The translations under genes were made by a program, and so were the position numbers. The notes beneath the pieces were generated by a model. That model had not been told where the DNA came from. It saw only the letters and a list, made by a program, of their open reading frames with translations, and did not search any database. From the NCBI RefSeq assembly GCF_007860075.1, contig NZ_SJPP01000002.1, positions 868,001 through 932,000 on the forward strand: a stretch of 64,000 bases of DNA. Direction: 5' to 3'. Below, in pieces: positions 1 to 64,000 of the stretch. Every line of letters begins with the position of its first letter. Position 1 is the first letter of the stretch. Source of the DNA: Symmachiella macrocystis. Its GTDB lineage: Bacteria; Planctomycetota; Planctomycetia; Planctomycetales; Planctomycetaceae.

Positions 1-1544
1 CCGCAACGAGCCAACAAGTCGTAACGTTCTTCCATCTTGTCGACCGCCCAAGCCAGAATTGCTTCGGCCTTTTTCATGTCGGTGATCACCGGATGCATTA
101 GGTGCGGCACCCGTTTGTACGGGCTGAGTTCGACCATCTTGGGGTCGATCATCAACATCTTGACCTCCGCCGGGCTGCGGGTCATCAGCATCGACAGGAT
201 CAATGTATTCAGGCAGACGCTCTTACCGGTTCCGGTCCGTCCAGCGATCAACAAGTGCGGCATTTTTGTTAAATCGACTGCCAGCGGGCGTCCGCTGACA
301 TCCTTGCCCAAGAAAATCGGAATACGATGTTTTTCCGTTTGCTCAGGCGAGGACTCAATCAGTTCTCGCAACCGCACCATGACTTGCTTGTCGTTGGGGA
401 CCTCGACACCGACGGTGTTTTTGCCCGGGATCGGCGCAACGACACGAACCGCCGGGACGCGCAGCGCCACCGCCAGATCATCGGCCAATGAGGTAATCTT
501 GTTCAGCCGCAGTCCTTTTTCCAGTTCCAATTCAAACTGCGTAATCACCGGTCCGGTGTCGATTTCTGAAACACGAACATTCAGGCCAAATTCCTGAAAC
601 GTCCGCTCCAGCACAGCCGCCGCTTTGCGGGCCTTCTCCGAAAGATATTCAAACGGAAAATCGTCCGCGTTTTCCAACAGGCTCGTCTCGGGCAACGCGA
701 CCTCTTCGACCGAGTCCGCATTGGCATCGAGCTTGACCATCAGCCGATCGCGATCGCCGACCGCTGAAACGGGCGGGTTGATGCGAATTGGTTTACGCGG
801 TTTTTCAGTGTCTTCATCGGCTTCGTCTGTAAAGGGATCTTCGACGCTTGCTTCTTCTTCCACGGCATTGGCCGCCGCATGAGTTTCCAACTGCTCTTCC
901 CAATCCTCGTCCGTCTCCATTCCACGACGCCGAAACGGTTCGGCAATTCGATTTGCGAATTTCTTGCTGCTGGAGAAACGGGACACGAGATTCAATCGCC
1001 CCCAAATCTTGCCCGGTCCGGATTTCAGTAGCGTCATCAGTCGCAGGATCAACCCGTCACAGACCAAAATCAATCCAGCCGCCATCCCGGTGGCCACGAA
1101 AATCATCGTCCCCCCCGTGGAAAAACGACGGTCCAACAACGTATAGCCCCATGCCCCTAGATAACCGCCGCTACCGACGGCAGGAACATTCCCCAAGCCA
1201 ATGCTGATCGTACGAAAAGCGACCGACAAGGAGAGCAGGATCAAACCGAAACCGGTCGCACGGACGTAGGGATCCGAAAAGGGACGTCGCGCAAGCAAAC
1301 GCACATCCAACACCACCAGCCCGACCACCAGCGCATAGGCGGACAGTCCCATGACGCTAAAGAGCATATGGGCCAAATGGGCTCCCGCGATGCCACAGAT
1401 ATTGCTGGCATGTTCGTGGGGCGGATAGACGTTCTGCCCCGGGGCATCAGCCGGGTCATAGCTGACAAGGCTGAGTGCCGCAAAGACAGTGGCCGCCAGC
1501 ATCGCCAGGGCCGTCAGGTCGGTTCTCAATCGTGAAAAATTCAT
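1..1544 (-). CDS. ftsK: DNA translocase FtsK/SpoIIIE, 3' part cut by window edge
   Basis: About 514 codons are visible; the motor's C-terminal half lies outside the window. The first ~190 residues contain several hydrophobic segments (the membrane anchor), followed by a short acidic, Glu/Asp-rich linker. The motor part shows the FtsK signature: a Walker A stretch reading AGRTGTGKSVCLNTLI, then MLMIDPKMVELSPY and HPVITDMKKAEAILAWAV just before the window edge. FtsK family proteins pump DNA through the division septum and help resolve chromosome dimers. The ATG at 1544 (MNFSRLRTDL) precedes the first membrane segment directly; the ribosome site is weak. The linker is short compared with E. coli FtsK, more like SpoIIIE. 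Family assignment is secure; the terminal gamma domain cannot be seen. Confidence 0.95.
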   Translation of the reverse strand, partial: MNFSRLRTDLTALAMLAATVFAALSLVSYDPADAPGQNVYPPHEHASNICGIAGAHLAHMLFSVMGLSAYALVVGLVVLDVRLLARRPFSDPYVRATGFGLILLSLSVAFRTISIGLGNVPAVGSGGYLGAWGYTLLDRRFSTGGTMIFVATGMAAGLILVCDGLILRLMTLLKSGPGKIWGRLNLVSRFSSSKKFANRIAEPFRRRGMETDEDWEEQLETHAAANAVEEEASVEDPFTDEADEDTEKPRKPIRINPPVSAVGDRDRLMVKLDANADSVEEVALPETSLLENADDFPFEYLSEKARKAAAVLERTFQEFGLNVRVSEIDTGPVITQFELELEKGLRLNKITSLADDLAVALRVPAVRVVAPIPGKNTVGVEVPNDKQVMVRLRELIESSPEQTEKHRIPIFLGKDVSGRPLAVDLTKMPHLLIAGRTGTGKSVCLNTLILSMLMTRSPAEVKMLMIDPKMVELSPYKRVPHLMHPVITDMKKAEAILAWAVDKMEERYDLLARC

Positions 1545-1801
1545 CGGACGCTTCGTTTGTTCTGTAGGATCGAAAGTAAACGCCGCCTGCGGCAATTCCG
1601 TAGGGACATTGTGAATTCGCCAACATCACGAGCCATAGACAATTCGCGTCCTCCTAAAAATGGAGGCGCATGTCCACGCATGGAAAGCCTATCACACCAA
1701 CTGTCGCATGTTGCCAAAACGCAACATATGGTGTGGTATTCGAGCAACGTCCTGACCGACAGCAGCGATTGGGTAAGAGGCTCCGGCACTGAGCCGTCTG
1801 C

Positions 1802-2425
1802 TCAGTCAGCAAGAGTACCGACAATCCACGCGATCAGCCGGTGGGCAATGTCGATTTTACTGCCCGTCCATTTTGCGACGGTTGTATCGGTAGAATCGAT
1901 CAATTCGATGGAATTGTCGTTCGCTCCGATGGCTGTCGTGCGATTGAGTACGATCGCGTCGCAGTTTTTCTTGTGCAGTTTCTCGACAGCCCGCCGGTGA
2001 GGATCTTGTGCTTCCAGCGCAAACCCAACCGACCAACGCTGTCCCTTTTGCCGTCCCAGTTCGGCAATGATGTCGGGCATTTCCACCAACTCGATCGTAA
2101 TCGGCAGGCCGGTTTTGACCCGTTTTCCTGAGGTCCGTTCCCGCGGTCCATAATCACAAACCGCCGCGGAAGCGATCACCCCGTCGCATTCGGCAAATCG
2201 CGCGAGACAAGCGTCGTACATGTCCCGCGTTCCTTCGACCGAAACCAACTCACAACCCGCCGGAACCGGCAAGGCCACCGGACCGCTGACCAGCACCACC
2301 TCATGTCCGGCGTCGATTGCCGCTTGCGCAATCGAATACCCCATCCGCCCGCTACTGGCATTGGACAGAAAGCGGACGTCATCTAGGTATTCCCGTGTGG
2401 GGCCGGCAGTGATGAGAATTTTCAT
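1802..2425 (-). CDS. coaB: Phosphopantothenate-cysteine ligase (CoaB), standalone
   Basis: This 207-residue protein matches only the CoaB (DFP) half of the usual CoaBC fusion. CoaB condenses 4'-phosphopantothenate with cysteine using a nucleotide triphosphate in coenzyme A synthesis. The start MKILITAGPTREYLDDVRFLSN is the typical opening of the CoaB domain, followed by the ASSGRMGYSIAQAA dinucleotide-like fold segment, AAVCDYGP (equivalent of the AAVADY motif) and KRVKTG (KIK-like substrate lysines). No CoaC flavoprotein decarboxylase lies upstream; the next gene is a divergent helicase. A separate CoaB is known in several bacteria, so CoaC should be elsewhere on the chromosome. The ATG at 2425 is the only start fitting the domain boundary. 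Confidence 0.93.
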   Translation of the reverse strand: MKILITAGPTREYLDDVRFLSNASSGRMGYSIAQAAIDAGHEVVLVSGPVALPVPAGCELVSVEGTRDMYDACLARFAECDGVIASAAVCDYGPRERTSGKRVKTGLPITIELVEMPDIIAELGRQKGQRWSVGFALEAQDPHRRAVEKLHKKNCDAIVLNRTTAIGANDNSIELIDSTDTTVAKWTGSKIDIAHRLIAWIVGTLAD

Positions 2426-2642
2426 AACAATTCAGGTTTCCAAGTCGACACGGCAATAGTACGCCTCCAGCAGTGTTCTTTCCATCGATTCGCTGAGAAT
2501 CACCAGAGAAACCAAGGATTCCTTCACCCCCAAATGCCTCTTTCACCGTGCTGCGCTTCCCATCATCCACCGCATCGGTCATCATACCCCTACAAGCCGC
2601 GGCGGATGAACCGTCTCGCTGGGAAGGGAGCACAGCAGCACG

Positions 2643-4718
2643 ATGGAACCGACGCCGGTCATCGACGAAATCTTAAGTACACTCAACGAGCAACAACGCA
2701 GCGCCGCCATACATGGCCGTGATCCGTTGTTGATTGTCGCCGGTGCCGGAACAGGCAAGACCACCACCCTGGCCCACCGCGTGGCGCATCTCATCGCCGA
2801 CGGTGTGAATCCAGCGCGGATTCTGCTGCTGACCTTCACCCGCCGCGCCGCCGGCGAAATGGTCCGCCGTGTAGACGGTATTTTGAGGCAATTGAATCAT
2901 CTCTCCGAAAAGCGAGGCGCGCGTGTTGGCAAGTACAGTGGAAAACAACTCTGGGGCGGCACCTTTCACGCGGTCGCAGCACGACTGCTACGGATGCATG
3001 GTCGCTCGATCGGTTTAGAACCGGAGTTCACAGTCCACGACCGCAGTGACTCCGAGGATTTGATCAACGTACTCCGCACGGAGCTGGATCTCGCATCGGC
3101 CGAAACCCGATTTCCTCGCAAGAGTACCTGTATCGACATTTATAGCCGCTGCGTCAATTCGCGGCGCAGCCTGCAAGACGTGTTGACGAACTCATTCCCC
3201 TGGTGTGTGCAATACGCAGACGACCTCCGCCGGTTATTCGCCGCATTTGTCGATCGCAAAGAACAAAACGCCGTCCTGGACTACGACGACCTGCTGTTGT
3301 TTTGGCATGGATTACTCAGCGACCCGGCAGCCGGCACAGCAATCCGCAGCCGCTTTGATTGCGTGCTCGTCGATGAATATCAAGACACCAATCTGCTGCA
3401 GGCGGAGATCCTGCAATTGCTGCGGCCCGACGGGCAAGGTGTGACGGTCGTGGGCGACGATGCGCAATCGATCTATTCATTCCGGGCAGCCACGGTCCGC
3501 AATATCCTCGATTTCCCTGAGACATACGCCAACACCCGCGTGATTCCACTGGAGCAAAACTACCGCAGCACACAGCCGATTCTGGATGTCACCAACGAAG
3601 TGATCGGCCAAGCCCAACAGCGGCATGAAAAGAAGCTGTGGTCGGAACAAACGCAAGGGGAACCCCCGGTCTTGGTGCATTGCCAGGATGAAGACGAACA
3701 GACCGAGTTCGTGATCTCCGAGATTTTGGCGCATCGCGAAAAGGGTGTCGACCTTCGCAAACAGGCAGTGCTATTTCGCGCATCACAGCACAGTATGACT
3801 TTGGAACTTGAACTGGCCCGCCGCAATATACCGTTCCATAAATACGGCGGCCTAAAATTTGTGGAAACGGCGCATGTCAAAGACTTGATGGCCTATATGC
3901 GGCTGGCCGAAAACCCTCGCGATTTTGTGTCAGGAGTCCGCGTCTTATTATTGCTACCCGGCATCGGCCCCAAGCGAACGCGAGATCTGATGTTGCTGCT
4001 CAACGACGCAGGCGGCGATTTTCGCGTCTGGGAAGAGTTCGATCCACCGGCGGCCGCCAAGGATTACTGGGCCAAGTTCGTGGAACTGATGCGCAACCTC
4101 AACGGCCCGAAGCTGAAAGACTTGCCGCATCAAGTGCACTGCGTGTTTGAGTTCTATGGAGACCTGTTGCAGCGCAAATACGACCACGCCGATGCGCGGC
4201 TGCGGGACCTGGAGCAACTCGAACAACTGGCCAACCGATTCCCCGACCGAGCGACGTTTCTGACAGAAATCACGCTCGATCCCCCCGCTTCGACGCAAGA
4301 CCTCGCCGGTCCGCCGACGCTGGACGACGACTATCTGGTGCTCAGCACAATCCATTCCGCCAAAGGCCTGGAATGGGACGCCGTGTATGTGCTACATGCG
4401 GCGGACGGTAAGATCCCCTCCGACATGGCGACGAAGAACGAAGCGGAGATCGAAGAAGAGCTGCGGTTGTTTTACGTCGCGCTCACCCGGGCCAAAAACT
4501 CGCTGTATGTCTGCTTCCCACTGAACGACTACATGCCGGGACGCGGCTTCGGCAGACATTCCCTGTCGCAGCTCACACGCTTTTTGCCCAAGGGCATTCG
4601 CAAACGCTTTCACGAACGCACCGGCATCGCCGCCCCCGCAGCGGATGAACAGGTCGAAATGCAACCGCACATTACGTCGGAAATGATCCGCCGGCAAAGC
4701 CGCTCGATGTGGAGTTGA
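2643..4718 (+). CDS. UvrD/PcrA/Rep-type superfamily 1 DNA helicase
   Basis: This 691-residue protein carries the full SF1A motif set: Walker A GAGTGKTTTLAHRV (residues ~34-47), the DEYQDTN Walker B box, VGDDAQSIYSFRAA (motif III), LEQNYRS (motif IV), STIHSAKGLEWD (motif V) and YVALTRAK (motif VI). Such helicases unwind DNA 3'-5' in repair, recombination or replication restart. It is slightly shorter than PcrA or UvrD and lacks an obvious Tudor-like C-terminal extension, so the exact subfamily (UvrD, Rep or a planctomycete paralog) is unresolved. The ATG at 2643 sits a short distance after GGGAAGGGAG, a good ribosome site. It is divergent from coaB across a gap of about 215 bp. Confidence 0.93.
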   Translation: MEPTPVIDEILSTLNEQQRSAAIHGRDPLLIVAGAGTGKTTTLAHRVAHLIADGVNPARILLLTFTRRAAGEMVRRVDGILRQLNHLSEKRGARVGKYSGKQLWGGTFHAVAARLLRMHGRSIGLEPEFTVHDRSDSEDLINVLRTELDLASAETRFPRKSTCIDIYSRCVNSRRSLQDVLTNSFPWCVQYADDLRRLFAAFVDRKEQNAVLDYDDLLLFWHGLLSDPAAGTAIRSRFDCVLVDEYQDTNLLQAEILQLLRPDGQGVTVVGDDAQSIYSFRAATVRNILDFPETYANTRVIPLEQNYRSTQPILDVTNEVIGQAQQRHEKKLWSEQTQGEPPVLVHCQDEDEQTEFVISEILAHREKGVDLRKQAVLFRASQHSMTLELELARRNIPFHKYGGLKFVETAHVKDLMAYMRLAENPRDFVSGVRVLLLLPGIGPKRTRDLMLLLNDAGGDFRVWEEFDPPAAAKDYWAKFVELMRNLNGPKLKDLPHQVHCVFEFYGDLLQRKYDHADARLRDLEQLEQLANRFPDRATFLTEITLDPPASTQDLAGPPTLDDDYLVLSTIHSAKGLEWDAVYVLHAADGKIPSDMATKNEAEIEEELRLFYVALTRAKNSLYVCFPLNDYMPGRGFGRHSLSQLTRFLPKGIRKRFHERTGIAAPAADEQVEMQPHITSEMIRRQSRSMWS

Positions 4719-4734
4719 TTCCACGCGCTGCTGC

Positions 4735-4995
4735 TTACTCAGCGATATGAGCTTCTGCGCGGAGTTGTTTGTATCGACTAAACAGCAGGCTGCCTGAGTA
4801 GCAGAGGAAGTATGCCATGATCAACGGCATTTCTGCGTTCCCCCAGGGTGGGCGCATTCCCAACAGCAGCATTGCGAGAAACATCAGTCCCAATAAAACA
4901 CCCTGCCACAAACTCTGCTCATCCGCCCAACGCGCGAAGTATCGAAACCCAATGGCAAAAGGCAATTTATGCATGCGCCATGTGACGCGGCGCAT
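4735..4995 (-). CDS. Small membrane protein, unknown function
   Basis: An 86-residue protein with two predicted membrane segments (around residues 30-46 and 56-71, the second rich in Leu/Tyr/Phe) and charged ends. I do not recognise a family. It lies 5 bp downstream of the gene at 5001-5267 on the same strand, so the two are almost certainly co-transcribed and probably translationally coupled. It converges on the helicase gene with a 16-bp gap. The ORF is supported mainly by this tight coupling and by its membrane-protein composition. Confidence 0.6.
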   Translation of the reverse strand: MRRVTWRMHKLPFAIGFRYFARWADEQSLWQGVLLGLMFLAMLLLGMRPPWGNAEMPLIMAYFLCYSGSLLFSRYKQLRAEAHIAE

Positions 4996-5000
4996 GACCG

Positions 5001-5267
5001 CTAGAAATTCAACAATGTTAGAATACAGCCACCCCAGGTCATTGTGTAAAAGTGGATCCCAAAGAAGACTCCCAACGCTGTCGTGACCGCGGTGATCCCC
5101 AACGAATACAACAAGAGTCGTTTGTGCGCCGAACGGATGATGCCGCGATACGCTTGTTTGGACAAAAGGTATCCCTGGAAGGCGCCGAGTGGAAAAAATG
5201 CGTGTGGTCCTTCTTCAGGGCCTAAAAATCTGCGCTGTTCCAGTTCGTCAAGCCAATTCGTCGTCAT
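5001..5267 (-). CDS. Small membrane protein, unknown function
   Basis: An 88-residue protein beginning MTTNWLDELEQRRFLGPEEG. The first 50 residues are soluble and contain an F-F-P-L-G-x-F-Q-G-Y-L-L segment; the C-terminal 40 residues form two hydrophobic helices. The reading frame stays open further upstream to 5918, but the start at 5267 is preferred because GAGGTG precedes it at a normal distance and because the upstream extension runs antisense through the DJ-1-like gene. First gene of a two-gene unit with the protein at 4735-4995. No family is recognised. Confidence 0.6.
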   Translation of the reverse strand: MTTNWLDELEQRRFLGPEEGPHAFFPLGAFQGYLLSKQAYRGIIRSAHKRLLLYSLGITAVTTALGVFFGIHFYTMTWGGCILTLLNF

Positions 5268-5456
5268 TGTTGAGCACCTCGACCAAGGCCGGATACAATA
5301 CCCGCGTTGCCGGGAATCCATTATAAAACGGTTCCAATCGTTCGCTAGATGAACTTGCCTTCCAGCCCCTGCCCTGCTACTGGTTGATGCAGTTAGCTTT
5401 CGCTCGAAGAACCTTCTCGGCCGCGTGCCCGCGTCCATTGCTATAGGAGCCCCAAT

Positions 5457-5987
5457 ATGCCCAACGCACAACCGCTCGCCAACAAACGGATTCTCATCTT
5501 TGTCGGCGACATTTACGAAGACCTGGAACTGTGGTACCCCAAACTGCGGCTCATCGAAGCCGGAGCAACTGTCACCGTGGCCGGGCCTCAGGCTGATACG
5601 TCGTATGCGGGAAAGAACGGCTACCCTTGTGTCTCCGATGCGAAGATCGACGACATGGAGGCGGCCGACTTTGATGGGTTGGTTGTGCCGGGTGGATTTA
5701 TGCCGGACAAGCTCCGTCGCGATCCCAAGGTGCTCCAGCTGGTTCGCGATTTCGACACCGCCGGCAAACTGGTCGCCGCTGTTTGCCACGGGGGTTGGAT
5801 TCCCATCTCCGCGGGCGTCTACAAGGGAGTCCGCGTGACCGGATCGCCCGGAATCAAGGACGACCTGATCAACGCCGGTGCCCTTTGGGAAGACACAGCT
5901 GTCGTCGTCGATCGGCATTTCGTCTGCAGCCGCAAACCGGACGACTTGCCCGATTTCTGTCGCGGAATCTTGCAGGTTATGGCGTGA
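5457..5987 (+). CDS. DJ-1/PfpI family protein (class I glutamine amidotransferase-like)
   Basis: A 176-residue protein with the DJ-1/PfpI fold. The nucleophile elbow reads VAAVCHGGWIP, placing the reactive cysteine before His as in PfpI-type proteases and deglycase-like members; the acidic partner is in the GDIYEDLELWYP stretch near the N terminus, and DGLVVPGGF is the typical beta-turn. Members act as proteases, glyoxalase/deglycase-like enzymes or stress chaperones; the sequence alone does not decide between them. AGGAG lies at normal spacing before the ATG. It appears to be a single-gene unit. Confidence 0.88.
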   Translation: MPNAQPLANKRILIFVGDIYEDLELWYPKLRLIEAGATVTVAGPQADTSYAGKNGYPCVSDAKIDDMEAADFDGLVVPGGFMPDKLRRDPKVLQLVRDFDTAGKLVAAVCHGGWIPISAGVYKGVRVTGSPGIKDDLINAGALWEDTAVVVDRHFVCSRKPDDLPDFCRGILQVMA

Positions 5988-6170
5988 ATCTGGAGTTCCT
6001 TAGATTTTCAAGAAAATTCTTGTGAACCGGCGTGATATACGACAAACGGTCGCGTCTGAGGGAGAAACTTCGCCTGCGGCAACCGAATAGCGGAATCCGA
6101 ATCACCCGAGGATTTACGCTTCTCGCTGCTGCGCGCACTTCCACTGCCGCAATATTTGGGGAACCGACCG

Positions 6171-7436
6171 ATGAAAGTCCACCACAGTTGTTTATTGATC
6201 CTGCCCGCGTTTTTGTTGTTACATCCAGCGGCCAATTGCGTTGTTGCCGCAGGCGCGGTCCCGCAGCCACCGGTGGTGGAGAGCTACCTGGAAAAAGGGG
6301 AACTGACCGAGGCAGCTGTGGCCTTGGAGAAATTGATCGCGCAACAACCGGACGACCAACAGGCACGCTTCAGCCTCGGTGTGGTGCAGTTTCTTCAGGC
6401 GGTCGAACATCTGGGGCAATCGTACCATCGCTACGGTTTGCGGACGTCGCGGTTCGTTGCGGGGCAGATTCCGCTGCTGCGTTTACCAATTCCCAAGAAT
6501 TCCCATCCCGAAAAAATGACTTACGAGGCGGGAGGCAAGATCATGGAGAGCTTTCTTGCCAAGCTGACAGTCGCCGAAGCCACGCTGGCGAAAGTCGACA
6601 CCACCGATGTCAAACTGCCGCTACATTTCGGCCGCATTCGATTGGATTTGAACTCCGATGGAAACGCCAACCAAGACGAAGCCCTCTGGAAGCTGCTAGC
6701 CACCGTCACACGCGGCGGAGATCAAGCCGCCGGCGAAAAATTCTTGATTGCCTTCGACGGCGGGGACGTGCATTGGCTGCGGGGGTATTGCCATTTGTTG
6801 TCGGCGTTTTGTGACATAGCATTGGCGTACGATGGCCACGAGCTTTTTGAACGGGCTGGGCACCTGCTGGTCTCCAACAACAAAACGCCCTATGCGTATT
6901 TGACAGAAGAAAGCAAGCCGCAGACCGGTTGGATCAATAATGGTGTCTTCGACATCGTCGCATTTATCCACCTGATCAATTTTCCGGTCGTCGCCCCGGA
7001 ACGAATGGAAAGCGCGCTCGCGCATCTCGAAGCGATGATCGAACAAAGTCGACTGTCGTGGAAACGCATTCTGGCCGAAAAGGACGATGACCGTGAATGG
7101 TTGCCCAATCCAAACCAAACCGGCGTATTGCCCAACGTCCGCGTGCAGCAGGAAATGATCGACGCCTGGCACGAATTCTTGTACGAAATGGAACTCCTCC
7201 TCCAAGGCAAACGGTTGATCCCCTTTTGGCGGGGGGATCAGGAGTCGCAAGCCCGCGGGGTCAACCTGCGGCGTGTCTTCACCGAGCCGCGACGATTCGA
7301 TCTTGTCCTTTGGGTATCGGGAACCGCAGCCGACCCGTACCTAGAAGACGGCCCCCTGACCGACCCCCGCGTCTGGCAAAGACTCATGCGCGTCTTCGGC
7401 GGAGAATTCTTCGGCTTCGCCATCTGGTTCAACTAA
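6171..7436 (+). CDS. Secreted protein with EF-hand-like loop, unknown function
   Basis: A 421-residue protein with a clear signal peptide (MKVHHSCLLILPAFLLLHP, then small residues). After it comes a TPR-like helical pair (ELTEAAVALEKLIAQQPDDQ). Near residue 165 the stretch DLNSDGNANQDE has the spacing of a calcium-binding EF-hand loop. The C-terminal half is rich in Trp and charged residues and ends in a hydrophobic segment (GGEFFGFAIWFN). A TTG codon 15 bp upstream is in frame, but the ATG at 6171 has GGGGA at correct spacing and places the signal peptide at the very N terminus. It probably acts in the periplasm; the function is not recognised. Confidence 0.75.
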   Translation: MKVHHSCLLILPAFLLLHPAANCVVAAGAVPQPPVVESYLEKGELTEAAVALEKLIAQQPDDQQARFSLGVVQFLQAVEHLGQSYHRYGLRTSRFVAGQIPLLRLPIPKNSHPEKMTYEAGGKIMESFLAKLTVAEATLAKVDTTDVKLPLHFGRIRLDLNSDGNANQDEALWKLLATVTRGGDQAAGEKFLIAFDGGDVHWLRGYCHLLSAFCDIALAYDGHELFERAGHLLVSNNKTPYAYLTEESKPQTGWINNGVFDIVAFIHLINFPVVAPERMESALAHLEAMIEQSRLSWKRILAEKDDDREWLPNPNQTGVLPNVRVQQEMIDAWHEFLYEMELLLQGKRLIPFWRGDQESQARGVNLRRVFTEPRRFDLVLWVSGTAADPYLEDGPLTDPRVWQRLMRVFGGEFFGFAIWFN

Positions 7437-7460
7437 AACAGCAAACAACCTCAGCCGTCT

Positions 7461-7494
7461 GTCTACTGCCTACTGCCGACTGCCTACTAATAAA
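7461..7494 (+). repeat. Short CTACTGCC-type repeat tract
   Basis: Three imperfect copies of a 7-8 bp unit (tctactgcc, tactgccgac, tgcctacta). The last 14 bases, ctgcctactaataa, are found identically at 15714-15727 upstream of the acetate kinase gene. It is a dispersed low-complexity intergenic element. Confidence 0.6.
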
Positions 7495-7499
7495 AAAAA

Positions 7500-7528
7500 G
7501 GCCCGGCTCTCACATCGAGAACCGGGCC
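7500..7528 (-). terminator. Intrinsic terminator (best read on the minus strand)
   Basis: Stem GGCCCGG-C-TCTC (7500-7511) pairs with GAGA-A-CCGGGCC (7517-7528) around a 5-base loop, with one mismatch. On the minus strand it is followed by eight consecutive T residues, which makes a strong terminator for a transcript coming from about 7674. On the plus strand the following bases (TCTGTTGTTTCT) are only moderately T-rich, so it may also terminate the 6171-7436 gene. Confidence 0.85.
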
Positions 7529-7592
7529 TCTGTTGTTTCTCGTAAATATGGATCGATGTTGATCCTTACGAGTCGGTGGCTGCCATCAACTT

Positions 7593-7612
7593 CGACAGCC
7601 CGCCGGCTGTCG
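7593..7612 (-). other. Perfect 8-bp stem-loop just after a 14-codon ORF
   Basis: CGACAGCC and GGCTGTCG pair perfectly around a 4-base loop. On the minus strand the stem starts two bases after the TAG stop of the small ORF at 7614-7658 and precedes the terminator at 7500-7528. Confidence 0.75.
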
Positions 7613-7613
7613 T

Positions 7614-7658
7614 CTAGGCGGAACCACCTCGCTGGCTATTACAACAAACATATTCCAC
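7614..7658 (-). CDS. Candidate 14-residue peptide ORF with very strong ribosome site
   Basis: The sequence AAAGGAGGTGGTC (7673-7661) complements the 3' end of 16S rRNA at 12 of 13 positions and lies 7 bases before a GTG codon. The ORF reads VEYVCCNSQRGGSA then TAG. In the same frame after TAG there are 15 more sense codons (ending SKLMAATDS) before TAA at 7566. A 21-codon ORF from the ATG at 7653 in another frame is the alternative. No longer gene follows before the terminator, so this is either a peptide gene, a regulatory leader with nothing behind it, or a small RNA that exposes a ribosome site. The Cys-Cys pair is notable. The function is unknown. Confidence 0.45.
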   Translation of the reverse strand: MEYVCCNSQRGGSA

Positions 7659-7673
7659 TAGACCACCTCCTTT

Positions 7674-8024
7674 CCCCAACAGAACTTCCCGCTTCGACCG
7701 GTGCGCCAGCCCCGACCATATCACGAGTGGATAGTCCGTCGTGTGCGTTTCCACGACCCGATAGAAGTATCGTTGCAGATGGGACACACAGGGTCAAGAC
7801 GGGTTCGCGTAAAATCAGTCTCGATTTCTCACAAGTTTGTTTGCCACTTATGCAATAACTGCTGATGGGCAAAGCTCTTTTGCGGGCTCGGCCACTCGAC
7901 ACTTTCTACAATGACCGAGTGGGGCAAGCGGCAGATTGAATTCCGCGCAATACTCGCCGTCGAAGCGATTCAGAAATCGATAGCCGTCCAAGTGAAGTCG
8001 TCCACCCTGAATGGGGACGTCGGA
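7674..8024. other. Intergenic region, no protein gene seen
   Basis: It lies between the orphan mini-unit and the stop codon of the adaptor gene. It would carry the promoter of the mini-unit; a weak TTGACC is present on the minus strand at 7792-7797, but no convincing -10 hexamer stands at the right distance. The minus-strand ORF that runs through it has no coding features. Confidence 0.5.
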
Positions 8025-8960
8025 TCAACGAGCGGCTTCGCGTTTATCGGCACTACGTATGTCGATGGTCATTGTCGCTTCCAGACCGGCACGCATAATA
8101 CCATCGGCATTCTCCACTTCAGCGGTGATCAGCACGTCTTTGGCAACGCTGTCGATTTCCAGTGCCACGAATTTGATACGTCCCTTAAACGAATTTTTCT
8201 TGGCTGGCAGAATTTCTTCATCGACGTCGAGCGTGACAGTGACCGGCATGCCTTGCTTGATTTGCCAAGCATCCTTGTAGTGCAGCATGCCTTCGACTTT
8301 CAGTCGCCGCGTGCTGGTGATTTCCAGGATGATGTCACCCGCGCGGACTGCTTCGCCTTTGGACTTTTTAACGTCCGTCACCATCCCGTCAAAGGGGGCC
8401 ACGACGGAAAATTCTTCAAGCACAGCTTTGGCGGCATCGGCTTTTCGCTTGTTGACATCAAACTGCCATTTGGCCTGTTCGATTTGCAACTCGGACTTGT
8501 CGGCTGCCAGTTTTTTCTCTTGGATATCGATGTCCGCGAATGCCCTCCGAGTTTGTTTATTGGCTTCTTCGCTTTTTTCGAGATCTTTTTTAGCGAACTC
8601 AAAGGCTTTGGTGGCGTAACGGACTTCGATATCGTTTTCGGCCTGTGCCTTGGCTGTGTCGTATTCCGCACGTGCCACTTCGTCCTTCAGTCCCGCCACG
8701 ACCTGGTCCGCGTGTACGATGTCCCCTTCACGAGGCTCGACGAATTTTAGAATTCCTTCGCGAGCTGAGGCTAACTCCACTTGATCAATCAATTTGACTT
8801 GCGCGCGTTTGATGATGACCACACCTGGCGCGGTCTGCGGCGTTTTTTTTGCCGCTTGATCGCCATCCTGGCCTGCAGCGGGAATGGCCGTAACGGCAAG
8901 TAGTCCTGAGCTGAGCAGGAACGTCGACAGAATCGTCAATCGAATGCATCCGCGTGACAT
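8025..8960 (-). CDS. HlyD/RND-type periplasmic adaptor (membrane fusion) protein
   Basis: A 311-residue protein. Residues 1-31 are a signal peptide (LSTFLLSSGLLAVTAIPAAG). A split lipoyl-like domain (REGDIVHADQVVAGL ... FSVVAPFDGMVTDVKKSKGE) flanks a coiled-coil hairpin of about 110 residues rich in Ala/Glu/Lys, followed by a beta-barrel segment. This is the order of adaptor proteins that link an inner-membrane pump to the outer membrane. No pump gene is adjacent, so it may serve a transporter elsewhere or act alone. The frame is open to 9146, but the ATG at 8960 has GGAGAA at good spacing and starts the signal peptide. Confidence 0.85.
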   Translation of the reverse strand: MSRGCIRLTILSTFLLSSGLLAVTAIPAAGQDGDQAAKKTPQTAPGVVIIKRAQVKLIDQVELASAREGILKFVEPREGDIVHADQVVAGLKDEVARAEYDTAKAQAENDIEVRYATKAFEFAKKDLEKSEEANKQTRRAFADIDIQEKKLAADKSELQIEQAKWQFDVNKRKADAAKAVLEEFSVVAPFDGMVTDVKKSKGEAVRAGDIILEITSTRRLKVEGMLHYKDAWQIKQGMPVTVTLDVDEEILPAKKNSFKGRIKFVALEIDSVAKDVLITAEVENADGIMRAGLEATMTIDIRSADKREAAR

Positions 8961-9273
8961 TACGTGGTTCTCCGTCCAGTACTGTTCGCGGTTCACGACC
9001 GCATTGAGGGACGCCGATCGTGGAACGATCCGTGCGTTGTGGGAGGCGGGAGGGCTGATTTGGAGGGTCCTCTCAGCTGGTAAGTCCCCAGACTCTACCG
9101 TTAGCGTAGCGGGGGATTCGTCACCTGGCAACATTTTCCACCGCATCGCGGGCAGTTTCCCGTCAAACGGGACCGCACTGCGTAGTGGTGGTTGAGCATG
9201 CCGGTTTCACCGAATCCGCCGGAAAGGGCGAACGCACCGGGAATTCGTTCTGTGCACGATCCCGTCGAACCGT
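8961..9273. other. Intergenic region, no gene seen
   Basis: It lies between the coiled-coil protein's stop and the adaptor's start, both on the minus strand. It holds GTCCCCAGACTCTACCG- and CCCGTCAAACGGG-like stretches; the latter (9159-9171) is a small palindrome, but no T-run follows. It presumably carries the adaptor promoter. Confidence 0.45.
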
Positions 9274-10782
9274 TTAATCTTCGAGGTCAGCAGTGCGAAC
9301 CGCTGGCGTAGTCTCCGCGCATTCCTGGTCGGAGATCTGTTTGAGCAAATCCCGAATGACCGCCTCGGCTTGTGCTTTTTCCTGGTTCCATTGTTGCTGC
9401 TTTTGGTGCCAGGTTTGTTCGCGGCTCTCGAGCGTCTGTTCCGCCTCCGCGGCCCGCTGCTCACGCTGCTGCAACTGTGCCGTCCGTTCGGTGACCCATT
9501 CGGCTAGGGCCTGTCGCTCTTCGCGGAATTCATCCCGTTGTTTCTGGTACTGCGTTTGCGCACGCTCCAACTCCTGACGGTGTTGGATGAGGTCTTCACG
9601 GGATTGCTTGTAATGTTCGGCCAACGCGGTTTGCGCTTCGTCGACCCGCTGCTTGGCGACATCCGGCCCAGTGGATTGAGCGAGTTGCGCCCAAGCCTCT
9701 TCGACCGACAGCCGCATTTCTAATGTCTTGCGGTGCGTGTCTTCCAACTCCGCCCGCAACCGGTCAAGCCGTAGCCGCCGAGCTTCGAGGTTTTCGGCGT
9801 GCAACTTGAGCATGTTCTGTTGGCGCCGCAGCTCGGATTGCTGTGTTTCTTGGTCCCGGTCCCAAGCTTGACGTTCGTTGAGCAACCGCTCGCGGTCCGC
9901 GTCATTTTTATCTTGACTGGCCAGTCGATGTTTTTGGATCAGCTCACGTTCACGGACTAGTGATTTTTCTCGCTGGTCCAACAAATCGCGAAACCGTACG
10001 GCTTGCACCCGTTGGGAGCGGAGACTTTCCGCCGTCCGCTGACGGTCCTGGACAGCCTGTTGTTGTTCGCGACGAAATTCCTCTTGATGACTCTCCAGCT
10101 CGTGCCGCGCCTTCTTGAGATGCTCTTCTTGAAAGCGAACACGGTTTTGCAGCAGCGTTTGTTCCCGTTCGAGCTCAGCCGTCTGTTCCGTGTGCTGTGC
10201 AGCCAGTTCACCTTGCGATCGAAGCAGTTCTTGCCGCTGCTGCTCCAATTCGTGTTCAAGCTTGGCGCATTGTTGGAGCCGTTCGGTGCAGTCCGATTCC
10301 TGTTGATGCAGTCGAGCGTCGCGTTCTTCGGCCTCTTCCTCGAATTGGCTCACCCACAACCGCACACTGCGGCGCTCTTGGTCCAACAAGGCCAATTGAC
10401 CATTCAGCCGTTGTTCACGGCGGTCCATTTCGGAGAATTGCGTCCTCAGACGCTCGGCGATCTGGCTGGCCTGCAACAGCGTGCGCTCTTCGCGCAACAG
10501 TCCCACACCGCTAGCTGGTTCCACCGCCGAATTCGCTTCAATTTGCTGGCCGGCGTATTGATCGACATCAACACTCGACGTCTGCGACTCAGCCGCTGGT
10601 GCCTCAGACGCAGTAACTGGAGTCTGTGACGCGGCAGCCGGGGCCATTGCAGCGACGGTGCTGGGAGACGCGGAGGAACGGAGCGCATGCGGCCCGTCCA
10701 CACGATGTTCACCGAGGCGTTGCGGAGCGCTATCGCTCGGTGTTTGTGCTGGCGGCGAACTGCTTGTGACGTCTTCGCTCAT
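9274..10782 (-). CDS. Long coiled-coil protein, unknown function
   Basis: A 502-residue protein almost free of aromatic or membrane segments. The first ~105 residues are Ser/Pro/Ala-rich and low in complexity; the remainder is a nearly continuous coiled coil rich in Gln, Glu, Arg and Leu (for example LEREQTLLQNRVRFQEEHLK). It lacks ATPase motifs, so it is not an SMC protein. The frame opens at 10827, but the ATG at 10782 (MSEDVTSSSP) has AGGA upstream. It follows thioredoxin by 75 bp on the same strand and may share its transcript. A structural, scaffolding or cell-envelope role is possible; no family is recognised. Confidence 0.7.
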   Translation of the reverse strand: MSEDVTSSSPPAQTPSDSAPQRLGEHRVDGPHALRSSASPSTVAAMAPAAASQTPVTASEAPAAESQTSSVDVDQYAGQQIEANSAVEPASGVGLLREERTLLQASQIAERLRTQFSEMDRREQRLNGQLALLDQERRSVRLWVSQFEEEAEERDARLHQQESDCTERLQQCAKLEHELEQQRQELLRSQGELAAQHTEQTAELEREQTLLQNRVRFQEEHLKKARHELESHQEEFRREQQQAVQDRQRTAESLRSQRVQAVRFRDLLDQREKSLVRERELIQKHRLASQDKNDADRERLLNERQAWDRDQETQQSELRRQQNMLKLHAENLEARRLRLDRLRAELEDTHRKTLEMRLSVEEAWAQLAQSTGPDVAKQRVDEAQTALAEHYKQSREDLIQHRQELERAQTQYQKQRDEFREERQALAEWVTERTAQLQQREQRAAEAEQTLESREQTWHQKQQQWNQEKAQAEAVIRDLLKQISDQECAETTPAVRTADLED

Positions 10783-10857
10783 TCCGGGAATCCTTTCCCT
10801 GGAAGCATTGAAAAACCCAGGCAACACGACCTGCAGCGGTCATGTCGCCGCGGGGGG

Positions 10858-11187
10858 TCAGCTCAGGTGCGTATCCAAAGCGGCGGAGAACTTGGCTTTG
10901 TTGGCCACGCCGACAAACTTGTCAACGACTTCGCCCCCTTTGAACAACAGAATCGTGGGGATTCCTTGAATCTGATAATTCGTGGGAGTCGCTTGGTTTT
11001 CGTCGGTGTTGACTTTCCCGATCTTCACGCGGCCGGCATAGTCGTTCGCCAACTCGTCGATCGTGGGGGCAATCATTTTGCAAGGTCCACACCAAGGGGC
11101 CCAAAAGTCCACCAGTACCGGCACGTCCGATTCGAGAACTTCCGATTGGAAATTTCCATCAGTAAACTCAACAACATTTTCAGCCAT
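10858..11187 (-). CDS. trxA: Thioredoxin
   Basis: A 109-residue protein with the active site WCGPC at residues 32-36, preceded by VLVDFWAP, and with the cis-proline loop QGIPTILLFKGGE. The length and all landmarks are those of classical TrxA, which reduces disulfides in cytoplasmic proteins using NADPH through thioredoxin reductase. The frame is open to 11265, but MAENVVEFTDGNF at 11187 is the standard thioredoxin start and has GAGGA 7 bases upstream. The coiled-coil gene follows 75 bp downstream. Confidence 0.97.
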   Translation of the reverse strand: MAENVVEFTDGNFQSEVLESDVPVLVDFWAPWCGPCKMIAPTIDELANDYAGRVKIGKVNTDENQATPTNYQIQGIPTILLFKGGEVVDKFVGVANKAKFSAALDTHLS

Positions 11188-11588
11188 GGGGGCGTCCTCA
11201 AAGTCCGTCTGATCGATAATGAGATGTGGTCCGTCAGTCGCACACGGCAAACGCCGCCACAACATGCAAAACCATCTGCCTGTACGGGCATCGGTAAGTC
11301 TGTCGCAACCCGGTTCGCGCCCACGGGCTTTGACGTTAGAAAATCTGTTTCAAAAGTTGCGGGAATTATAGGTAAACCACAGAACGTGTCAACGGCCTCT
11401 CAAATAGCCCCTCCTGACACCCCTTGAGAAACAGGTCGTTTCTGAGAACCAATTGCTCCAGCAAACAGCCGCTCGCATCGACATTCGTCCCCGAAACTGC
11501 GAAACTGGCCCTGTGGCATCGAGGATGCCTCGACGAGTAATCGCTTCTCATCTCAGCGGAATCTTTGCGAAACCCTTCAAATTTCAAC
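11188..11588. other. Divergent promoter region between trxA and the gene at 11589
   Basis: About 400 bp that must hold the promoters of thioredoxin (leftward) and of the membrane-anchored protein (rightward). No repeats, clear operators or RNA structures were seen. Part of the right end is open reading frame if the TTG at 11565 is used as start. Confidence 0.4.
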
Positions 11589-12464
11589 ATGGCGACCCCT
11601 GTCTCAAAACTCCTTGAAATCCCTCGCAGCCGGCCACCCTGCCCTGCCAGAGGGATCGTCGCGCTGCTGGCCATACTGATTTCGCTCGCCCCTGGCCTCA
11701 CTTCGGTGCATTTGGCCATAGCTGAAGACGCCCCCGAGGGTCTCCCGGAACTTAGCAGCGTGCAGGACAAGACGCGGGGGATCGGCGACGATGAACGGGA
11801 CGCCTACTTTCAACTTCTGGATTACGCCGCTGCCGGGGATTACAAACAACAGCAGGCCGTCGCCGAAAAAAACTTGGCCAATTTTGAACAACAGTTTTAC
11901 GACAATCAGAAACTCGCACTCGAAAAAGACCCGAACGGTCCGCGTTATCGATTTTCTCTGTACGCCGATATGCTCAAGAACCCGCAAGCCTATCGCGGCC
12001 AACTCGTCCCGCTGCAAGGGCATGTTCGTCGGGTGGAAGAGATGCCGATCATCGATGGCGACGTCGATTTAGGGGTCGCATATCAAGCCTATCTGTTCAC
12101 CGAGGACTCGCGCACCCATCCCTATATCATTGTCTGCCGTGAGGTGCCCCCCGGAATGCCCCGTGGAGGAGACGTGCTGGAGGAAGTCGCTGTGACCGGC
12201 TATTTCTTCAAGCTGTACGCCTACGACGCTCAAGATGCGGTCCGGATTGCGCCATTGCTCATCGCGCAGCGGATCGAATGGTTTCCGCGCCAAGAACCCG
12301 CTCCGGTCATCTCACCTTTCTGGGGAAGTGTTGTCGCCACGGTCGCACTCTTGATTCTGATCGCGTTCCTTTGGAGAATCTCCGCAAAGGATCGTCGCAT
12401 CCGGCAAGAACGTCTGCGGAAAATGACTGACGATGCCACCCCGTTTTCCCCACCCGAAAGCTAA
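11589..12464 (+). CDS. Membrane-anchored exported protein, unknown function
   Basis: A 291-residue protein. A signal or anchor helix at residues ~20-45 (GIVALLAILISLAPGL) is followed by a soluble exported part: a Gln-rich helical stretch and an OB-fold-like beta segment (QLVPLQGHVRRVEEM). One strong membrane helix near the C terminus (VVATVALLILIAFLWRI) is followed by a basic cytoplasmic tail. I do not recognise the family. The start is uncertain: a TTG at 11565 is in frame, but the ATG at 11589 is preferred although its ribosome site is poor. The stop is 7 bp before purN, so the two may be co-transcribed. Confidence 0.65.
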   Translation: MATPVSKLLEIPRSRPPCPARGIVALLAILISLAPGLTSVHLAIAEDAPEGLPELSSVQDKTRGIGDDERDAYFQLLDYAAAGDYKQQQAVAEKNLANFEQQFYDNQKLALEKDPNGPRYRFSLYADMLKNPQAYRGQLVPLQGHVRRVEEMPIIDGDVDLGVAYQAYLFTEDSRTHPYIIVCREVPPGMPRGGDVLEEVAVTGYFFKLYAYDAQDAVRIAPLLIAQRIEWFPRQEPAPVISPFWGSVVATVALLILIAFLWRISAKDRRIRQERLRKMTDDATPFSPPES

Positions 12465-12471
12465 TGGAATC

Positions 12472-13152
12472 ATGCCTGTCGTTCGCCCCGTTGCACTGCC
12501 ACTGAACCGCCCGATTCGGTTGGCTGTCCTACTCTCCGGGGGCGGGACGACTCTCACCAATCTGCTGGAACACAAGGTCGCCGGTCAACTCGACGCTGAA
12601 GTTCCACTGGTGATTGCCAGTCGCGCCAATTGCGGCGGAGTCACCAAGGCGCAAGCAGCTGGATTGGACTGCCGTGTGATTTCGCGTAAGGATTTCGAGG
12701 AGACCTCCACATTCAGCACCGCTGTTTTTGATGCCTGTCGCGATGCTGAAGTCGACTTGGTGGTTTTGGCGGGCTATCTTTCGCTGCTCGAAATCCCCCA
12801 GGACTTTGCGCTGCGGGTGATGAATATCCACCCAGCATTGATTCCGGCATTTTGCGGCGCCGGTTTTTATGGCGGCAACGTCCATGAAGCCGTGCTGGCC
12901 CGCGGAGCCAAGGTGAGTGGCTGCACGGTCCATTTCTCTGACAACATCTATGACAACGGACCAATCATCTTGCAGCGCCCCGTGCCGGTGTTAGACGATG
13001 ACACACCGCAGACCCTAGCTGCCCGGGTCTTTGAGGCCGAACGCGAAGCCTATCCCGAAGCGATTCGCCTCTTTGCCGCCGGTCGGCTGGAAGTCGACGG
13101 CCGCCGCGTCCGCATTCTGCCTGCGGCGGACGCACTCGATTCGCCCGCTTAG
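12472..13152 (+). CDS. purN: Phosphoribosylglycinamide formyltransferase (GART)
   Basis: A 226-residue PurN homolog. PurN transfers a formyl group from 10-formyltetrahydrofolate to GAR in purine synthesis. Visible landmarks are RLAVLLSGGGTTLTNLLEH (phosphate-binding loop), the catalytic triad region MNIHPALIPAF with Asn/His, GAKVSGCTVHFSDNIYDNGPII with His and Asp, and AREAY-like ERE near the end. An in-frame GTG/ATG at 12433 would overlap the previous gene by 32 bp; the ATG at 12472 fits PurN length better. It is the last gene before the microcompartment locus. Confidence 0.95.
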   Translation: MPVVRPVALPLNRPIRLAVLLSGGGTTLTNLLEHKVAGQLDAEVPLVIASRANCGGVTKAQAAGLDCRVISRKDFEETSTFSTAVFDACRDAEVDLVVLAGYLSLLEIPQDFALRVMNIHPALIPAFCGAGFYGGNVHEAVLARGAKVSGCTVHFSDNIYDNGPIILQRPVPVLDDDTPQTLAARVFEAEREAYPEAIRLFAAGRLEVDGRRVRILPAADALDSPA

Positions 13153-13306
13153 ACGCGGGTTCAGACGCTCATTTTCGAGACTTCCTGCGTCCCAGGGCCT
13201 GCGCGCGCTTCGCGCCAGTAGATCACTGTTGTCTCCCATGTTGCGTGAATACCACGTCTCTGCACATATGGCATGACTGGTTTTGGAGGACTACCTGTCA
13301 CAATAG

Positions 13307-13351
13307 TTCATAATTGCGCGTCCTCTATGACAGTTTATGGTTGATAATGAA
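13307..13351. promoter_or_regulatory. Possible operator half-sites upstream of the BMC regulator
   Basis: TTCATAAT (13307-13314) and ATAATGAA (13344-13351) form an imperfect inverted pair (7 of 8) with an AT-richer core than the surroundings, 43 bp before the DeoR-family gene. DeoR proteins commonly autoregulate through such sites. The evidence is weak. Confidence 0.25.
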
Positions 13352-13393
13352 AGATCGTGACGCAATAATGGTGTGGGGAACGCGTTACTCTGA

Positions 13394-14164
13394 ATGGATT
13401 TCGAGCATATGTTATTGGACGAACGACGGCACCGAATACTGCAAACCGTTGAAAATATTGGATTTGCGTCTCTACAAGACCTTGTCGAGCAGACCGGTGT
13501 CAGTGAATCTACGATTCGACGGGATCTGGAGCATCTTGACCGATCCGGTCATATCCGCCGCACGCGTGGTGGAGCGGCCTATGTCGGGGAATCATTAGCG
13601 GACTTAGCTGAAAGGGGCACCCGGGCCCTCTCAGAAAAACAGGCGGTCGCCAAAACCGTGGCGGCCATGATAGAGGAGGGAGAGGCGATTTTGCTCGATG
13701 GCGGGACGACGACCTACGAAGTCGCCCGGCACTTGATTGGCAAATCGCTGCAAGTGGTCACCAACTCGCTGCCCATTCTCAATTTGTTGGCCAACGAGCC
13801 AGATATCGAATTGGTGGCAATCGGCGGGTATCTGTACCCGAAAACAGGTGTGGCACTCGGGCCGGTGGCGATGGCGTCGTTGGCGCAGATTCATGTGCGG
13901 CGGTTAATTATCAGCGTGGGAGGCGTGACTGAAATCGGGTTGTTCAACAGCAACACCCTGCTGGTCGAAACCGAACGACGCATGATGGAAGTGGCCGAGG
14001 AAGTCGTGGTCGTCACGGATAGCGGAAAACTGGGTCATCGTGCATTGGCCCATTTGGCTCCTCTGGAGCAAGTCGACCGCGTTGTGGTCGATGCGGGAAT
14101 TACGGATCAATGGCGGACAATTTTTGCCGACGCCGGTGTCGAAGTCACGATTGCCGAGTCGTAA
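13394..14164 (+). CDS. DeoR-family transcriptional regulator of the BMC operon
   Basis: A 256-residue protein with an N-terminal winged helix ([20 protein letters not shown] then [16 protein letters not shown]) and a C-terminal DeoR sugar-phosphate sensor domain with [19 protein letters not shown] and [13 protein letters not shown]. DeoR proteins bind phosphorylated sugars and usually repress catabolic operons. As the first gene of the BMC locus, transcribed in the same direction, it very likely controls it, with a deoxy-sugar phosphate as inducer. The start at 13394 is taken; an alternative ATG at 13409 is possible because neither has a strong ribosome site. Confidence 0.93.
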
Positions 14165-14203
14165 TGGACCGGCGAAATCATATTACAACAGGTTGATTCT
14201 TCT

Positions 14204-14908
14204 ATGACGCAACTGAGCAACGGATTTAGCAGAACACAAATCGAACACGTTGTGCGAGACATCCTGCTCGCGCGACTGGGTGACAAATCCGCGCAGCCCA
14301 ATCCGCTGGTGGTGAATATCTCCGCCCGGCATGTGCATTTGACCGACGAGCACGTGGAAGTGCTGTTCGGCCCAGGGGCCAAACTGGAACCGATGCGCGA
14401 TTTGTATCAGGACGGCTACTACGCCGCCACGCAAACTGTGGCGGTTGTCGGCCCTCGCCGACGGATGCTGCCCGACGTGCGGGTCTTGGGACCGACTCGC
14501 AATGCATCGCAAGTCGAATTGGCGTTTACCGATGGTATTTCGTTAGGCATCGACCTGCCCGTCCGCTGCAGCGGCGATCACCACGACACGACCGGCTGTG
14601 TGCTCGTCGGCCCCAAAGGGGTTGTGGAATTGACCGCGGGCGTGATTCGCGCAGAACGACATGTCCACATGGGGCCAGCCGATTTGGCCTACTACGGCGT
14701 TGCCGACGGCGACCGGTTGCATTTGCGGATTGAGTCCGAAGGCTGCACGACAACCTTGGAAGATTTATTGGTGCGTGCCAGCGACGACGTCAAGTTGGAG
14801 GTCCACCTCGACACCGACGAAGGAAACGCCGTCTCGCTCGATCGGGCGACCAAGGTCGAATTGATTGTCCCGCACGCAACATCGAGCGACTGCGCTTGCA
14901 AGCATTGA
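14204..14908 (+). CDS. pduL: Phosphate propanoyltransferase PduL (BMC phosphotransacylase)
   Basis: A 234-residue PduL-family enzyme, which converts acyl-CoA and phosphate to acyl-phosphate and CoA inside the organelle, recycling CoA. The two zinc-site repeats are visible: [19 protein letters not shown] near residue 45 and [20 protein letters not shown] near residue 150. Residues 5-27 ([19 protein letters not shown]) form an amphipathic helix of the encapsulation-peptide type, separated by a short linker from the catalytic part. It is unrelated to Pta. It lies 39 bp after the regulator gene. Confidence 0.95.
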
Positions 14909-14980
14909 TGAAGACATGGCGATGAAATTCGCCGCCGAATACAGACACTGAAGCGGATGTTTTTAATTGTTTTTCAAACC

Positions 14981-14998
14981 GCGGATCTTTGGATCCGC
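14981..14998. other. Stem-loop before the first shell gene
   Basis: GCGGATC / GATCCGC form a perfect 7-bp stem around TTTG, 36 bases before the start of the first BMC-H gene. No T-run follows. Confidence 0.6.
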
Positions 14999-15033
14999 AG
15001 CACTTAGTCTCACAACACGAGGAGATGAGAGAG

Positions 15034-15327
15034 ATGGCGAAAGCGATGGAAGCCTTAGGCATGATCGAAACGCGGGGGTTGATCGCCCTGATCGAGGCAT
15101 CGGATGCGATGCTCAAAGCGGCCAACGTTGAGTTGGCGGGCTGGGAAAAAGTCGGGAGTGGTTTGGTGACAGTGTTCGCCGTTGGTGATGTGGCCGCAGT
15201 CAAAGCCGCCGTCGACGCCGGTGCCAGTGCTGCCAGCAAGATTGGTGAAGTCGTCAGCGTGCAAGTCATTCCGCGTCCGCACGAAGAACTGACGGGTATC
15301 CTCCCTTCGACCAAAGCAACCAAATAA
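15034..15327 (+). CDS. BMC-H hexameric shell protein (PduA/EutM-like)
   Basis: A 97-residue single-BMC-domain protein that tiles the facets of the shell as hexamers. [20 protein letters not shown] and [20 protein letters not shown] are the conserved BMC helices and strands. The central pore loop reads KVGSGLV, the PduA-type loop associated with small polar metabolites. The AGGAG 9 bases upstream supports the ATG at 15034 over the in-frame ones at 14989 and 15025. It is paired with the second BMC-H gene at 15399. Confidence 0.96.
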
Positions 15328-15330
15328 TCT

Positions 15331-15360
15331 CCGCCTCGGCATCTATGCATGATGCGGCGG
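15331..15360. other. Stem-loop between the two BMC-H genes
   Basis: CCGCC-tcg-GCATC pairs with GATGC-GGCGG around a 7-base loop, with one 3-base bulge. It starts four bases after the stop of the first BMC-H gene. Confidence 0.55.
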
Positions 15361-15398
15361 ATTCAAATCACAAAATTTTGTTAGGACAAGTGAAGACC

Positions 15399-15668
15399 AT
15401 GAGTGGAGAAGCAATCGGGTTGATCGAAACCAAAGGACTGGTGGCCCAAATTGAGGCAACGGATGCCATGCTCAAGGCGGCCAACGTGACTTTGGTCAAG
15501 CAAATTCAAATCGGCGGTGCCTACATTACGACCGTCGTCCAAGGTGACGTGGGTTCCGTGCGTGCCGCTGTGGACGCCGGTGCTGATGTCGCAGGACGCT
15601 CAGGAGAACTCGTCAGCGCCCACGTCATCGCCCGCCCCGAAGCAGCCGTCATGAAAATGTTCGTCTAG
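15399..15668 (+). CDS. BMC-H hexameric shell protein, second paralog
   Basis: An 89-residue BMC-domain protein (GLIETKGLVAQIEATDAMLK; VRAAVDAGADVAGRSGELVS). It differs from the upstream paralog in the pore loop, which reads QIGGAYI rather than KVGSGLV, so the two hexamers probably let different molecules pass. The frame opens at 15345, but MSGEAIGLIETKG at 15399 is the normal family start, with AGGA upstream. Family identity is certain; the permeant molecule is unknown. Confidence 0.95.
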   Translation: MSGEAIGLIETKGLVAQIEATDAMLKAANVTLVKQIQIGGAYITTVVQGDVGSVRAAVDAGADVAGRSGELVSAHVIARPEAAVMKMFV

Positions 15669-15690
15669 GGCCGCGCTAGGACAAGCGAAG

Positions 15691-15729
15691 TGACTGCCTA
15701 CTGTCTACCGTCTACTGCCTACTAATAAG
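15691..15729 (+). repeat. Short CTACTGCC-type repeat tract
   Basis: Four imperfect copies of a 7-9 bp unit (gactgccta, ctgtctacc, gtctactgcc, tactaataa) directly upstream of the acetate kinase gene. It shares ctgcctactaataa exactly with the tract at 7461-7494. Confidence 0.6.
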
Positions 15730-15744
15730 AACGGATTCGAGTCC

Positions 15745-16926
15745 ATGAAAGTCCTCGTCGCCAATCTCGGCTCTACGAGTTTTAAGTACCGGTTGTTTGA
15801 CTTGTCGTCCGATGTGCAACTTGCGCGGGGCGGGATTGATCGGATCGGTTCGGCGGAGAGTTCGTGCCAGGTGGAAATCGGAGATTACTCCGACACTGCC
15901 ACACGGCACATTCCGGATCACGCCGCGGCGGTCAAAATCTGTTTAGAACAGTTGACCGACGCGGAGCATGGTTGCTTAGGCGCGGTGAGTGAGGTGGCGG
16001 TCATTGGGTTTAAGACGGTTTTCGCCGGCAGGCTCAGCGGTGTACGCGTTGTGAATGAAGAGTTGTTAGCGGCGATGGAGGAGTTGTCGGATATCGCACC
16101 CGCGCACAATCCCCCGTATGTAAAAGCCATGCGGCAGTTGCGCGAGGCGTGTCCGGAAATTCCGCTCGTGGCGGCATTGGAAACAGGCTTCCACGATACG
16201 ATTCCGCTGGCCAATCGCAGCTATGCGGTTCCAGCAGCTTGGCGAACGGATTACCAAGTTCAACGGTGGGGATTTCACGGTGCCAGCCACCGTTACATCA
16301 CCACGCGGATTGCTGAAATTCTGGGCCGGGACGACCTGCGGGTCATCTCCTGCCACTTGGGAGGCAGCAATTCGCTCTGTGCAGCCAAGGACGGCGTCTC
16401 GTTGGCCAACAGTTTGGGCATGAGTCCGCAATCGGGCTTGCCGCACAACAATCGCGTCGGCGATTTCGATCCCTTTGCCTTGCCGGTGTTAATGCGAGCA
16501 ACGGGAAAGAGTTTGGCAGAGTTACTAGAGGATTTGGCCAACAAGAGCGGCTTGTTGGGCGTGAGTGGATTGAGCGGAGACGTACGGGACTTGGAGGAAG
16601 CGGCTGCCGAGGGACATGCAGGAGCGCAATTGGCGCTCGACGTCTTCGTCGCCTCAATTCGGCAATACGTCGGTGCCTATTTAACGGTACTCGGTGGTGC
16701 CGATGCGATCGTCTTTACCGGCGGCATCGGTGAAAACAGCCAACTGATTCGCCAGCAGGTCTGCGACAACATGGCCTGGGCGGGAATCGAGTTGGATACG
16801 GAATTGAATCAAAAGGTGGACGGAGAAACAAAGATCTCAACGGCCGGCAGTGCGACGGAGATTTGGGTCCTGCAGACCAACGAAGAAATCATCGTCGCTC
16901 GCCAAGCGGCCAAAGCGATTTCCTAA
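15745..16926 (+). CDS. ackA: Acetate kinase (BMC-associated, acyl-phosphate to acid + ATP)
   Basis: A 393-residue ASKHA-fold kinase with [16 protein letters not shown] at the N terminus, [39 protein letters not shown] and [20 protein letters not shown], all diagnostic of AckA. In this locus it should take the acyl-phosphate made by PduL (lactyl-phosphate is the inferred substrate) and yield lactate with ATP. The loop usually reading GNGGS in canonical AckA reads GGSNSLCAA here, so substrate preference may differ from acetate. It has no extra N- or C-terminal helix, unlike four other enzymes of the operon, so it may work outside the shell. Confidence 0.93.
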
Positions 16927-16943
16927 TTAACATTTTCTCTCAG

Positions 16944-16962
16944 CCCTCGGCTTCGCCGGGGG
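16944..16962. other. GC-rich stem-loop between ackA and the first pentamer gene
   Basis: CCCTCGGC pairs with GCCGGGGG (one G-T pair) around TTC. There is no following T-run, so it is an RNA-processing or stabilising structure rather than a classical terminator. Confidence 0.55.
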
Positions 16963-17003
16963 GTAACTGACAAAACGGTAAACAAACACAACAAGGACAC
17001 GCC

Positions 17004-17315
17004 ATGTTTTTGGCACGCATTACCGGTAGCGTGGTCTCGACGCAGAAGGTCGCGGAAATGGTCGGCCAAAAGCTGCTGATCGTCGAACCTCTGCGTGTCG
17101 ACGAAGAGGATCAAAGCTCCCTCAAACCAACCGGCCGCACGTTTATTGTGGTCGACACAGTGGGAGCCGGCGAAGGCGAAGTGGTGCTCTGCGTACAAGG
17201 TTCCAGCGCCCGCTTCACCCCGCAAACCAAAACACTCCCCATCGACGCGGCAATCATCGGCATCGTGGATCAGGTGCATGTGAAATCTAAATCAGTGTTC
17301 AAGGCGGGCGATTGA
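17004..17315 (+). CDS. BMC-P pentameric vertex protein (EutN/CcmL family), copy 1
   Basis: A 103-residue protein with the EutN/CcmL fold: MFLARITGSVVSTQKVAEMVG at the start, KLLIVEPL, then IVVDTVGAGEGEVVLCVQGSS and a C-terminal IDAAIIGIVDQV strand. Pentamers of this family cap the vertices of the icosahedral shell. It is the most canonical of the three BMC-P proteins of the locus and lies between ackA and the aldehyde dehydrogenase. Confidence 0.95.
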   Translation: MFLARITGSVVSTQKVAEMVGQKLLIVEPLRVDEEDQSSLKPTGRTFIVVDTVGAGEGEVVLCVQGSSARFTPQTKTLPIDAAIIGIVDQVHVKSKSVFKAGD

Positions 17316-17328
17316 ACGGAGACCGTAG

Positions 17329-17346
17329 GTCAGGCAGCCGCCTGAC
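17329..17346. other. Perfect stem-loop between BMC-P 1 and the aldehyde dehydrogenase
   Basis: GTCAGGC / GCCTGAC form a 7-bp perfect stem around AGCC. It starts 13 bases after the BMC-P stop codon; no T-run follows. Confidence 0.6.
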
Positions 17347-17421
17347 AAACTTAAGTTTGGATATTCCCCGATACAACCTACGACGAATCATAACAGCTAA
17401 TTTCCAAAGAGAATTTCAATC

Positions 17422-18843
17422 ATGCAAGCCACCGAACAAGCAATCCGGCAAGTCGTGCAAGAAGTCCTGGCCCAACTAGGGAACGGCGGGCGGTCGACAA
17501 ACGGCACCCATCGCAACGGCGATTGGGGCGTATTCCAAACCGTCGACGATGCCGTCGCTGCTGCGGGCGATGGTTTCAAAGCACTTAGCCAACGTCCAGT
17601 ATCCGATCGCGTTAAAATCGTGCAGTGCATCAAACAACTTTGCACGGCGCAGGCTGAGGAATTGGGGCGGTTGGAACTTGAAGAAACCGGGATCGGTCGG
17701 CTGGATCACAAGATTCAAAAGCTACAAATCATCGAACTCGTGCCGGGTGTCGAGTTTCTCAAGTGCGACGCCCTCAGCGGCGATCACGGCTTGACCGTCA
17801 CCGAATATGCCCCGTTTGGCGTGATCGGCAAAATCACCCCCGTAACACACTCACTGCCGACGCTGGCCAGCAACGCGATTTCAATGATCGCCGGCGGCAA
17901 TACGTTGGTCTGCAATCCGCATCCCGCGGGACGTTTGATTGCTTGCGAAGGAGCGCGGCGGATCAACCGGGCAATTTATGAAGCGACCGGTTTAGAAAAC
18001 TTGGTCACGATCATTGAGAATCCGACGATCGAAACCGCCAACGAGATCTTCGCGCATCGCGGTGTTCGACTCATCTGCGTGACCGGGGGACCATTCGTAG
18101 CCCGGGCCGCTATGGCCAGCAGCAAGCGGGCGATTGTAGCCGGACCGGGGAATCCGCCCGTGGTCGTCGACGAAACGGCCGACATCGACAACGCCGCCCG
18201 CTCGATCATCACCGGCGGAGCCTTTGACAACAACTTGTTGTGCATTGGTGAAAAAGAAGTCTTCGCTGTCGAATCGATCTTCGACGAACTCCTCTCCGCC
18301 ATGCCGCGTCACGGTGGGTATCAATTGAACTGCCAACAGATCGACCAACTGACGAAACTGGCCTTTGATCCGCCCAAAGATGGCTCGGATCACCACACGC
18401 TCAACCGCGATCTGGTCGGCAAAGATGCGTCGGTCTTGGCCGAGTTGATCGGCGTTCAGGTTCCAGCCGGAACGGATCTGTTGTACGGCGAAACCGATGA
18501 AAGCAATCCTTTCGTCCCCGAAGAACAGATGATGCCCTTCGTTCCATTCGTACGGTGCCGCAATGCGATGCACGGGATTGAACTGGCCAAAGAACATGAA
18601 CACAACTTTCGGCACACGAGCATCATCCATACTCGCGAAGTGCGGAATATGACCACGATGGGCCGGGAGATGGACACAACATTGTTTGTTAAAAACGGGC
18701 CGAGTTCCGCGGGATTGGGACTGGGAGGCGAAGGCTACTTGTCATTCAGCATCGCCACGCCGACCGGCGAAGGAATCACCAGCCCGTTGACGTTCACCCG
18801 CCAACGCCGCTGTGCGTTGGTCGATGACTTGCGGATTATTTAA
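17422..18843 (+). CDS. CoA-acylating aldehyde dehydrogenase (PduP-like)
   Basis: A 473-residue enzyme oxidising an aldehyde to acyl-CoA with NAD. The catalytic cysteine is C274 in [12 protein letters not shown]; the NAD-binding stretch [18 protein letters not shown] and [12 protein letters not shown] are those of EutE/PduP enzymes rather than hydrolytic ALDHs. Residues 3-21 ([18 protein letters not shown]) are an amphipathic cargo-type helix followed by a Gly/Asn/Thr-rich linker. In this locus the substrate is probably lactaldehyde released by the aldolase. It is flanked by shell genes on both sides. Confidence 0.95.
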
Positions 18844-18862
18844 TGGTGATGGGGTCGCACAG

Positions 18863-18888
18863 TACGACGGCGAAGCCGTCGGTTAGGG
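18863..18888. repeat. 26-bp dispersed palindromic element, copy 1
   Basis: Begins TACGACGGCGAAGCCGTCGG and ends TTAGGG. ACGGC/GCCGT forms the stem around GAA. Related copies are at 22396-22421 and 39881-39906. It lies between the aldehyde dehydrogenase and the second BMC-P gene. Confidence 0.65.
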
Positions 18889-18918
18889 AAACAAGTTTTT
18901 GCCGTGGATTAACAACAG

Positions 18919-19173
18919 ATGAACCTGGCACAAGTCGTGGGCACTGCCACTGCCACGGTCAAACATGAATCGCTGGCGGGTTGGCGACTGGCTGTCGTCC
19001 AAATGTTGGACGCCGCCGGTGGACCGGATGGAGAACCACAACTGGCGATCGACCCGCTGGGGAGCGGCCAAGGCGATCAAGTGATTTTGAGTAGCGATGG
19101 AAAGTCCATTCGCGATCTCGTCGGATATGAAACATGCCCAGTCCGCTGGGCGGTGATTGGACTTCCGGACTGA
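18919..19173 (+). CDS. BMC-P pentameric vertex protein, copy 2
   Basis: An 84-residue EutN/CcmL-family protein (MNLAQVVGTATATVKHESLA; LAVVQMLDA; LGSGQGDQVILSSDGKSIRD; CPVRWAVIGLPD). The KHESL-type turn and the GQGDxVxxxxDG loop are typical of the pentamer fold. Its stop TGA overlaps the ATG of the next gene (TGATG), so the two are translationally coupled, which suggests a fixed ratio or interaction. Confidence 0.93.
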   Translation: MNLAQVVGTATATVKHESLAGWRLAVVQMLDAAGGPDGEPQLAIDPLGSGQGDQVILSSDGKSIRDLVGYETCPVRWAVIGLPD

Positions 19174-19856
19174 TGCATACGGACCAACAGACACTCGAAC
19201 AGATTGTTGCTGCTGTGGTGAAAAAACACCTAGCGGCCCCGGTCGAGATGCGTCCTGCCGAGACGGCCGAAACGGCGGTCAGTGTGACCTACCTGTCGGA
19301 TGCGATCATCACGGCGGATCTACTCAAGGAACAAATCAACGGCGACCGGCGGTTTCAAATCTCTGCCCAGGCGATCTTGACTCCCTCGGCGCGGGACCTG
19401 ATTCGCGAGCAAGGTTTAACTTGGACACGTGTGACGGCAGCTTCGACGGTGACGTCCGCAACGTTTTTAGCGGCTGTGGTCACTGCCGGTCCCCAAGTGA
19501 TGCGTGCCATGGAACAACTGGGGGGCGATTGGAAGCTAGAGTTGCAGGAAAGTCCGGCCAGCGCGGCACGTTTGGCCGTTTCGGCGGTGAGTCGCGGAGA
19601 ATACGCCGGTGTGGCGATCGTCAGCGGGCAGCCGCGTTTGGCCGCCTGTTTAGCGAATCGCTCACCCAAGATTCGTGCCACCGTCGTTAGCCACAGCGAA
19701 GATGTCGCCACAACCATGAATGAAATGGGGGCCAATGTGATTGCCCTCGATCCTGCCAACATCGGCATGTTCGCAATGAAGACACTGTTACAACGTTTTA
19801 GTAAACAAAAACCGCATCCACCGGCAAATTGGGAAACAACCAGCCGCCTGTGGTAA
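19173..19856 (+). CDS. BMC-locus protein with RpiB/LacA-like C-terminal domain
   Basis: A 227-residue protein of three parts. Residues 2-22 (DQQTLEQIVAAVVKKHLAAP) are an amphipathic helix like the cargo peptides of PduL and the aldehyde dehydrogenase. Residues ~35-95 contain VITADLLKEQ-like and QAILTPSARDLIREQGLTW motifs, also seen in EutQ/EutT-type BMC proteins. The C-terminal ~130 residues (AVSRGEYAGVAIVSGQPRLA, then KIRATVVSHSEDVATTMNEM and NVIALDPANIGM) resemble the second half of RpiB/LacA sugar-phosphate isomerases, but the catalytic GTGIGM loop is replaced by SGQPRL. It is likely encapsulated; the activity is unproven. The start is fixed by the TGATG overlap with the preceding gene. 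Confidence 0.75.
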   Translation: MHTDQQTLEQIVAAVVKKHLAAPVEMRPAETAETAVSVTYLSDAIITADLLKEQINGDRRFQISAQAILTPSARDLIREQGLTWTRVTAASTVTSATFLAAVVTAGPQVMRAMEQLGGDWKLELQESPASAARLAVSAVSRGEYAGVAIVSGQPRLAACLANRSPKIRATVVSHSEDVATTMNEMGANVIALDPANIGMFAMKTLLQRFSKQKPHPPANWETTSRLW

Positions 19857-19883
19857 CCCATATTCAAAGCAGCAACACGTAGG

Positions 19884-19899
19884 GTAGGCTCCCGCCTGC
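19884..19899. other. Stem-loop before the third pentamer gene
   Basis: GTAGGC / GCCTGC form a 6-bp stem (one G-T pair) around TCCC, 28 bases after the preceding stop codon. Confidence 0.45.
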
Positions 19900-19986
19900 C
19901 GCCGGCATCGTTGATCGTCGATGTTTTACGACGACAGTCGGGAACCAGTCCTACGAAAAAATCACAAAACCATTAAGGAACCAGCC

Positions 19987-20265
19987 ATGCGAATTGCGGA
20001 TGTGATCGGCAAAGTGACCTTGTCAAAATGTCACCCCGAACTAACCGGCGCCACGTGGCTGGTGGCGACGTCGTTGTCGTTGGAAGGGATTCGCGGAGAC
20101 AAAGCGGGCCGTGGCGAACCGTTTGTGGTCTTCGATGAACGCGGCGCCGCTGAAGGCAGCCGCATCGCCATCAGCGAAGGAGCCGAAGCCGCCGCACCGT
20201 TCCACCCCGGCGACAAACCAATCGACGCCTACAACACCGCCATCTTAGACACGATTAATATCTAA
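19987..20265 (+). CDS. BMC-P pentameric vertex protein, copy 3
   Basis: A 92-residue EutN/CcmL-family protein: MRIADVIGKVTLSKCHPELT, then WLVATSLSLEGI, a FVVFDERGAAEGSRIAISEG loop and a C-terminal YNTAILDTINI strand. AAGGAA stands 6 bases before the ATG at 19987; an upstream in-frame ATG at 19921 would add a tail unlike the family. Three distinct BMC-P genes in one locus are typical of the planctomycete-type compartment. Confidence 0.94.
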   Translation: MRIADVIGKVTLSKCHPELTGATWLVATSLSLEGIRGDKAGRGEPFVVFDERGAAEGSRIAISEGAEAAAPFHPGDKPIDAYNTAILDTINI

Positions 20266-20272
20266 CCCGTAT

Positions 20273-20289
20273 GTCATGCTCGGCATGAC
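20273..20289. other. Perfect stem-loop between BMC-P 3 and the aldolase
   Basis: GTCATGC / GCATGAC form a 7-bp perfect stem around TCG, 7 bases after the stop codon of the pentamer gene. No T-run follows. Confidence 0.6.
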
Positions 20290-20334
20290 TTCCGAAAACA
20301 ATCGATAACCAACACCCGATAGGAAATACCCACC

Positions 20335-21243
20335 ATGCAAAACCAATGGAACTCCGGTGTCAACGACCGCAAACTCAAAGAGCAAATCTGCGAGATTGGG
20401 CGACGGATTTATGAAAAGGGCTTTGCCGCCGCTAACGATGGCAACATCTCGATCCGCGTCGGTGAAAATGCCGTGCTCTGCTCGCCAACCATGATCTGCA
20501 AGGGGTTCATGACTCCCGAGGATATCTGTGCGGTCGACCTGGATGGCAACCAAATCGCCGGGACCCGCAAACGGACCAGCGAGATCCTGTTGCATCTGGC
20601 GATTATGAAAGCCCGTCCCGATGTTAAATCGGTCGTGCACTGCCACCCCCCGCACGCGACCGCCTTTGCCGTCGCCCGCGAGCCGATTCCACAATGTATT
20701 CTACCGGAGATCGAAGTCTTTCTGGGCGAAGTCCCGATGGCGCCTTACGAAACACCCGGTGGCCAAGAATTCGCAGATACGGTCTTGCCGTTTTTGGGCA
20801 AGGGAACCAACACAATCATCCTCAACAACCACGGCACGGTCAGCTTCGATGTCGATCTGGAGAAGGCGTACTGGAAGACCGAAATCGTCGATGCCTATTG
20901 CCGAATTTTGTTACTCGCCAAACAACTCGGCCCGGTGAGCTACCTAGACGAGCGCGAAAGCCGCGAACTGTTGGACCTGAAGAAAAAACTTGGCTTCGAC
21001 GATCCTCGTTTCCACGCCGACGATTGCGACCTGTGCGGCAACAGCGCGTTTCGCAAAGGTTATGAAGAGAAACTTCCGGAAACCCGTGCGTTCAATCCCC
21101 CGCCGGCTTTCCCCGGTTACCTCAAAGGCAATTCGGGTGCCACAACAAACGGCGGGGGTCACAACGGTTCAGAAGGCGGCGACATCGAAGCCCTGGTCAA
21201 AGCCATCACCAGCGAAGTCATGGCAGCAATCGACAAGAAATAG
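20335..21243 (+). CDS. Class II aldolase (fuculose/rhamnulose-1-phosphate aldolase type) with C-terminal cargo peptide
   Basis: A 302-residue zinc aldolase of the FucA/AraD family, inferred to cleave a deoxy-ketose 1-phosphate to DHAP and lactaldehyde. Metal and acid residues can be placed: E83 in RTSEILLH, H102 and H104 in VVHCHPPHATAF, and H166 in LNNHGTVSF. The catalytic domain ends near residue 215. It is followed by a cysteine-containing stretch (HADDCDLCGNSAF), a Gly/Asn/Thr linker, and an amphipathic terminal helix (DIEALVKAITSEVMAAIDKK) that looks like a BMC targeting peptide. It is longer than FucA (about 215 residues) because of this tail. This gene defines the compartment as a sugar-phosphate-splitting type. 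Confidence 0.93.
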   Translation: MQNQWNSGVNDRKLKEQICEIGRRIYEKGFAAANDGNISIRVGENAVLCSPTMICKGFMTPEDICAVDLDGNQIAGTRKRTSEILLHLAIMKARPDVKSVVHCHPPHATAFAVAREPIPQCILPEIEVFLGEVPMAPYETPGGQEFADTVLPFLGKGTNTIILNNHGTVSFDVDLEKAYWKTEIVDAYCRILLLAKQLGPVSYLDERESRELLDLKKKLGFDDPRFHADDCDLCGNSAFRKGYEEKLPETRAFNPPPAFPGYLKGNSGATTNGGGHNGSEGGDIEALVKAITSEVMAAIDKK

Positions 21244-21255
21244 ACTCAGCAAGTC

Positions 21256-21280
21256 GTGCGCGGGTCTCCTGACCCCGCAC
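21256..21280. other. Stem-loop between the aldolase and the dehydrogenase
   Basis: GTGCG-C-GGGTC pairs with GACCC-CGCAC around TCCT, with a single bulged C. It starts 13 bases after the aldolase stop. A second small stem (GGCCG/CGGCC) follows at about 21313-21330. Confidence 0.55.
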
Positions 21281-21362
21281 CCAACAAGACCGCAGGTCTC
21301 CCATAAAAACATCCCGGCCGAACAAACCGGCCCTACACGAAATACTTGTGAGTTAAAGCATC

Positions 21363-22295
21363 ATGAAAGTCAGCATTGTCGGTGGCGGCGGTTTGGTAGG
21401 GTCTTGTGCGGCATTCGCGTTACAGTGCGGGGGCATCGTTCGTGAAATTGCTCTGGTCGATGTCAACGCCGACCTGGTCGGTGGACAAGCCTTGGACCTA
21501 TTGCACGGGAGTTGTGTAACGGCCGACCAAAAGATCTATGCCGCCGGTCCCGAAGGCAGCGCCGATGCCGACGTGATCATCATCACCGCCGGATTGCGAC
21601 GCAAGCCGGACGAAAGCCGCCTCGATTTGATCAATCGCAACGTCGCCCTCTTCCGCAACATCCTGGCCGACTTGCGTAAAGTTGGCACAAAACCCGGCGC
21701 GATTGTCTTCGTCGTTTCCAACCCCGTGGACGTGCTCACCTATTTAACAACGCGCGAGTTGTCCTTGCCGCCGGAAAAAGTGATCGGACTGGGCACGCAA
21801 CTCGATACCATCCGTTTGCGCAGCATGTTGGCCGATCGGTTGGACGTTCCCGCGACGCAAGTCTCGACGCTGATCTTCGGGGAACATGGCGACAGCATGG
21901 TGCCGATTTGGTCCGCCGCGCAGGTCGCCGGACTGCCGTTGGACAAATGGCCCGGCTACTCCCCTTCCCTTGTCAGCGACGTCGAGAAACGGACGCGGGG
22001 CAGCGGAGCGGAAGTGATTAAGAAAAAAGGGGGCGCCGGATTCGCCGTCGGCTTGGCAATCACCGAAGTTGTGCACTCCATCGCCTTAGACCAACGCCGC
22101 ATTTTGCCGGTCTCAACGTTGCAGTCCGGAGCCTATGGGTTACGCGACGTTTGTATTTCCGTACCGACCGTCGTCGGCCGGGAGGGCGTGCTGGGGCATA
22201 TCGAATTGGACCTGTGGCCCAAAGAACGGACCGGACTGGCCAACTCGGCCCGTGTACTTCGCGAAACGATCGACAAAGTCCTCGCCGGATCATAA
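21363..22295 (+). CDS. L-lactate/malate dehydrogenase family NAD-dependent oxidoreductase
   Basis: A 310-residue enzyme with a Rossmann start (MKVSIVGGGGLVGSCAAFAL), an acidic D33 for NAD, the mobile loop TAGLRRKPDESRLDLINRN, LDTIRLR and the catalytic GEHGD with H175. It has arginines at R80, R86 and R151; Arg rather than Gln at position 80 (equivalent to LDH residue 102) is the malate-dehydrogenase signature, while the KPDESRLDL remainder is closer to LDH. In the characterised planctomycete BMC locus this gene is considered a lactate dehydrogenase-like enzyme. Without an end extension it may be cytosolic. The substrate is undecided. Confidence 0.9.
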   Translation: MKVSIVGGGGLVGSCAAFALQCGGIVREIALVDVNADLVGGQALDLLHGSCVTADQKIYAAGPEGSADADVIIITAGLRRKPDESRLDLINRNVALFRNILADLRKVGTKPGAIVFVVSNPVDVLTYLTTRELSLPPEKVIGLGTQLDTIRLRSMLADRLDVPATQVSTLIFGEHGDSMVPIWSAAQVAGLPLDKWPGYSPSLVSDVEKRTRGSGAEVIKKKGGAGFAVGLAITEVVHSIALDQRRILPVSTLQSGAYGLRDVCISVPTVVGREGVLGHIELDLWPKERTGLANSARVLRETIDKVLAGS

Positions 22296-22395
22296 TCCGA
22301 CCTCGTCCCCAACCGACGGGTCCGCTGTCGTACACGATGTGCATAAGCGGATCCATTGCCAAATGTGAGCGCACGCCTTTAAAAACACCACCCAA

Positions 22396-22421
22396 TACGA
22401 CAGCGAAGCCGTTAGCTTGGG
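22396..22421. repeat. 26-bp dispersed palindromic element, copy 2
   Basis: Begins TACGACAGCGAAGCCGTTAG and ends CTTGGG. It lies 18 bases before the start of the last BMC gene; 21 of 26 bases match copy 1 by eye. Confidence 0.6.
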
Positions 22422-22438
22422 AATGGATTGCTACTATC

Positions 22439-23632
22439 ATGCAAAAATCGCTGGATCAAAAACTCGCCGCTATCCATGCTGATCCGTCGGGATGCAAGGA
22501 ATTCATCATCGCCGACGCCAAGGATGCGGATATGGCGTTCGGCATCGGTGCACCGGGAAAATCGCCCGAGCGGCATGATGGTGAGGTGCGGTTCAAAACG
22601 TTGGCCGAATACCGTAAGCAGATCCGTGAAATCATACACCAGGGCGTCGTCGACATCATGCTCATGTCGGCTAGCACCAGCGAAGTCTTGACGATCAACG
22701 AACGACTGTTCGACAACTCCACCATCACCCCCGCCGCCCGCGCGAACGACACCACCGATGTGCATGTGGTACGTGGCGGAGCGGTATACCAGGAACCCGC
22801 GCAGCCGTTTCGTTCGGCGTCACTGGATCACATTCAATGCGGACATCTCGACTGCAAAACCGAAGAGCGCTCGCGCGGGGCGGACTTGGGTTTATTCTCG
22901 GTTACATTCAACAACGATCTTCAATTGGACCTGCACACGCTGGAGCAATACAAACTGTTTCGCGAAGAAGCGGAGCGGAAAGGGTTTCGGCATTTTCTGG
23001 AGATCTTCGACCCCAACGTTCCCGGCGCCGTCGCCCCCGAATTGCAGGCTGGATTTATCAATGATCTGATTGCCCGCACGTTGGCCGGCGTCGCCACGGC
23101 TGGTCGCCCCATCTTTTTAAAAATGGTCTACCACGGCCCACAGGCAATGGAGGAACTGGTCACCTACGATCCGCATTTAATCGTCGGCGTATTGGGCGGC
23201 AGCGCGGGTACGACACTCGATGCGTTTAAGTTGATCGCCGAAGCGCAAAAATACGGAGCACGGATCGCCCTATTCGGCCGTAAAATCAACAACGCCGAAT
23301 GCCAACTCGCCTTCGTGCAATTCCTGCGGCTGATCGTTAATGGCGACATCGGTCCCGAAGAAGCGGTCCATGCCTATCATGCGGTGCTGGAAAAACTGAG
23401 CATCCGCCCCAATCGATCGCTGGAAGAAGACCTGACGCTGCAAACCGCCGTGATGAGTTATGCCGGCAATGGGACAACCATTAGCTTGCCGACGTCCACC
23501 ACACCGTCAACGACACAGACCAGCACCGCTGCTCCGGCGTCCACGGATGCTACCGCGCCTGATTTTGCATCGATGACCTCCGCTGAGCGCGCTGAATACC
23601 ACCGCACGCGGTTGAATCGGTCGTTGCGGTAG
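22439..23632 (+). CDS. BMC-locus protein, TIM-barrel aldolase-like, unknown function
   Basis: A 397-residue protein closing the BMC operon. Residues ~15-335 alternate strands and helices as in a TIM barrel; GRPIFLKMVYHGPQAMEELV and DPHLIVGVLGGSAGTTLDAF resemble the Schiff-base lysine strand and phosphate-binding end of class I (LacD/DhnA-like) aldolases. This is inference, not a certain match. Residues ~345-378 are a low-complexity Ser/Thr/Pro/Ala linker, followed by a basic helix (MTSAERAEYHRTRLNRSLR) that could be a cargo or anchoring tail. The frame is open to 22151, but that extension overlaps the dehydrogenase in another frame; the ATG at 22439 gives the natural N terminus. Confidence 0.75.
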   Translation: MQKSLDQKLAAIHADPSGCKEFIIADAKDADMAFGIGAPGKSPERHDGEVRFKTLAEYRKQIREIIHQGVVDIMLMSASTSEVLTINERLFDNSTITPAARANDTTDVHVVRGGAVYQEPAQPFRSASLDHIQCGHLDCKTEERSRGADLGLFSVTFNNDLQLDLHTLEQYKLFREEAERKGFRHFLEIFDPNVPGAVAPELQAGFINDLIARTLAGVATAGRPIFLKMVYHGPQAMEELVTYDPHLIVGVLGGSAGTTLDAFKLIAEAQKYGARIALFGRKINNAECQLAFVQFLRLIVNGDIGPEEAVHAYHAVLEKLSIRPNRSLEEDLTLQTAVMSYAGNGTTISLPTSTTPSTTQTSTAAPASTDATAPDFASMTSAERAEYHRTRLNRSLR

Positions 23633-23685
23633 GCGTTTCCAACCAGGCGGCTGGGCCATTCTTCCTCCGACTGGGCCGTGGAATC

Positions 23686-24771
23686 TCAATCCACAACTTC
23701 TTCTCCCAGATAGCGATACACCAATTCGTGCCAACCTTCGCTGGCTCGGTAATTCAGCAACGACTGATTTAACGGCTTGCGCAATGGACTGCCGGGTTGT
23801 AGGGCAATGGCATAATCTTGGGTATGGAACGAGACGGAAAGGACGTGGATCCGTCCGTAGTACTCGGTATTCGCCAAGTATTTCAATTGCGCTTCATCGT
23901 AGACCAACGCTTCTGAGCGGACTCCGGCGAGCGCTTGCGCCGCCTCGGCGATCGTGGGATAACTGCGAAATGGGATGCGTTTGGCCCGCAAAAATTCTGC
24001 GCTCGTACTCGGTTCGACCGTAATCGTTTTGATGCGCCGCAAATCACCCGGATGTGAAATGCCCACGTCCATATGTCCGATCGTGAGTGCCGATGTAATC
24101 ACGCCGGTCAGGATTGAAAACAGCAAAATACTGGCCAGCATCGCGCCGCAGGCCAGTACCCGACCGGAAACGCTGACGGGAAAAACCCCCTTATGTCCCA
24201 GCAATACGATCGTGGACCACCACATCCCCATCCCGATCCCCTTGCGGCGTTTCCCGCCGAACATCTGTTCGTTGGATTGGCGTTCAAAGAACCAAAACAA
24301 GATGCCGCAGACCAAGACGATCCCGATCATGATGCTGACAATTGTGAGCAAACGTGTCGAAATGATCCGGCGGAGAACTCTCCAACCACCCGAAGAGTGC
24401 TCAGCGTTAACCGCGACTCCTAAACCGGTTGTGAAATAGGGATGGCAGAAATCCACGCGTTTGTGGCGGTCGGCTGTGACGCTGATCGCTGCGACAGCGA
24501 TGTCAACGTCCCCCTTTTCCAACCCCTCAAACATTTCGTCCAAAGGCATTTCGCGGAATTCGTATTCCAGGCCCAATTCGTTGGCCATATGCCGCCACAA
24601 TTCCACGCTGATCCCCTTCCACTGCCCGTCAGCGCCACGAAACGAAAACGGCGGGCTTTCCTTCGTCGCCACGACAAGCGGTTTTGTTTCAGCCGCACCG
24701 CCGTCCGGCGTCTCCGCTGGATCGACCTGCCCCAGTGCGAGTAGTACCAAGAGTAAAGTTGAAGTCGCCAA
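23686..24771 (-). CDS. Ionotropic glutamate receptor-like channel with degenerate pore
   Basis: A 361-residue protein with the prokaryotic GluR layout: signal peptide (1-18), ligand-binding lobe S1 (31-125), TM1 (139-162), pore loop, TM2 (205-230) and lobe S2 to the end. Binding-lobe motifs are PPFSFRGADGQWKGISVELW and FCHPYFTTGLGVAV. The pore loop (residues 184-199) reads WWSTIVLLGHKGVFPV and lacks the TVGYGD potassium filter that its upstream neighbour keeps, so ion selectivity or conduction must differ. The only usable start in the frame is TTG at 24771, with GGGAG 10 bases upstream; the frame closes shortly before. It is the second gene of a pair, 59 bp after the paralog. Confidence 0.85.
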   Translation of the reverse strand: MATSTLLLVLLALGQVDPAETPDGGAAETKPLVVATKESPPFSFRGADGQWKGISVELWRHMANELGLEYEFREMPLDEMFEGLEKGDVDIAVAAISVTADRHKRVDFCHPYFTTGLGVAVNAEHSSGGWRVLRRIISTRLLTIVSIMIGIVLVCGILFWFFERQSNEQMFGGKRRKGIGMGMWWSTIVLLGHKGVFPVSVSGRVLACGAMLASILLFSILTGVITSALTIGHMDVGISHPGDLRRIKTITVEPSTSAEFLRAKRIPFRSYPTIAEAAQALAGVRSEALVYDEAQLKYLANTEYYGRIHVLSVSFHTQDYAIALQPGSPLRKPLNQSLLNYRASEGWHELVYRYLGEEVVD

Positions 24772-24830
24772 TGTATTACGGCTCCCTGTCGTTTCGTAAA
24801 AACTCCCACAACAACATCATCTACGGCATG

Positions 24831-25922
24831 TCAGTCGCCCAGATAACGCCGCAATGTCTCATCCCATTGTGGTGTTGTGATCACCTGCAATATGGCTTGA
24901 TTGAGCGATTCGCGAAACGGACTCTCGGGAGGAATCGCGATCGCATAATCTTGTTTTTCAAACGTCGCTGGCAAGACTTGGATGAGGCCCGGATGTTCGT
25001 TGTGCACCATATATCGCAGAATCGGCGCGTCATAAACCACTGCGCCGAATTGGTTGCGTTCGAGACCGGCAAGGCATTGATCGACCGCCGGAAACGATTT
25101 GAAAGCAATGCCCTGACGTCGCAAATATGCGGCACTGGTCGAATCAGCCACGGTCGCCAAACGGACGTTGTGCAAGTCGCGCGGACCACGAACGTTTGAC
25201 TCGAGTTGTGACAACGTGAGAATTGAGGTCACCGACGCAGTAAAAATCGAGATAATGATGATCGCCGTGTACATCCACAACACGGCAACCGCTCGTCCAC
25301 CCGGAGACTTGGGGACCTTGTCGCCATACCCCACGGTGGTCATGGTAACGGCGGCCCACCAGATGCCGCTCGATAGTCCTCTAAAGACGCTGCCCCCGAA
25401 ATCTGCCCGATTTCGTCGTCGCTCAAACAGATAAACCAGCGTGCCCATCGCCATTAACACGAGAAAGATTGTAAACACGATCTTCAAGAATACCGTGGAA
25501 AAGATTCGCTTCACCACTGCCGACCAATTAGTCGTTTGACGCTGCGCAACGGCAATGCCCAGTCCGGAATTGAAATAAGAATGCGAAAAATCGAGGAGTT
25601 GCTCACGTTCGTGCGTGATCGTAATCGCCGCAACGCCCGCGTCGAGTTCTCCCGATTCCACTCCGGCAAGGATTTCATCCAGCGGCAGATTTTCGAATTC
25701 GTAGCGAAGCCCCATCTCGTTGGCAACACCCCGCCACAATTCAATACTGATCCCGCTCCAGGTGCCATCTTCATTGAGAATCGAAAATGGTGCCGCTTCT
25801 TTTGTGCCGATTCGCAGGACGCGTTTCTCGTCCGGTTGAGCAAATGTGATCGTAGAAGACAGCAACCACATCGACACAAACGCCCAGAGCTGTATACGAA
25901 ATTGGCGTTTGCCGTCGATCAT
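24831..25922 (-). CDS. GluR0-like glutamate-receptor potassium channel
   Basis: A 363-residue protein: signal peptide (1-29), S1 lobe (36-128), TM1 (143-167), pore loop with a canonical potassium filter TTVGYGD at residues 195-201, TM2 (211-236) and S2 lobe to the end. The lobes resemble ABC-type amino-acid binding proteins (AAPFSILNEDGTWSGISIEL; DFSHSYFNSGLGIAV). Such proteins are ligand-gated potassium channels, as in cyanobacterial GluR0. CAGGAG precedes the ATG at 25922. It lies 64 bp downstream of corA, in a run of four ion-transport genes on the same strand. The ligand is not predictable. Confidence 0.92.
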   Translation of the reverse strand: MIDGKRQFRIQLWAFVSMWLLSSTITFAQPDEKRVLRIGTKEAAPFSILNEDGTWSGISIELWRGVANEMGLRYEFENLPLDEILAGVESGELDAGVAAITITHEREQLLDFSHSYFNSGLGIAVAQRQTTNWSAVVKRIFSTVFLKIVFTIFLVLMAMGTLVYLFERRRNRADFGGSVFRGLSSGIWWAAVTMTTVGYGDKVPKSPGGRAVAVLWMYTAIIIISIFTASVTSILTLSQLESNVRGPRDLHNVRLATVADSTSAAYLRRQGIAFKSFPAVDQCLAGLERNQFGAVVYDAPILRYMVHNEHPGLIQVLPATFEKQDYAIAIPPESPFRESLNQAILQVITTPQWDETLRRYLGD

Positions 25923-25986
25923 CGGTTTGCTCCTGGATATCGGAATTTACGTTCCGTTTGGCGGTGGATCATCTCACGCGCCCGCT

Positions 25987-27111
25987 TCACGGATCGTCGT
26001 CCTTTCCCGGAATGTTCTCGTCGTCATCGCGATTCCAAATCCAACCCTTGCGATAGAAGTAGAATAGCATGCCGCCGGCCACGAGGAACATGGTAGTCCA
26101 TATCACGGGATAGGCCCAGGGGACGTGCAATTCGGGCATGTAGTCGAAGTTCATACCGTAAATGCCGGCCATGAATGTCAGCGGAATGAAAATCGCAGCT
26201 GTAATCGTCAACACCTTCATGATTTCATTTTGACGATTACCGACCGACGCGAGATACATGTTCATCAGGCCGGTAACCATCTCGCGGTACATCTCCACCA
26301 CTTCGGCCGACTGCACGCAATGATCATACGTGTCACGGAGGTAAACACGCACGTTGGGATCAATCAGCGGATGCTCGTCGCGGGCCAGTGAATTAGCGAC
26401 TTGTCGCTGCGGCCAAATAGCGCGGCGGAGATTGATCAGACGGTTCTTGACGTGATTCAGATTCTTGAGCAAGCGGGGCGTGGGTTGTTCGATGACCGTG
26501 GTTTCCAAGTCTTCTAAATAGTTACCGATTTGCTCCAAAACCGGATAGTAAGCATCGACAATCGTGTCGAAAATGGCATAGGCGACATAGTCGGGCCCTT
26601 CGGTACGGATCGGCCCCTTGCCACTACGGATGCGTCGACGGACTGGATCAAGAACATCGCCATAGCGTTCTTGGAAGGTTAAGACATAGTTTTTTCCGAG
26701 GATGATGCTGACTTGCTCAATGTCGACATCGGCCTGCCCGATCGAATTCACCATGCGAACGATGATCAAAATCTGATCGTCATACGTTTCTGCTTTGGGG
26801 CGTTGTGGGACATTCACAATGTCTTCGATCGCCAGCGGATGAATCGAAAATCTCTCGGCGATCCGGCGGATCAACTTTTCGTCGCCGAAGCCTTGCACGT
26901 CAACCCAGGTGGTCGTGTTCGGGTCGTGAGCCGCGTGTAGTTGATCGGTATCGGCGACGTCCGCTTCCTTCAACTCCTCGGGTGTAAAATGCATCACGTG
27001 AATTCTCGGCGATGAGGCGTCCGCGGAAATGACCAATGTCCCCGGCCGCGCGCCAATATCCGGATGCCTCTTTTTGAACAACGACTTGCCTCCCAATGCG
27101 TTCAACCACAT
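25987..27111 (-). CDS. corA: CorA-family magnesium/cobalt transporter
   Basis: A 374-residue protein: a large cytoplasmic alpha/beta and helical domain, then two C-terminal membrane helices. The diagnostic pore signature is AGIYGMNFDYMPEL, with GMN at the end of TM1; TM2 (PVIWTTMFLVAGGMLFYFYR) is followed by a basic and then acidic tail. CorA pentamers import Mg2+ and sometimes Co2+ or Ni2+. It lies 106 bp downstream of a CNNM/CorC-type gene and 64 bp upstream of the potassium channel gene, which suggests a cation-handling cluster. Confidence 0.96.
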   Translation of the reverse strand: MWLNALGGKSLFKKRHPDIGARPGTLVISADASSPRIHVMHFTPEELKEADVADTDQLHAAHDPNTTTWVDVQGFGDEKLIRRIAERFSIHPLAIEDIVNVPQRPKAETYDDQILIIVRMVNSIGQADVDIEQVSIILGKNYVLTFQERYGDVLDPVRRRIRSGKGPIRTEGPDYVAYAIFDTIVDAYYPVLEQIGNYLEDLETTVIEQPTPRLLKNLNHVKNRLINLRRAIWPQRQVANSLARDEHPLIDPNVRVYLRDTYDHCVQSAEVVEMYREMVTGLMNMYLASVGNRQNEIMKVLTITAAIFIPLTFMAGIYGMNFDYMPELHVPWAYPVIWTTMFLVAGGMLFYFYRKGWIWNRDDDENIPGKDDDP

Positions 27112-27217
27112 ACAGTCCGTTCCCCATAAATTGGGCCGGGTGAATTATCGAGCCGAGCATCCTTACTCGTTAGTTCACAAGCCGATAGGGAGTCAAGAGC
27201 GAACTACTTGCATCGGC

Positions 27218-28561
27218 CTATTGCTCAGGAATCTGCGACGAATCTTGCGGCGGTTCAGAACTCTCAACCGGAGGACGCGTCACACGGACCAGCGCTGCCC
27301 AGTCGTCGCGAACTTCCACCACGTCGACGATAAATTCACCCAGTTCAATTCGGTCGCCCACGGAAAGCAATCGTTGAGCGCTATTCACCAGGACCCCGGA
27401 AAACGTATCAGCGTCGGTCACGTCCAGGGCGATTTTGAAATGGCGGCTGATTTCATCAACCGGTGTCGTCCCCAATACCAGCCACTCATTCGCCCCTTGT
27501 GAGACGATATTCGGTTCCGCATTATCGAATTCATCGTCCACTTCGCCGATGATCTGTTCCAACACGTTCTCCAACGTGACAATGCCGATCACCGTGCCGT
27601 ATTCGTCGACGACAAACGCCAACAACTGGTGCGTTGCCTGAAAATGCCGGAGCAACTTGCTGATCGGCATGTTCTCGGGCACCTTGCGTGGAGGACGCAT
27701 AATGGTGTTCCAGTCAAACGCGTCGTTGACTTCCAGCCCGACCAAATCCTTAACATGAATCACGCCCAACACTTCATCGAGCGAGTTATTGCAAATGGGG
27801 TAGCGCGTATGCTTCGTGCGACGGGCCAACTCGATGCACTGCCGAGGAGGATCGTTGATGCCAAAGAACTCCACCTCGACCCGCGGCACCATGATCCGTC
27901 GGCAGACCATATCGTCGAATTCAAACACCGCGTGCAACAGCCGGTGTTCCGCCCGGCTGAGATGTCCGCTCACATGCGATTGCCGCAACAGTGCGCGAAT
28001 TTCATCCTCACTGTGCGGAGCATCGTGCTCCGAGACCCCTTCTAGCCCGACTTGTTTAAGCAATAACGCCGTCGAGACGTTCAGTGCCACCATCATTGGG
28101 TAAGTCAGCAAATAGAACCACTTCAACGGCAAGGCACACCACAACAACACTTGGTCGGCGCGACGAATGGCGAAGATCTTCGGTGCCTGTTCGCCAATGA
28201 CCAAGTGCAACGAAGTGATCACACTAAACGCAATCACAAACGCGGTCGTGTGCAGCACCGCTTCTGAGTGAATCCCCAATGTTTCCAGCAGAGGACGCAA
28301 TAAGTGTGCGAAGGCCGGTTCGCCCACCCAGCCCAAAGCGAGCGAGGCCATGGTGATGCCCAACTGGCAGGCCGACAGTGCCCCTTCCATGCGTTCCACC
28401 AGCCATTGCCCCGTTCGCGCAAAGGGGCGCCCGGCTCGCACTAACTCGTCCACCTGACCGCCACGAACTTTCACCAACGCAAACTCCGCAGCCACAAAAA
28501 ATCCGTTAAGCAGCACTAACGCAATCGCGATGAGAATCTCTATGACATCCTGCATCCACAT
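27218..28561 (-). CDS. CNNM/HlyC-CorC family transporter (DUF21, CBS pair, CorC domain)
   Basis: A 447-residue protein with an N-terminal DUF21 membrane domain of about four hydrophobic segments (starting IEILIAIALVLLNGFFVAAEFALV), a CBS-domain pair (RIMVPRVEVEFFGI ... VLGVIHVKDLVGLE; AFVVDEYGTVIGIVTLENVL) and a C-terminal CorC/HlyC domain. Family members export or regulate Mg2+ and Co2+. The position upstream of corA fits a role in magnesium balance. Its old name, hemolysin C-like, does not imply a toxin. Confidence 0.93.
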   Translation of the reverse strand: MWMQDVIEILIAIALVLLNGFFVAAEFALVKVRGGQVDELVRAGRPFARTGQWLVERMEGALSACQLGITMASLALGWVGEPAFAHLLRPLLETLGIHSEAVLHTTAFVIAFSVITSLHLVIGEQAPKIFAIRRADQVLLWCALPLKWFYLLTYPMMVALNVSTALLLKQVGLEGVSEHDAPHSEDEIRALLRQSHVSGHLSRAEHRLLHAVFEFDDMVCRRIMVPRVEVEFFGINDPPRQCIELARRTKHTRYPICNNSLDEVLGVIHVKDLVGLEVNDAFDWNTIMRPPRKVPENMPISKLLRHFQATHQLLAFVVDEYGTVIGIVTLENVLEQIIGEVDDEFDNAEPNIVSQGANEWLVLGTTPVDEISRHFKIALDVTDADTFSGVLVNSAQRLLSVGDRIELGEFIVDVVEVRDDWAALVRVTRPPVESSEPPQDSSQIPEQ

Positions 28562-28929
28562 TTCTATTTTCCTACGTGTCCATTTTTAAGGTGCCTACGC
28601 CGACGGCGCGAAAACCGCGGACGGTGTCGTGAGTTGGCCGAGCGGTCGATAATTCTGGATGATTCCACGCTACAACATCCCTCCCATTGAGGAAATGTGC
28701 CAGCGATCTCAACCGAATAAACATACTCATCCGCGGGCGGATTATAACGTTCCTCCGTAGGACATGGTACTCGCTCCGCATTCTACAACCGCAAAAATGG
28801 GCCGTCCCGGGTGGTATTTGCAGGACATTCCTAGACAGTCTACGATCGGCCTAGTGACAAATAGGGCCGTCCCTTCACCTGCGGGGGCGTGAAAAACAGA
28901 CTTAGAATCTCGGGAAACGCGATTGCACC
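28562..28929. other. Divergent intergenic region, no gene seen
   Basis: It lies between the CNNM-type gene (leftward) and the phosphatase gene (rightward). A 69-codon minus-strand ORF has no ribosome site or family features and is not called. No repeats or hairpins of note. Confidence 0.45.
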
Positions 28930-29859
28930 ATGTACGACATTATCGGCGACATCCACGGGTATGCGGACGAATTGATCAAACTTTTAGAGGAGCTGGGATA
29001 TAACCGCCAACGCGGATACTACGCACATCCGCAGCGAACGGCGGTCTTCGTCGGCGACTTCATCGACCGTGGTCCGCAAATCCGCGAAGTGCTGCAGATT
29101 GTCAGACCGATGGTCGAATCCGGGAGCGCCCGAGCGGTGATGGGAAATCACGAATTCAACGCAATTGCCTGGAGTACGCCCCACCCGGCCGATCCGCACC
29201 GCTACCTGCGTGAGCACAGCGATAAAAACAACGGTCAATTCGCCGCGACCTGCAAGCAACTCACCGACGACGAACGTGCCGAGGCCATCGACTGGTTTCG
29301 GAAGCTACCCATGTGGCTGTCGCTGGAGGGGATCAACGTCGTGCACGCCTGCTGGCAACCCAGCCACCACGCGACAATCACAGCGGCGCTCAAGCACTAT
29401 GGCGGAGTCACGACGGATTTCATGGTCGATGCCACCAACAAGGGCTCGGACCTTTATCTAGCCGTCGACGATGTGCTCAAAGGCAAAGAATTCCCCCTGC
29501 CCGAGGGGATCACCTACCGGGACAAGGACGGCAACCTCCGCACCAACGTCCGCGTCCGCTGGTTTGAATCGCCAGAAGGCAAAAGCCTCCGCGATTACGC
29601 CCTCCCCCCTGCCCCGCTCGCCCCCGACACACCACTGACAACCGCCATGGTCGACACCCGCGCCGTCTACGCCGCCGATTCACCACCCGTCTTTCTAGGA
29701 CACTATTGGCTATGGGCCGACCGCCCCAGCCGCCTAGCCACGAACGTCGCCTGCGTCGACTACAGCGTCGCTAAGAACGGAATCTTATGTGCCTACCGTT
29801 GGCATGGGGAACAGGAACTTGCTGACGAGAATTTCGTCTGTGTGGCGAGCCGGTCGTGA
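28930..29859 (+). CDS. PPP-family metallophosphoesterase (Ser/Thr phosphatase/ApaH-like)
   Basis: A 309-residue protein with all three dinuclear-metal motifs of the PPP superfamily: GDIHGYADEL (residues 6-15), GDFIDRGP (~43-50) and GNHEFNAIAW (~75-84), plus two later histidines (VVHACWQPSHH). It could dephosphorylate proteins or hydrolyse diadenosine polyphosphates. The C-terminal half contains GHYWLWADRPSRLATNVACV with the last metal-binding His. It appears to be a single-gene unit. Confidence 0.9.
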   Translation: MYDIIGDIHGYADELIKLLEELGYNRQRGYYAHPQRTAVFVGDFIDRGPQIREVLQIVRPMVESGSARAVMGNHEFNAIAWSTPHPADPHRYLREHSDKNNGQFAATCKQLTDDERAEAIDWFRKLPMWLSLEGINVVHACWQPSHHATITAALKHYGGVTTDFMVDATNKGSDLYLAVDDVLKGKEFPLPEGITYRDKDGNLRTNVRVRWFESPEGKSLRDYALPPAPLAPDTPLTTAMVDTRAVYAADSPPVFLGHYWLWADRPSRLATNVACVDYSVAKNGILCAYRWHGEQELADENFVCVASRS

Positions 29860-29937
29860 GCGATGGTTAATGGGGATTTACCTACGCCTTCGGTGTATAG
29901 ACAGATACGATCCCCTTGCCGGTCAAGCCGTAACGTC

Positions 29938-30657
29938 CTAACGACCACGCTGGCCTCGGTACTGAGGTTTTCCGATGCCTGCTTTCAAGCTACCGTCTTC
30001 CAACTCTTCGGTGGTGACTCCCAGAATGATGTCAAAGTTAGCGGCCAGTTCGCCAATTTTGGAATCGGGAATTGGTTTGAAGTCGACCAGCACCGTGTCG
30101 CGGGACTGTTGATCGATTCTGCGAAACAAGCCGTCGCTTTTGTTCTGTTTTTCGCCTTTGATGAGCATCTGCGTGGTGAAAATCCGCCTGCCGTTTTTGC
30201 TAACGCCAAAGTGAATGTGCGGCGTCCGTCCGGGATACGGAACCGGTCTGACGGTGCGGAAATAATACTGCCCCTTCGCATCGGTCAAAAACCGTCCGTA
30301 ACCTTGAAAATTCGTGTCCCGATTCCCGGCCCCCGCCGAATCGGTATGGATGTAGACACCGTTGTGATCGACCTGCCAGATTTCCACAAACGCATTGCGA
30401 ATCGGCGAGCCGCTAGCGGTGAGGATGCGGCCTGATAGATGCGTAATATCACCGATCGCCGGCGTGATTGCATCGTTGACCACCAACAGGTCGTTGTCGG
30501 TATCCAACGGCATTTTGTCCGGATAGAACGGGCCTTCGCCCATTTTGGCCGTCACCGCTAATTCTTCAGCAAACAGTCCCGGTACAGAAAACGAAACCGC
30601 ACCGAACGCCAACGTACTCAACACGCCACGGCGTGTCGGTTTCCAAAGTGACGACAT
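29938..30657 (-). CDS. Exported intradiol ring-cleavage dioxygenase
   Basis: A 239-residue protein with a Tat-like signal (KPTRRGVLSTLAFGAVSF). The mature part has the intradiol dioxygenase core (protocatechuate 3,4-dioxygenase/catechol 1,2-dioxygenase family): LSGRILTASGSPIRNAFVEI, NGVYIHT, FQGYGRFLTDAKGQYYFRTV and the metal-ligand stretch PGRTPHIHFGV. Family members use Fe(III) to open aromatic diol rings. The frame is open to 30768, but the ATG at 30657 has AGGAG at optimal spacing and starts the signal. No other aromatic-degradation genes are near, so the substrate may be a polyphenol or be unrelated. Confidence 0.9.
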   Translation of the reverse strand: MSSLWKPTRRGVLSTLAFGAVSFSVPGLFAEELAVTAKMGEGPFYPDKMPLDTDNDLLVVNDAITPAIGDITHLSGRILTASGSPIRNAFVEIWQVDHNGVYIHTDSAGAGNRDTNFQGYGRFLTDAKGQYYFRTVRPVPYPGRTPHIHFGVSKNGRRIFTTQMLIKGEKQNKSDGLFRRIDQQSRDTVLVDFKPIPDSKIGELAANFDIILGVTTEELEDGSLKAGIGKPQYRGQRGR

Positions 30658-30866
30658 AAGACTTCTCCTGAATGGCGTTGGGGGAACCCTTGTTCCGTGA
30701 TCGTGATACTTTATAAACACCGACGAAGGCTTATTGTTCCGCAAGAAAGTCTGAATCGGCCAATCCATATCGGCCGACAGGTTTCAGTCTTCTTATCAAA
30801 ACGAAAACGATCGCCGCGAATTCACTAATTGCTGCAAATATGAAAGCAGAGCGGACTGCGGTGCTC

Positions 30867-33353
30867 CTATTCTAAATCGAACGATTCAAACTCTCCCTCT
30901 TTGGTGAGGCGAGTTCCCCACACTCGATCTGATGCCTGGTGTCGTGAGGGACTGAAGGAAAGCAACGGGCCGATCCCGATGTCGAGTTTGTTGATGCGGT
31001 GCAAAGCATCGATCAATGTTTCCGTGGTCAAATCCGGTCCCGCCAACTGCAGACCTTCTGTGAAGATTTTTGCGGCAATAAATCCTTCCAGCGATACGAA
31101 CCCCGGCTCATATTCCGGATTATATTTTTGCAACAGCCGGCGATATTCCAACACCCCGGTGGCATTGGACATAAACGGCGGAACAACCTGAGTCACGATG
31201 ACTCCTTCACCGTCCGCCGGTCCGTTTTCACGGAATTCCTCGGCAATAGCGCGGCTGCCGACAAACGAGACCGCGCCGAACACCATGTCCGGTTTCGCAG
31301 CCTTCACCCGTTTGACGAACCGGGCTGCCACCTTGTAGGTCGAGACCATAACGATGGCGCGTATCTCGTTCTTGTCATCAACAATCGTAGAAACCGCTTC
31401 GTCTATGTTAAACCGATTGCGGTCATAGCCAACACGCAGCAGTTGATCGACATCGATACCATACCCCTTCACCGCACGGGCAACGCCCGCAAACCCATCG
31501 TCACCAAAGGCATCATTCTGCGCGAACACAGCAATCTGTTCCGGGGGGATGCGGAGCGTCTCGACAAAATACTTGACCAGCGCCGCTGTCTCGTCTTGGT
31601 AACTGGCCCGATAGTTAAAGATATACCGGTCCGGCGGATCTTCGCGGAGCAAACTGGCGCCAGTGAGCGGCGAGAAAAACAGATGCCCATTCTGGCTGGC
31701 AAAAACCGACGTCACATTGGCCGTGGGCGTGCCAACGTTTCCAATCACCGCAAAGACCTTACGGTCCTCGAAAAGCTGCTTCATGTTTTCTAGCGATTTA
31801 TCGGGATCATACCGGTCATCCAGCACCGTGAGTTCGATCCGGCGGCCGTGTACCCCTCCCGCATCGTTGACGCTATCGAAGTAGCTCTTCATCCCGATGA
31901 CCATATTCCGGCCCAGTTCTTCGTTGGGCCCATTGAAAGCGGTCGTCGTTCCCAAATGAATCGTATCGGCCGTAACGCCGCGGAAAGTCGGGACGTTCTG
32001 ATTGGCATTTTCAGCGACAACGTTGCCGTTCTCCGTATTGAGGCCGTCGTCCGATCGGTCGTTGAACAAACCGCTCAAGGCGAAAAGCACAGCCAACGCA
32101 GCGACCACCATTGCCCCACCGGCGGCGATCTTCCAAGGAAAGGGTTTCGCCGCTGGTTCCTCTGGGGCTGCAACGGGCGGGGGTGCTTCTTCGGAAAGCA
32201 GAGCAGCTAAATCCTTACGCAACTCTGCCGCCGATTGATAGCGATCTTCCGGTCGTTTGGCCATCGCTCGCTGAATGATCCGATCACAACCGGCCGGAAC
32301 TTCCGGATGTTTTTCGACCACGCTTGGCACGGGTTGATTGCAATGTGCGAACATCACCTGCAATTGCGTGCCGCTCTCTGTAAACGGCGGATGCCCGGTG
32401 AGTAGGTCAAAATAGGTGGCGCCCAATGAATAAATGTCAGACAGTGGGTTGATCTCACCGGCGCTGCACTGTTCGGGACTCATAAAATCCGGCGTGCCCA
32501 GAATCGTCCCGTGCTGCGTTAAGGCCTTCTCGGAATCCTGGTCAGATTTCGCCAAACCAAAGTCCAACAGCTTCACCGTCGATTCGACGGTGAGCATTAT
32601 ATTCTGCGGCTTGATGTCGCGATGAATCAGGCCTTGGGAGTGCGCAGCAGTCAAGGCGTCGCAACAATCCATGGCGATTCGCGTTGCCAGTTTCCAGTCC
32701 AAGAATCCGCGCGTCGACTTTTTGAGCACCTCGCTGAGATCATCGCCCGGGACCTTTTCCATGACAACGTAATAAGCACCTTCGACCTCCAAAACGTCAT
32801 AAATACCGACAATATTCGGATGGTGCATCGCTCCGGCTGTCTGCGCTTCTTGCAGCAGCCGCGACAAGGCATTTTCATTGGTGGAGTGCTTCGAACTCAA
32901 CAGCTTGATGGCGACTTCACGACGAATCACCGAGTCGTAGGCACCGAAGACAATCCCCATCCCGCCAATGCCGAGGACCGAACGGATTTCGTACTTCCCC
33001 AACATTTCGCCGACAGCAATATCGACTTCGGTACTCCCCAAGTCGGGTTCCCGTTTCGACCCCTCCGTGACAATCGTATCGTCAATCGCACTGAAGGCGG
33101 CGGAGATGGTTGGTTGATCTGCTGGAAATCGCTGGATGTAGTCGGTGGGCGAGGGATTTTCGCCCAAGCTTCTGCGCCGCCGCAAGTCGGCATTGATCAG
33201 TTCCGCGAGCACTTCCCGGCGAACATCCTCAGGCGCACGTTTCGCATAGTCTTCCAGATTGGGCCGCAAGCCGGCTTCCCAATCGTCTTGAAACTCGCGA
33301 AGTATCGCCGTCGCAGCCACATCTCGTTCTCGAGCTGAATCCGATTCTGTCAC
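30867..33353 (-). CDS. Transmembrane Ser/Thr protein kinase fused to LivJ-type ligand-binding domain
   Basis: An 828-residue one-gene receptor kinase. Residues 1-110 are a soluble leader (REFQDDWEAGLRPNLEDY) common before planctomycete kinases. The kinase domain (120-390) is complete: GIGGMGIVFGAYD, VAIK lysine (K150), HRDIKPQN (244-251), DFG (264-266), GTPDFMSPEQ. One membrane helix (409-430) follows. Residues ~455-825 match the periplasmic branched-chain amino-acid/amide-binding (Leu/Ile/Val-binding type) fold: IHLGTTTAFNGPNEELGRNM, DDRYDPDKSLENMKQLFED, AVIGNVGTPTANVTSVF, FFSPLTGASLL. The layout predicts that an external small molecule controls an intracellular kinase. It is monocistronic. 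Confidence 0.93.
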   Translation of the reverse strand: MTESDSARERDVAATAILREFQDDWEAGLRPNLEDYAKRAPEDVRREVLAELINADLRRRRSLGENPSPTDYIQRFPADQPTISAAFSAIDDTIVTEGSKREPDLGSTEVDIAVGEMLGKYEIRSVLGIGGMGIVFGAYDSVIRREVAIKLLSSKHSTNENALSRLLQEAQTAGAMHHPNIVGIYDVLEVEGAYYVVMEKVPGDDLSEVLKKSTRGFLDWKLATRIAMDCCDALTAAHSQGLIHRDIKPQNIMLTVESTVKLLDFGLAKSDQDSEKALTQHGTILGTPDFMSPEQCSAGEINPLSDIYSLGATYFDLLTGHPPFTESGTQLQVMFAHCNQPVPSVVEKHPEVPAGCDRIIQRAMAKRPEDRYQSAAELRKDLAALLSEEAPPPVAAPEEPAAKPFPWKIAAGGAMVVAALAVLFALSGLFNDRSDDGLNTENGNVVAENANQNVPTFRGVTADTIHLGTTTAFNGPNEELGRNMVIGMKSYFDSVNDAGGVHGRRIELTVLDDRYDPDKSLENMKQLFEDRKVFAVIGNVGTPTANVTSVFASQNGHLFFSPLTGASLLREDPPDRYIFNYRASYQDETAALVKYFVETLRIPPEQIAVFAQNDAFGDDGFAGVARAVKGYGIDVDQLLRVGYDRNRFNIDEAVSTIVDDKNEIRAIVMVSTYKVAARFVKRVKAAKPDMVFGAVSFVGSRAIAEEFRENGPADGEGVIVTQVVPPFMSNATGVLEYRRLLQKYNPEYEPGFVSLEGFIAAKIFTEGLQLAGPDLTTETLIDALHRINKLDIGIGPLLSFSPSRHQASDRVWGTRLTKEGEFESFDLE

Positions 33354-33862
33354 TGGATGTTCCTTCGGTCGTTCCTAGCGCAGTGTCCTGACAACCCACA
33401 GGATAAGGCATCCAGAAACCTGCGGGAAGCCTGATATGCTTGTACCAATCACGACTAGAAACCAACCTCAGCGTCACAAGCCTTAGCTAATATCCTCTGT
33501 AATTATTCGTGCGACTAACGTTTTAATGTTTCGTCTGTTGCGAAGATTTGCATTTCCAAAAAAGAAACCACGAAAGCAACGAAAGACACGAAATCGACAT
33601 TAGGAATGACGGCAGTCGCAAAATACATGAGATGACTGTTTGCGGGAGCAACCTTCTGTGCCTTTTTCGATACAATTGGTCTGACAGGCAAGGTTCTAGC
33701 CACGGAGGACACGGCCTAGCCGTGCTGAATGCTTCGCGTCTTTTGTGATTTATTTTTCACTTGGGGAACAAGCTAAAGTTTTGCATGTGCCGCCATAACT
33801 TTGGACGTTCGTTCTACGAAGCCGGTCCGGAAATCGTTGTCCGATGACAACATCGCAAAATG
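33354..33862. other. Intergenic region with a short tandem repeat
   Basis: Contains the upstream region of the kinase gene and the 9-bp repeat listed separately. ORFs on both strands here are short, lack ribosome sites and have no recognisable features. Confidence 0.45.
33570..33596. repeat. Three tandem copies of a 9-bp unit
   Basis: ACGAAAGCA, ACGAAAGAC and ACGAAATCG follow each other without gap. Purine-rich on the plus strand; no known function. Confidence 0.55.
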
Positions 33863-36800
33863 TCACTTCGGCTTAGCGAATCGCCGGAGGACGACATAGA
33901 ACACCGGCGTCAAGAACAGTCCGAATATGGTGACGCCCAACATGCCGCTGAACACAGCGGTCCCGAGGACACGACGCATTTCAAATCCAGCACCGGTGGC
34001 AATCAGTAAAGGAATCACACCGAGGATGAAAGAAAATGCCGTCATCAGAATGGGACGTAACCGCATACGACAGGCATCGACCGCAGCTTGAAACCGGTCT
34101 TTGCCGGCGTCTTCTTCGGCCTTCGCGAACTCGACAATCAAAATCGCGTTCTTGCAAGCCAGGCCGACGAGCACGATAAAACCAATCTGCGTCAAGATGT
34201 TGTTGTCCATGCCCCGCATCCAGATACCGACAATCGCAAACAGCAAGCAAAGCGGCACGATCAAAATGATCGCCAGCGGCAACAACCAGCTTTCGTACTG
34301 CGCCGCCAAGGTTAGAAATGCGAACAGCACCGCCAGCGGAAAGAGAAACAGCACCGTATTGCCGGCCTGTTTTTCTTGATAGGACAGTTCGGTCCAAGCA
34401 TAGCCAAAGCCCGGCGGCAGGTCCTGGTCAGCTAGTTTTTCCATGGTCTCCAGCGACTGGCCGGTACTAAAGCCGGGCAGTGTCGCTCCGTTGATGTCGG
34501 CCGAAGGATACAAATTGAAACGGACCAGACGATCCGGCCCAACGGTCCGTCGGACCTCCACTACCGAGCCGAGCGCGATACTAGTCCCCTGGGCACTGCG
34601 CGTTCGCAATCGCAGAATGTCACTCGGTTCATCCCGGAATTCCGGCTCCGCTTGAGCGGTCACGCGATACGTCCGCCCCAGCAGATTGAAATCGTTGACG
34701 TACGCCGATCCAAGATACACCTGCAAAGCTTCGAAGACATTGCTCATCGGAATGTCCAGCATCTGTGCCTTCGTCCGATCCACATCAGCGTAAATCTGAG
34801 GGACGCTAAGACGGAAGTTGGAAAACACCTGCACTAGTCCCGGTTGTTGATTGGCGTCAGCAACCATCTGATTAGTGACTTGACTCAGTGCGTCGAGGCC
34901 GGCGCCGCTCTGATCCTGCACGTACATTTTAAAACCACCGCCACGACCGATTCCACGAACCGGTGGGGGAGGGATAACGAACACTTCGGCCTCGTTAATC
35001 TCACTCACGGCCATCCGCATATCGGCAGCAATCGTTTCGGCCCCCCGCCCGCGTGCAGCGCGCTCTTTAGCGTCTTCCAAAGGAAGAAATGTCACCGCCG
35101 CGTTGGGACTGATGGTAAACGTCGAGCCCGACAGCCCCACAATTCCCACGGCATGGGCCACTCCATCCATCTGACTGCCAATTGCCGCCACCCGTTTTGT
35201 GACTTCGTCCGTTCGTGCCAATGAGGCCCCGTCTGGAAGACGAATGCTGACAATCAAATAGCCTTGATCCTGCTGCGGAATGAATCCCGTCGGCACCATC
35301 CCAAAGCTATACCAGGTACATCCCAGCAATAAGGCATACACGAGCAAAGAAAATACGGAAACACGGATCAGCCGCGACACCATGCCAGCATATGCGTTGC
35401 TTGTGAAATCAAAACCACGATTGAACCACCGTGACGGTCGCGACAAGAGTCGAGAAATTCGCCGCGAGAATCCAGAGCGGGGCTTCGCATCGCCTCCTTC
35501 GGCGGACTCCTGTTCTTGGTTTCTTGGTTTCAGCAACAAAGCACACAGTGCCGGTGTCAACGTCAATGAAACAAACGTCGAAATCGCCGTCGATATCGAA
35601 ATCGTCAGAGCGAACTGCTGGTAAAACTGCCCACTGATACTGGAAACAAACACGGTCGGAACAAACACCGCAATCAACACCAATGTCGTTGCAATCAGTG
35701 CAGAACCGACTTCGTCCATCGCCTTATGTGCCGCTTCGCGCGGTGACAGACCCTCGCCAATCAGCCGCTCGACGTTCTCGACCACCACGATCGCATCATC
35801 CACGACGATGCCGATCGCCAGTACAAGACCAAACAACGAAAGGGTATTCAGCGTCACTCCCAACGACTGCATGGCCGCAAAAGTACCGATCAATGAAATC
35901 GGAATGGCAACCACGGGAATAATAGTCGGCCGCCAGTGGTGCAAAAACACAAACACCGTCAGCACCACCAATGCCGTGGTGATCAATAACGTGACGAACA
36001 CTTCATTGATGGACTCTTCCACAAATTCCGTGGGATTGTAGGCAATCTCATAGCCAATCCCTTGGGGAAAGTCCTTCTGCAGACCGGCCATCGTCTGCTT
36101 CACTTCTTCAGCCGTATCGACAGCGTTCGTGCCGGGACGCTGGTAAACCAACACGGCAACGGCTGGCTTTCCGTCGAGGTAACTCAACCGAGAATAATCC
36201 TGAGCGCCGAGTTCAACACGAGCCACATCGCTCAATCGCGTCACACGACCATTCTCGCTTCGCTTGACGATAATGCTACCGAATTCCTCCGTCTCCTTCA
36301 GACGCCCCTGAGTCGTGACGTTTAACTGAAATGCGCCGGTCTCACTGGTGGGAGGCTGTCCGATAACCCCGGCCGCCACCTGCACATTCTGTTGACGAAT
36401 CGCCTCCACAACATCGCCAGCCGTCAGGTCGACATGCGTCATCTTTTCAATGTCCAACCAGACGCGCATCGCATATTCATTACCGCCAGCGATACGGATA
36501 TCACCCACTCCGTCCAGCCGCATCAACGCATCGCGAATCTGCAGAAAGGCAAAGTTGCTGATATACAAGTTGTCGCGACTTTTATCCGGCGAAGTTAGGT
36601 GCACCACCATCAACATGTCTGGAATCTGCTTCCGCGTCGTCACACCAATTTGCCGCACCGCTTCGGGGAGTCGCGCTTCGGCAACCGCCACACGGTTCTG
36701 CACCAACACCTGCGCATCATCCAGGTCCGTGCCGAGCTTGAACGTGACGGTCAACTGCATAGTGCCGTCGGCACTGGACGACGACTCCATGTAAAGCATG

Positions 36801-37027
36801 TCGTCGACACCGTTCATTTCCTGCTCGATCGGTGTGGCAACCGTGTCGGCAATCACCTGGGGAGTCGCGCCGGGAAAGCTGGCGCGGACCACGATTGTTG
36901 GCGGAACGACGTTGGGATACTGCGATACCGGCAGCGAGAAATAGGTGAGCCCTCCGACCAGCAAAATCAGGAACGAAAGCACCGTGGCGAAAATGGGGCG
37001 TTCAATAAAAAAGTGTGGAAATTTCAC
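33863..37027 (-). CDS. RND multidrug efflux pump, HAE1/AcrB family inner-membrane subunit
   Basis: A 1054-residue proton-driven exporter. It begins VKFPHFFIERPIFATVLSFLILLVGG, the standard HAE1 start. The proton relay is present: GIVVDDAIVVVEN (paired Asp in TM4) and ACKNAILIVEFAKAEED (Lys in TM10). Two large periplasmic loops with the porter repeats lie between TM1-2 and TM7-8. The start is the GTG at 37027, which overlaps the adaptor stop (GTGA) and is preceded by GGAGG; the open frame upstream to 37111 is antisense or overlapping only. It forms an operon with the adaptor at 37024-38433. No outer-membrane TolC gene lies nearby. Confidence 0.96.
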   Translation of the reverse strand: MKFPHFFIERPIFATVLSFLILLVGGLTYFSLPVSQYPNVVPPTIVVRASFPGATPQVIADTVATPIEQEMNGVDDMLYMESSSSADGTMQLTVTFKLGTDLDDAQVLVQNRVAVAEARLPEAVRQIGVTTRKQIPDMLMVVHLTSPDKSRDNLYISNFAFLQIRDALMRLDGVGDIRIAGGNEYAMRVWLDIEKMTHVDLTAGDVVEAIRQQNVQVAAGVIGQPPTSETGAFQLNVTTQGRLKETEEFGSIIVKRSENGRVTRLSDVARVELGAQDYSRLSYLDGKPAVAVLVYQRPGTNAVDTAEEVKQTMAGLQKDFPQGIGYEIAYNPTEFVEESINEVFVTLLITTALVVLTVFVFLHHWRPTIIPVVAIPISLIGTFAAMQSLGVTLNTLSLFGLVLAIGIVVDDAIVVVENVERLIGEGLSPREAAHKAMDEVGSALIATTLVLIAVFVPTVFVSSISGQFYQQFALTISISTAISTFVSLTLTPALCALLLKPRNQEQESAEGGDAKPRSGFSRRISRLLSRPSRWFNRGFDFTSNAYAGMVSRLIRVSVFSLLVYALLLGCTWYSFGMVPTGFIPQQDQGYLIVSIRLPDGASLARTDEVTKRVAAIGSQMDGVAHAVGIVGLSGSTFTISPNAAVTFLPLEDAKERAARGRGAETIAADMRMAVSEINEAEVFVIPPPPVRGIGRGGGFKMYVQDQSGAGLDALSQVTNQMVADANQQPGLVQVFSNFRLSVPQIYADVDRTKAQMLDIPMSNVFEALQVYLGSAYVNDFNLLGRTYRVTAQAEPEFRDEPSDILRLRTRSAQGTSIALGSVVEVRRTVGPDRLVRFNLYPSADINGATLPGFSTGQSLETMEKLADQDLPPGFGYAWTELSYQEKQAGNTVLFLFPLAVLFAFLTLAAQYESWLLPLAIILIVPLCLLFAIVGIWMRGMDNNILTQIGFIVLVGLACKNAILIVEFAKAEEDAGKDRFQAAVDACRMRLRPILMTAFSFILGVIPLLIATGAGFEMRRVLGTAVFSGMLGVTIFGLFLTPVFYVVLRRFAKPK

Positions 37028-38433
37028 TGCGAGTTGCCTCCTTGATCCGCTTGCTGATTGAGGCGCGAAACCTCTGATGCCGGCAAGGGATCCGGCGAGG
37101 GGGAGATCCACTCATCCGGGGGAAGCGGCGCATATTGGTCCGGCAATCCATCCTCGATGACTTCGATTTCACCCGCTTTGGTTTTTACAGCCATCTCTGG
37201 CCGCGCTTGCAACAAGCCCTCGATCACCAGCGATTCGCCTCCACTGAGACCCTCGCGAACAACACGCAATCCATCGACAATCGGACCTAGCTTGACCCCC
37301 CGACGCTCAATCACGCCATCAACGACGATATAAACATATTGAGAGGCCTGATCGGTACCAATCGCCGAATCCGGTATGAGCACCGCTTCGTACGACGCGC
37401 TGCCGGGAATACGAATCCGCGCGAACATTCCCGGCACTAAGACGAAATCGTCATTGGGAAATACGCACCGTGCCCGCATCGTCGCCGAGTTCGTATCGAA
37501 GCGATTGTCAACAAAATCCATATGCCCGAGATGCGGAAAAGCAGTTTCGTCGACCAGCCCCAGATACACCGGATTCTTGGCCTCGCGGGAACTGGTCCGC
37601 GTACCCGCTTGGTCCAACCGCACATACTTCAGCACCTCTTGTTCGTTAGCATCGAAGGTGCAATAGATCGGATCGACTGAAGCAATGGTCGTCAATAAAG
37701 TCGACGTCGCGGTTCCCCCACTCACAAGGTTACCTTCCGTGACATTCTCACGGCTAATCCGTCCGCTAACCGGTGCGCGAATGCGCGTGTATTCCAGATT
37801 CAACTCTGCTGTTTCAACTTCCGCCTTCGCCGACTCAACGGTTGCCATTTCGGTTGTAATAGCAGCTTCCGCAGAAGTAATCCCCGCCTTGGCCCCTTCA
37901 AGATCCGCTTCTGCTTCAAGATTCGCCGACTCATCTTGATCCAGGTCGGCTTGTGTAATCGCATTTTGTGATTTCAATTGCCGCGTCCGCTTAACACGGG
38001 CATTGGCCAGTTGCAGCCGCGCGTCGGCTTGCAACTTCAATGCCTTTGCGACCGTCAATTGTGCCCGCGACTGTTGCAACCCCGATTCCGCCTGACGCAA
38101 AGCAGCCGAGGCTCGATTCAACTCCGCTTGATAAGGACGTGGGTCAATGACAAACAACAGATCGCCTTCGTTGACGACCTGCCCTTCATCAAAGTGAATC
38201 GTCTCCAGATAACCACTGACACGAGCGCGTACTTCCACGAAGTCGACCGCTTCAAGCCTCCCCGTGTAAGCGTCCCACTCGACAATTTGCTTCCGTACCG
38301 GCTGAGCGATCGTCATGTTCGGCACAGGGGCCTGCTGCGGCTCCGCCCCTCCCTGATTGCACCCCAAGGCCCCAGCGCAGAGAGCCAAAAGTCCGACAAG
38401 TTGGATTGACGGGCATTGAGTTTGGATTTTCAA
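37024..38433 (-). CDS. RND efflux periplasmic adaptor lipoprotein
   Basis: A 469-residue membrane-fusion protein. An N-terminal signal (LVGLLALCAGALGC) ends in a lipobox, so it should be lipid-anchored. Lipoyl halves (VRARVSGYLETIHFDEGQVV ... YTRIRAPVSGRISRENVT) enclose an unusually Ala-rich coiled-coil hairpin, then beta-barrel and membrane-proximal domains. The C-terminal ~50 residues are Pro/Asp/Glu-rich. No ATG fits; a TTG at 38433 with GAGGA upstream is the best start. It is coupled to the pump gene by a 4-base overlap. Confidence 0.92.
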   Translation of the reverse strand: MKIQTQCPSIQLVGLLALCAGALGCNQGGAEPQQAPVPNMTIAQPVRKQIVEWDAYTGRLEAVDFVEVRARVSGYLETIHFDEGQVVNEGDLLFVIDPRPYQAELNRASAALRQAESGLQQSRAQLTVAKALKLQADARLQLANARVKRTRQLKSQNAITQADLDQDESANLEAEADLEGAKAGITSAEAAITTEMATVESAKAEVETAELNLEYTRIRAPVSGRISRENVTEGNLVSGGTATSTLLTTIASVDPIYCTFDANEQEVLKYVRLDQAGTRTSSREAKNPVYLGLVDETAFPHLGHMDFVDNRFDTNSATMRARCVFPNDDFVLVPGMFARIRIPGSASYEAVLIPDSAIGTDQASQYVYIVVDGVIERRGVKLGPIVDGLRVVREGLSGGESLVIEGLLQARPEMAVKTKAGEIEVIEDGLPDQYAPLPPDEWISPSPDPLPASEVSRLNQQADQGGNSQ

Positions 38434-38943
38434 TGTACTAGTGTCCTCGTGATTGAAAAACGACCTGCGGAGTGACAATTTGCTGCGAGGACTGCCGCAC
38501 AAACCGGCCCAGCAACTTAGTAAGCTAGCTAATAATTGACACAACATCTATTTTCACGTATCTTATCCTCGCAAGCAGGACTAGACAAGACGCCGAACGT
38601 CCGTCCCTCGCAAGAATTCAATAAGAAATCGCAACCCGAGTCGCTGAAACACAGAACAAGCCGGATCGTTTTGTGTTCAATCGACTTGCCGCAAAACCTT
38701 TGGTGGACAGAAATAAACGCCCCCACGCCCCCCCCCTGCACACCATTTTAGACAGGATCCACCGCATCAAAGTTCGCAAAGCTGATGCACGCAGCAACGG
38801 CCATTCAATTCCAAGCAGCGAACCCAGAGCACCATCACAACTGTCCAAAGCCCCCACACCCGGCGCACAAAAAAACGCCCCAGTGGCAATAATTGCCAAC
38901 AGAGGCGCAATGACCGAACGGTTGAATTGGACAGTGCAAAAAA
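38434..38943. other. Intergenic region upstream of the efflux operon
   Basis: Holds the promoter region of the efflux operon and, facing the other way, the promoter-like site at 38536-38564. A run of nine C lies at 38728-38736. Short ORFs on both strands have poor coding character and are not called. Confidence 0.45.
38536..38564 (+). promoter_or_regulatory. Strong sigma-70-like promoter with no gene behind it
   Basis: TTGACA (38536-38541) and TATCTT (38559-38564) are separated by exactly 17 bases. It points right, away from the efflux operon, into a stretch without a convincing gene and towards the antisense side of the tRNA. It may drive a small RNA, or be chance. Confidence 0.4.
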
Positions 38944-39017
38944 TAGCGGTGGAGGGACTCGAACCCCCGACACGCGGATTATGATTCCGCTGCTCTAACC
39001 AACTGAGCTACACCGCC
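38944..39017 (-). tRNA. tRNA-Met (CAU)
   Basis: A 74-base cloverleaf: acceptor GGCGGTG/CACCGCT (G-U closing pair), D arm GCTC-AGTTGGTTA-GAGC, anticodon arm GCGGA-ATCATAA-TCCGC with anticodon CAU, variable GTGTC, T arm GGGGG-TTCGAGT-CCCTC, discriminator A. CCA is not encoded. The strong first pairs and D loop fit elongator Met; a CAU-anticodon tRNA-Ile (lysidine-modified) cannot be strictly excluded by eye. Confidence 0.93.
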
Positions 39018-39242
39018 AAAATCAGATTTTGCCGACCGAATCGCGGGTGCACTGGGGCACCGTTTGGTCGGAAGAGAGTGGATATTATCGACTTGAGACG
39101 GACGCTTCAACACTACGGGACCAATTCTTAATCCTCAGATTCCTAGGCTCCGCCGTTCGCGGTCGACCATCTCCTTTTATCCGAAAAACCGGTTGTCCAC
39201 ACGTCCACTGCTAAGACACAACAATGAAAGGACGGGTTCTTG

Positions 39243-39836
39243 TCAATTTCCGCGCAGACCGGTCGAGGAAAGATCGCTACGGAAATCTGTTTCGGCGATC
39301 TCCGCAAACAAGTCCGCAAACGCTACCGGCAGCTGGATATCGCTGAGTGTGGCGAATTTGTTGCCGACGACGCGGCCGGCGACTAAAAATCTGCAGCCCT
39401 GGTCGCGGATCGTCGACAGAGCGTTGTGCATCTGGGCTGTGCTCGCCTCATAAAATCGAGGATTTACGATGCGCACAGCGGTGTCGATGCCCACGATGAA
39501 CGTGGTTTCGGGCAGCAGCGCTGCTTTTTGCACAAACGTGGGAGCTGCCGTGATTGCTAGGACAGACTTTTCGAACTGTCGGCTGCGGGCGAGCATCTCC
39601 CCGTGCGGTAGCGACGGTTTATCGACGTTGTGTGCTGATAACTCATATCCAACTGCGCCGACCAATAACCGTTCAGCGACGGTCCGTAACTCGCGATGAC
39701 CGTTATGCAGCGGATTAAACGCCCCGCACAACAAACCGGCGGGCCGCACGTCGATGTCCACGACGAATCGATCATCGGTCGACGACCAAACGACCTCCCG
39801 CGTTCCGGAGAGTAGTTCGTGTAACAAGTATTCCAT
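39243..39836 (-). CDS. Nucleotidyltransferase-fold protein with HxGH-type motif
   Basis: A 197-residue protein. GLLCGAFNPLHNGHRELRTV near residue 35 is the nucleotide-binding motif of the cytidylyltransferase-like superfamily (as in NadD, CoaD), with HNGH as its catalytic core. The second ISSTxxR-like motif of this superfamily is not evident. The product could be a NadD/NMNAT-like enzyme or a specialised adenylyltransferase. It is 97 bp downstream of guaA on the same strand, with a dispersed palindromic element between them, and upstream of the tRNA gene. Confidence 0.75.
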   Translation of the reverse strand: MEYLLHELLSGTREVVWSSTDDRFVVDIDVRPAGLLCGAFNPLHNGHRELRTVAERLLVGAVGYELSAHNVDKPSLPHGEMLARSRQFEKSVLAITAAPTFVQKAALLPETTFIVGIDTAVRIVNPRFYEASTAQMHNALSTIRDQGCRFLVAGRVVGNKFATLSDIQLPVAFADLFAEIAETDFRSDLSSTGLRGN

Positions 39837-39880
39837 GGCAGATCACGAAATTGTCGCCGCTATTTTCATGCGGCGCTGCT

Positions 39881-39906
39881 TACGACGGCGAAGCCATCGG
39901 TTTGGG
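39881..39906. repeat. 26-bp dispersed palindromic element, copy 3
   Basis: Begins TACGACGGCGAAGCCATCGG and ends TTTGGG; 24 of 26 bases match copy 1 at 18863-18888. It lies between guaA and the nucleotidyltransferase gene. Confidence 0.65.
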
Positions 39907-39933
39907 ACTGGCCACTAGCCACCGGCCACGTGC

Positions 39934-41526
39934 CTACTCCCACTCAATCGTACTGGGAGGCTTAGAACTAATATCATAAGTCACGCGGTTCACACCGCGG
40001 ACGTTGTTAATGATGCGTGTCGAGATGCGGCCTAGCACTTCATAAGGCACGTGGAACCAGTCGGCCGTCATGAAGTCATCGGTGGCGACCGCGCGGACAG
40101 CGATCACGTCGTCGTAGGTGCGGTCGTCGCCCATGACCCCCACGCTTTGTATCGGCAACAGCACGGCAAAGGCTTGTCGAACCTCGCGATAAAGGCCCGC
40201 TTTGGTTAGTTCGTCAATCACGATCGCGTCGGCTTCGCGCAATGTTTCCAAACGTTCTTTGCGGACTTCCCCCAAGCAGCGGACCGCCAAACCGGGACCG
40301 GGGAACGGGTGCCGCCAGACCATTTCTTCAGGCAAATTGAGTTCCAACCCCATCGCACGCACTTCGTCTTTGAACAGATCCCGCAGTGGTTCAATCAATT
40401 CAAAGCCCAATTCCGCCGGCAATCCACCAACGTTGTGATGCGCTTTGATGGTGGCCGCCGGACCGTCGGGATCGGCGCCGCTTTCGATCACATCGGGATA
40501 CAAAGTTCCTTGCGCGAGGAATGTCGCATCGGGAATGCTTTCCGCTTCTTTGCGAAACACGTCGATGAACAACTTGCCGATGATCTTGCGTTTCCGTTGC
40601 GGATCGGTGACACCGGCCAATTCCTTGAGGAACAATTCCTCGGCACGAACCACATGCAAGTCGGTCTTGAAATGGTCTTGAAAACACGTCACGACCGATT
40701 CTGCTTCTCCCGCTCGCAGTAGGCCGTTGTCAACCAGAATGCACGAAAGCTGCGAACCGATCGCTTCGTACAACAACGCGGCCACGACGGACGAATCGAC
40801 GCCGCCCGATAACCCGCAAATGACGCGGTTGTTCCCCACGCGTTCCCGCAGCAATTCGACTTCTTGCTGGATGAACTCACTCATCCGCCAGCCGCCGGTA
40901 CAGCCGCAAATCGTGCGGACGAAATTGCCCAACAGTGTGCCGCCATGTTCCGTGTGCGTAACCTCCGGGTGGAATTGCAGCCCGTAGATTTCTCGCGTGT
41001 GATGTTTGACGGCGGCGAACGGGCACGTGTCGGTGGTCGCCAGTGCTGTGAAGTGGTCGCTTAGATCCTGGACCTGATCGCCATGGCTCATCCAGACAAT
41101 GGACTCTTCGGGGACCCCGGCAAAGAGATCCCCCCCCTCGACTACGTGGCAAGCCGTCCGGCCGAATTCACGGTGCTGGCCGGGTGAAACTTCGCTTCCC
41201 TGCGATCGACAGGCGAGTTGCATGCCGTAGCAAATGCCCAAGATGGGTATTTCCAGGTCAAAAATCGCCGGATCGGGTTGTGGCGAGTTTTCGCCGTAGA
41301 CGCTCGCCGGACCGCCCGAAAGGATCAATCCGCGCGGATTGAGTTCGCGAATGCGTTCGACCGTCAGGTCATGCCGCACGATTTGGCAGAAAACGTGTTG
41401 TTCGCGCACGCGACGGGCAATTAATTGTGCCGTCTGCGACCCGAAATCCAGGACCAGAATCACATCCTCGTCCTCGCGCGTCGCACCAATCGGAGTGCTT
41501 TGCGCCGCTGTACCTTGTCCGTTCAT
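39934..41526 (-). CDS. guaA: GMP synthase (glutamine-hydrolysing)
   Basis: A 530-residue two-domain enzyme. The glutaminase domain has [11 protein letters not shown], the nucleophile cysteine in [12 protein letters not shown] and [13 protein letters not shown] with His/Glu. The ATP-pyrophosphatase domain has the P-loop [14 protein letters not shown], and the dimerisation domain ends [19 protein letters not shown], the diagnostic GuaA C terminus. It converts XMP to GMP using glutamine and ATP. The length is normal. It is transcribed leftward with the nucleotidyltransferase gene behind it. Confidence 0.97.
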
Positions 41527-41872
41527 CCTGTGTCCCGCTAAATCCTTGGCAATGCCGGTGAGAGCGAAAAGGGAAAACCCACATTTTTGCAGGTGCTGAG
41601 TCGGAAATCAATTGGTTAAGTGCCGAAGGAGGTCCGCCGAGCCGTTTTCACGAACTCAGGCGGTCGTATTGTGCCTTTTGAGCTCTTCTTTCATTGACGG
41701 TTCAGGAGTTCTGGGGCCCTTAGGCGAAGGAAAATGCGACTAGCAGCCCCTCTGACGGGCAACGCCCTTTGCGCGCCCAACCGGCAAGGTTTCCCTGGCT
41801 GTCTCTCGACGTTAGCATACGGCGAATGGATGCCATGACGCTCTGCAGCGATTGAGAGGACACCTTCAGATC
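41527..41872. other. Divergent region between guaA and pntA
   Basis: About 345 bp containing the promoters of guaA (leftward) and of the transhydrogenase operon (rightward). I see no riboswitch-like fold or clear operator. Confidence 0.4.
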
Positions 41873-43066
41873 ATGTTAGCACAAGGTTCAGGTCTAACCG
41901 TTGGAGCTGTGCGAGAGAGTTTCCCTGGCGAACAACGTGTTGCCATCGTGCCGGCAGCGGTCAAGACGTTTGCCAAGTCGGGATTGCAAACCGTTGTCGA
42001 AGCGGGTGCCGGACAGGCGGCCGGATATACGGATGAGCAATACGCCGCTCAAGATGCGTCGGTCGAACAAGATCGTGCCGCCGTGTTTGCCGCAGCTGAT
42101 GTGCTCCTGCAGATACGCGGCGGTGGAGGAAATCCGGAGTTTCTCGATGCAGATTTGGAACTCCTGCGCCCCGGACAGGTCCTGATCGGCGCTTACGATC
42201 CGCTCTCTGATCCGGAATCGATTGTCCGTTTGGCTGAACGAGGCGTGAGTTGCTTTGCTTTGGAATTCTTGCCGCGAATCACTCGCGCGCAGTCGATGGA
42301 CATCCTGTCCTCGATGGCGACGATCGCCGGCTACAAAGCCGGGTTGTTGGCGGCGGCGGCGCTGCCTCGGATGTTTCCGATGATGATGACGGCTGCCGGC
42401 ACCATCACACCGGCGCGCGTGCTGATCATTGGCGCGGGTGTCGCAGGACTACAGGCGATCGCCACAACCCGCCGCTTGGGAGCCGTCGTCAGCGGTTACG
42501 ACCTGCGCCCCGCCGTCCGAGAAGAAGTGGAAAGCCTCGGCGCTCAATTCGTCGAATTGCCGTTGGAGTCGGGCGAAGCAGCCGAGTCCGGAGGCTACGC
42601 ACGCGAAAAGGACGAAGAATTCTATCGTAAACAACAAGAATTGATGCACCGCGTCGTTGCAGAAAGTGATGTCGTGATTTCCACGGCAGTGGTGCCCGGC
42701 GCCAAAGCTCCGGTGCTGATTACTCCTGAAATGGTAGAAGCGATGGCGGCCGGTTCAGTGATCGTGGACCTAGCTGCTGAGCGGGGTGGAAACTGTGCCC
42801 TGACAACACCGGGTGAAACCATCACGCATGGAGGAGTCACGATCATTGGCGAAACGAATTTACCGTCCATGATTCCATATCATGCGAGTCAAATGTTCGC
42901 CAACAACGTCGCCAGTTTTTTGCAGGCGCTTCTCAACGAGGAGGGTCAATTAGAGATCAATCTCGAAGACGAAGTGATTCGAGAGACACTCGTCTGTCGC
43001 GATGGTCAAGTCACCCACCCCCGCATGCGGGAACGACTCGGCCTTGCGCCCCTGGAATCCAAGTAG
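41873..43066 (+). CDS. pntA: NAD(P) transhydrogenase subunit alpha 1 (NAD-binding domain I)
   Basis: A 397-residue protein: VGAVRESFPGEQRVAIVPAA start, RVLIIGAGVAGLQAIATTRR (NAD-binding Rossmann loop), YDLRPAVREEVESLGAQFVE and VVDLAAERGGNCALTTPGE. It is the soluble NAD(H)-binding part of a three-gene transhydrogenase that couples hydride transfer from NADH to NADP with proton entry. The ATG at 41873 has GAGAGGA upstream; a TTG at 41852 is also in frame. It is the first gene of the operon, followed 14 bp later by the small membrane subunit. Confidence 0.95.
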   Translation: MLAQGSGLTVGAVRESFPGEQRVAIVPAAVKTFAKSGLQTVVEAGAGQAAGYTDEQYAAQDASVEQDRAAVFAAADVLLQIRGGGGNPEFLDADLELLRPGQVLIGAYDPLSDPESIVRLAERGVSCFALEFLPRITRAQSMDILSSMATIAGYKAGLLAAAALPRMFPMMMTAAGTITPARVLIIGAGVAGLQAIATTRRLGAVVSGYDLRPAVREEVESLGAQFVELPLESGEAAESGGYAREKDEEFYRKQQELMHRVVAESDVVISTAVVPGAKAPVLITPEMVEAMAAGSVIVDLAAERGGNCALTTPGETITHGGVTIIGETNLPSMIPYHASQMFANNVASFLQALLNEEGQLEINLEDEVIRETLVCRDGQVTHPRMRERLGLAPLESK

Positions 43067-43080
43067 GGAGAGAATCACAG

Positions 43081-43362
43081 ATGGAAATACTGGTCATCGG
43101 CCTCACGATTTTCGCATTAGCATCATTTGTCGGCTTTGAGGTCATCACCAAAATCCCCGCGACATTGCACACCCCGTTGATGTCCGGTTCGAATGCGATT
43201 TCGGGAATCATCCTCACCGGAGCCGTGATTGCTGCCGGATCCGAAAAATCTACGACCGCCACGGTGCTCGGATTCATAGCCGTCATCCTGGCCACCGTGA
43301 ATGTTGTGGGTGGTTTTTTTGTAACGCACCGCATGCTGGCCATGTTTCGGAAAAAGGATTGA
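43081..43362 (+). CDS. pntAB: NAD(P) transhydrogenase subunit alpha 2 (small membrane subunit)
   Basis: A 93-residue membrane protein with three hydrophobic segments (VIGLTIFALASFVGFEVI; ISGIILTGAVIAA; VLGFIAVILATVNVVGGFFV) and the conserved HTPLMSGSNAISGI loop and VTHRMLAMFRKKD terminus. It forms part of the proton channel. GGGAGAG precedes the ATG. The pntB start is 4 bp after its stop. Confidence 0.96.
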   Translation: MEILVIGLTIFALASFVGFEVITKIPATLHTPLMSGSNAISGIILTGAVIAAGSEKSTTATVLGFIAVILATVNVVGGFFVTHRMLAMFRKKD

Positions 43363-43366
43363 GAAC

Positions 43367-44764
43367 GTGTCGAACGAAGCGCTGGATGCTTTCATTAATT
43401 TTGCATATTTGATTGCCGCGATCTTTTTTATCGTGGGACTCAAGGGGCTGACACACCCTCGGACTGCGGTGCGGGGAAACTATCTAGGCGGCACAGGCAT
43501 GCTGATCGCCGTAGTGGCGACGCTGCTGCATCGCGATATCGTCGATCCCAAGCTCATATTTGCGGGCATTGCCATCGGGGCGGTGATCGGCGGGGTTTTG
43601 GCCGTTAAAATCGACATGAAGGTCGTCCCACAATTGGTAGCGACCTTTAACGGTTTCGGCGGAATCGCTTCGGTATTCGTGGCCGGCGCCGAAGCAGTTC
43701 GCGATACGGAGTCTGAGGTGGTTGCCACACAGACGTTAGTGGCACTGGTCGCCTCGGGAATCATTGGCGCGGTAACGTTTTGGGGGTCGCTGGTCGCCAT
43801 TGGCAAGTTCAGCGAGTTGGATTTTCTGGATCGCCTGAAATTCCCCGTAGGGCAATGGCTGAATGCCTTTCTCGCCCTGCTGCTACTCCTTCCCGCCGCT
43901 TGGTGCATCAACGGGACGCAACCGGTTATGGCCTACTGGCTGGTGGTATTGGTCGCTTCGATCCTGGGTGTCTCACTGGTAGTGCGAATCGGGGGCGCCG
44001 ATATGCCGGTCGTCGTGGCGTTGTTGAATTCGCTCTCCGGCTTGGCCGCGGCTGCGACGGGATTTGTACTGCAGAATAATATCTTGATCATCACCGGGGC
44101 GTTGGTCGGTGCGTCGGGTTTGATTTTGACGCAGATTATGTGTCGCGCCATGAATCGCACGCTTGTGAGTGTGTTGTTCACCTCATTTGGAACGGATGGG
44201 TCCTCCTCGCAAGATGACGCGGGCTTGTATGCGACGACCAAATCGACCAGCGCCGACGAAGTGGCGATGATGCTGGATACCGCGCGACGAGTGGTGATTG
44301 TGCCGGGATACGGCATGGCGGTCGCTCAAGCGCAGCACGCGGTCCGCGACCTGTCCGATCTGCTGGAGTCCCGTGGCATCACTGTCGAATTCGGCATTCA
44401 CCCCGTTGCCGGACGTATGCCGGGCCACATGAACGTTCTGTTGGCCGAAGCCAATATCCGCTACGACCAAATGCTGGAAATGCAGAAAATCAATCCGACA
44501 CTGGCACAGGTCGACATGGTGATCGTGATCGGCGCCAATGACGTCGTCAATCCATCGGCCCGCACTGATCCCAGCTCCCCGATTGCCGGCATGCCCATCA
44601 TCGATGTCGACAAGGCCCGCACGGTGGTCGTCATCAAACGCAGCCTCAGCCCGGGTTTCGCCGGAATCGCCAACCCGCTGTTCGCCGCTGAAAACACGCT
44701 GATGCTATTTGGAGACGGTCGACAGGCAGTCCAGGATCTCGTCGCGGCGATTGAAGAGGGGTGA
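43367..44764 (+). CDS. pntB: NAD(P) transhydrogenase subunit beta
   Basis: A 465-residue protein with about nine membrane helices followed by the NADP-binding domain III: VVIVPGYGMAVAQAQHAV (NADP loop), GIHPVAGRMPGHMNVLLAEA, VIGANDVVNPSART and VVVIKRSLSPGFAGI. It completes the transhydrogenase. The start is GTG at 43367 with a GAGAA-type site. A weak hairpin TGGTA-tttt-TACCA and a T-rich run follow the stop near 44767-44800, possibly the operon terminator. Confidence 0.96.
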   Translation: MSNEALDAFINFAYLIAAIFFIVGLKGLTHPRTAVRGNYLGGTGMLIAVVATLLHRDIVDPKLIFAGIAIGAVIGGVLAVKIDMKVVPQLVATFNGFGGIASVFVAGAEAVRDTESEVVATQTLVALVASGIIGAVTFWGSLVAIGKFSELDFLDRLKFPVGQWLNAFLALLLLLPAAWCINGTQPVMAYWLVVLVASILGVSLVVRIGGADMPVVVALLNSLSGLAAAATGFVLQNNILIITGALVGASGLILTQIMCRAMNRTLVSVLFTSFGTDGSSSQDDAGLYATTKSTSADEVAMMLDTARRVVIVPGYGMAVAQAQHAVRDLSDLLESRGITVEFGIHPVAGRMPGHMNVLLAEANIRYDQMLEMQKINPTLAQVDMVIVIGANDVVNPSARTDPSSPIAGMPIIDVDKARTVVVIKRSLSPGFAGIANPLFAAENTLMLFGDGRQAVQDLVAAIEEG

Positions 44765-45007
44765 TACTGGTATTTTTACCAATTCTCCCGCTTTTTTAAG
44801 CAAAACAGGCTCGCCTTGCAGAGCGCCCAACGAAAAACTTGGCCAATTCCACTTTTCTTGTTCCGTCGTCGTGCGTAAGATTGGACAGGACCGGTACATA
44901 ACGGTTCTCACCTTCCTACCGAGCGCCCCGAATCACAGTGTACTCGCAGCTGATTCCGCTCGAATTCTTGCCCGGAAAGCCTACGGCGCGATGATCGCGC
45001 CCGAAAA

Positions 45008-46330
45008 ATGAACACCGATACGACAGCTGAATTACATCCCGACCCTCCCGCTACTATCTACAATCGAACATTCTGGACCTGTTACGTCTCCAATGTGCTG
45101 TTGGTGACTGCCAATGCGCTGACGTTCCGATTTGCCGAGTTTGTCGCATTTTTAGGGGGCGATGAAGCTACCGCTGGAGCGATTGTCGGTGTCGGCATGC
45201 TGGCGGCTGTCATTTGTCGGTTCGGAATCGGGCAAGCCATCGACCATTACGGCACGCGGCTGCTTTGGCGGTTGTCCTCGGTATGCTTGGCGATCAGCAG
45301 CCTGCTGTTTTTGGCTCCTGACCAACTGAGTTGGACCATCTATCCCGTGCGGATTTTGTTCGCCGTCAGCATGGCTTGCATGTTTTCCTGTTCGATCGTT
45401 TACGTCCAAGGAATCGTACCCGCCCACCGTCGAACGGAAGTCATCGCCAGCCTGGGAAGCAGCGGTTTCGTTGGCATGATTATCGGCCCCTTGGTGGGAG
45501 ACTTGGTCTTCACCACCCTTCCCTCCGGTTGGCCGCAGTTCTCCGCTTTATTTGGGACCGCCGCCGCATTGTCGACTGCGTATTTCTTGATTGTCTACCG
45601 TCTCACTCAGAATGATCGCCATACCCAACCCCCGCAAAGCATTGCCGCCCACAAGCTATTGATTCAATACTGGCCCGGTCAAATTTTACTGATTGCCGTG
45701 GTGCTGGGAGCGGCGTTGACGATTCCCACCGTGTTTCTCACCCGCTATGCAACGCATTTGGGATTAGCAGGCATCGGCACGTTTTTCTTGGCCTACGCCG
45801 GCTGCGCATTCACCTGCCGTGTCTTAGCCGCTCGCTGGATGGAATTGATCGGGTTGCGCCGCGTGATTTTGATCGGCATGGCCGCTTTGGGCAGCGGACA
45901 ACTGCTGTTGTTGCTCGTCAGTAAAGAATGGCACTTTTTGCTACCGGCCGCCGTCTGCGGCGTGGGACACGCACTGTTGTTTCCAGTGGTCGTCTCGGTC
46001 GGTTCGGGCTGTTTCCCGCTCGCCAATCGCGGCACGGGGACCACGTTGATTTTGGGATTCACCGAAGTGGGCATCTTCATTGCTGCCCCCGTGTTGGGAA
46101 TGATCATCGACGAATTCGGATTCGCGACGATGTTCACAGCAACCGGTATCACGACCTTGGCATTCGGTGCGGTCTATTTTTTGTCGACGGAACAAGAGCG
46201 CGAAGTCGTTGCCGACGAACAGAACGCCGCCGCCCCATATTCAACCGCAGAAGATCCGATCGCCGCGCCGACCACAGCTGCCAAAACCCCCTGTGGAGAG
46301 CCGGTCACCTCAGTCTGCCGGTCCGCTTAA
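45008..46330 (+). CDS. Major facilitator superfamily transporter
   Basis: A 440-residue protein with about 12 membrane segments in two halves. The MFS loop motif between TM2 and TM3 appears as GIGQAIDHYGTRLLWRLSS, and VQGIVPAHRRTEVIASLGSSG resembles the TM4-5 region of drug and sugar exporters. Its C-terminal ~55 residues are hydrophilic. Substrate is not predictable. It sits alone, 243 bp after pntB, and converges on the small gene at 46439. Confidence 0.88.
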   Translation: MNTDTTAELHPDPPATIYNRTFWTCYVSNVLLVTANALTFRFAEFVAFLGGDEATAGAIVGVGMLAAVICRFGIGQAIDHYGTRLLWRLSSVCLAISSLLFLAPDQLSWTIYPVRILFAVSMACMFSCSIVYVQGIVPAHRRTEVIASLGSSGFVGMIIGPLVGDLVFTTLPSGWPQFSALFGTAAALSTAYFLIVYRLTQNDRHTQPPQSIAAHKLLIQYWPGQILLIAVVLGAALTIPTVFLTRYATHLGLAGIGTFFLAYAGCAFTCRVLAARWMELIGLRRVILIGMAALGSGQLLLLLVSKEWHFLLPAAVCGVGHALLFPVVVSVGSGCFPLANRGTGTTLILGFTEVGIFIAAPVLGMIIDEFGFATMFTATGITTLAFGAVYFLSTEQEREVVADEQNAAAPYSTAEDPIAAPTTAAKTPCGEPVTSVCRSA

Positions 46331-46438
46331 GCCAGCGCACAGTATCTGTCGCAGGGAACTAAACGGCCGACGACGCGTTTCTTCAGCACCATCTGCTGCC
46401 GGCGCTCGACTTGACCCCACCGTTCTATGGGATCAATG

Positions 46439-46870
46439 CTAGTTTGCCGGAGCACCGCCTTCTGGTGCTGGTTGTTCGCCGATATAAAAGACATCGTCCA
46501 CCAGGCCGTCTTCTCCATGCGAACCGTAGTAGACGTAAATCTCCCGATTCTGTATCAAGCCCTTGAATTCGTACCGGTCCATTCGTTCCGCCAACAATTT
46601 ATTCGCGCCGATTTTATCATTTTTCTCATGAATGGAGTGGCCGGTCACAAGTTTGGCTACGTCTTCGTCCGTCAACGATTCGCCACTCTCTTCGGCAGCC
46701 TGAAACGCATCCATGACTGCTTGGTAATTGCTGTTGTAGGTCGATCGGGCCTTAAACTCATAGAACGCGAGGCCGACGAGAATGAGAATCCCACCCCAGA
46801 TAATCGCCATTTCAACCGGCGACCGGGATTTGGAACTGCCTGACTTTTTCCTGCTTCGCGAATTGCTCAT
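46439..46870 (-). CDS. Single-pass membrane protein, unknown function
   Basis: A 143-residue protein: a basic Ser/Arg/Lys-rich N-terminal tail (MSNSRSRKKSGSSKSRSP), one membrane helix (VEMAIIWGGILILVGLAFYE) and an outside-facing domain of about 90 residues with a YEFKGLIQNREIYVYYG segment, ending in Pro/Gly/Ala-rich sequence. The orientation is inferred from the positive N terminus. The frame opens at 46897, but the ATG at 46870 gives the basic tail directly and has AGAAG upstream. No family is recognised; it looks lineage-specific. Confidence 0.65.
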   Translation of the reverse strand: MSNSRSRKKSGSSKSRSPVEMAIIWGGILILVGLAFYEFKARSTYNSNYQAVMDAFQAAEESGESLTDEDVAKLVTGHSIHEKNDKIGANKLLAERMDRYEFKGLIQNREIYVYYGSHGEDGLVDDVFYIGEQPAPEGGAPAN

Positions 46871-47054
46871 CGTGCTGCTTCTAGTTGGACGGTGCAAAAA
46901 AAGGGTAACAGCGAATCATGCAACAGCTCCGTCGACGCCAGACGTGCAGTTGGGCCATGGGTGCCGCAGGCAATGAACGAAGATGCTCTTGTCTGCGCAG
47001 CGCCGCACCTTTCTACCCGGAGAAACTTCCGCAGGGAACGAATCATTCACGGAT

Positions 47055-47345
47055 TCATTTGTTGGTCTTGGGCCGTGGACGATGTATCCCGCCTTCGACT
47101 TCTTTGACCACTTCAGCCAAAATGGCCGGATCCGCCTGAGCGACAACATGATCGACACGGCTTTGGGGAACTCCCAATCGTAACATCGTTTCGCTAGCCT
47201 TTTCCCACAAGGTCGCGCGCTTCTTTTTGCCTTCCGCCAGAAAAAGATTTGTGACCAACTCGCTCAAGCGCTGCTGGTCAATTTGCTCTCGATTGTCGTA
47301 AAACCGTTTAATGACTTTTTGTTGATATTTAGAGCGGTCAGCCAT
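47055..47345 (-). CDS. Small soluble helical protein, unknown function
   Basis: A 96-residue, mostly helical, basic protein (MADRSKYQQKVIKRFYDNRE; LSELVTNLFLAEGKKKRATL; WEKASETMLRLGVPQSRVDH). No membrane segments or known motifs. The Lys/Arg-rich patch could bind nucleic acid, but that is conjecture. It appears conserved-looking in composition and has its own upstream region. It is read leftward between a small membrane protein gene and gcvT. Confidence 0.65.
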   Translation of the reverse strand: MADRSKYQQKVIKRFYDNREQIDQQRLSELVTNLFLAEGKKKRATLWEKASETMLRLGVPQSRVDHVVAQADPAILAEVVKEVEGGIHRPRPKTNK

Positions 47346-47671
47346 GGAATGTTCTTTCGCGTCGCCAATTTAGAAATCATCATGATTTCGGCTTCCTTGA
47401 ATCAAGGAAGCCGCAAGGAAATCCCCAGGCGGATCGCCATCGCCCGCCGGGGACCGTTTAGGTTACCAATATCGGTTCGAGAATTCGAGAAGTTTGGCCC
47501 CAAGGCTGCGCGTTTTCTCCTCACGCAAGATCAGGCAATTCTCTTGTGATCCGGCAAATTTCATGACCTTTTTCGATTTTGCCGATCAGCGGCGAGTTGG
47601 AGACCTGTATAGGCCTCGCCGTGCACCACACGAACTATGCCACCGCTGGTGTCGATGGATGACAGGATTCC
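47346..47671. other. Intergenic region with one perfect hairpin
   Basis: It separates gcvT from the small gene at 47055-47345. Apart from the 11-bp hairpin at 47389-47413, no gene or repeat was seen. Confidence 0.45.
47389..47413. other. Perfect 11-bp stem-loop
   Basis: CGGCTTCCTTG pairs fully with CAAGGAAGCCG around AAT. On the minus strand it is downstream of gcvT and 44 bp upstream of the next gene; a T-run does not follow, so it is either a Rho-assisted terminator or a protein site. Confidence 0.6.
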
Positions 47672-48760
47672 TTACGGTTTTGAACGCCGATAAAACGGCA
47701 AAGCGACGACGGTCGCCAATGCCCGCTTTCCACGAATGTCGACTTCAAGCACTGTACCGACATCTGACCGCGACTGGTCAATGTAGCCCATAGCAATCGA
47801 TTTTTGCAGCGTAGGCGAGAACGTTCCGGAAGTGACTTCTCCGATTTTAGCGTCCCCTATCAGTAATTCAGCACCTTCGCGGGCAATGCGGCGGCCTTCC
47901 AGCTCTAAGCCTACGCGTTTACGCCGGTCCGTAATTTCTTTGGCGGCAGCCAGGGCCGGTTGGCCGATGAAATCACCGACATCCAATTTCACAGCGAATC
48001 CCAACCCCGCAGTGTAGGGATCGATCTGTTCATTCAGCTCATGCCCATACAACGGCATGGCGGATTCTAAACGAAGCGTGTCACGGCACCCCAGTCCGGC
48101 CGGAAGCAACCCCTGCTCTTTCCCGTCAGCAATCAACGTTTCCCACAATTCCACTGCTTGTTCGTTGCTGACAATCACCTCGAACCCATCTTCGCCGGTG
48201 TAACCGGTGCGGCTGACCAGCCCGGGATGCCCCAACACTGACGTTTCAACCGCGGTGTAGTATCCCATTTCGGCAAGATCGACTCCCACGTGTGGGGAAA
48301 GGATCTCTAAGGCCAGCGGGCCTTGGATCGCCAGCATGAATTGCTGTAGTGTTGCATCGTCGACTTCCACGTCGAAGCCTTCACGAAAGTTTTCGATCCA
48401 ACTGACAATTTTTTCGCGATTCGAAGCATTGACCACGAGTAGATAGAAATCCGGAAACCGATACACCAGCACATCGTCTAAAATACCACCCGCGTCATTG
48501 GTGACGAGCGCATAACGCACTTGGCCGACTTCCATCGAAATCACGTCGTTGGTGACGATCGAATCCAACACCACCGCCGCATCGGGTCCGCGAAAATAAA
48601 TGCGTCCCATGTGTGCAATGTCGAACACCCCCGCTGCTTGCCGGACGGCGTTATGTTCATCGATGATCGTCGAATACTGCACGGGCATATCCCAGCCCGC
48701 AAAGTCGACCATACGGCCTCCGGCAGCAACATGCCAAGCATGACAAGCGGTTTCATTCAC
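47672..48760 (-). CDS. gcvT: Aminomethyltransferase (glycine cleavage T protein)
   Basis: A 362-residue GcvT: AAGGRMVDFAGWDMPVQYST at the start, GVFDIAHMGRIYFRGPDA, the folate-contact NDAGGILDDVLVYRF, GYTGEDGFEVIV and LGCRDTLRLESAMPLYGHEL, where Arg/Glu contact tetrahydrofolate. It takes the aminomethyl group from lipoylated H protein to form methylene-THF and ammonia. GcvH and GcvP are not in the window. It lies 128 bp downstream of holA on the same strand. The DxxGGILDD motif separates it from YgfZ-type paralogs. Confidence 0.95.
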   Translation of the reverse strand: MNETACHAWHVAAGGRMVDFAGWDMPVQYSTIIDEHNAVRQAAGVFDIAHMGRIYFRGPDAAVVLDSIVTNDVISMEVGQVRYALVTNDAGGILDDVLVYRFPDFYLLVVNASNREKIVSWIENFREGFDVEVDDATLQQFMLAIQGPLALEILSPHVGVDLAEMGYYTAVETSVLGHPGLVSRTGYTGEDGFEVIVSNEQAVELWETLIADGKEQGLLPAGLGCRDTLRLESAMPLYGHELNEQIDPYTAGLGFAVKLDVGDFIGQPALAAAKEITDRRKRVGLELEGRRIAREGAELLIGDAKIGEVTSGTFSPTLQKSIAMGYIDQSRSDVGTVLEVDIRGKRALATVVALPFYRRSKP

Positions 48761-48888
48761 AACGAGATTCCATTTCGTTTAAGTTCTTTTAATCGACGAT
48801 GCCAAGATAAATCACTGGAGAGTGATCGTCAACGCGACGGCGATGATCGTTACCCGGTAACGCCGTCTCGTCGCCCTTTTCAAAACAC

Positions 48889-49896
48889 TCAAGTGCCCGC
48901 GCGACCACCCAACCGCAACAGCAACTGCTCCAACACCGCCCGCTCGGACAAAGCGCTGCTTCCCTTGAGGTCCATATCCGCGTCCGCTAGCCAACCGTAG
49001 ATCTTCTCCGCACGGGGGCGGCCGATTCTCCGCATATAGGAGACGATCTTCCCCACGACAAATGGTTGCATTCCCGTCGACTTGAGCGCATCGGCCAACG
49101 GCATACCGTGCCGGGAAATCTCCGTCGCCTTAGCGATGCGGCGATACGTATAATTGATGCCCCCCAACAACTTCATGGGAGCTTCCCCAGCGGCCAAAAG
49201 TTTATCCAACAATCCGATCGCCTGTCCGACATGGCCATCGCGAACTGCATCCAGCATGGCCCAGGTCGTCTCCGCGCGCCACCCCCCGACCAGAATCCGC
49301 ACCGCTTCAGCGTCAATGTTTTCAGTCTCACCGACATACGTCGACAGTTTGTCCAACTCGGTGTCCAACTGCGCCAAACTGGTTCCGGCCAGTTCGACCA
49401 AGATCTGCGCCGCTGGGCCGTCAATGGTCTTGCCATACTTCTGCCGCGCGTGGGCGGAAATCCACCGCGGCACTTGCGCCGGCTTGAGCGCTGCGCAATT
49501 GATGTCCAATCCGACCTTGGCAACTTTCTTGGCTAGCTTTGTATTCTTGGGCCAAGACTTGAGATCTAAAACTAGCACCGATTTTTTCGCCGGTTTGTCG
49601 AGATACTTTTCCAAACCAGCGCGATAGCTCGAGACAAATTCGTCCGCAGTCTCGACGATCACCAACCGGCAATCGCTCCACATCGACACCGTGCGCAGTT
49701 CGTCCAACACCCGCACCAATTCGGCATCATTGCCGGTAAAGCGGGTGGGTAGCGCATCTTCGTCTTCGTGCCCCAAAACCTGATCGGCAACCACCTTGAG
49801 CGCCGCCGATTTCAGGTATTGCTCCGCTCCATAAATTGCAACTACGGTTCCGTGATCTTGCTTGGCCGGAGATTTCAGGTATTCAATCGCATCCAT
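48889..49896 (-). CDS. holA: DNA polymerase III subunit delta
   Basis: A 335-residue HolA-family clamp-loader subunit. It begins AIEYLKSPAKQDHGTVVAIYG with the EQYLKSAALKVVADQVLG helix, has the LRTVSMWSDCRLVIVETADE stretch corresponding to the central AAA+-like strand, and the C-terminal collar domain (GGINYTYRRIAKATEI). HolA opens the sliding clamp in the clamp loader complex. Similarity is low, as usual for this family, but the domain order and length fit. It follows the DUF1761 gene by 18 bp. Confidence 0.85.
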   Translation of the reverse strand: MDAIEYLKSPAKQDHGTVVAIYGAEQYLKSAALKVVADQVLGHEDEDALPTRFTGNDAELVRVLDELRTVSMWSDCRLVIVETADEFVSSYRAGLEKYLDKPAKKSVLVLDLKSWPKNTKLAKKVAKVGLDINCAALKPAQVPRWISAHARQKYGKTIDGPAAQILVELAGTSLAQLDTELDKLSTYVGETENIDAEAVRILVGGWRAETTWAMLDAVRDGHVGQAIGLLDKLLAAGEAPMKLLGGINYTYRRIAKATEISRHGMPLADALKSTGMQPFVVGKIVSYMRRIGRPRAEKIYGWLADADMDLKGSSALSERAVLEQLLLRLGGRAGT

Positions 49897-49914
49897 ATTA
49901 TTTCTTGCGGCGCA

Positions 49915-50325
49915 TTAACCCCATACGCCGATGATGCCCCCCATGATGGTCAGCAACACAACACGATATCCGACTTGAATCAAAAACAACTCCAGCGAGT
50001 TGCCGCTGAACAGGTAATCGGAAAACATTGAAGTCGCCACGATGCCTACCCCTAAAATGAATCCTAAGCGGGCCCCCCGAAACAAGCTGGGATCGCCCAA
50101 GGCGTTGATCAATATCGCCAAAATAATGGCTGTGAAAAATGTACTCACAAACGTCAGAGACATCGCCACCGCCGGGCTACCTAGTTCATTCTTCGACTTG
50201 CCGATCGCCGCTAACCAACTGCGGCCAAAGCCGGACGCCGAATACCACCACCCGCCCAACATGAAACTAGCGAGGGTGGCCACCAGCACGGCCCAATAAT
50301 TCACGTGCAAAATATGGTAATACAT
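49915..50325 (-). CDS. DUF1761 family membrane protein
   Basis: A 136-residue protein with four membrane helices: WAVLVATLASFMLGGWWYSA, LTFVSTFFTAIILAILIN, GARLGFILGVGIVATSMFSD and IQVGYRVVLLTIMGGIIGVW. The GGWWYS and N-terminal HVNYWAVL motifs are typical of DUF1761, whose function is unknown. The frame is open to 50376, but GGAG precedes the ATG at 50325. It is immediately upstream of holA (18 bp), although a functional link is unlikely. Confidence 0.85.
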   Translation of the reverse strand: MYYHILHVNYWAVLVATLASFMLGGWWYSASGFGRSWLAAIGKSKNELGSPAVAMSLTFVSTFFTAIILAILINALGDPSLFRGARLGFILGVGIVATSMFSDYLFSGNSLELFLIQVGYRVVLLTIMGGIIGVWG

Positions 50326-50473
50326 CAAGGTATCTCCGCAGGAAATGGTGCGTCTATTCAAGCAAAGCTGTGACAATCCTCTTTACATACCCTGCCGACA
50401 CAATTCGAGCAAGCATCAGTTGCCGCAAACTTCGGATTTCGCCAGACGAGTTGCATCGACCCGCAAAATCAGC

Positions 50474-51421
50474 TCAGCGTGAGAACGCAGTTGCCAACGC
50501 ACGAATGTGCTCCGGCCCCGTGCGACAACACCCGCCGATAAGCCGCGCTCCCGCCGCACGCCAACGCTGGGCCGCTCGCACAAAATCATCGCAGCTTGCC
50601 GTGCCGGTCCAACACCGGCGGCCCGCATCCCATGTTTCTCCAGAATTGGGATAAACCACGATCGGCTTGTCGGTCTGCGTACGCAAATTCTCAATCAATG
50701 GCTCCACGAATTGTGGAGCCGTGCAGTTGACGCCGATTCCCACCACTTGTGGCACCTCATCCAGCAATTGACCACAGTCCGCTATACGTTCGCCGTGACA
50801 GATGTGTTGTTCATCCCGGCACGAAAAACTCAACCAAACTGGAGTCCCCGGTACCTCAGCCAACACCTGCACTAGCGCTTGGGCTTCCAGCAACGAAGGA
50901 ATCGTTTCGCAGGCCAACAGGTCCGCATTACTGGCGGCAAATTGGTGTATTCGCTGGCGATGAAAATCGGCAAGTTGCGTCTGGCTCAATCCGTAGTCAC
51001 CGGTGTATTCCGAACCGTCGTGCCGATACGCGCCATACGGACCAATCGAAGCCGCAATCAAAGGAACCGGTTGGGCGGAGCTTCGTGGTGGATCGCCTAC
51101 GAAAAATTGCCGTGCTTCAACAGCCATACGAACTGCGAGATCCAATCTCTCCGCCGCCTGCTGCGAATTCAAACCTGCTTCCAAGAGGCCCGGTATCGTG
51201 GCTTGATAGGTCGCCGTGATCAAGCAGTCTGCACCGGCCCTCAAGTAGTCCAAGTGCAATTGCCGAATGGCTTGCGGGGCGTCCGACAACAGGCGCGCGG
51301 ACCACAGCGGACCGCTGATATCATACCCTCGTTGCTGCATTTCCGTGGCCAATGCTCCATCCAGCAACAACGGATCGTCGATGTCGAGTCGATCGATGAT
51401 TTCCGGGATGGTACGATGCAT
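50474..51421 (-). CDS. Homocysteine S-methyltransferase family protein
   Basis: A 315-residue zinc methyltransferase (MmuM/Hcy-S-methyltransferase type): LLLDGALATEMQQRGYD, NADLLACETIPSLLEAQALV, VGIGVNCTAPQFVEPL and the paired zinc cysteines in ARLIGGCCRTGPEHIRAL. Enzymes of this family methylate homocysteine with S-methylmethionine or similar donors; betaine-type donors cannot be excluded. It is divergent from the 2-oxoacid oxidoreductase operon. Confidence 0.92.
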   Translation of the reverse strand: MHRTIPEIIDRLDIDDPLLLDGALATEMQQRGYDISGPLWSARLLSDAPQAIRQLHLDYLRAGADCLITATYQATIPGLLEAGLNSQQAAERLDLAVRMAVEARQFFVGDPPRSSAQPVPLIAASIGPYGAYRHDGSEYTGDYGLSQTQLADFHRQRIHQFAASNADLLACETIPSLLEAQALVQVLAEVPGTPVWLSFSCRDEQHICHGERIADCGQLLDEVPQVVGIGVNCTAPQFVEPLIENLRTQTDKPIVVYPNSGETWDAGRRCWTGTASCDDFVRAAQRWRAAGARLIGGCCRTGPEHIRALATAFSR

Positions 51422-51883
51422 CGACCAACGCTCCCGCGAAAAAAGTGCTGGGGAGGAGTACAGATATCCGGACCGGTCAACCTCACATATTCTTCAAACA
51501 ACGACTTCCGTTATTATAAACAGTGGCGGTCGAGTTACGGAATCAACCGGTCGACGCAGGTTGCCAGTGACATGGAATTTGAGGTTGCAGGCAGCGTTTT
51601 TCATGGCACAGAGAAGAAAGACTCGCCAGCCAGCCTGGCGTTAGCTACAATAGCGAACTGAGACTCCATCGTTGCGGCAGGGCTGACAAAAACCTGTTGC
51701 CGAATTTATACAACAGCGATTCAACATAAGACGCTCACCACGACGAGCTGTTTGAAGACACAGAAGGATTTTTATTTCAGAGCGAACCTGGCATCGTTTG
51801 ATGTGACATAATCCGGCGCGCCGTGCTTCACGTGAAGCAGTGCTTTTCCGGATAATTCATTCATGGGAAGGGATGTGGCATAT
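51422..51883. other. Divergent intergenic region with a palindrome
   Basis: Between the homocysteine methyltransferase (leftward) and the ferredoxin oxidoreductase operon (rightward). It contains the palindrome at 51825-51838 and a possible -10 box CATAAT at 51807-51812. No gene is seen. Confidence 0.45.
51825..51838. promoter_or_regulatory. 14-bp perfect palindrome upstream of the 2-oxoacid oxidoreductase
   Basis: GCTTCAC/GTGAAGC is a perfect inverted repeat. If CATAAT at 51807-51812 is the -10 box, the palindrome overlaps the transcribed start region, which would fit a repressor site. No homologous second site was found in the window. Confidence 0.4.
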
Positions 51884-53875
51884 ATGGCTACGGATGCGTT
51901 AGATCGTACGACCGGAACCCCGGATGGAGAACACCACGAGTCGAAATTCCAATATCCAGGAATTCCGACGACGTGCGACGGTGCCGAAGCGGTCGTCTGG
52001 GTTGAAACCAAAATCTCCCAAGGATCGGGAGCCTTTCCGATCACCAGCTCCACGACCATGGGCAGCGGCTTCAACGCGGCCATGATGAATGGCATCCCCA
52101 ACATGTGGGGTGACCAGTTGGTCTTCGTCGAGCCGGAAAGCGAACACTCCGCTGCCACATTTTGCGAAGGCTTTGCCGTCGCCGGCGGTCGCGTGACCAA
52201 CTTCACCTCCGGGCAAGGTCTCGTGCTGATGAAGGAGGTCCTTTACACCATCTCCGGCAAACGCCTGCCGGTGGTCTTCAATATCGGGGCCCGCGCACTG
52301 ACCAGCCACAGCCTCAACGTGCATGCTGGGCACGACGACGTGATGAGCGTTGCCGATTGCGGTTGGGGCATTTTATTCGGCCGCAACGCGCAGGAAGCGG
52401 GTGATTTATGTCTCATTAGCCGCCGCGCCGCAGAAGCGTCCGTCACGCCGTTTTTGAACGTGCAAGATGGTTTTTTGACCACGCACACTGTCGAATCGGT
52501 CCGTTTGCCAGAAGAAGAATTCATGAAAGAATTCATCGGCAAACCTGAAGACAAACTGATGAATCTGATGGACACCGACAATCCGCTGATGTCGGGCGTC
52601 GTCCAAAACCAAGACTCCTACATGAAGGGCAAATTGGCGCAGCGTTGGTATTACGACCAAGTCGAGCCGGCCTTGGAAGAAGCCTTCGAAGAGTTTTATC
52701 GCAACACCGGGCGGAAATATGATTTCGTGGACGGCTATCGCTGCGAGGACGCCGAGTACATTCTGGTCGGCATCGGGTCCTACATGGAGACCGCGCAGAT
52801 CACTGTCGACTATCTCCGCGATGAAAAAGGGATCAAGGCGGGCTGCCTGAATATCTATTGCTTCCGCCCCTTCCCTTCCCGACGGATTGTAGAAGCCCTC
52901 GAAAATTGCAAAGCGTTTACGGTGATTGAGCGGATGGATGATCCACTCTCCACGACCGGGAACCACCTGACCCGTGAAATCAAAGCGGCGTTTTGTGATG
53001 CGATGACCGGTCAAAATGGCATCGAGAAGATCGATCGTATTCCCAAAATCTACCACGGAGCCGCTGGACTCGGCAGCCGCGATGTGCGTCCGGGAGACAT
53101 CATCGCCATCTTCGACAACATGATGACTGACTCCCAAGATTTCTTCTCCGTCGGCATTAAACACTCTTCGTCGTTGGCAATCAAAGAAGACCCCGATTTG
53201 CGTCCCCCAGGCGCCTTCTCGATGCGCGGCCACTCAGTCGGCGGATTCGGCTCGGTCACCACCAACAAGGTGATCGCCACCATCGGCGGACAGGTCTTCG
53301 GCAAGGACGTCCAGGCGTATCCAAAATACGGCTCCGAAAAGAAAGGTCTGCCGACGACTTATTATCTGACGATTGCCGATTCGCATATTTTTTCCCATAG
53401 CGAATTGGCTTACGTCGACCTGGTTGTGCTCAACGATTCCAACGCACTCATCAGCGGCAACCCGCTCACCGGCATGGTGGACGGCGGGGCCATCGTGATG
53501 CAAAGCCCCTATTCCGATCCCGCCGACGTCTGGAAACGAGTCCCACCGCATCATCAACAGACCATTCGTGAAAGGCAGTTGCGGCTGAATTTCTTAGATA
53601 TGGTCAGCATTGCCCGCGATGTGGCATCTGTTGCCGACTTGGAAATGCGGATGCAAGGCATCGTGCTGCTCGGGGCGTTTCTCAAGCTGACCCCGTTCTC
53701 ACAAGACGCAGCGATGTCCGATGACGAAGTGTACGCCGGTGTCGAAAAGGCCCTGCGAAAATATTTCGGCAAACGAGGCGAGCAAGTCGTGCAGGACAAC
53801 CTGACTTGCGTCAAACGCGGTTACAGCGAAATGAATGAGGTCCCGCGGGACATCATCAACAACGGGAACCCCTGA
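51884..53875 (+). CDS. 2-oxoacid:acceptor oxidoreductase, alpha-gamma fusion subunit
   Basis: A 663-residue protein. The N-terminal ~390 residues match the alpha subunit of pyruvate-type ferredoxin oxidoreductases (QGSGAFPITSSTTMGSGF in place of IYPITPSSPM; RALTSHSLNVHAGHDDVM; ISRRAAEASVTPFLNVQDGF). The last ~220 match the gamma subunit (MRGHSVGGFGSVTTNKVIAT; QAYPKYGSEKKG). It should bind CoA and contact the TPP-bearing partner encoded next. The start could be 51863 or 51884; MATDALDRTT at 51884 has a better ribosome site. Together with the next gene it forms an alpha-gamma plus delta-beta arrangement. Confidence 0.92.
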   Translation: MATDALDRTTGTPDGEHHESKFQYPGIPTTCDGAEAVVWVETKISQGSGAFPITSSTTMGSGFNAAMMNGIPNMWGDQLVFVEPESEHSAATFCEGFAVAGGRVTNFTSGQGLVLMKEVLYTISGKRLPVVFNIGARALTSHSLNVHAGHDDVMSVADCGWGILFGRNAQEAGDLCLISRRAAEASVTPFLNVQDGFLTTHTVESVRLPEEEFMKEFIGKPEDKLMNLMDTDNPLMSGVVQNQDSYMKGKLAQRWYYDQVEPALEEAFEEFYRNTGRKYDFVDGYRCEDAEYILVGIGSYMETAQITVDYLRDEKGIKAGCLNIYCFRPFPSRRIVEALENCKAFTVIERMDDPLSTTGNHLTREIKAAFCDAMTGQNGIEKIDRIPKIYHGAAGLGSRDVRPGDIIAIFDNMMTDSQDFFSVGIKHSSSLAIKEDPDLRPPGAFSMRGHSVGGFGSVTTNKVIATIGGQVFGKDVQAYPKYGSEKKGLPTTYYLTIADSHIFSHSELAYVDLVVLNDSNALISGNPLTGMVDGGAIVMQSPYSDPADVWKRVPPHHQQTIRERQLRLNFLDMVSIARDVASVADLEMRMQGIVLLGAFLKLTPFSQDAAMSDDEVYAGVEKALRKYFGKRGEQVVQDNLTCVKRGYSEMNEVPRDIINNGNP

Positions 53876-53981
53876 TGTCCGGCGACTTCGGCATTCGCAG
53901 TCTCAGTACAACCGACTTGTCTCCCACGAACAAACCAACCGTCTGAATCTCCTCGTGATTCGGGGAGGAAAGGGAAATCAC

Positions 53982-55634
53982 ATGGCGACCGTCGACGAAA
54001 CCGCCACCGCCAACATGAACGAGGCGAGTGAACGCGATCCGCAAAATAACAATTCCTACGGCACGCTGGTTGACGCCCCTTACATTTCTGTCGACCTGCC
54101 GATTCTGGATGTCAACGACTTCAATGATCGCATCATTCATGGTTACGAAGTAGGCGGCGCTGAAAAATCACTTCCCGCCGATTTGACGACCGCGCGTTCC
54201 TTGATTCCCGCCGGGACAGCCACTTTGCGCGACTTCAGCTACGTGGCTCCGGAAATCCCCGAGTACGTCACGGAAAACTGCACTGGCTGCATGGATTGCG
54301 TGACTCTCTGCCCCGACACGGCGATCCTCGGCAAGGTTTTGGCCGAATCAACGTTGGAAGAGAAACTAACCGGCCTCCCTGACGAGACCGAGCGCGGGAT
54401 GTTTGAAAAACAATGGTCCAAGACGCGCAAGTATTACGACGGCCCTATCAAGAAGGGCAAAGAAGGCGGACGGTTTGCGATCATCATCGATCCCAGTAAG
54501 TGCAAAGGTTGCGCCGAATGCGTGACCGTCTGCGATGACTTGGCGCTCAAGATGGTCCCCAAGACCGAACAGGTGATGACCGACATTCGTAAAAGTCATC
54601 GCCTGTTTAAAAACATCGGCCCCTCCGATGAGTCGTATATCAACGACAATCTGTTGATCGACATGATGCTCAAAGAACAAACGCACATTTACACCGGCGG
54701 TGCAGGGTCCTGCGCTGGGTGCGGCGAAGGCACGGCCCTGCGAATGCTCTGCTCGGCGACTGGAAATATGCACGGCGACAAATGGGGCATCGCCGCCGCG
54801 ACCGGCTGCAACACGGTCTATACCTCAACCTATCCGTATAATCCCTATCTCGTTCCTTGGACCAACTCGCTGTTCGAAAACGTGGCCGCCGATGCAATGG
54901 GCATCCGCAGCCGCTGGGACCAGATGGGTTGGCAAGACCGCCCCCTGTGGTGTGTTGGCGGCGACGGCGCGATGTTCGACATCGGATTTCAATCGCTGTC
55001 ACGCATGCTAGCCTCGGGGATGAACATCAAAGTCTTTGTGCTTGATACGCAGGTCTATTCCAACACCGGTGGACAAGCCTCGACGGCAACATATGCCGGT
55101 CAGAACACAAAGATGACCATTCATGGAAAACTGCATGCCGGCAAACAGGAACGCCGCAAAGAGATTGCGCAAATCGCCATGATGCATCCCCGCACCTATG
55201 TGGCGCAAACCACCTGCGCTCATACCAATCACTTCTACAAGTCCGTCATCGGCGCAATGGAATTCGACGGCCCGGCGATCATCAACTGTTACACAACCTG
55301 CCAGCCCGAACATGGCGTCGCTGACAACATGGCCACCGACCAAGCACGGCTGGCGGTCGACACGCGAGCCTTTCCGCTGTTGATTCATGATCCCACCAAA
55401 GGGGACACGATCAAAAAACGGCTGTCGCTGCAGGGCAATCCGTCCGTCAAAGACGATTGGTGGAAGAATCCCAAGACAAAAGAGGTTGTCGATTTCATCG
55501 ACTTCTGCCGCAGCGAAGGCCGCTTCTCCAAACACTTCGACAAAGACGGCAACCCTTCGGAAACGTTACTGGCATCTAAACAAGACCGACTAGAAAACTG
55601 GCACCAACTCCAAGAACTCGCCGGCCTCAGATAA
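53982..55634 (+). CDS. 2-oxoacid:ferredoxin oxidoreductase, ferredoxin-beta fusion subunit
   Basis: A 550-residue protein. After a ~95-residue leader come two 4Fe-4S ferredoxin clusters, CTGCMDCVTLCPDTAI and CKGCAECVTVCDDLAL, then the TPP/beta domain with SCAGCGEGTALRMLC (proximal cluster cysteines), ATGCNTVYTSTYPYNPY and the TPP site GGDGAMFDIGF. It should oxidise a 2-oxoacid, probably pyruvate, to acyl-CoA and pass electrons to ferredoxin. GGGGAGGAAAGG precedes the ATG at 53982. The extended leader is unusual. It is co-transcribed with the alpha-gamma gene. Confidence 0.93.
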   Translation: MATVDETATANMNEASERDPQNNNSYGTLVDAPYISVDLPILDVNDFNDRIIHGYEVGGAEKSLPADLTTARSLIPAGTATLRDFSYVAPEIPEYVTENCTGCMDCVTLCPDTAILGKVLAESTLEEKLTGLPDETERGMFEKQWSKTRKYYDGPIKKGKEGGRFAIIIDPSKCKGCAECVTVCDDLALKMVPKTEQVMTDIRKSHRLFKNIGPSDESYINDNLLIDMMLKEQTHIYTGGAGSCAGCGEGTALRMLCSATGNMHGDKWGIAAATGCNTVYTSTYPYNPYLVPWTNSLFENVAADAMGIRSRWDQMGWQDRPLWCVGGDGAMFDIGFQSLSRMLASGMNIKVFVLDTQVYSNTGGQASTATYAGQNTKMTIHGKLHAGKQERRKEIAQIAMMHPRTYVAQTTCAHTNHFYKSVIGAMEFDGPAIINCYTTCQPEHGVADNMATDQARLAVDTRAFPLLIHDPTKGDTIKKRLSLQGNPSVKDDWWKNPKTKEVVDFIDFCRSEGRFSKHFDKDGNPSETLLASKQDRLENWHQLQELAGLR

Positions 55635-55644
55635 GCAAGGCCCC

Positions 55645-55670
55645 GCAAGGTGCGTCGCAACGCACCTTGC
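55645..55670 (+). terminator. Strong hairpin after the oxidoreductase operon
   Basis: GCAAGGTGCGT pairs perfectly with ACGCACCTTGC (11 bp) around CGCA, 10 bases after the stop codon, followed by TTGTCT. It probably terminates the operon; the T-run is short. Confidence 0.75.
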
Positions 55671-55714
55671 TTGTCTAGCACGAGAGATGAGTCTCTTCAA
55701 AACAGGCTCACCCG

Positions 55715-57886
55715 TTAACGGTGCTGTTGCCCTTTGAGCAGCGGGATACGATTCCAATTGGCGTTGGGATCGAATCGCCGATTGATCCCGCCATGCCCCA
55801 CGCGGGCGTCGCCGTAAACGCTGCGCAGGCTTTTCCGCTCGATGAATGGCACAGTCGCAAATAAAATCAGCCCCAACACCGCCGAACCGAGCAGCCAGCG
55901 GTTGAAGTTCACTTCGCCGTACTGCCGGACCTGTTCCCCTTCCCGCGGCAAGAGCAGCACCAGGACGGTCGCAATCACCGCATTGACGATGATGATCCCT
56001 TCGGTCAGCAATCGCCCTTCGCCAAAATAGGCGAGCGCCTTGGCAAAATTCCCCAACACAAACGCCCACAGCAACAGAAAATACAACAACTGCCCGCGAC
56101 CGATCCAACTCTCAGGCACAATCGCCAACCGCCGCCGCGTGTGTGCGATCATCAAACCGACAAACGCCACCGTGGCCAACGTAAAGAAGAAATTGAACCA
56201 CCCCCCGGCCGACATTTCAAAGTCGATCCACGGTGCTTTCATCACGTTCGGCAACAGCTTTTTTGCCCCCTCCAGTGGGGACCAGTCCTTGATGTTTTTG
56301 TACATGTTCACAAAGAGCAATGCCGGCAACGCGAACGTAATGGAGACAATTTCTGTCCACCGTTGTCGCGGGACAACATCGTCATCCAACTTTGGAACCC
56401 GTGGTAGCAGAATCGCCATCGCGAAAATCACCGCCAGTCCGTTGACGAATCCGTACGACTGTTCCAAAAAGCTGTGCCAATTCTGGCGATGAAAATGCTG
56501 CCACGGTGCCAATTCTTCTTTGCGTGATTCGCGGAGTTCATTCACAAATGCCGGCGTGGGCATTTTTTGTGTCTTGTCCATCCAATCCGTCGGCTCCCAT
56601 TCCGTTTGCTGCCACTCGGTCCATTTCTGTTGAATCGCCAGATCGGCCGAAACCCGTTCATTGCCCACCGACAACAACAGACCCTGCAACAAAGAGATCC
56701 CCGAAAACCCAACCCCGCCAATGATGCCGCACACCACGCCCGCCAGAACAACCGCCTTGAGCTGATGCCGCAACAGGTAGATACTCGCCCCCAGAAACGT
56801 CCCCAACACGCCCGCCCAGTTGTCCCCCCGCGGAGGCGTCATTCGCAATCCACCAATGTCGGCAAAGGCATAGCGAACTCCATCAATGGTGATGAAAAGT
56901 AAGCTGCCCAACACAGGCAGCGCCAAAAAGCAAACAAACCAACCGACGGCCATCCACAAGAACAAACCGGAGTCATCGCGAAACTGTCCGTACATAGCAA
57001 AATAGACAGTGATGCCCACCAGCAAGCCCAAAAGAATTCCCAACAGATCACCAGTACAGAGGAATTTTTCATGGGTGGCAAAGTGCAGAATGATCGGCGG
57101 CCAATTCGTCACAGCCAATTGGTCGGCGGTGAAGCGATCGCCGTAGACGCCTTGATGCTGTACCAACGTGTTGTAGATCGCTTCCGTCCAACCCAGCTGC
57201 GTCAATCCAAATAGCACTCCCAAACCCACAACGGCGCCGATCGCCGAAAACAGCAACAATTGAGGCCATTGGCTACAGCGGCGATTGATAAAATCAAACA
57301 GCAACACACCGCTCAACACAAACAGCACGGTGAACCAATCGCTGTCAAACCAATACAACCCCGATTCTTGTCGCTGCATGGGGGCGGGAAAGCCATCGAT
57401 CTCCAGATACGCTTGGACAAGCCGCATGATGGGAAACAGCGCCACGTACAGCACGACCCAAATCGCTAACAGACTGACGAGCGGTTTAAAGATGTTATTC
57501 AGTCGTTGCTTATCCATCACAGCCGGCAGCGCCGTTCCCATACCGCCCAGCGCAGCCCATAAAAAGCCGATCAAAAACAAACCGGCAAATCCAAACAACT
57601 GCGTCGGCGCATGCCCCGATTGCGAAAAGCCGATCACCTGCATGTAAGACATCGACCCGCCAAAGCCCCAACCCAACATGCCAAACAGCGCGAACTGCCC
57701 TACCCGCTGCCGCCAATCCTCGCGCCCCGACAGCAAACAGACAGCAATGGCTGTCAAAGCTCCGGGAAACATGGCGCCGGTTTCATGTCCATAGTTCCCG
57801 CGAATCCCCCAACCAATGGCGAGCGAAACCCCGGCGAGCAAAATAGACAATGGACGCAATAACGGATTCGATTCTTGCGGCGGCAT
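55715..57886 (-). CDS. Large polytopic membrane protein, unknown function
   Basis: A 723-residue protein with roughly 15-17 hydrophobic segments (for example LLFSAIGAVVGLGVLFGLTQ, LGILLGLLVGITVYFAMYGQ). The N terminus has an IGWGIRGNYGHETGAMFPGA motif, a Gly/His loop that may be functional. A soluble stretch of about 80 residues (around 420-500) is rich in Trp, Gln and Glu. I recognise no transporter family, though the Gly-rich helices suggest a channel, carrier or glycosyltransferase-like role. Monocistronic and on the minus strand, convergent with the oxidoreductase operon. Confidence 0.7.
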   Translation of the reverse strand: MPPQESNPLLRPLSILLAGVSLAIGWGIRGNYGHETGAMFPGALTAIAVCLLSGREDWRQRVGQFALFGMLGWGFGGSMSYMQVIGFSQSGHAPTQLFGFAGLFLIGFLWAALGGMGTALPAVMDKQRLNNIFKPLVSLLAIWVVLYVALFPIMRLVQAYLEIDGFPAPMQRQESGLYWFDSDWFTVLFVLSGVLLFDFINRRCSQWPQLLLFSAIGAVVGLGVLFGLTQLGWTEAIYNTLVQHQGVYGDRFTADQLAVTNWPPIILHFATHEKFLCTGDLLGILLGLLVGITVYFAMYGQFRDDSGLFLWMAVGWFVCFLALPVLGSLLFITIDGVRYAFADIGGLRMTPPRGDNWAGVLGTFLGASIYLLRHQLKAVVLAGVVCGIIGGVGFSGISLLQGLLLSVGNERVSADLAIQQKWTEWQQTEWEPTDWMDKTQKMPTPAFVNELRESRKEELAPWQHFHRQNWHSFLEQSYGFVNGLAVIFAMAILLPRVPKLDDDVVPRQRWTEIVSITFALPALLFVNMYKNIKDWSPLEGAKKLLPNVMKAPWIDFEMSAGGWFNFFFTLATVAFVGLMIAHTRRRLAIVPESWIGRGQLLYFLLLWAFVLGNFAKALAYFGEGRLLTEGIIIVNAVIATVLVLLLPREGEQVRQYGEVNFNRWLLGSAVLGLILFATVPFIERKSLRSVYGDARVGHGGINRRFDPNANWNRIPLLKGQQHR

Positions 57887-58074
57887 GGCAACTCAGACTT
57901 AGGAGGGAACGTGGGGAGGGACCGTCGGAGCTATTGGCAACAATAGTTTTTTAATTGCGGATGCGATTGTAAACCGCCCGACAGTGAACAACAAGCAGCG
58001 GATAGGCTTGAGACCTGAGGTGTCAGGCCTGAGGAAGTACGGCTTGCGCACTGCGCCGATTCTCGTCAATTGCC

Positions 58075-58575
58075 TCACGCCTCAAGCTCGTTCGCCCTGT
58101 CCCCTTCAGCCGCTTCGCGCCGGTCGCGTGATTTCGCCAAATACCGCAGAAGCAGACCAATACAGACAAACTGCACTATGGGAATCTCGACTGTGGTAGC
58201 GATACAAAAGAGCACGCGTTGACCGAAATAAATCGGATGCAGCGCGACAGGTAACCAAGTCCAACCTTGGATGAGGGTCACAATCAAGACCGCCGCCGCC
58301 CCCCAGCCGGCCAGCAGCGTACCGATCAGTCGCACCTGGCGCGTAGGCAGCGCCGCACAGAAAATGATTGTCGGGGGAGCCAGCAGCACCAGCCAAAACC
58401 CATGACAGGCAACCAACGCCTGCAACTTTGGACCGCACCCCCATGGCCCACAAATCCAATGCCCCCAATCGCCGGGGATCTCCGTCACCCGCAACACACC
58501 ATACAGACAACCACACCACAGCAACAACAACAGTCCCCATTTCCAAACGGCGAGACTGCGCAATTGTGTGGTCAT
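58075..58575 (-). CDS. Four-helix membrane protein, unknown function
   Basis: A 166-residue protein with four hydrophobic segments (WGLLLLLWCGCLYGVLRVT; FWLVLLAPPTIIFCAALPT; IGTLLAGWGAAAVLIVTLIQ; IVQFVCIGLLLRYLA) and a basic-acidic C-terminal tail. Several cysteines lie in the first external loop (WICGPWGCGPKLQALVACHG). No family recognised. The overlapping longer frame ending at 58106 was judged spurious because it lacks this regular hydrophobic pattern. Confidence 0.6.
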   Translation of the reverse strand: MTTQLRSLAVWKWGLLLLLWCGCLYGVLRVTEIPGDWGHWICGPWGCGPKLQALVACHGFWLVLLAPPTIIFCAALPTRQVRLIGTLLAGWGAAAVLIVTLIQGWTWLPVALHPIYFGQRVLFCIATTVEIPIVQFVCIGLLLRYLAKSRDRREAAEGDRANELEA

Positions 58576-58787
58576 GTGGAGGCGCCTTCAGGAAGACTGA
58601 GTCCGAACGACGGAAGTTGGGTTGCATGCACTTTCGACTATATCCCAAACCAAGCGGCTAGTCTGTAAGCGCGCCCACACACCCAGAATTGGAACCGATC
58701 GAACACAGCGAGAAGAGTGACGTCAACCAAAGTGCCCTATGACCGAAATGACGACCTCAGAAAAGCACTCAGACTCTAATCGGGTGA

Positions 58788-59753
58788 TTAAACAGCCACA
58801 TGTTGTCCGGTCATACGCAGATAGGCGACTACCATCATCAGCGTCCCATAGCTGGCGGTGAAAAACACGCCCACACAACAGGCCAAGATCCCAACGATCA
58901 TCAGACCGAACAGTGCCAGAAACAGAGTGAACAGGCTCAGCTTGTTGCCGTTCGTGATTTCACGTGACGTTTGCAAGGAATCCATCACCGACAGATTTCG
59001 ATCGGCGATTAAGGTAAGATTCTGACTAAACATCAACGCGATGATCACCCCAGGCACAATCAGCAGGATAAACCCGATCATGTACATGATTGTAAACAGA
59101 ATCTGCGCGCCCAGTGCGTTTGGCAACATCGCGCCACCGGTAAAGACTTGGCCGATCGTCGCTTCCTTGCCGCGGGCTACATTCAAAAAGAAGATCATCT
59201 GCCCCACGGTAAGCCACGTTTGAAAAACAAACGAAATCAAAAAACCGATGAGTTGAACGACGATTAACAAGCCCATCTGATTCCCCGCCTGGTCACCAAG
59301 AATCAGCGTCTGCACTCCGCCAACTCCCTGTTGCACAAATCCATTGAGCATCAGCACGACAATGGTCGCCCCCACACAAGCCCCCAAATTGGCTTTAAAA
59401 ATGTCCCACGACGTCCCCATCACCTCACCAACGTCAATCACCGTCGGACGAATCTGGCCATCGGTTAACGGCTGCGCACCAAATTCCTCTCCACAAAACC
59501 GGCACTTAACCGCCGCCGCTTTGACCTCTTGTCCGCACATTGGACACGTCTTGGTCTCTTCGGATATCACGTCGACATCGCCGTATTCAATCGGGCCGGT
59601 CATTTCGGCATCGGTTTCCTGGTAGCGAAAATCCGAGATGCTTGGCACTTCGATCTGTTGGCTGCAACCGGGACAATCCGCCATCCGTCCCGCTTTGTCC
59701 TCCTTGGTCTTGAGATACTTATCGCAGTGAGGACAATGAAACTCGATCGACAT
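58788..59753 (-). CDS. Double zinc-ribbon membrane protein, paralog 1
   Basis: A 321-residue protein with two zinc-ribbon modules (FHCPHCDKYLKTKEDKAG...DCPGC near the N terminus, and CPMCGQEVKAAAVKCRFCGE near residue 70), then ~220 residues with 5-6 membrane helices. It is similar in order and wording to the proteins at 59883 and 61045. The membrane half resembles the DUF975/DUF4013-type helix bundle with a GYxxxxNxNxLxxL... pattern only loosely. It may be a membrane sensor or assembly factor. First of the run downstream; the function is unknown. Confidence 0.75.
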   Translation of the reverse strand: MSIEFHCPHCDKYLKTKEDKAGRMADCPGCSQQIEVPSISDFRYQETDAEMTGPIEYGDVDVISEETKTCPMCGQEVKAAAVKCRFCGEEFGAQPLTDGQIRPTVIDVGEVMGTSWDIFKANLGACVGATIVVLMLNGFVQQGVGGVQTLILGDQAGNQMGLLIVVQLIGFLISFVFQTWLTVGQMIFFLNVARGKEATIGQVFTGGAMLPNALGAQILFTIMYMIGFILLIVPGVIIALMFSQNLTLIADRNLSVMDSLQTSREITNGNKLSLFTLFLALFGLMIVGILACCVGVFFTASYGTLMMVVAYLRMTGQHVAV

Positions 59754-59882
59754 GTCAGCGGCTCCTTGCTAGTGGATTCAGACGACGGCGTTCGTGCGGT
59801 CGTAACCGGGGGGATATCGGGTCGCCGGTCAGGCGGAGAATTGTTTTCAATGCATAGATCATTCCGCACAAACGCCAGCGCG

Positions 59883-60980
59883 TCAAGCGACTGTCGCCTG
59901 ACCGGTCATTCGTAGATAGGTGACGGCAAACAATACCGCCAGATAGGGGACCGTGAACAGCGCGCCGACACCGCAAGCCAGAAATCCCAGCATGTACAGC
60001 AGCATGCCGACGAACCCCAACAGAAACAACTGCCCGCGATTTCCCGAGGTGATAGAAACCGATGTCCGCAATGACTCCATCGCCCCCATATCTTGGTCGA
60101 CAATCAGCGGCAGGACTTGCGATAAGACCGTCATCATCAAAATACCAACGACAAACGCCACCGGAAACACGATCAACATCATGATTCCTTCATCGGCTCC
60201 TAACGCGCTGGCGATGCCAATCCCCGCAAGGATCGGTCCGTACATGAAAACCAGCATCAGCATGCCGATTAGAAAATTGGCGACGCAAGCCCGGAACAAC
60301 CAACGTCCTGATTTAAACAGTTGCCCCAAATCGGCCGGTTCACCTCGCGCGACCGCCAACATTATCCGCAGCCAGCCCAACATGACCAGCGTCTGCACAA
60401 CGAACATCGACAGATACATAATCACGATGGCGATAACCATGACAGCAATTCCGCCCTCGCCCAAACCTGAACCTAACACCGAAAAGCCCACGAATACAAG
60501 TTGTAGCAAGAATTGGCTACCGATATACACGAGCGCCGCGATGACCATGGTGGCAATGCACATTCCCATCTGCTCTTTGAAAATCGTCCAGGCACTGCTC
60601 ATCACCTCCCCCATGGCAATGGGCGTGGGCACGATGGTCCCATCCGTCGTGCCAGGTCCCCTGCCCCCCAACGCGCCGAATTCTTCGCCGCAATATCGGC
60701 ACTTAATGGCGGCCGCCTTAATTTGAGCGCCGCACATCGGGCAAGGCTTAGTCACTTCCAACGATGAATCTTCGCCCTGTGGATCCTGCTGCACGGCTGC
60801 CTGGCCGCTTTCGGCCGACGTATCACGGGAGAACCCTTGATCCGGCGTGTTCGTCTGAACTTCAGAACTGTCAGGGACGATCACGACCTGTCCACAATCA
60901 GGGCAATCCGCGCGATGTCCCGCCTTATCATCCGAAGTAGCCAGCAACTTGTCGCAAAACGGACAGTGAAATTCGATCAT
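59883..60980 (-). CDS. Double zinc-ribbon membrane protein, paralog 2
   Basis: A 365-residue paralog of the preceding protein: N-terminal zinc ribbon (FHCPFCDKLLATSDDKAGHR...DCPDCGQ), an acidic Gln/Ser/Asp-rich linker, second ribbon (CPMCGAQIKAAAIKCRYCGE), then a membrane part with 5-6 helices. It shares TSVSITSGNRGQLFLLGFVG and a terminal LRMTGQATVA with paralog 1 (LRMTGQHVAV), so the two are recent duplicates. The N-terminal opening (EFHCP) is also shared with the third gene. The role is unknown; the ribbons could bind Zn or a protein. Confidence 0.78.
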   Translation of the reverse strand: MIEFHCPFCDKLLATSDDKAGHRADCPDCGQVVIVPDSSEVQTNTPDQGFSRDTSAESGQAAVQQDPQGEDSSLEVTKPCPMCGAQIKAAAIKCRYCGEEFGALGGRGPGTTDGTIVPTPIAMGEVMSSAWTIFKEQMGMCIATMVIAALVYIGSQFLLQLVFVGFSVLGSGLGEGGIAVMVIAIVIMYLSMFVVQTLVMLGWLRIMLAVARGEPADLGQLFKSGRWLFRACVANFLIGMLMLVFMYGPILAGIGIASALGADEGIMMLIVFPVAFVVGILMMTVLSQVLPLIVDQDMGAMESLRTSVSITSGNRGQLFLLGFVGMLLYMLGFLACGVGALFTVPYLAVLFAVTYLRMTGQATVA

Positions 60981-61044
60981 CGAATGCGTGCTCCCGGACC
61001 AGTGGCTTATCCCGTCTACGACGACCTATAACGTAACGCGGAAA

Positions 61045-61767
61045 TCACGCTCGCACCACTAACGTGCCGCAAATCATATCGTGCAGCGCCTGATGCCGTT
61101 CTGTGAACGCCGCCAAGATATAGCCAAGAGAGCACATCATCCCCGACAGGATTTTGGCAAATGCGCGCCCAGTCGCCCGCCAAAAAGTAATCCGCCGCCC
61201 TTCCGTGTCGGTCACAATCAACCGCATCGCCATTTTCCCCAATGTCGCCTGCAGCGACGAACTTTCCATCACAGCATGGTACAACCAATCCACGACGAAC
61301 CCCAGGATCATAGAAATAAACCAAGTCTCGTCGGCGGGATCATCAAAGTCGCCCGCAAAGTCTCCGACTTCCAACAGGGCGCCGATCGCAATGCCCGGTA
61401 TCAATCCAGCAATCACGTAATCAATCAAGAAGGCCAAGAAACGCACACCAAATCCCGCGTAAACCAAATCCCGCTTGGCCGACTCCGCTGCATCAACACC
61501 GAAGCGTTCTCCGCATTGAGCGCAACGGCCCGATACCGAATAAACCGCCGCGCCGCACATGGGACAGCAACTGCCATCCGAGGGCGTCGTATCACCCACT
61601 GCCGGGGCTGTTGGGCCAACGACCGGGTCGAGGACCGCGGGGGTGTCGGGATTGAGCGGCACTGTCACCAAAGTGCTGCATTGGGGACACTGCGCCTGCC
61701 ACCCCGCCCTTTCGTCCGATGTGCTGAGCAATTTGTCGCAGCCGGGACAGTGAAATTCGATGCTCAT
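61045..61767 (-). CDS. Zinc-ribbon RDD-family membrane protein
   Basis: A 240-residue protein with an N-terminal zinc ribbon (FHCPGCDKLLSTSDERAGWQ...CPQC), a second ribbon (CCPMCGAAVYSVSGRCAQCG) and an RDD-type membrane domain: VRFLAFLIDYVIAGLIPGIA, LGFVVDWLYHAVMESSSLQAT and LGKMAMRLIVTDTEGRRITFWRA, the last being the RDD-family signature. RDD proteins have unclear, often transport-related roles. It is the upstream member of three adjacent genes that share the same N-terminal zinc-ribbon module with different membrane domains. Confidence 0.85.
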   Translation of the reverse strand: MSIEFHCPGCDKLLSTSDERAGWQAQCPQCSTLVTVPLNPDTPAVLDPVVGPTAPAVGDTTPSDGSCCPMCGAAVYSVSGRCAQCGERFGVDAAESAKRDLVYAGFGVRFLAFLIDYVIAGLIPGIAIGALLEVGDFAGDFDDPADETWFISMILGFVVDWLYHAVMESSSLQATLGKMAMRLIVTDTEGRRITFWRATGRAFAKILSGMMCSLGYILAAFTERHQALHDMICGTLVVRA

Positions 61768-62025
61768 TTCAGGCGACTTTCAGCGATGAAGCGACTCAGC
61801 AATTGTGGCAATTCCCACCGGGGAATGGAATTCGACCTGCCCTCAGTGCCCGATGGAGTTTGATCCTTCTGGTTTAAAGGACCGACTTTCCTAATTCGCG
61901 TTTAACGGGCGAGTATTGACGAATCGTGCGCCAATTTGTGAGATCCGCAACACGACCGCGCATCAGCCCGTAATTCCAACGATGAACCGTGCAGCGAGTC
62001 GATCACCAATCCGGAGCAGCGATCG

Positions 62026-62778
62026 CTATTCGCTCTCGACTTCAGCCATGACATCATCGGGAATGTCAAAGTTCGCAGTCACGGACTGGATGTCTTCCAA
62101 CTCTTCCAGCGCATCGATCAATTTGAGAACCTTACGGCCTCCCGCCACGTCGAGCGTTACAGTGTTGGAAGCCACGCGCGTAATCTCAGACATTTCGGTC
62201 GTAAATTTTGCGGCTTCCAAGGCGGAGTCGACATCATCGAACACCTCGGGATCGCAGGTGATCTCAAATCCGGGGCCGACTGCTTTGACATCCTCCGCCC
62301 CCGCTTCCAGGGCTGCTTCGAACAACGATTCTTCGTCGATATTTTCGGCCGGAACGAGGAACAATCCCTTGCGTTCAAACATCCAAGAAACGCAGCCGGT
62401 TGCGCCCAAATTGCCGCTATGGACCTCAAAACATTTGCGGACTTCACCAGCGGTGCGGTTGCGGTTGTCGGTGAGCGCATCGCACAGCACGGCCACTCCC
62501 TCAGCACCGTAGCCTTCGTAGAGAATCTCGGTGTAGACCACACCGCCCATATCGCCGCAGCCTTTTTTGATGGCGCGTTCGATGTTGTCTTTGGGCATAC
62601 TCGATTTGCGGGCGCGGTCGATGGCGTAGCGCAGCGTCAGGTTCATGGCCGGGTCGCCGCCACCGTTCTGGGCGGCAACGATAATCGCGCGGCTCAATTT
62701 CCCGAACAGGGCACCCCGTTTTTTATCGGCGATGCCTTTTTTGTGTTTAATCCCGGCCCAGTGTGAATGTCCAGCCAT
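62026..62778 (-). CDS. YebC/PmpR family DNA-binding regulatory protein
   Basis: A 250-residue member of the YebC/TACO1 family: MAGHSHWAGIKHKKGIADKK, a very conserved start, then LTLRYAIDRARKSSMPKDNI, IERAIKKG, YEGYGAEGVAVLCDALTDN and NRTAGEVRKCFEVHSGNLG. Members were annotated as transcriptional regulators; work on YebC/TACO1 proteins links them to translation of proline-rich stretches. The length is normal. Its neighbours give no further hint. Confidence 0.95.
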   Translation of the reverse strand: MAGHSHWAGIKHKKGIADKKRGALFGKLSRAIIVAAQNGGGDPAMNLTLRYAIDRARKSSMPKDNIERAIKKGCGDMGGVVYTEILYEGYGAEGVAVLCDALTDNRNRTAGEVRKCFEVHSGNLGATGCVSWMFERKGLFLVPAENIDEESLFEAALEAGAEDVKAVGPGFEITCDPEVFDDVDSALEAAKFTTEMSEITRVASNTVTLDVAGGRKVLKLIDALEELEDIQSVTANFDIPDDVMAEVESE

Positions 62779-62985
62779 GTCAATCGTCAGATGATAGAGA
62801 AAAACCTATGCAAAAGCCCGGTAATGCATCTCAGCAATTCCCCATCTCGGAGGAAACCATACACCACAGCGGGTTTTGAAACTGGTTGAAAATTGTCCGT
62901 CCTACCTGCAAATTTATCTCACTGCCCGTTGTAAACAAAGTGCTCCCCAGAAACGGAGGCCAGTGCCGCCATTCACAACGGGTTG

Positions 62986-64000
62986 CTACGGCGAATCGGG
63001 TCGCTCTGGGCGCAACTCACCAGGAGGCGACTGATGATTCTTGAGTTTTTCGTTCAAACGCTCGATTAGCTTCTTGTTAGATTTCGCATCGACTTTGGAG
63101 AGTTCCAATGCCTTTTTCCACGCCTCAACCGCGAGATCAATTTTCTCCAGCCGTTGATAGACGTCCCCTAGATGATCGTAGATCGTGCCGTCCTGGCCGA
63201 GGTCATCTTCCGATGCCTTCTTCAGGTAAGGCAACGCCTCTTCAAATTTTTCCCGTTTGTACAGTACCCATCCCATACTATCGAGGTACGCAGCGTTATC
63301 CGGGTCGGATTCGATCGCAATGCGGATCATTTTTTCGGCTTGTTCCAAGTTCTTACCTTGGTCGGCGTAGAGATATCCTAAGTCATTGTTGACCCCCGGT
63401 TCGGTCGGGTGCTTTCGGTAGACTTCCTCCAGAATCTCTTCACCCTTCTGCTGATCGCCCATCTGCACGTAGAGGTTAGAAAGGTTGGACTTAGCGCTGC
63501 GGACGATGGTGGCATCACTGGCAAAGTCCTTGATGATCGCCTCAAACCGCTGAATGGCTTCGTCGTTTCGTTCACTATGATAATAGACCCAGGCTTCGCG
63601 TAATTTCAAAATTGCATTGGGTCGCCCCGCTAGTTTCATGCCTTCACCAATCGCTTTCAAAGCCGCTTCGGTTTGGCCGGCAAGTTCCAAGTTGTAGGAC
63701 AGCCAATAATAAAACAACACCCGCGTCTGCAAGTCGGCGATGAACGCGGGATCATCCACACCCTGCTGCAACGCTTCAGCCGCTTCGTCGAACTTTCGTT
63801 GGGAACGCAACAGGTCGGACAGTTCCAGATACACCGAGTTTTTTTGTTCGGCAACACGGGTTTTGCTCAGTGCCGTACGATAAAACTCTTCGGCCTGCGC
63901 TTTCTCGTCAGCCCGTTCCGCCAGATTTGCCAACACATAGGCGTGGGCGAAGTCGAACTCTTCCTCATTAAGTTTTCGCCCCTCGGCGATTACGCTGGCG
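62986..64000 (-). CDS. TPR-repeat protein, 5' part cut by window edge
   Basis: At least 338 residues remain, all in an open frame running past 64000, so the N terminus lies outside the window. Successive ~34-residue helical repeats are visible, for example EAIIKDFASDATIVRSAKSN, NNDLGYLYADQGKNLEQAEK, AYLDSMGWVLYKREKFEEAL and YDHLGDVYQRLEKIDLAVEA. The arrangement is that of tetratricopeptide scaffolds, which bind other proteins, similar to the secretion/lipid-type TPR family. It ends in a Pro/Arg-rich tail. The GTG at 63936 is an internal codon, not a start. Confidence 0.88.
   Translation of the reverse strand, partial: ASVIAEGRKLNEEEFDFAHAYVLANLAERADEKAQAEEFYRTALSKTRVAEQKNSVYLELSDLLRSQRKFDEAAEALQQGVDDPAFIADLQTRVLFYYWLSYNLELAGQTEAALKAIGEGMKLAGRPNAILKLREAWVYYHSERNDEAIQRFEAIIKDFASDATIVRSAKSNLSNLYVQMGDQQKGEEILEEVYRKHPTEPGVNNDLGYLYADQGKNLEQAEKMIRIAIESDPDNAAYLDSMGWVLYKREKFEEALPYLKKASEDDLGQDGTIYDHLGDVYQRLEKIDLAVEAWKKALELSKVDAKSNKKLIERLNEKLKNHQSPPGELRPERPDSP

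Follow-up and report, generated by a model that had tools for sequence, protein, structure and literature searches.

Paired GluR0-type channel genes in Planctomycetota, one with a potassium filter and one with a conserved lysine-containing filter

Introduction

Animal glutamate receptors depend centrally on the mixing of subunits and on editing of the filter, and their prokaryotic ancestors are usually treated as simple homotetramers. Mixed channel assembly is rarely considered for bacteria; the conserved gene pair described here suggests one. Among the closest described systems are the Group 1 prokaryotic glutamate receptors, which include GluR0 of Synechocystis, and the Group 2 receptors, whose pore loops were not recognised as belonging to any known type (Ger et al. 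2010, PMC2950845). The 64,000-nucleotide stretch of Symmachiella macrocystis DNA analysed here (the window) encodes two GluR0-like proteins side by side, one with the potassium filter (K-type) and one with a rewritten filter (D-type). The features discussed are as follows.

24831..25922, minus strand: K-type glutamate-receptor-like channel gene, 363 aa, ATG start, assigned from Pfam and an AlphaFold model; its parts in order are signal peptide, S1, M1, pore helix, TTVGYGD filter, M2 and S2
25320..25340, minus strand: codons of the K+ filter TTVGYGD (K-type residues 195-201)
23686..24771, minus strand: D-type channel paralogue, 361 aa, TTG start, with the K-type architecture and a non-K+ filter
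24187..24204, minus strand: codons of the rewritten filter LLGHKG (D-type residues 190-195)
24190-24192, minus strand: codon of the invariant D-type Lys194
25987..27111, minus strand: CorA-family Mg2+ channel gene, directly upstream of the K-type gene
27218..28561, minus strand: CNNM/CorC transporter gene (CNNM, CBS and CorC_HlyC domains), upstream of CorA

Results

The two channel genes are co-directional, with the positions and intact reading frames given in the preliminary description, and their products are 41% identical over 332 aligned residues. The sole gap in this alignment is a deletion of two residues in the D-type pore loop, a shortening that the preliminary description did not mention. 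Pfam and AlphaFold agree with its account of a signal peptide and of binding lobes split by membrane helices and a pore loop: SBP_bac_3 is split around the pore in both proteins (E 3e-26 and 3e-28), the K-type protein scores above the Pfam cut-offs for Lig_chan and Ion_trans_2, and the D-type protein falls narrowly under the Lig_chan cut-off (30.0 vs 30.8 bits) and fails Ion_trans_2 (13.1 bits, cut-off 22.5). Neither protein received a name above cut-off from NCBIfam. The AlphaFold2 models of the two proteins, built from alignments made in this analysis, have high confidence (mean pLDDT 89.4 and 90.6), and each runs in the order signal helix, S1, M1, pore helix, filter loop, M2, S2, with the pore helix and M2 at residues 179-194 and 207-238 of the K-type and 175-191 and 201-232 of the D-type. 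The top Foldseek matches of the D-type are AMPA receptor ligand-binding and membrane domains, and the nearest solved sequence for both proteins is 2pyy, the ligand-binding domain of a bacterial glutamate receptor homologue. The S1 arginine and S2 aspartate that contact the α-carboxylate and α-amino groups of the amino acid backbone (roles as in PMC2950845) are kept as R106/D298 in the K-type and R102/D292 in the D-type, and the M2 gate motif is intact in the D-type. It is in the filter that the two part company. TTVGYGD at residues 195-201 of the K-type is matched in the D-type by LLGHKG, exactly as first described; the D-type filter retains one glycine and has lost every other K+ filter residue, and the tryptophan behind the filter, present in 46 of 46 K-type proteins, is lost too. 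The D-type protein sequence contains no cytoplasmic signalling domain or tail.

Could the altered filter be an error of sequencing, or the mark of a gene in decay? The search covered 59 relatives, 170 genomes from the order to which the window belongs, 392 sampled from the phylum as a whole and 396 from the order of Roseiconus, with one additional scan of the GTDB contig collection. They yielded 22 distinct D-type proteins from two planctomycete orders and one outlying family: carriers are two species of the window genus, three further genera in that family, Blastopirellula marina, Stieleria, Rhodopirellula, Roseiconus, Botrimarina, several more genomes and MAGs and, from a distant family within the phylum, a single genome (G398). 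Conservation of the degenerate pore across homologues, raised in the preliminary description as a check, was found in every case, the filter reading L[LF]G[HN]K[GS] with Gly192 and Lys194 invariant in 22/22 proteins and all of them sharing the two-residue deletion; because it is kept in 22 proteins, the filter is not a product of chance. With near-copies removed, the six filter columns have a mean entropy of 0.23 bits compared with 1.06 for the whole protein, the lowest among the membrane segments. The D-type proteins are monophyletic with support of 100/100 in the full tree, and removing the filter columns does not break up the clade (97/79). Comparisons of closely related species give Nei-Gojobori dN/dS values of 0.04-0.09 for the D-type and 0.06-0.22 for the K-type, with the D-type the lower in every pair compared. 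The simplest reading of these sequences is that the filter changed once, in the ancestor of the D-type genes, and would have been under strong constraint ever since. A sequencing or frameshift artefact, which the presence of a deletion might bring to mind, is refuted by the recurrence of the identical deletion and motif in 22 genes from isolates and MAGs alike, and is practically impossible. Almost as implausible is decay, with the D-type as a degenerating duplicate and its filter the outcome of drift: a broken D-type remnant that lacks the pore does lie beside a second K-type copy in one relative (G928), but the low dN/dS of the D-type and the invariance of key filter residues in both orders and the outlying family refute it for the window gene.

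Unusual filters of other kinds were also seen among glutamate-receptor-like channels. Proteins of the Pirellulales order (L118-L127) have a third filter type, GGC[ED][ND]K, and in two of them (L118 and L121) the open frame of the channel, at 862-866 aa, includes an Rce1-like CAAX protease domain. Single homologues have TQRGIGN (L049, Pseudorhodoplanes MAG), TFVGDKH (L055, Campylobacteraceae MAG) and TQASTGH (L140, Rhizobium tumorigenes plasmid).

Co-occurrence of the pair, the other check raised at the outset, is nearly complete: a K-type gene is present in 21/22 D-bearing genomes and adjacent to the D-type gene in 18. Three genomes have the K-type on another contig (Roseiconus, G016, G398), and the MAG SJ586, the sole D-type carrier of the 22 without a partner, has no detected K-type. 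Of the 566 genomes covered by the two order-wide searches, 15 carry a D-type, each of them together with a K-type, and 9 more carry a K-type without a D-type (Fisher p 1e-23, relatedness not corrected). Neither unconstrained drift of the filter nor loss of one partner from most relatives was seen, since D-bearing genomes almost always retain the K-type. Sixteen of the 22 D-type genes lie directly upstream of the K-type gene (D->K) and 2 directly downstream (K->D), the latter being the order in both species of the window genus, with a gap of ~60 nt and no overlap. The stop codon of the D-type and the start codon of the K-type overlap as ATGA (4 nt) in five Rhodopirellula/Stieleria-type genomes; the gap is 1-5 nt in most of the remaining D->K pairs and longer in G122, Botrimarina and G575. 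A GGAGA within the final D-type codons (YLGE) sits at the ribosome-binding-site position for the K-type, and the D->K pair appears to be translationally coupled.

The K-type is kept without a D-type in G083, G629, Bythopirellula, G670 and G599. The K-type of G629 is close to that of Blastopirellula marina (G505 in the tree; short end branches), and no trace of a D-type was found beside it. Because the K-type survives without the D-type in several genomes, dependence between the two is asymmetric, as would be the case for an accessory subunit. The K-type gene of G016, a fragmented MAG, has an in-frame TGA. At the second G928 locus (L129, ~1250-1880) the D-type remnant, which has frameshifts and no pore region, stands upstream of K, between a PP2C phosphatase gene and an intact K-CorA pair. 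The K-type of the window genus falls on another branch than the usual downstream K-type in two trees, and we do not claim a replacement of the partner there, as the AU test does not reject a single K-type clade (p 0.42, 0.69).

CorA adjoins the K-type in 10/18 of the adjacent D/K pairs, in the order CNNM-CorA-K-D in the window genus and D-K-CorA in Stieleria, Rhodopirellula, TBK1r, Botrimarina, UBA30 and G842. It also adjoins the K-type without an intact D-type in Bythopirellula, G670, G599, G866, the second G928 locus and Roseiconus, and D-bearing genomes have just 1-3 CorA genes each. The CNNM/CorC neighbour recurs in G001, and beside the K-CorA pair of G866; other recurrent neighbours are MscK-like mechanosensitive channels, a PP2C phosphatase with a cyclic-nucleotide domain, and MgtE. 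The genomic link of the K-type channel to Mg2+ and osmotic ion transport is therefore a conserved one. Elsewhere in the window, positions 30867-33353 (minus strand), near the channel genes, encode an 828-aa protein that joins a serine/threonine kinase to a Peripla_BP_6 ligand-binding domain, a receptor-kinase arrangement, and positions 19921-22295 (plus strand) hold a row of EutN/CcmL shell protein, class II aldolase and lactate/malate dehydrogenase-type genes that resembles a planctomycete microcompartment locus.

Discussion

What might explain the retention, next to a canonical K+ channel subunit, of a paralogue that has given up the K+ filter and conserves another in its place? We favour the view, with a probability of about 0.58, that the D-type serves specifically to modulate the K-type, joining it in one channel as a subunit whose lysine filter changes the K+ conductance. 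Both genes would encode GluR0-type amino-acid-gated subunits, the K-type supplying the canonical K+ selectivity filter. The D-type would join it in a tetramer, most simply K2D2 or K3D1, and its conserved Gly-[His/Asn]-Lys turn would form part of the filter ring; on binding an amino acid, the periplasmic lobes of both subunits would close, the shared pore would open, and the lysine and shortened loop of the D-type would lower or alter K+ conductance. We infer co-assembly, gating by α-amino acids and the effect on conductance from sequence and genome context. A conserved rewritten filter, together with retention of a K-type gene that is mostly adjacent and apparently coupled, favours such a heteromer over independent channels, and altered selectivity may reasonably be expected from a lysine that is invariant at a filter position. 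The preliminary description, which proposed a heteromer of altered selectivity or else a signalling receptor, thereby finds partial support. On the other side, genes that share an operon do not always encode parts of one complex, and the reversed order and ~60 nt gap of the window genus, the separate contigs of three genomes and the K-less SJ586 argue against co-assembly. A stronger version, in which the receptor is obligately heteromeric, the lysine filter subunit gives it weak or reversed charge selectivity, and it acts as the amino-acid-gated electrical partner of CorA, is improbable.

Might the D-type instead work without its neighbour? It could form a homotetrameric amino-acid-gated channel of its own, apart from the K channel, that is non-selective or, through four filter lysines, prefers anions. 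The complete architecture, the confident fold with pore helix and loop, and the intact gate motif and ligand residues are what such a channel would need, a Kovacikia homologue has a loop of equal length with GQD replacing GHK, and in three genomes the two types are on separate contigs. However, the D-type almost never occurs without the K-type, apparent translational coupling suggests a fixed stoichiometry, and a ring of four lysines would be costly for cation flow, so that we consider a D-type homotetramer unlikely. Somewhat less likely again is a D-type that does not conduct at all, an amino-acid receptor that retains the channel fold in order to signal or to inhibit the K-type dominantly. 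Loss of the K+ filter residues bar one glycine, and of the tryptophan that every K-type retains, would be in keeping with such a receptor, but the protein has no cytoplasmic domain or tail through which to signal, and residue-level conservation of the filter would be needless in a purely structural plug.

If the modulatory heteromer is correct, it would place heteromeric subunit specialisation in bacteria, provide a small two-gene system for understanding how a basic filter residue alters selectivity, and link amino acid sensing with Mg2+ transport. Because CorA adjoins the K-type so often, one may speculate that the channel is a source of K+ counter-current, or sets the membrane potential, for electrogenic Mg2+ uptake; a literature search combining CorA, membrane potential and K+ efflux returned nothing on such coupling by title or abstract. 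No report of paired subunits like these was found in the literature searched. Open-access searches on planctomycetes with ionotropic glutamate receptors and on heterotetrameric potassium channels of prokaryotes yielded no papers, a negative result that counts only weakly as evidence of absence.

How do the two proteins compare with known receptors and channels? Like GluR0 and the other Group 1 receptors, both have the S1-M1-P-M2-S2 arrangement with the α-carboxylate arginine and α-amino aspartate, but the Group 1 K+ filter, TxVGYG(D), is found only in the K-type; the D-type lacks it, has a loop two residues shorter and, unlike in Group 1, is encoded as one of a pair of paralogues. In topology and in its non-K+ pore loop the D-type resembles Group 2, from which it differs in that its members make up one planctomycete clade, close to the K-types, and carry a lysine where Kovacikia has an aspartate. 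The Kovacikia homologue, from a cyanobacterial plasmid, has the D-type loop length with the charge reversed (GQD at the GHK position), and this equal length suggests that the loop length of the D-type fits another kind of pore and does not by itself imply a dead one. In the tree the D-type does not group with the Kovacikia or Paracoccus homologues, and a Photobacterium protein, whose branch is very long, falls next to it; long branches limit this tree, which lends no support to a shared origin of the D-type with other non-K+ filters.

The proposed role of the D-type is reminiscent of the silent Kv subunits (Kv5, 6, 8, 9), paralogues expected to act only in heterotetramers with Kv2, whose properties they modify, and whose dependence is likewise asymmetric. 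Heterotetramers of Kv2.1 and KvS subunits are the subject of published work. KvS subunits generally keep the K+ filter, unlike the D-type; their gating is also unrelated. Closer in fold are AMPA GluA2 edited to arginine at the Q/R site, a subunit that also modifies its partners, and the plant GLRs; like the D-type, these have a basic residue in a subunit pore loop, although these are eukaryotic proteins with an additional M4 and N-terminal domain and their basic residue does not strictly align with the D-type lysine. A review of plant GLRs considers an arginine in the filter and the possible passage of anions (PMC11479355), which strengthens the basic-filter analogy. Judged by sequence, the K/D pair is a GluR0-type prokaryotic glutamate receptor with a new paired-filter arrangement.
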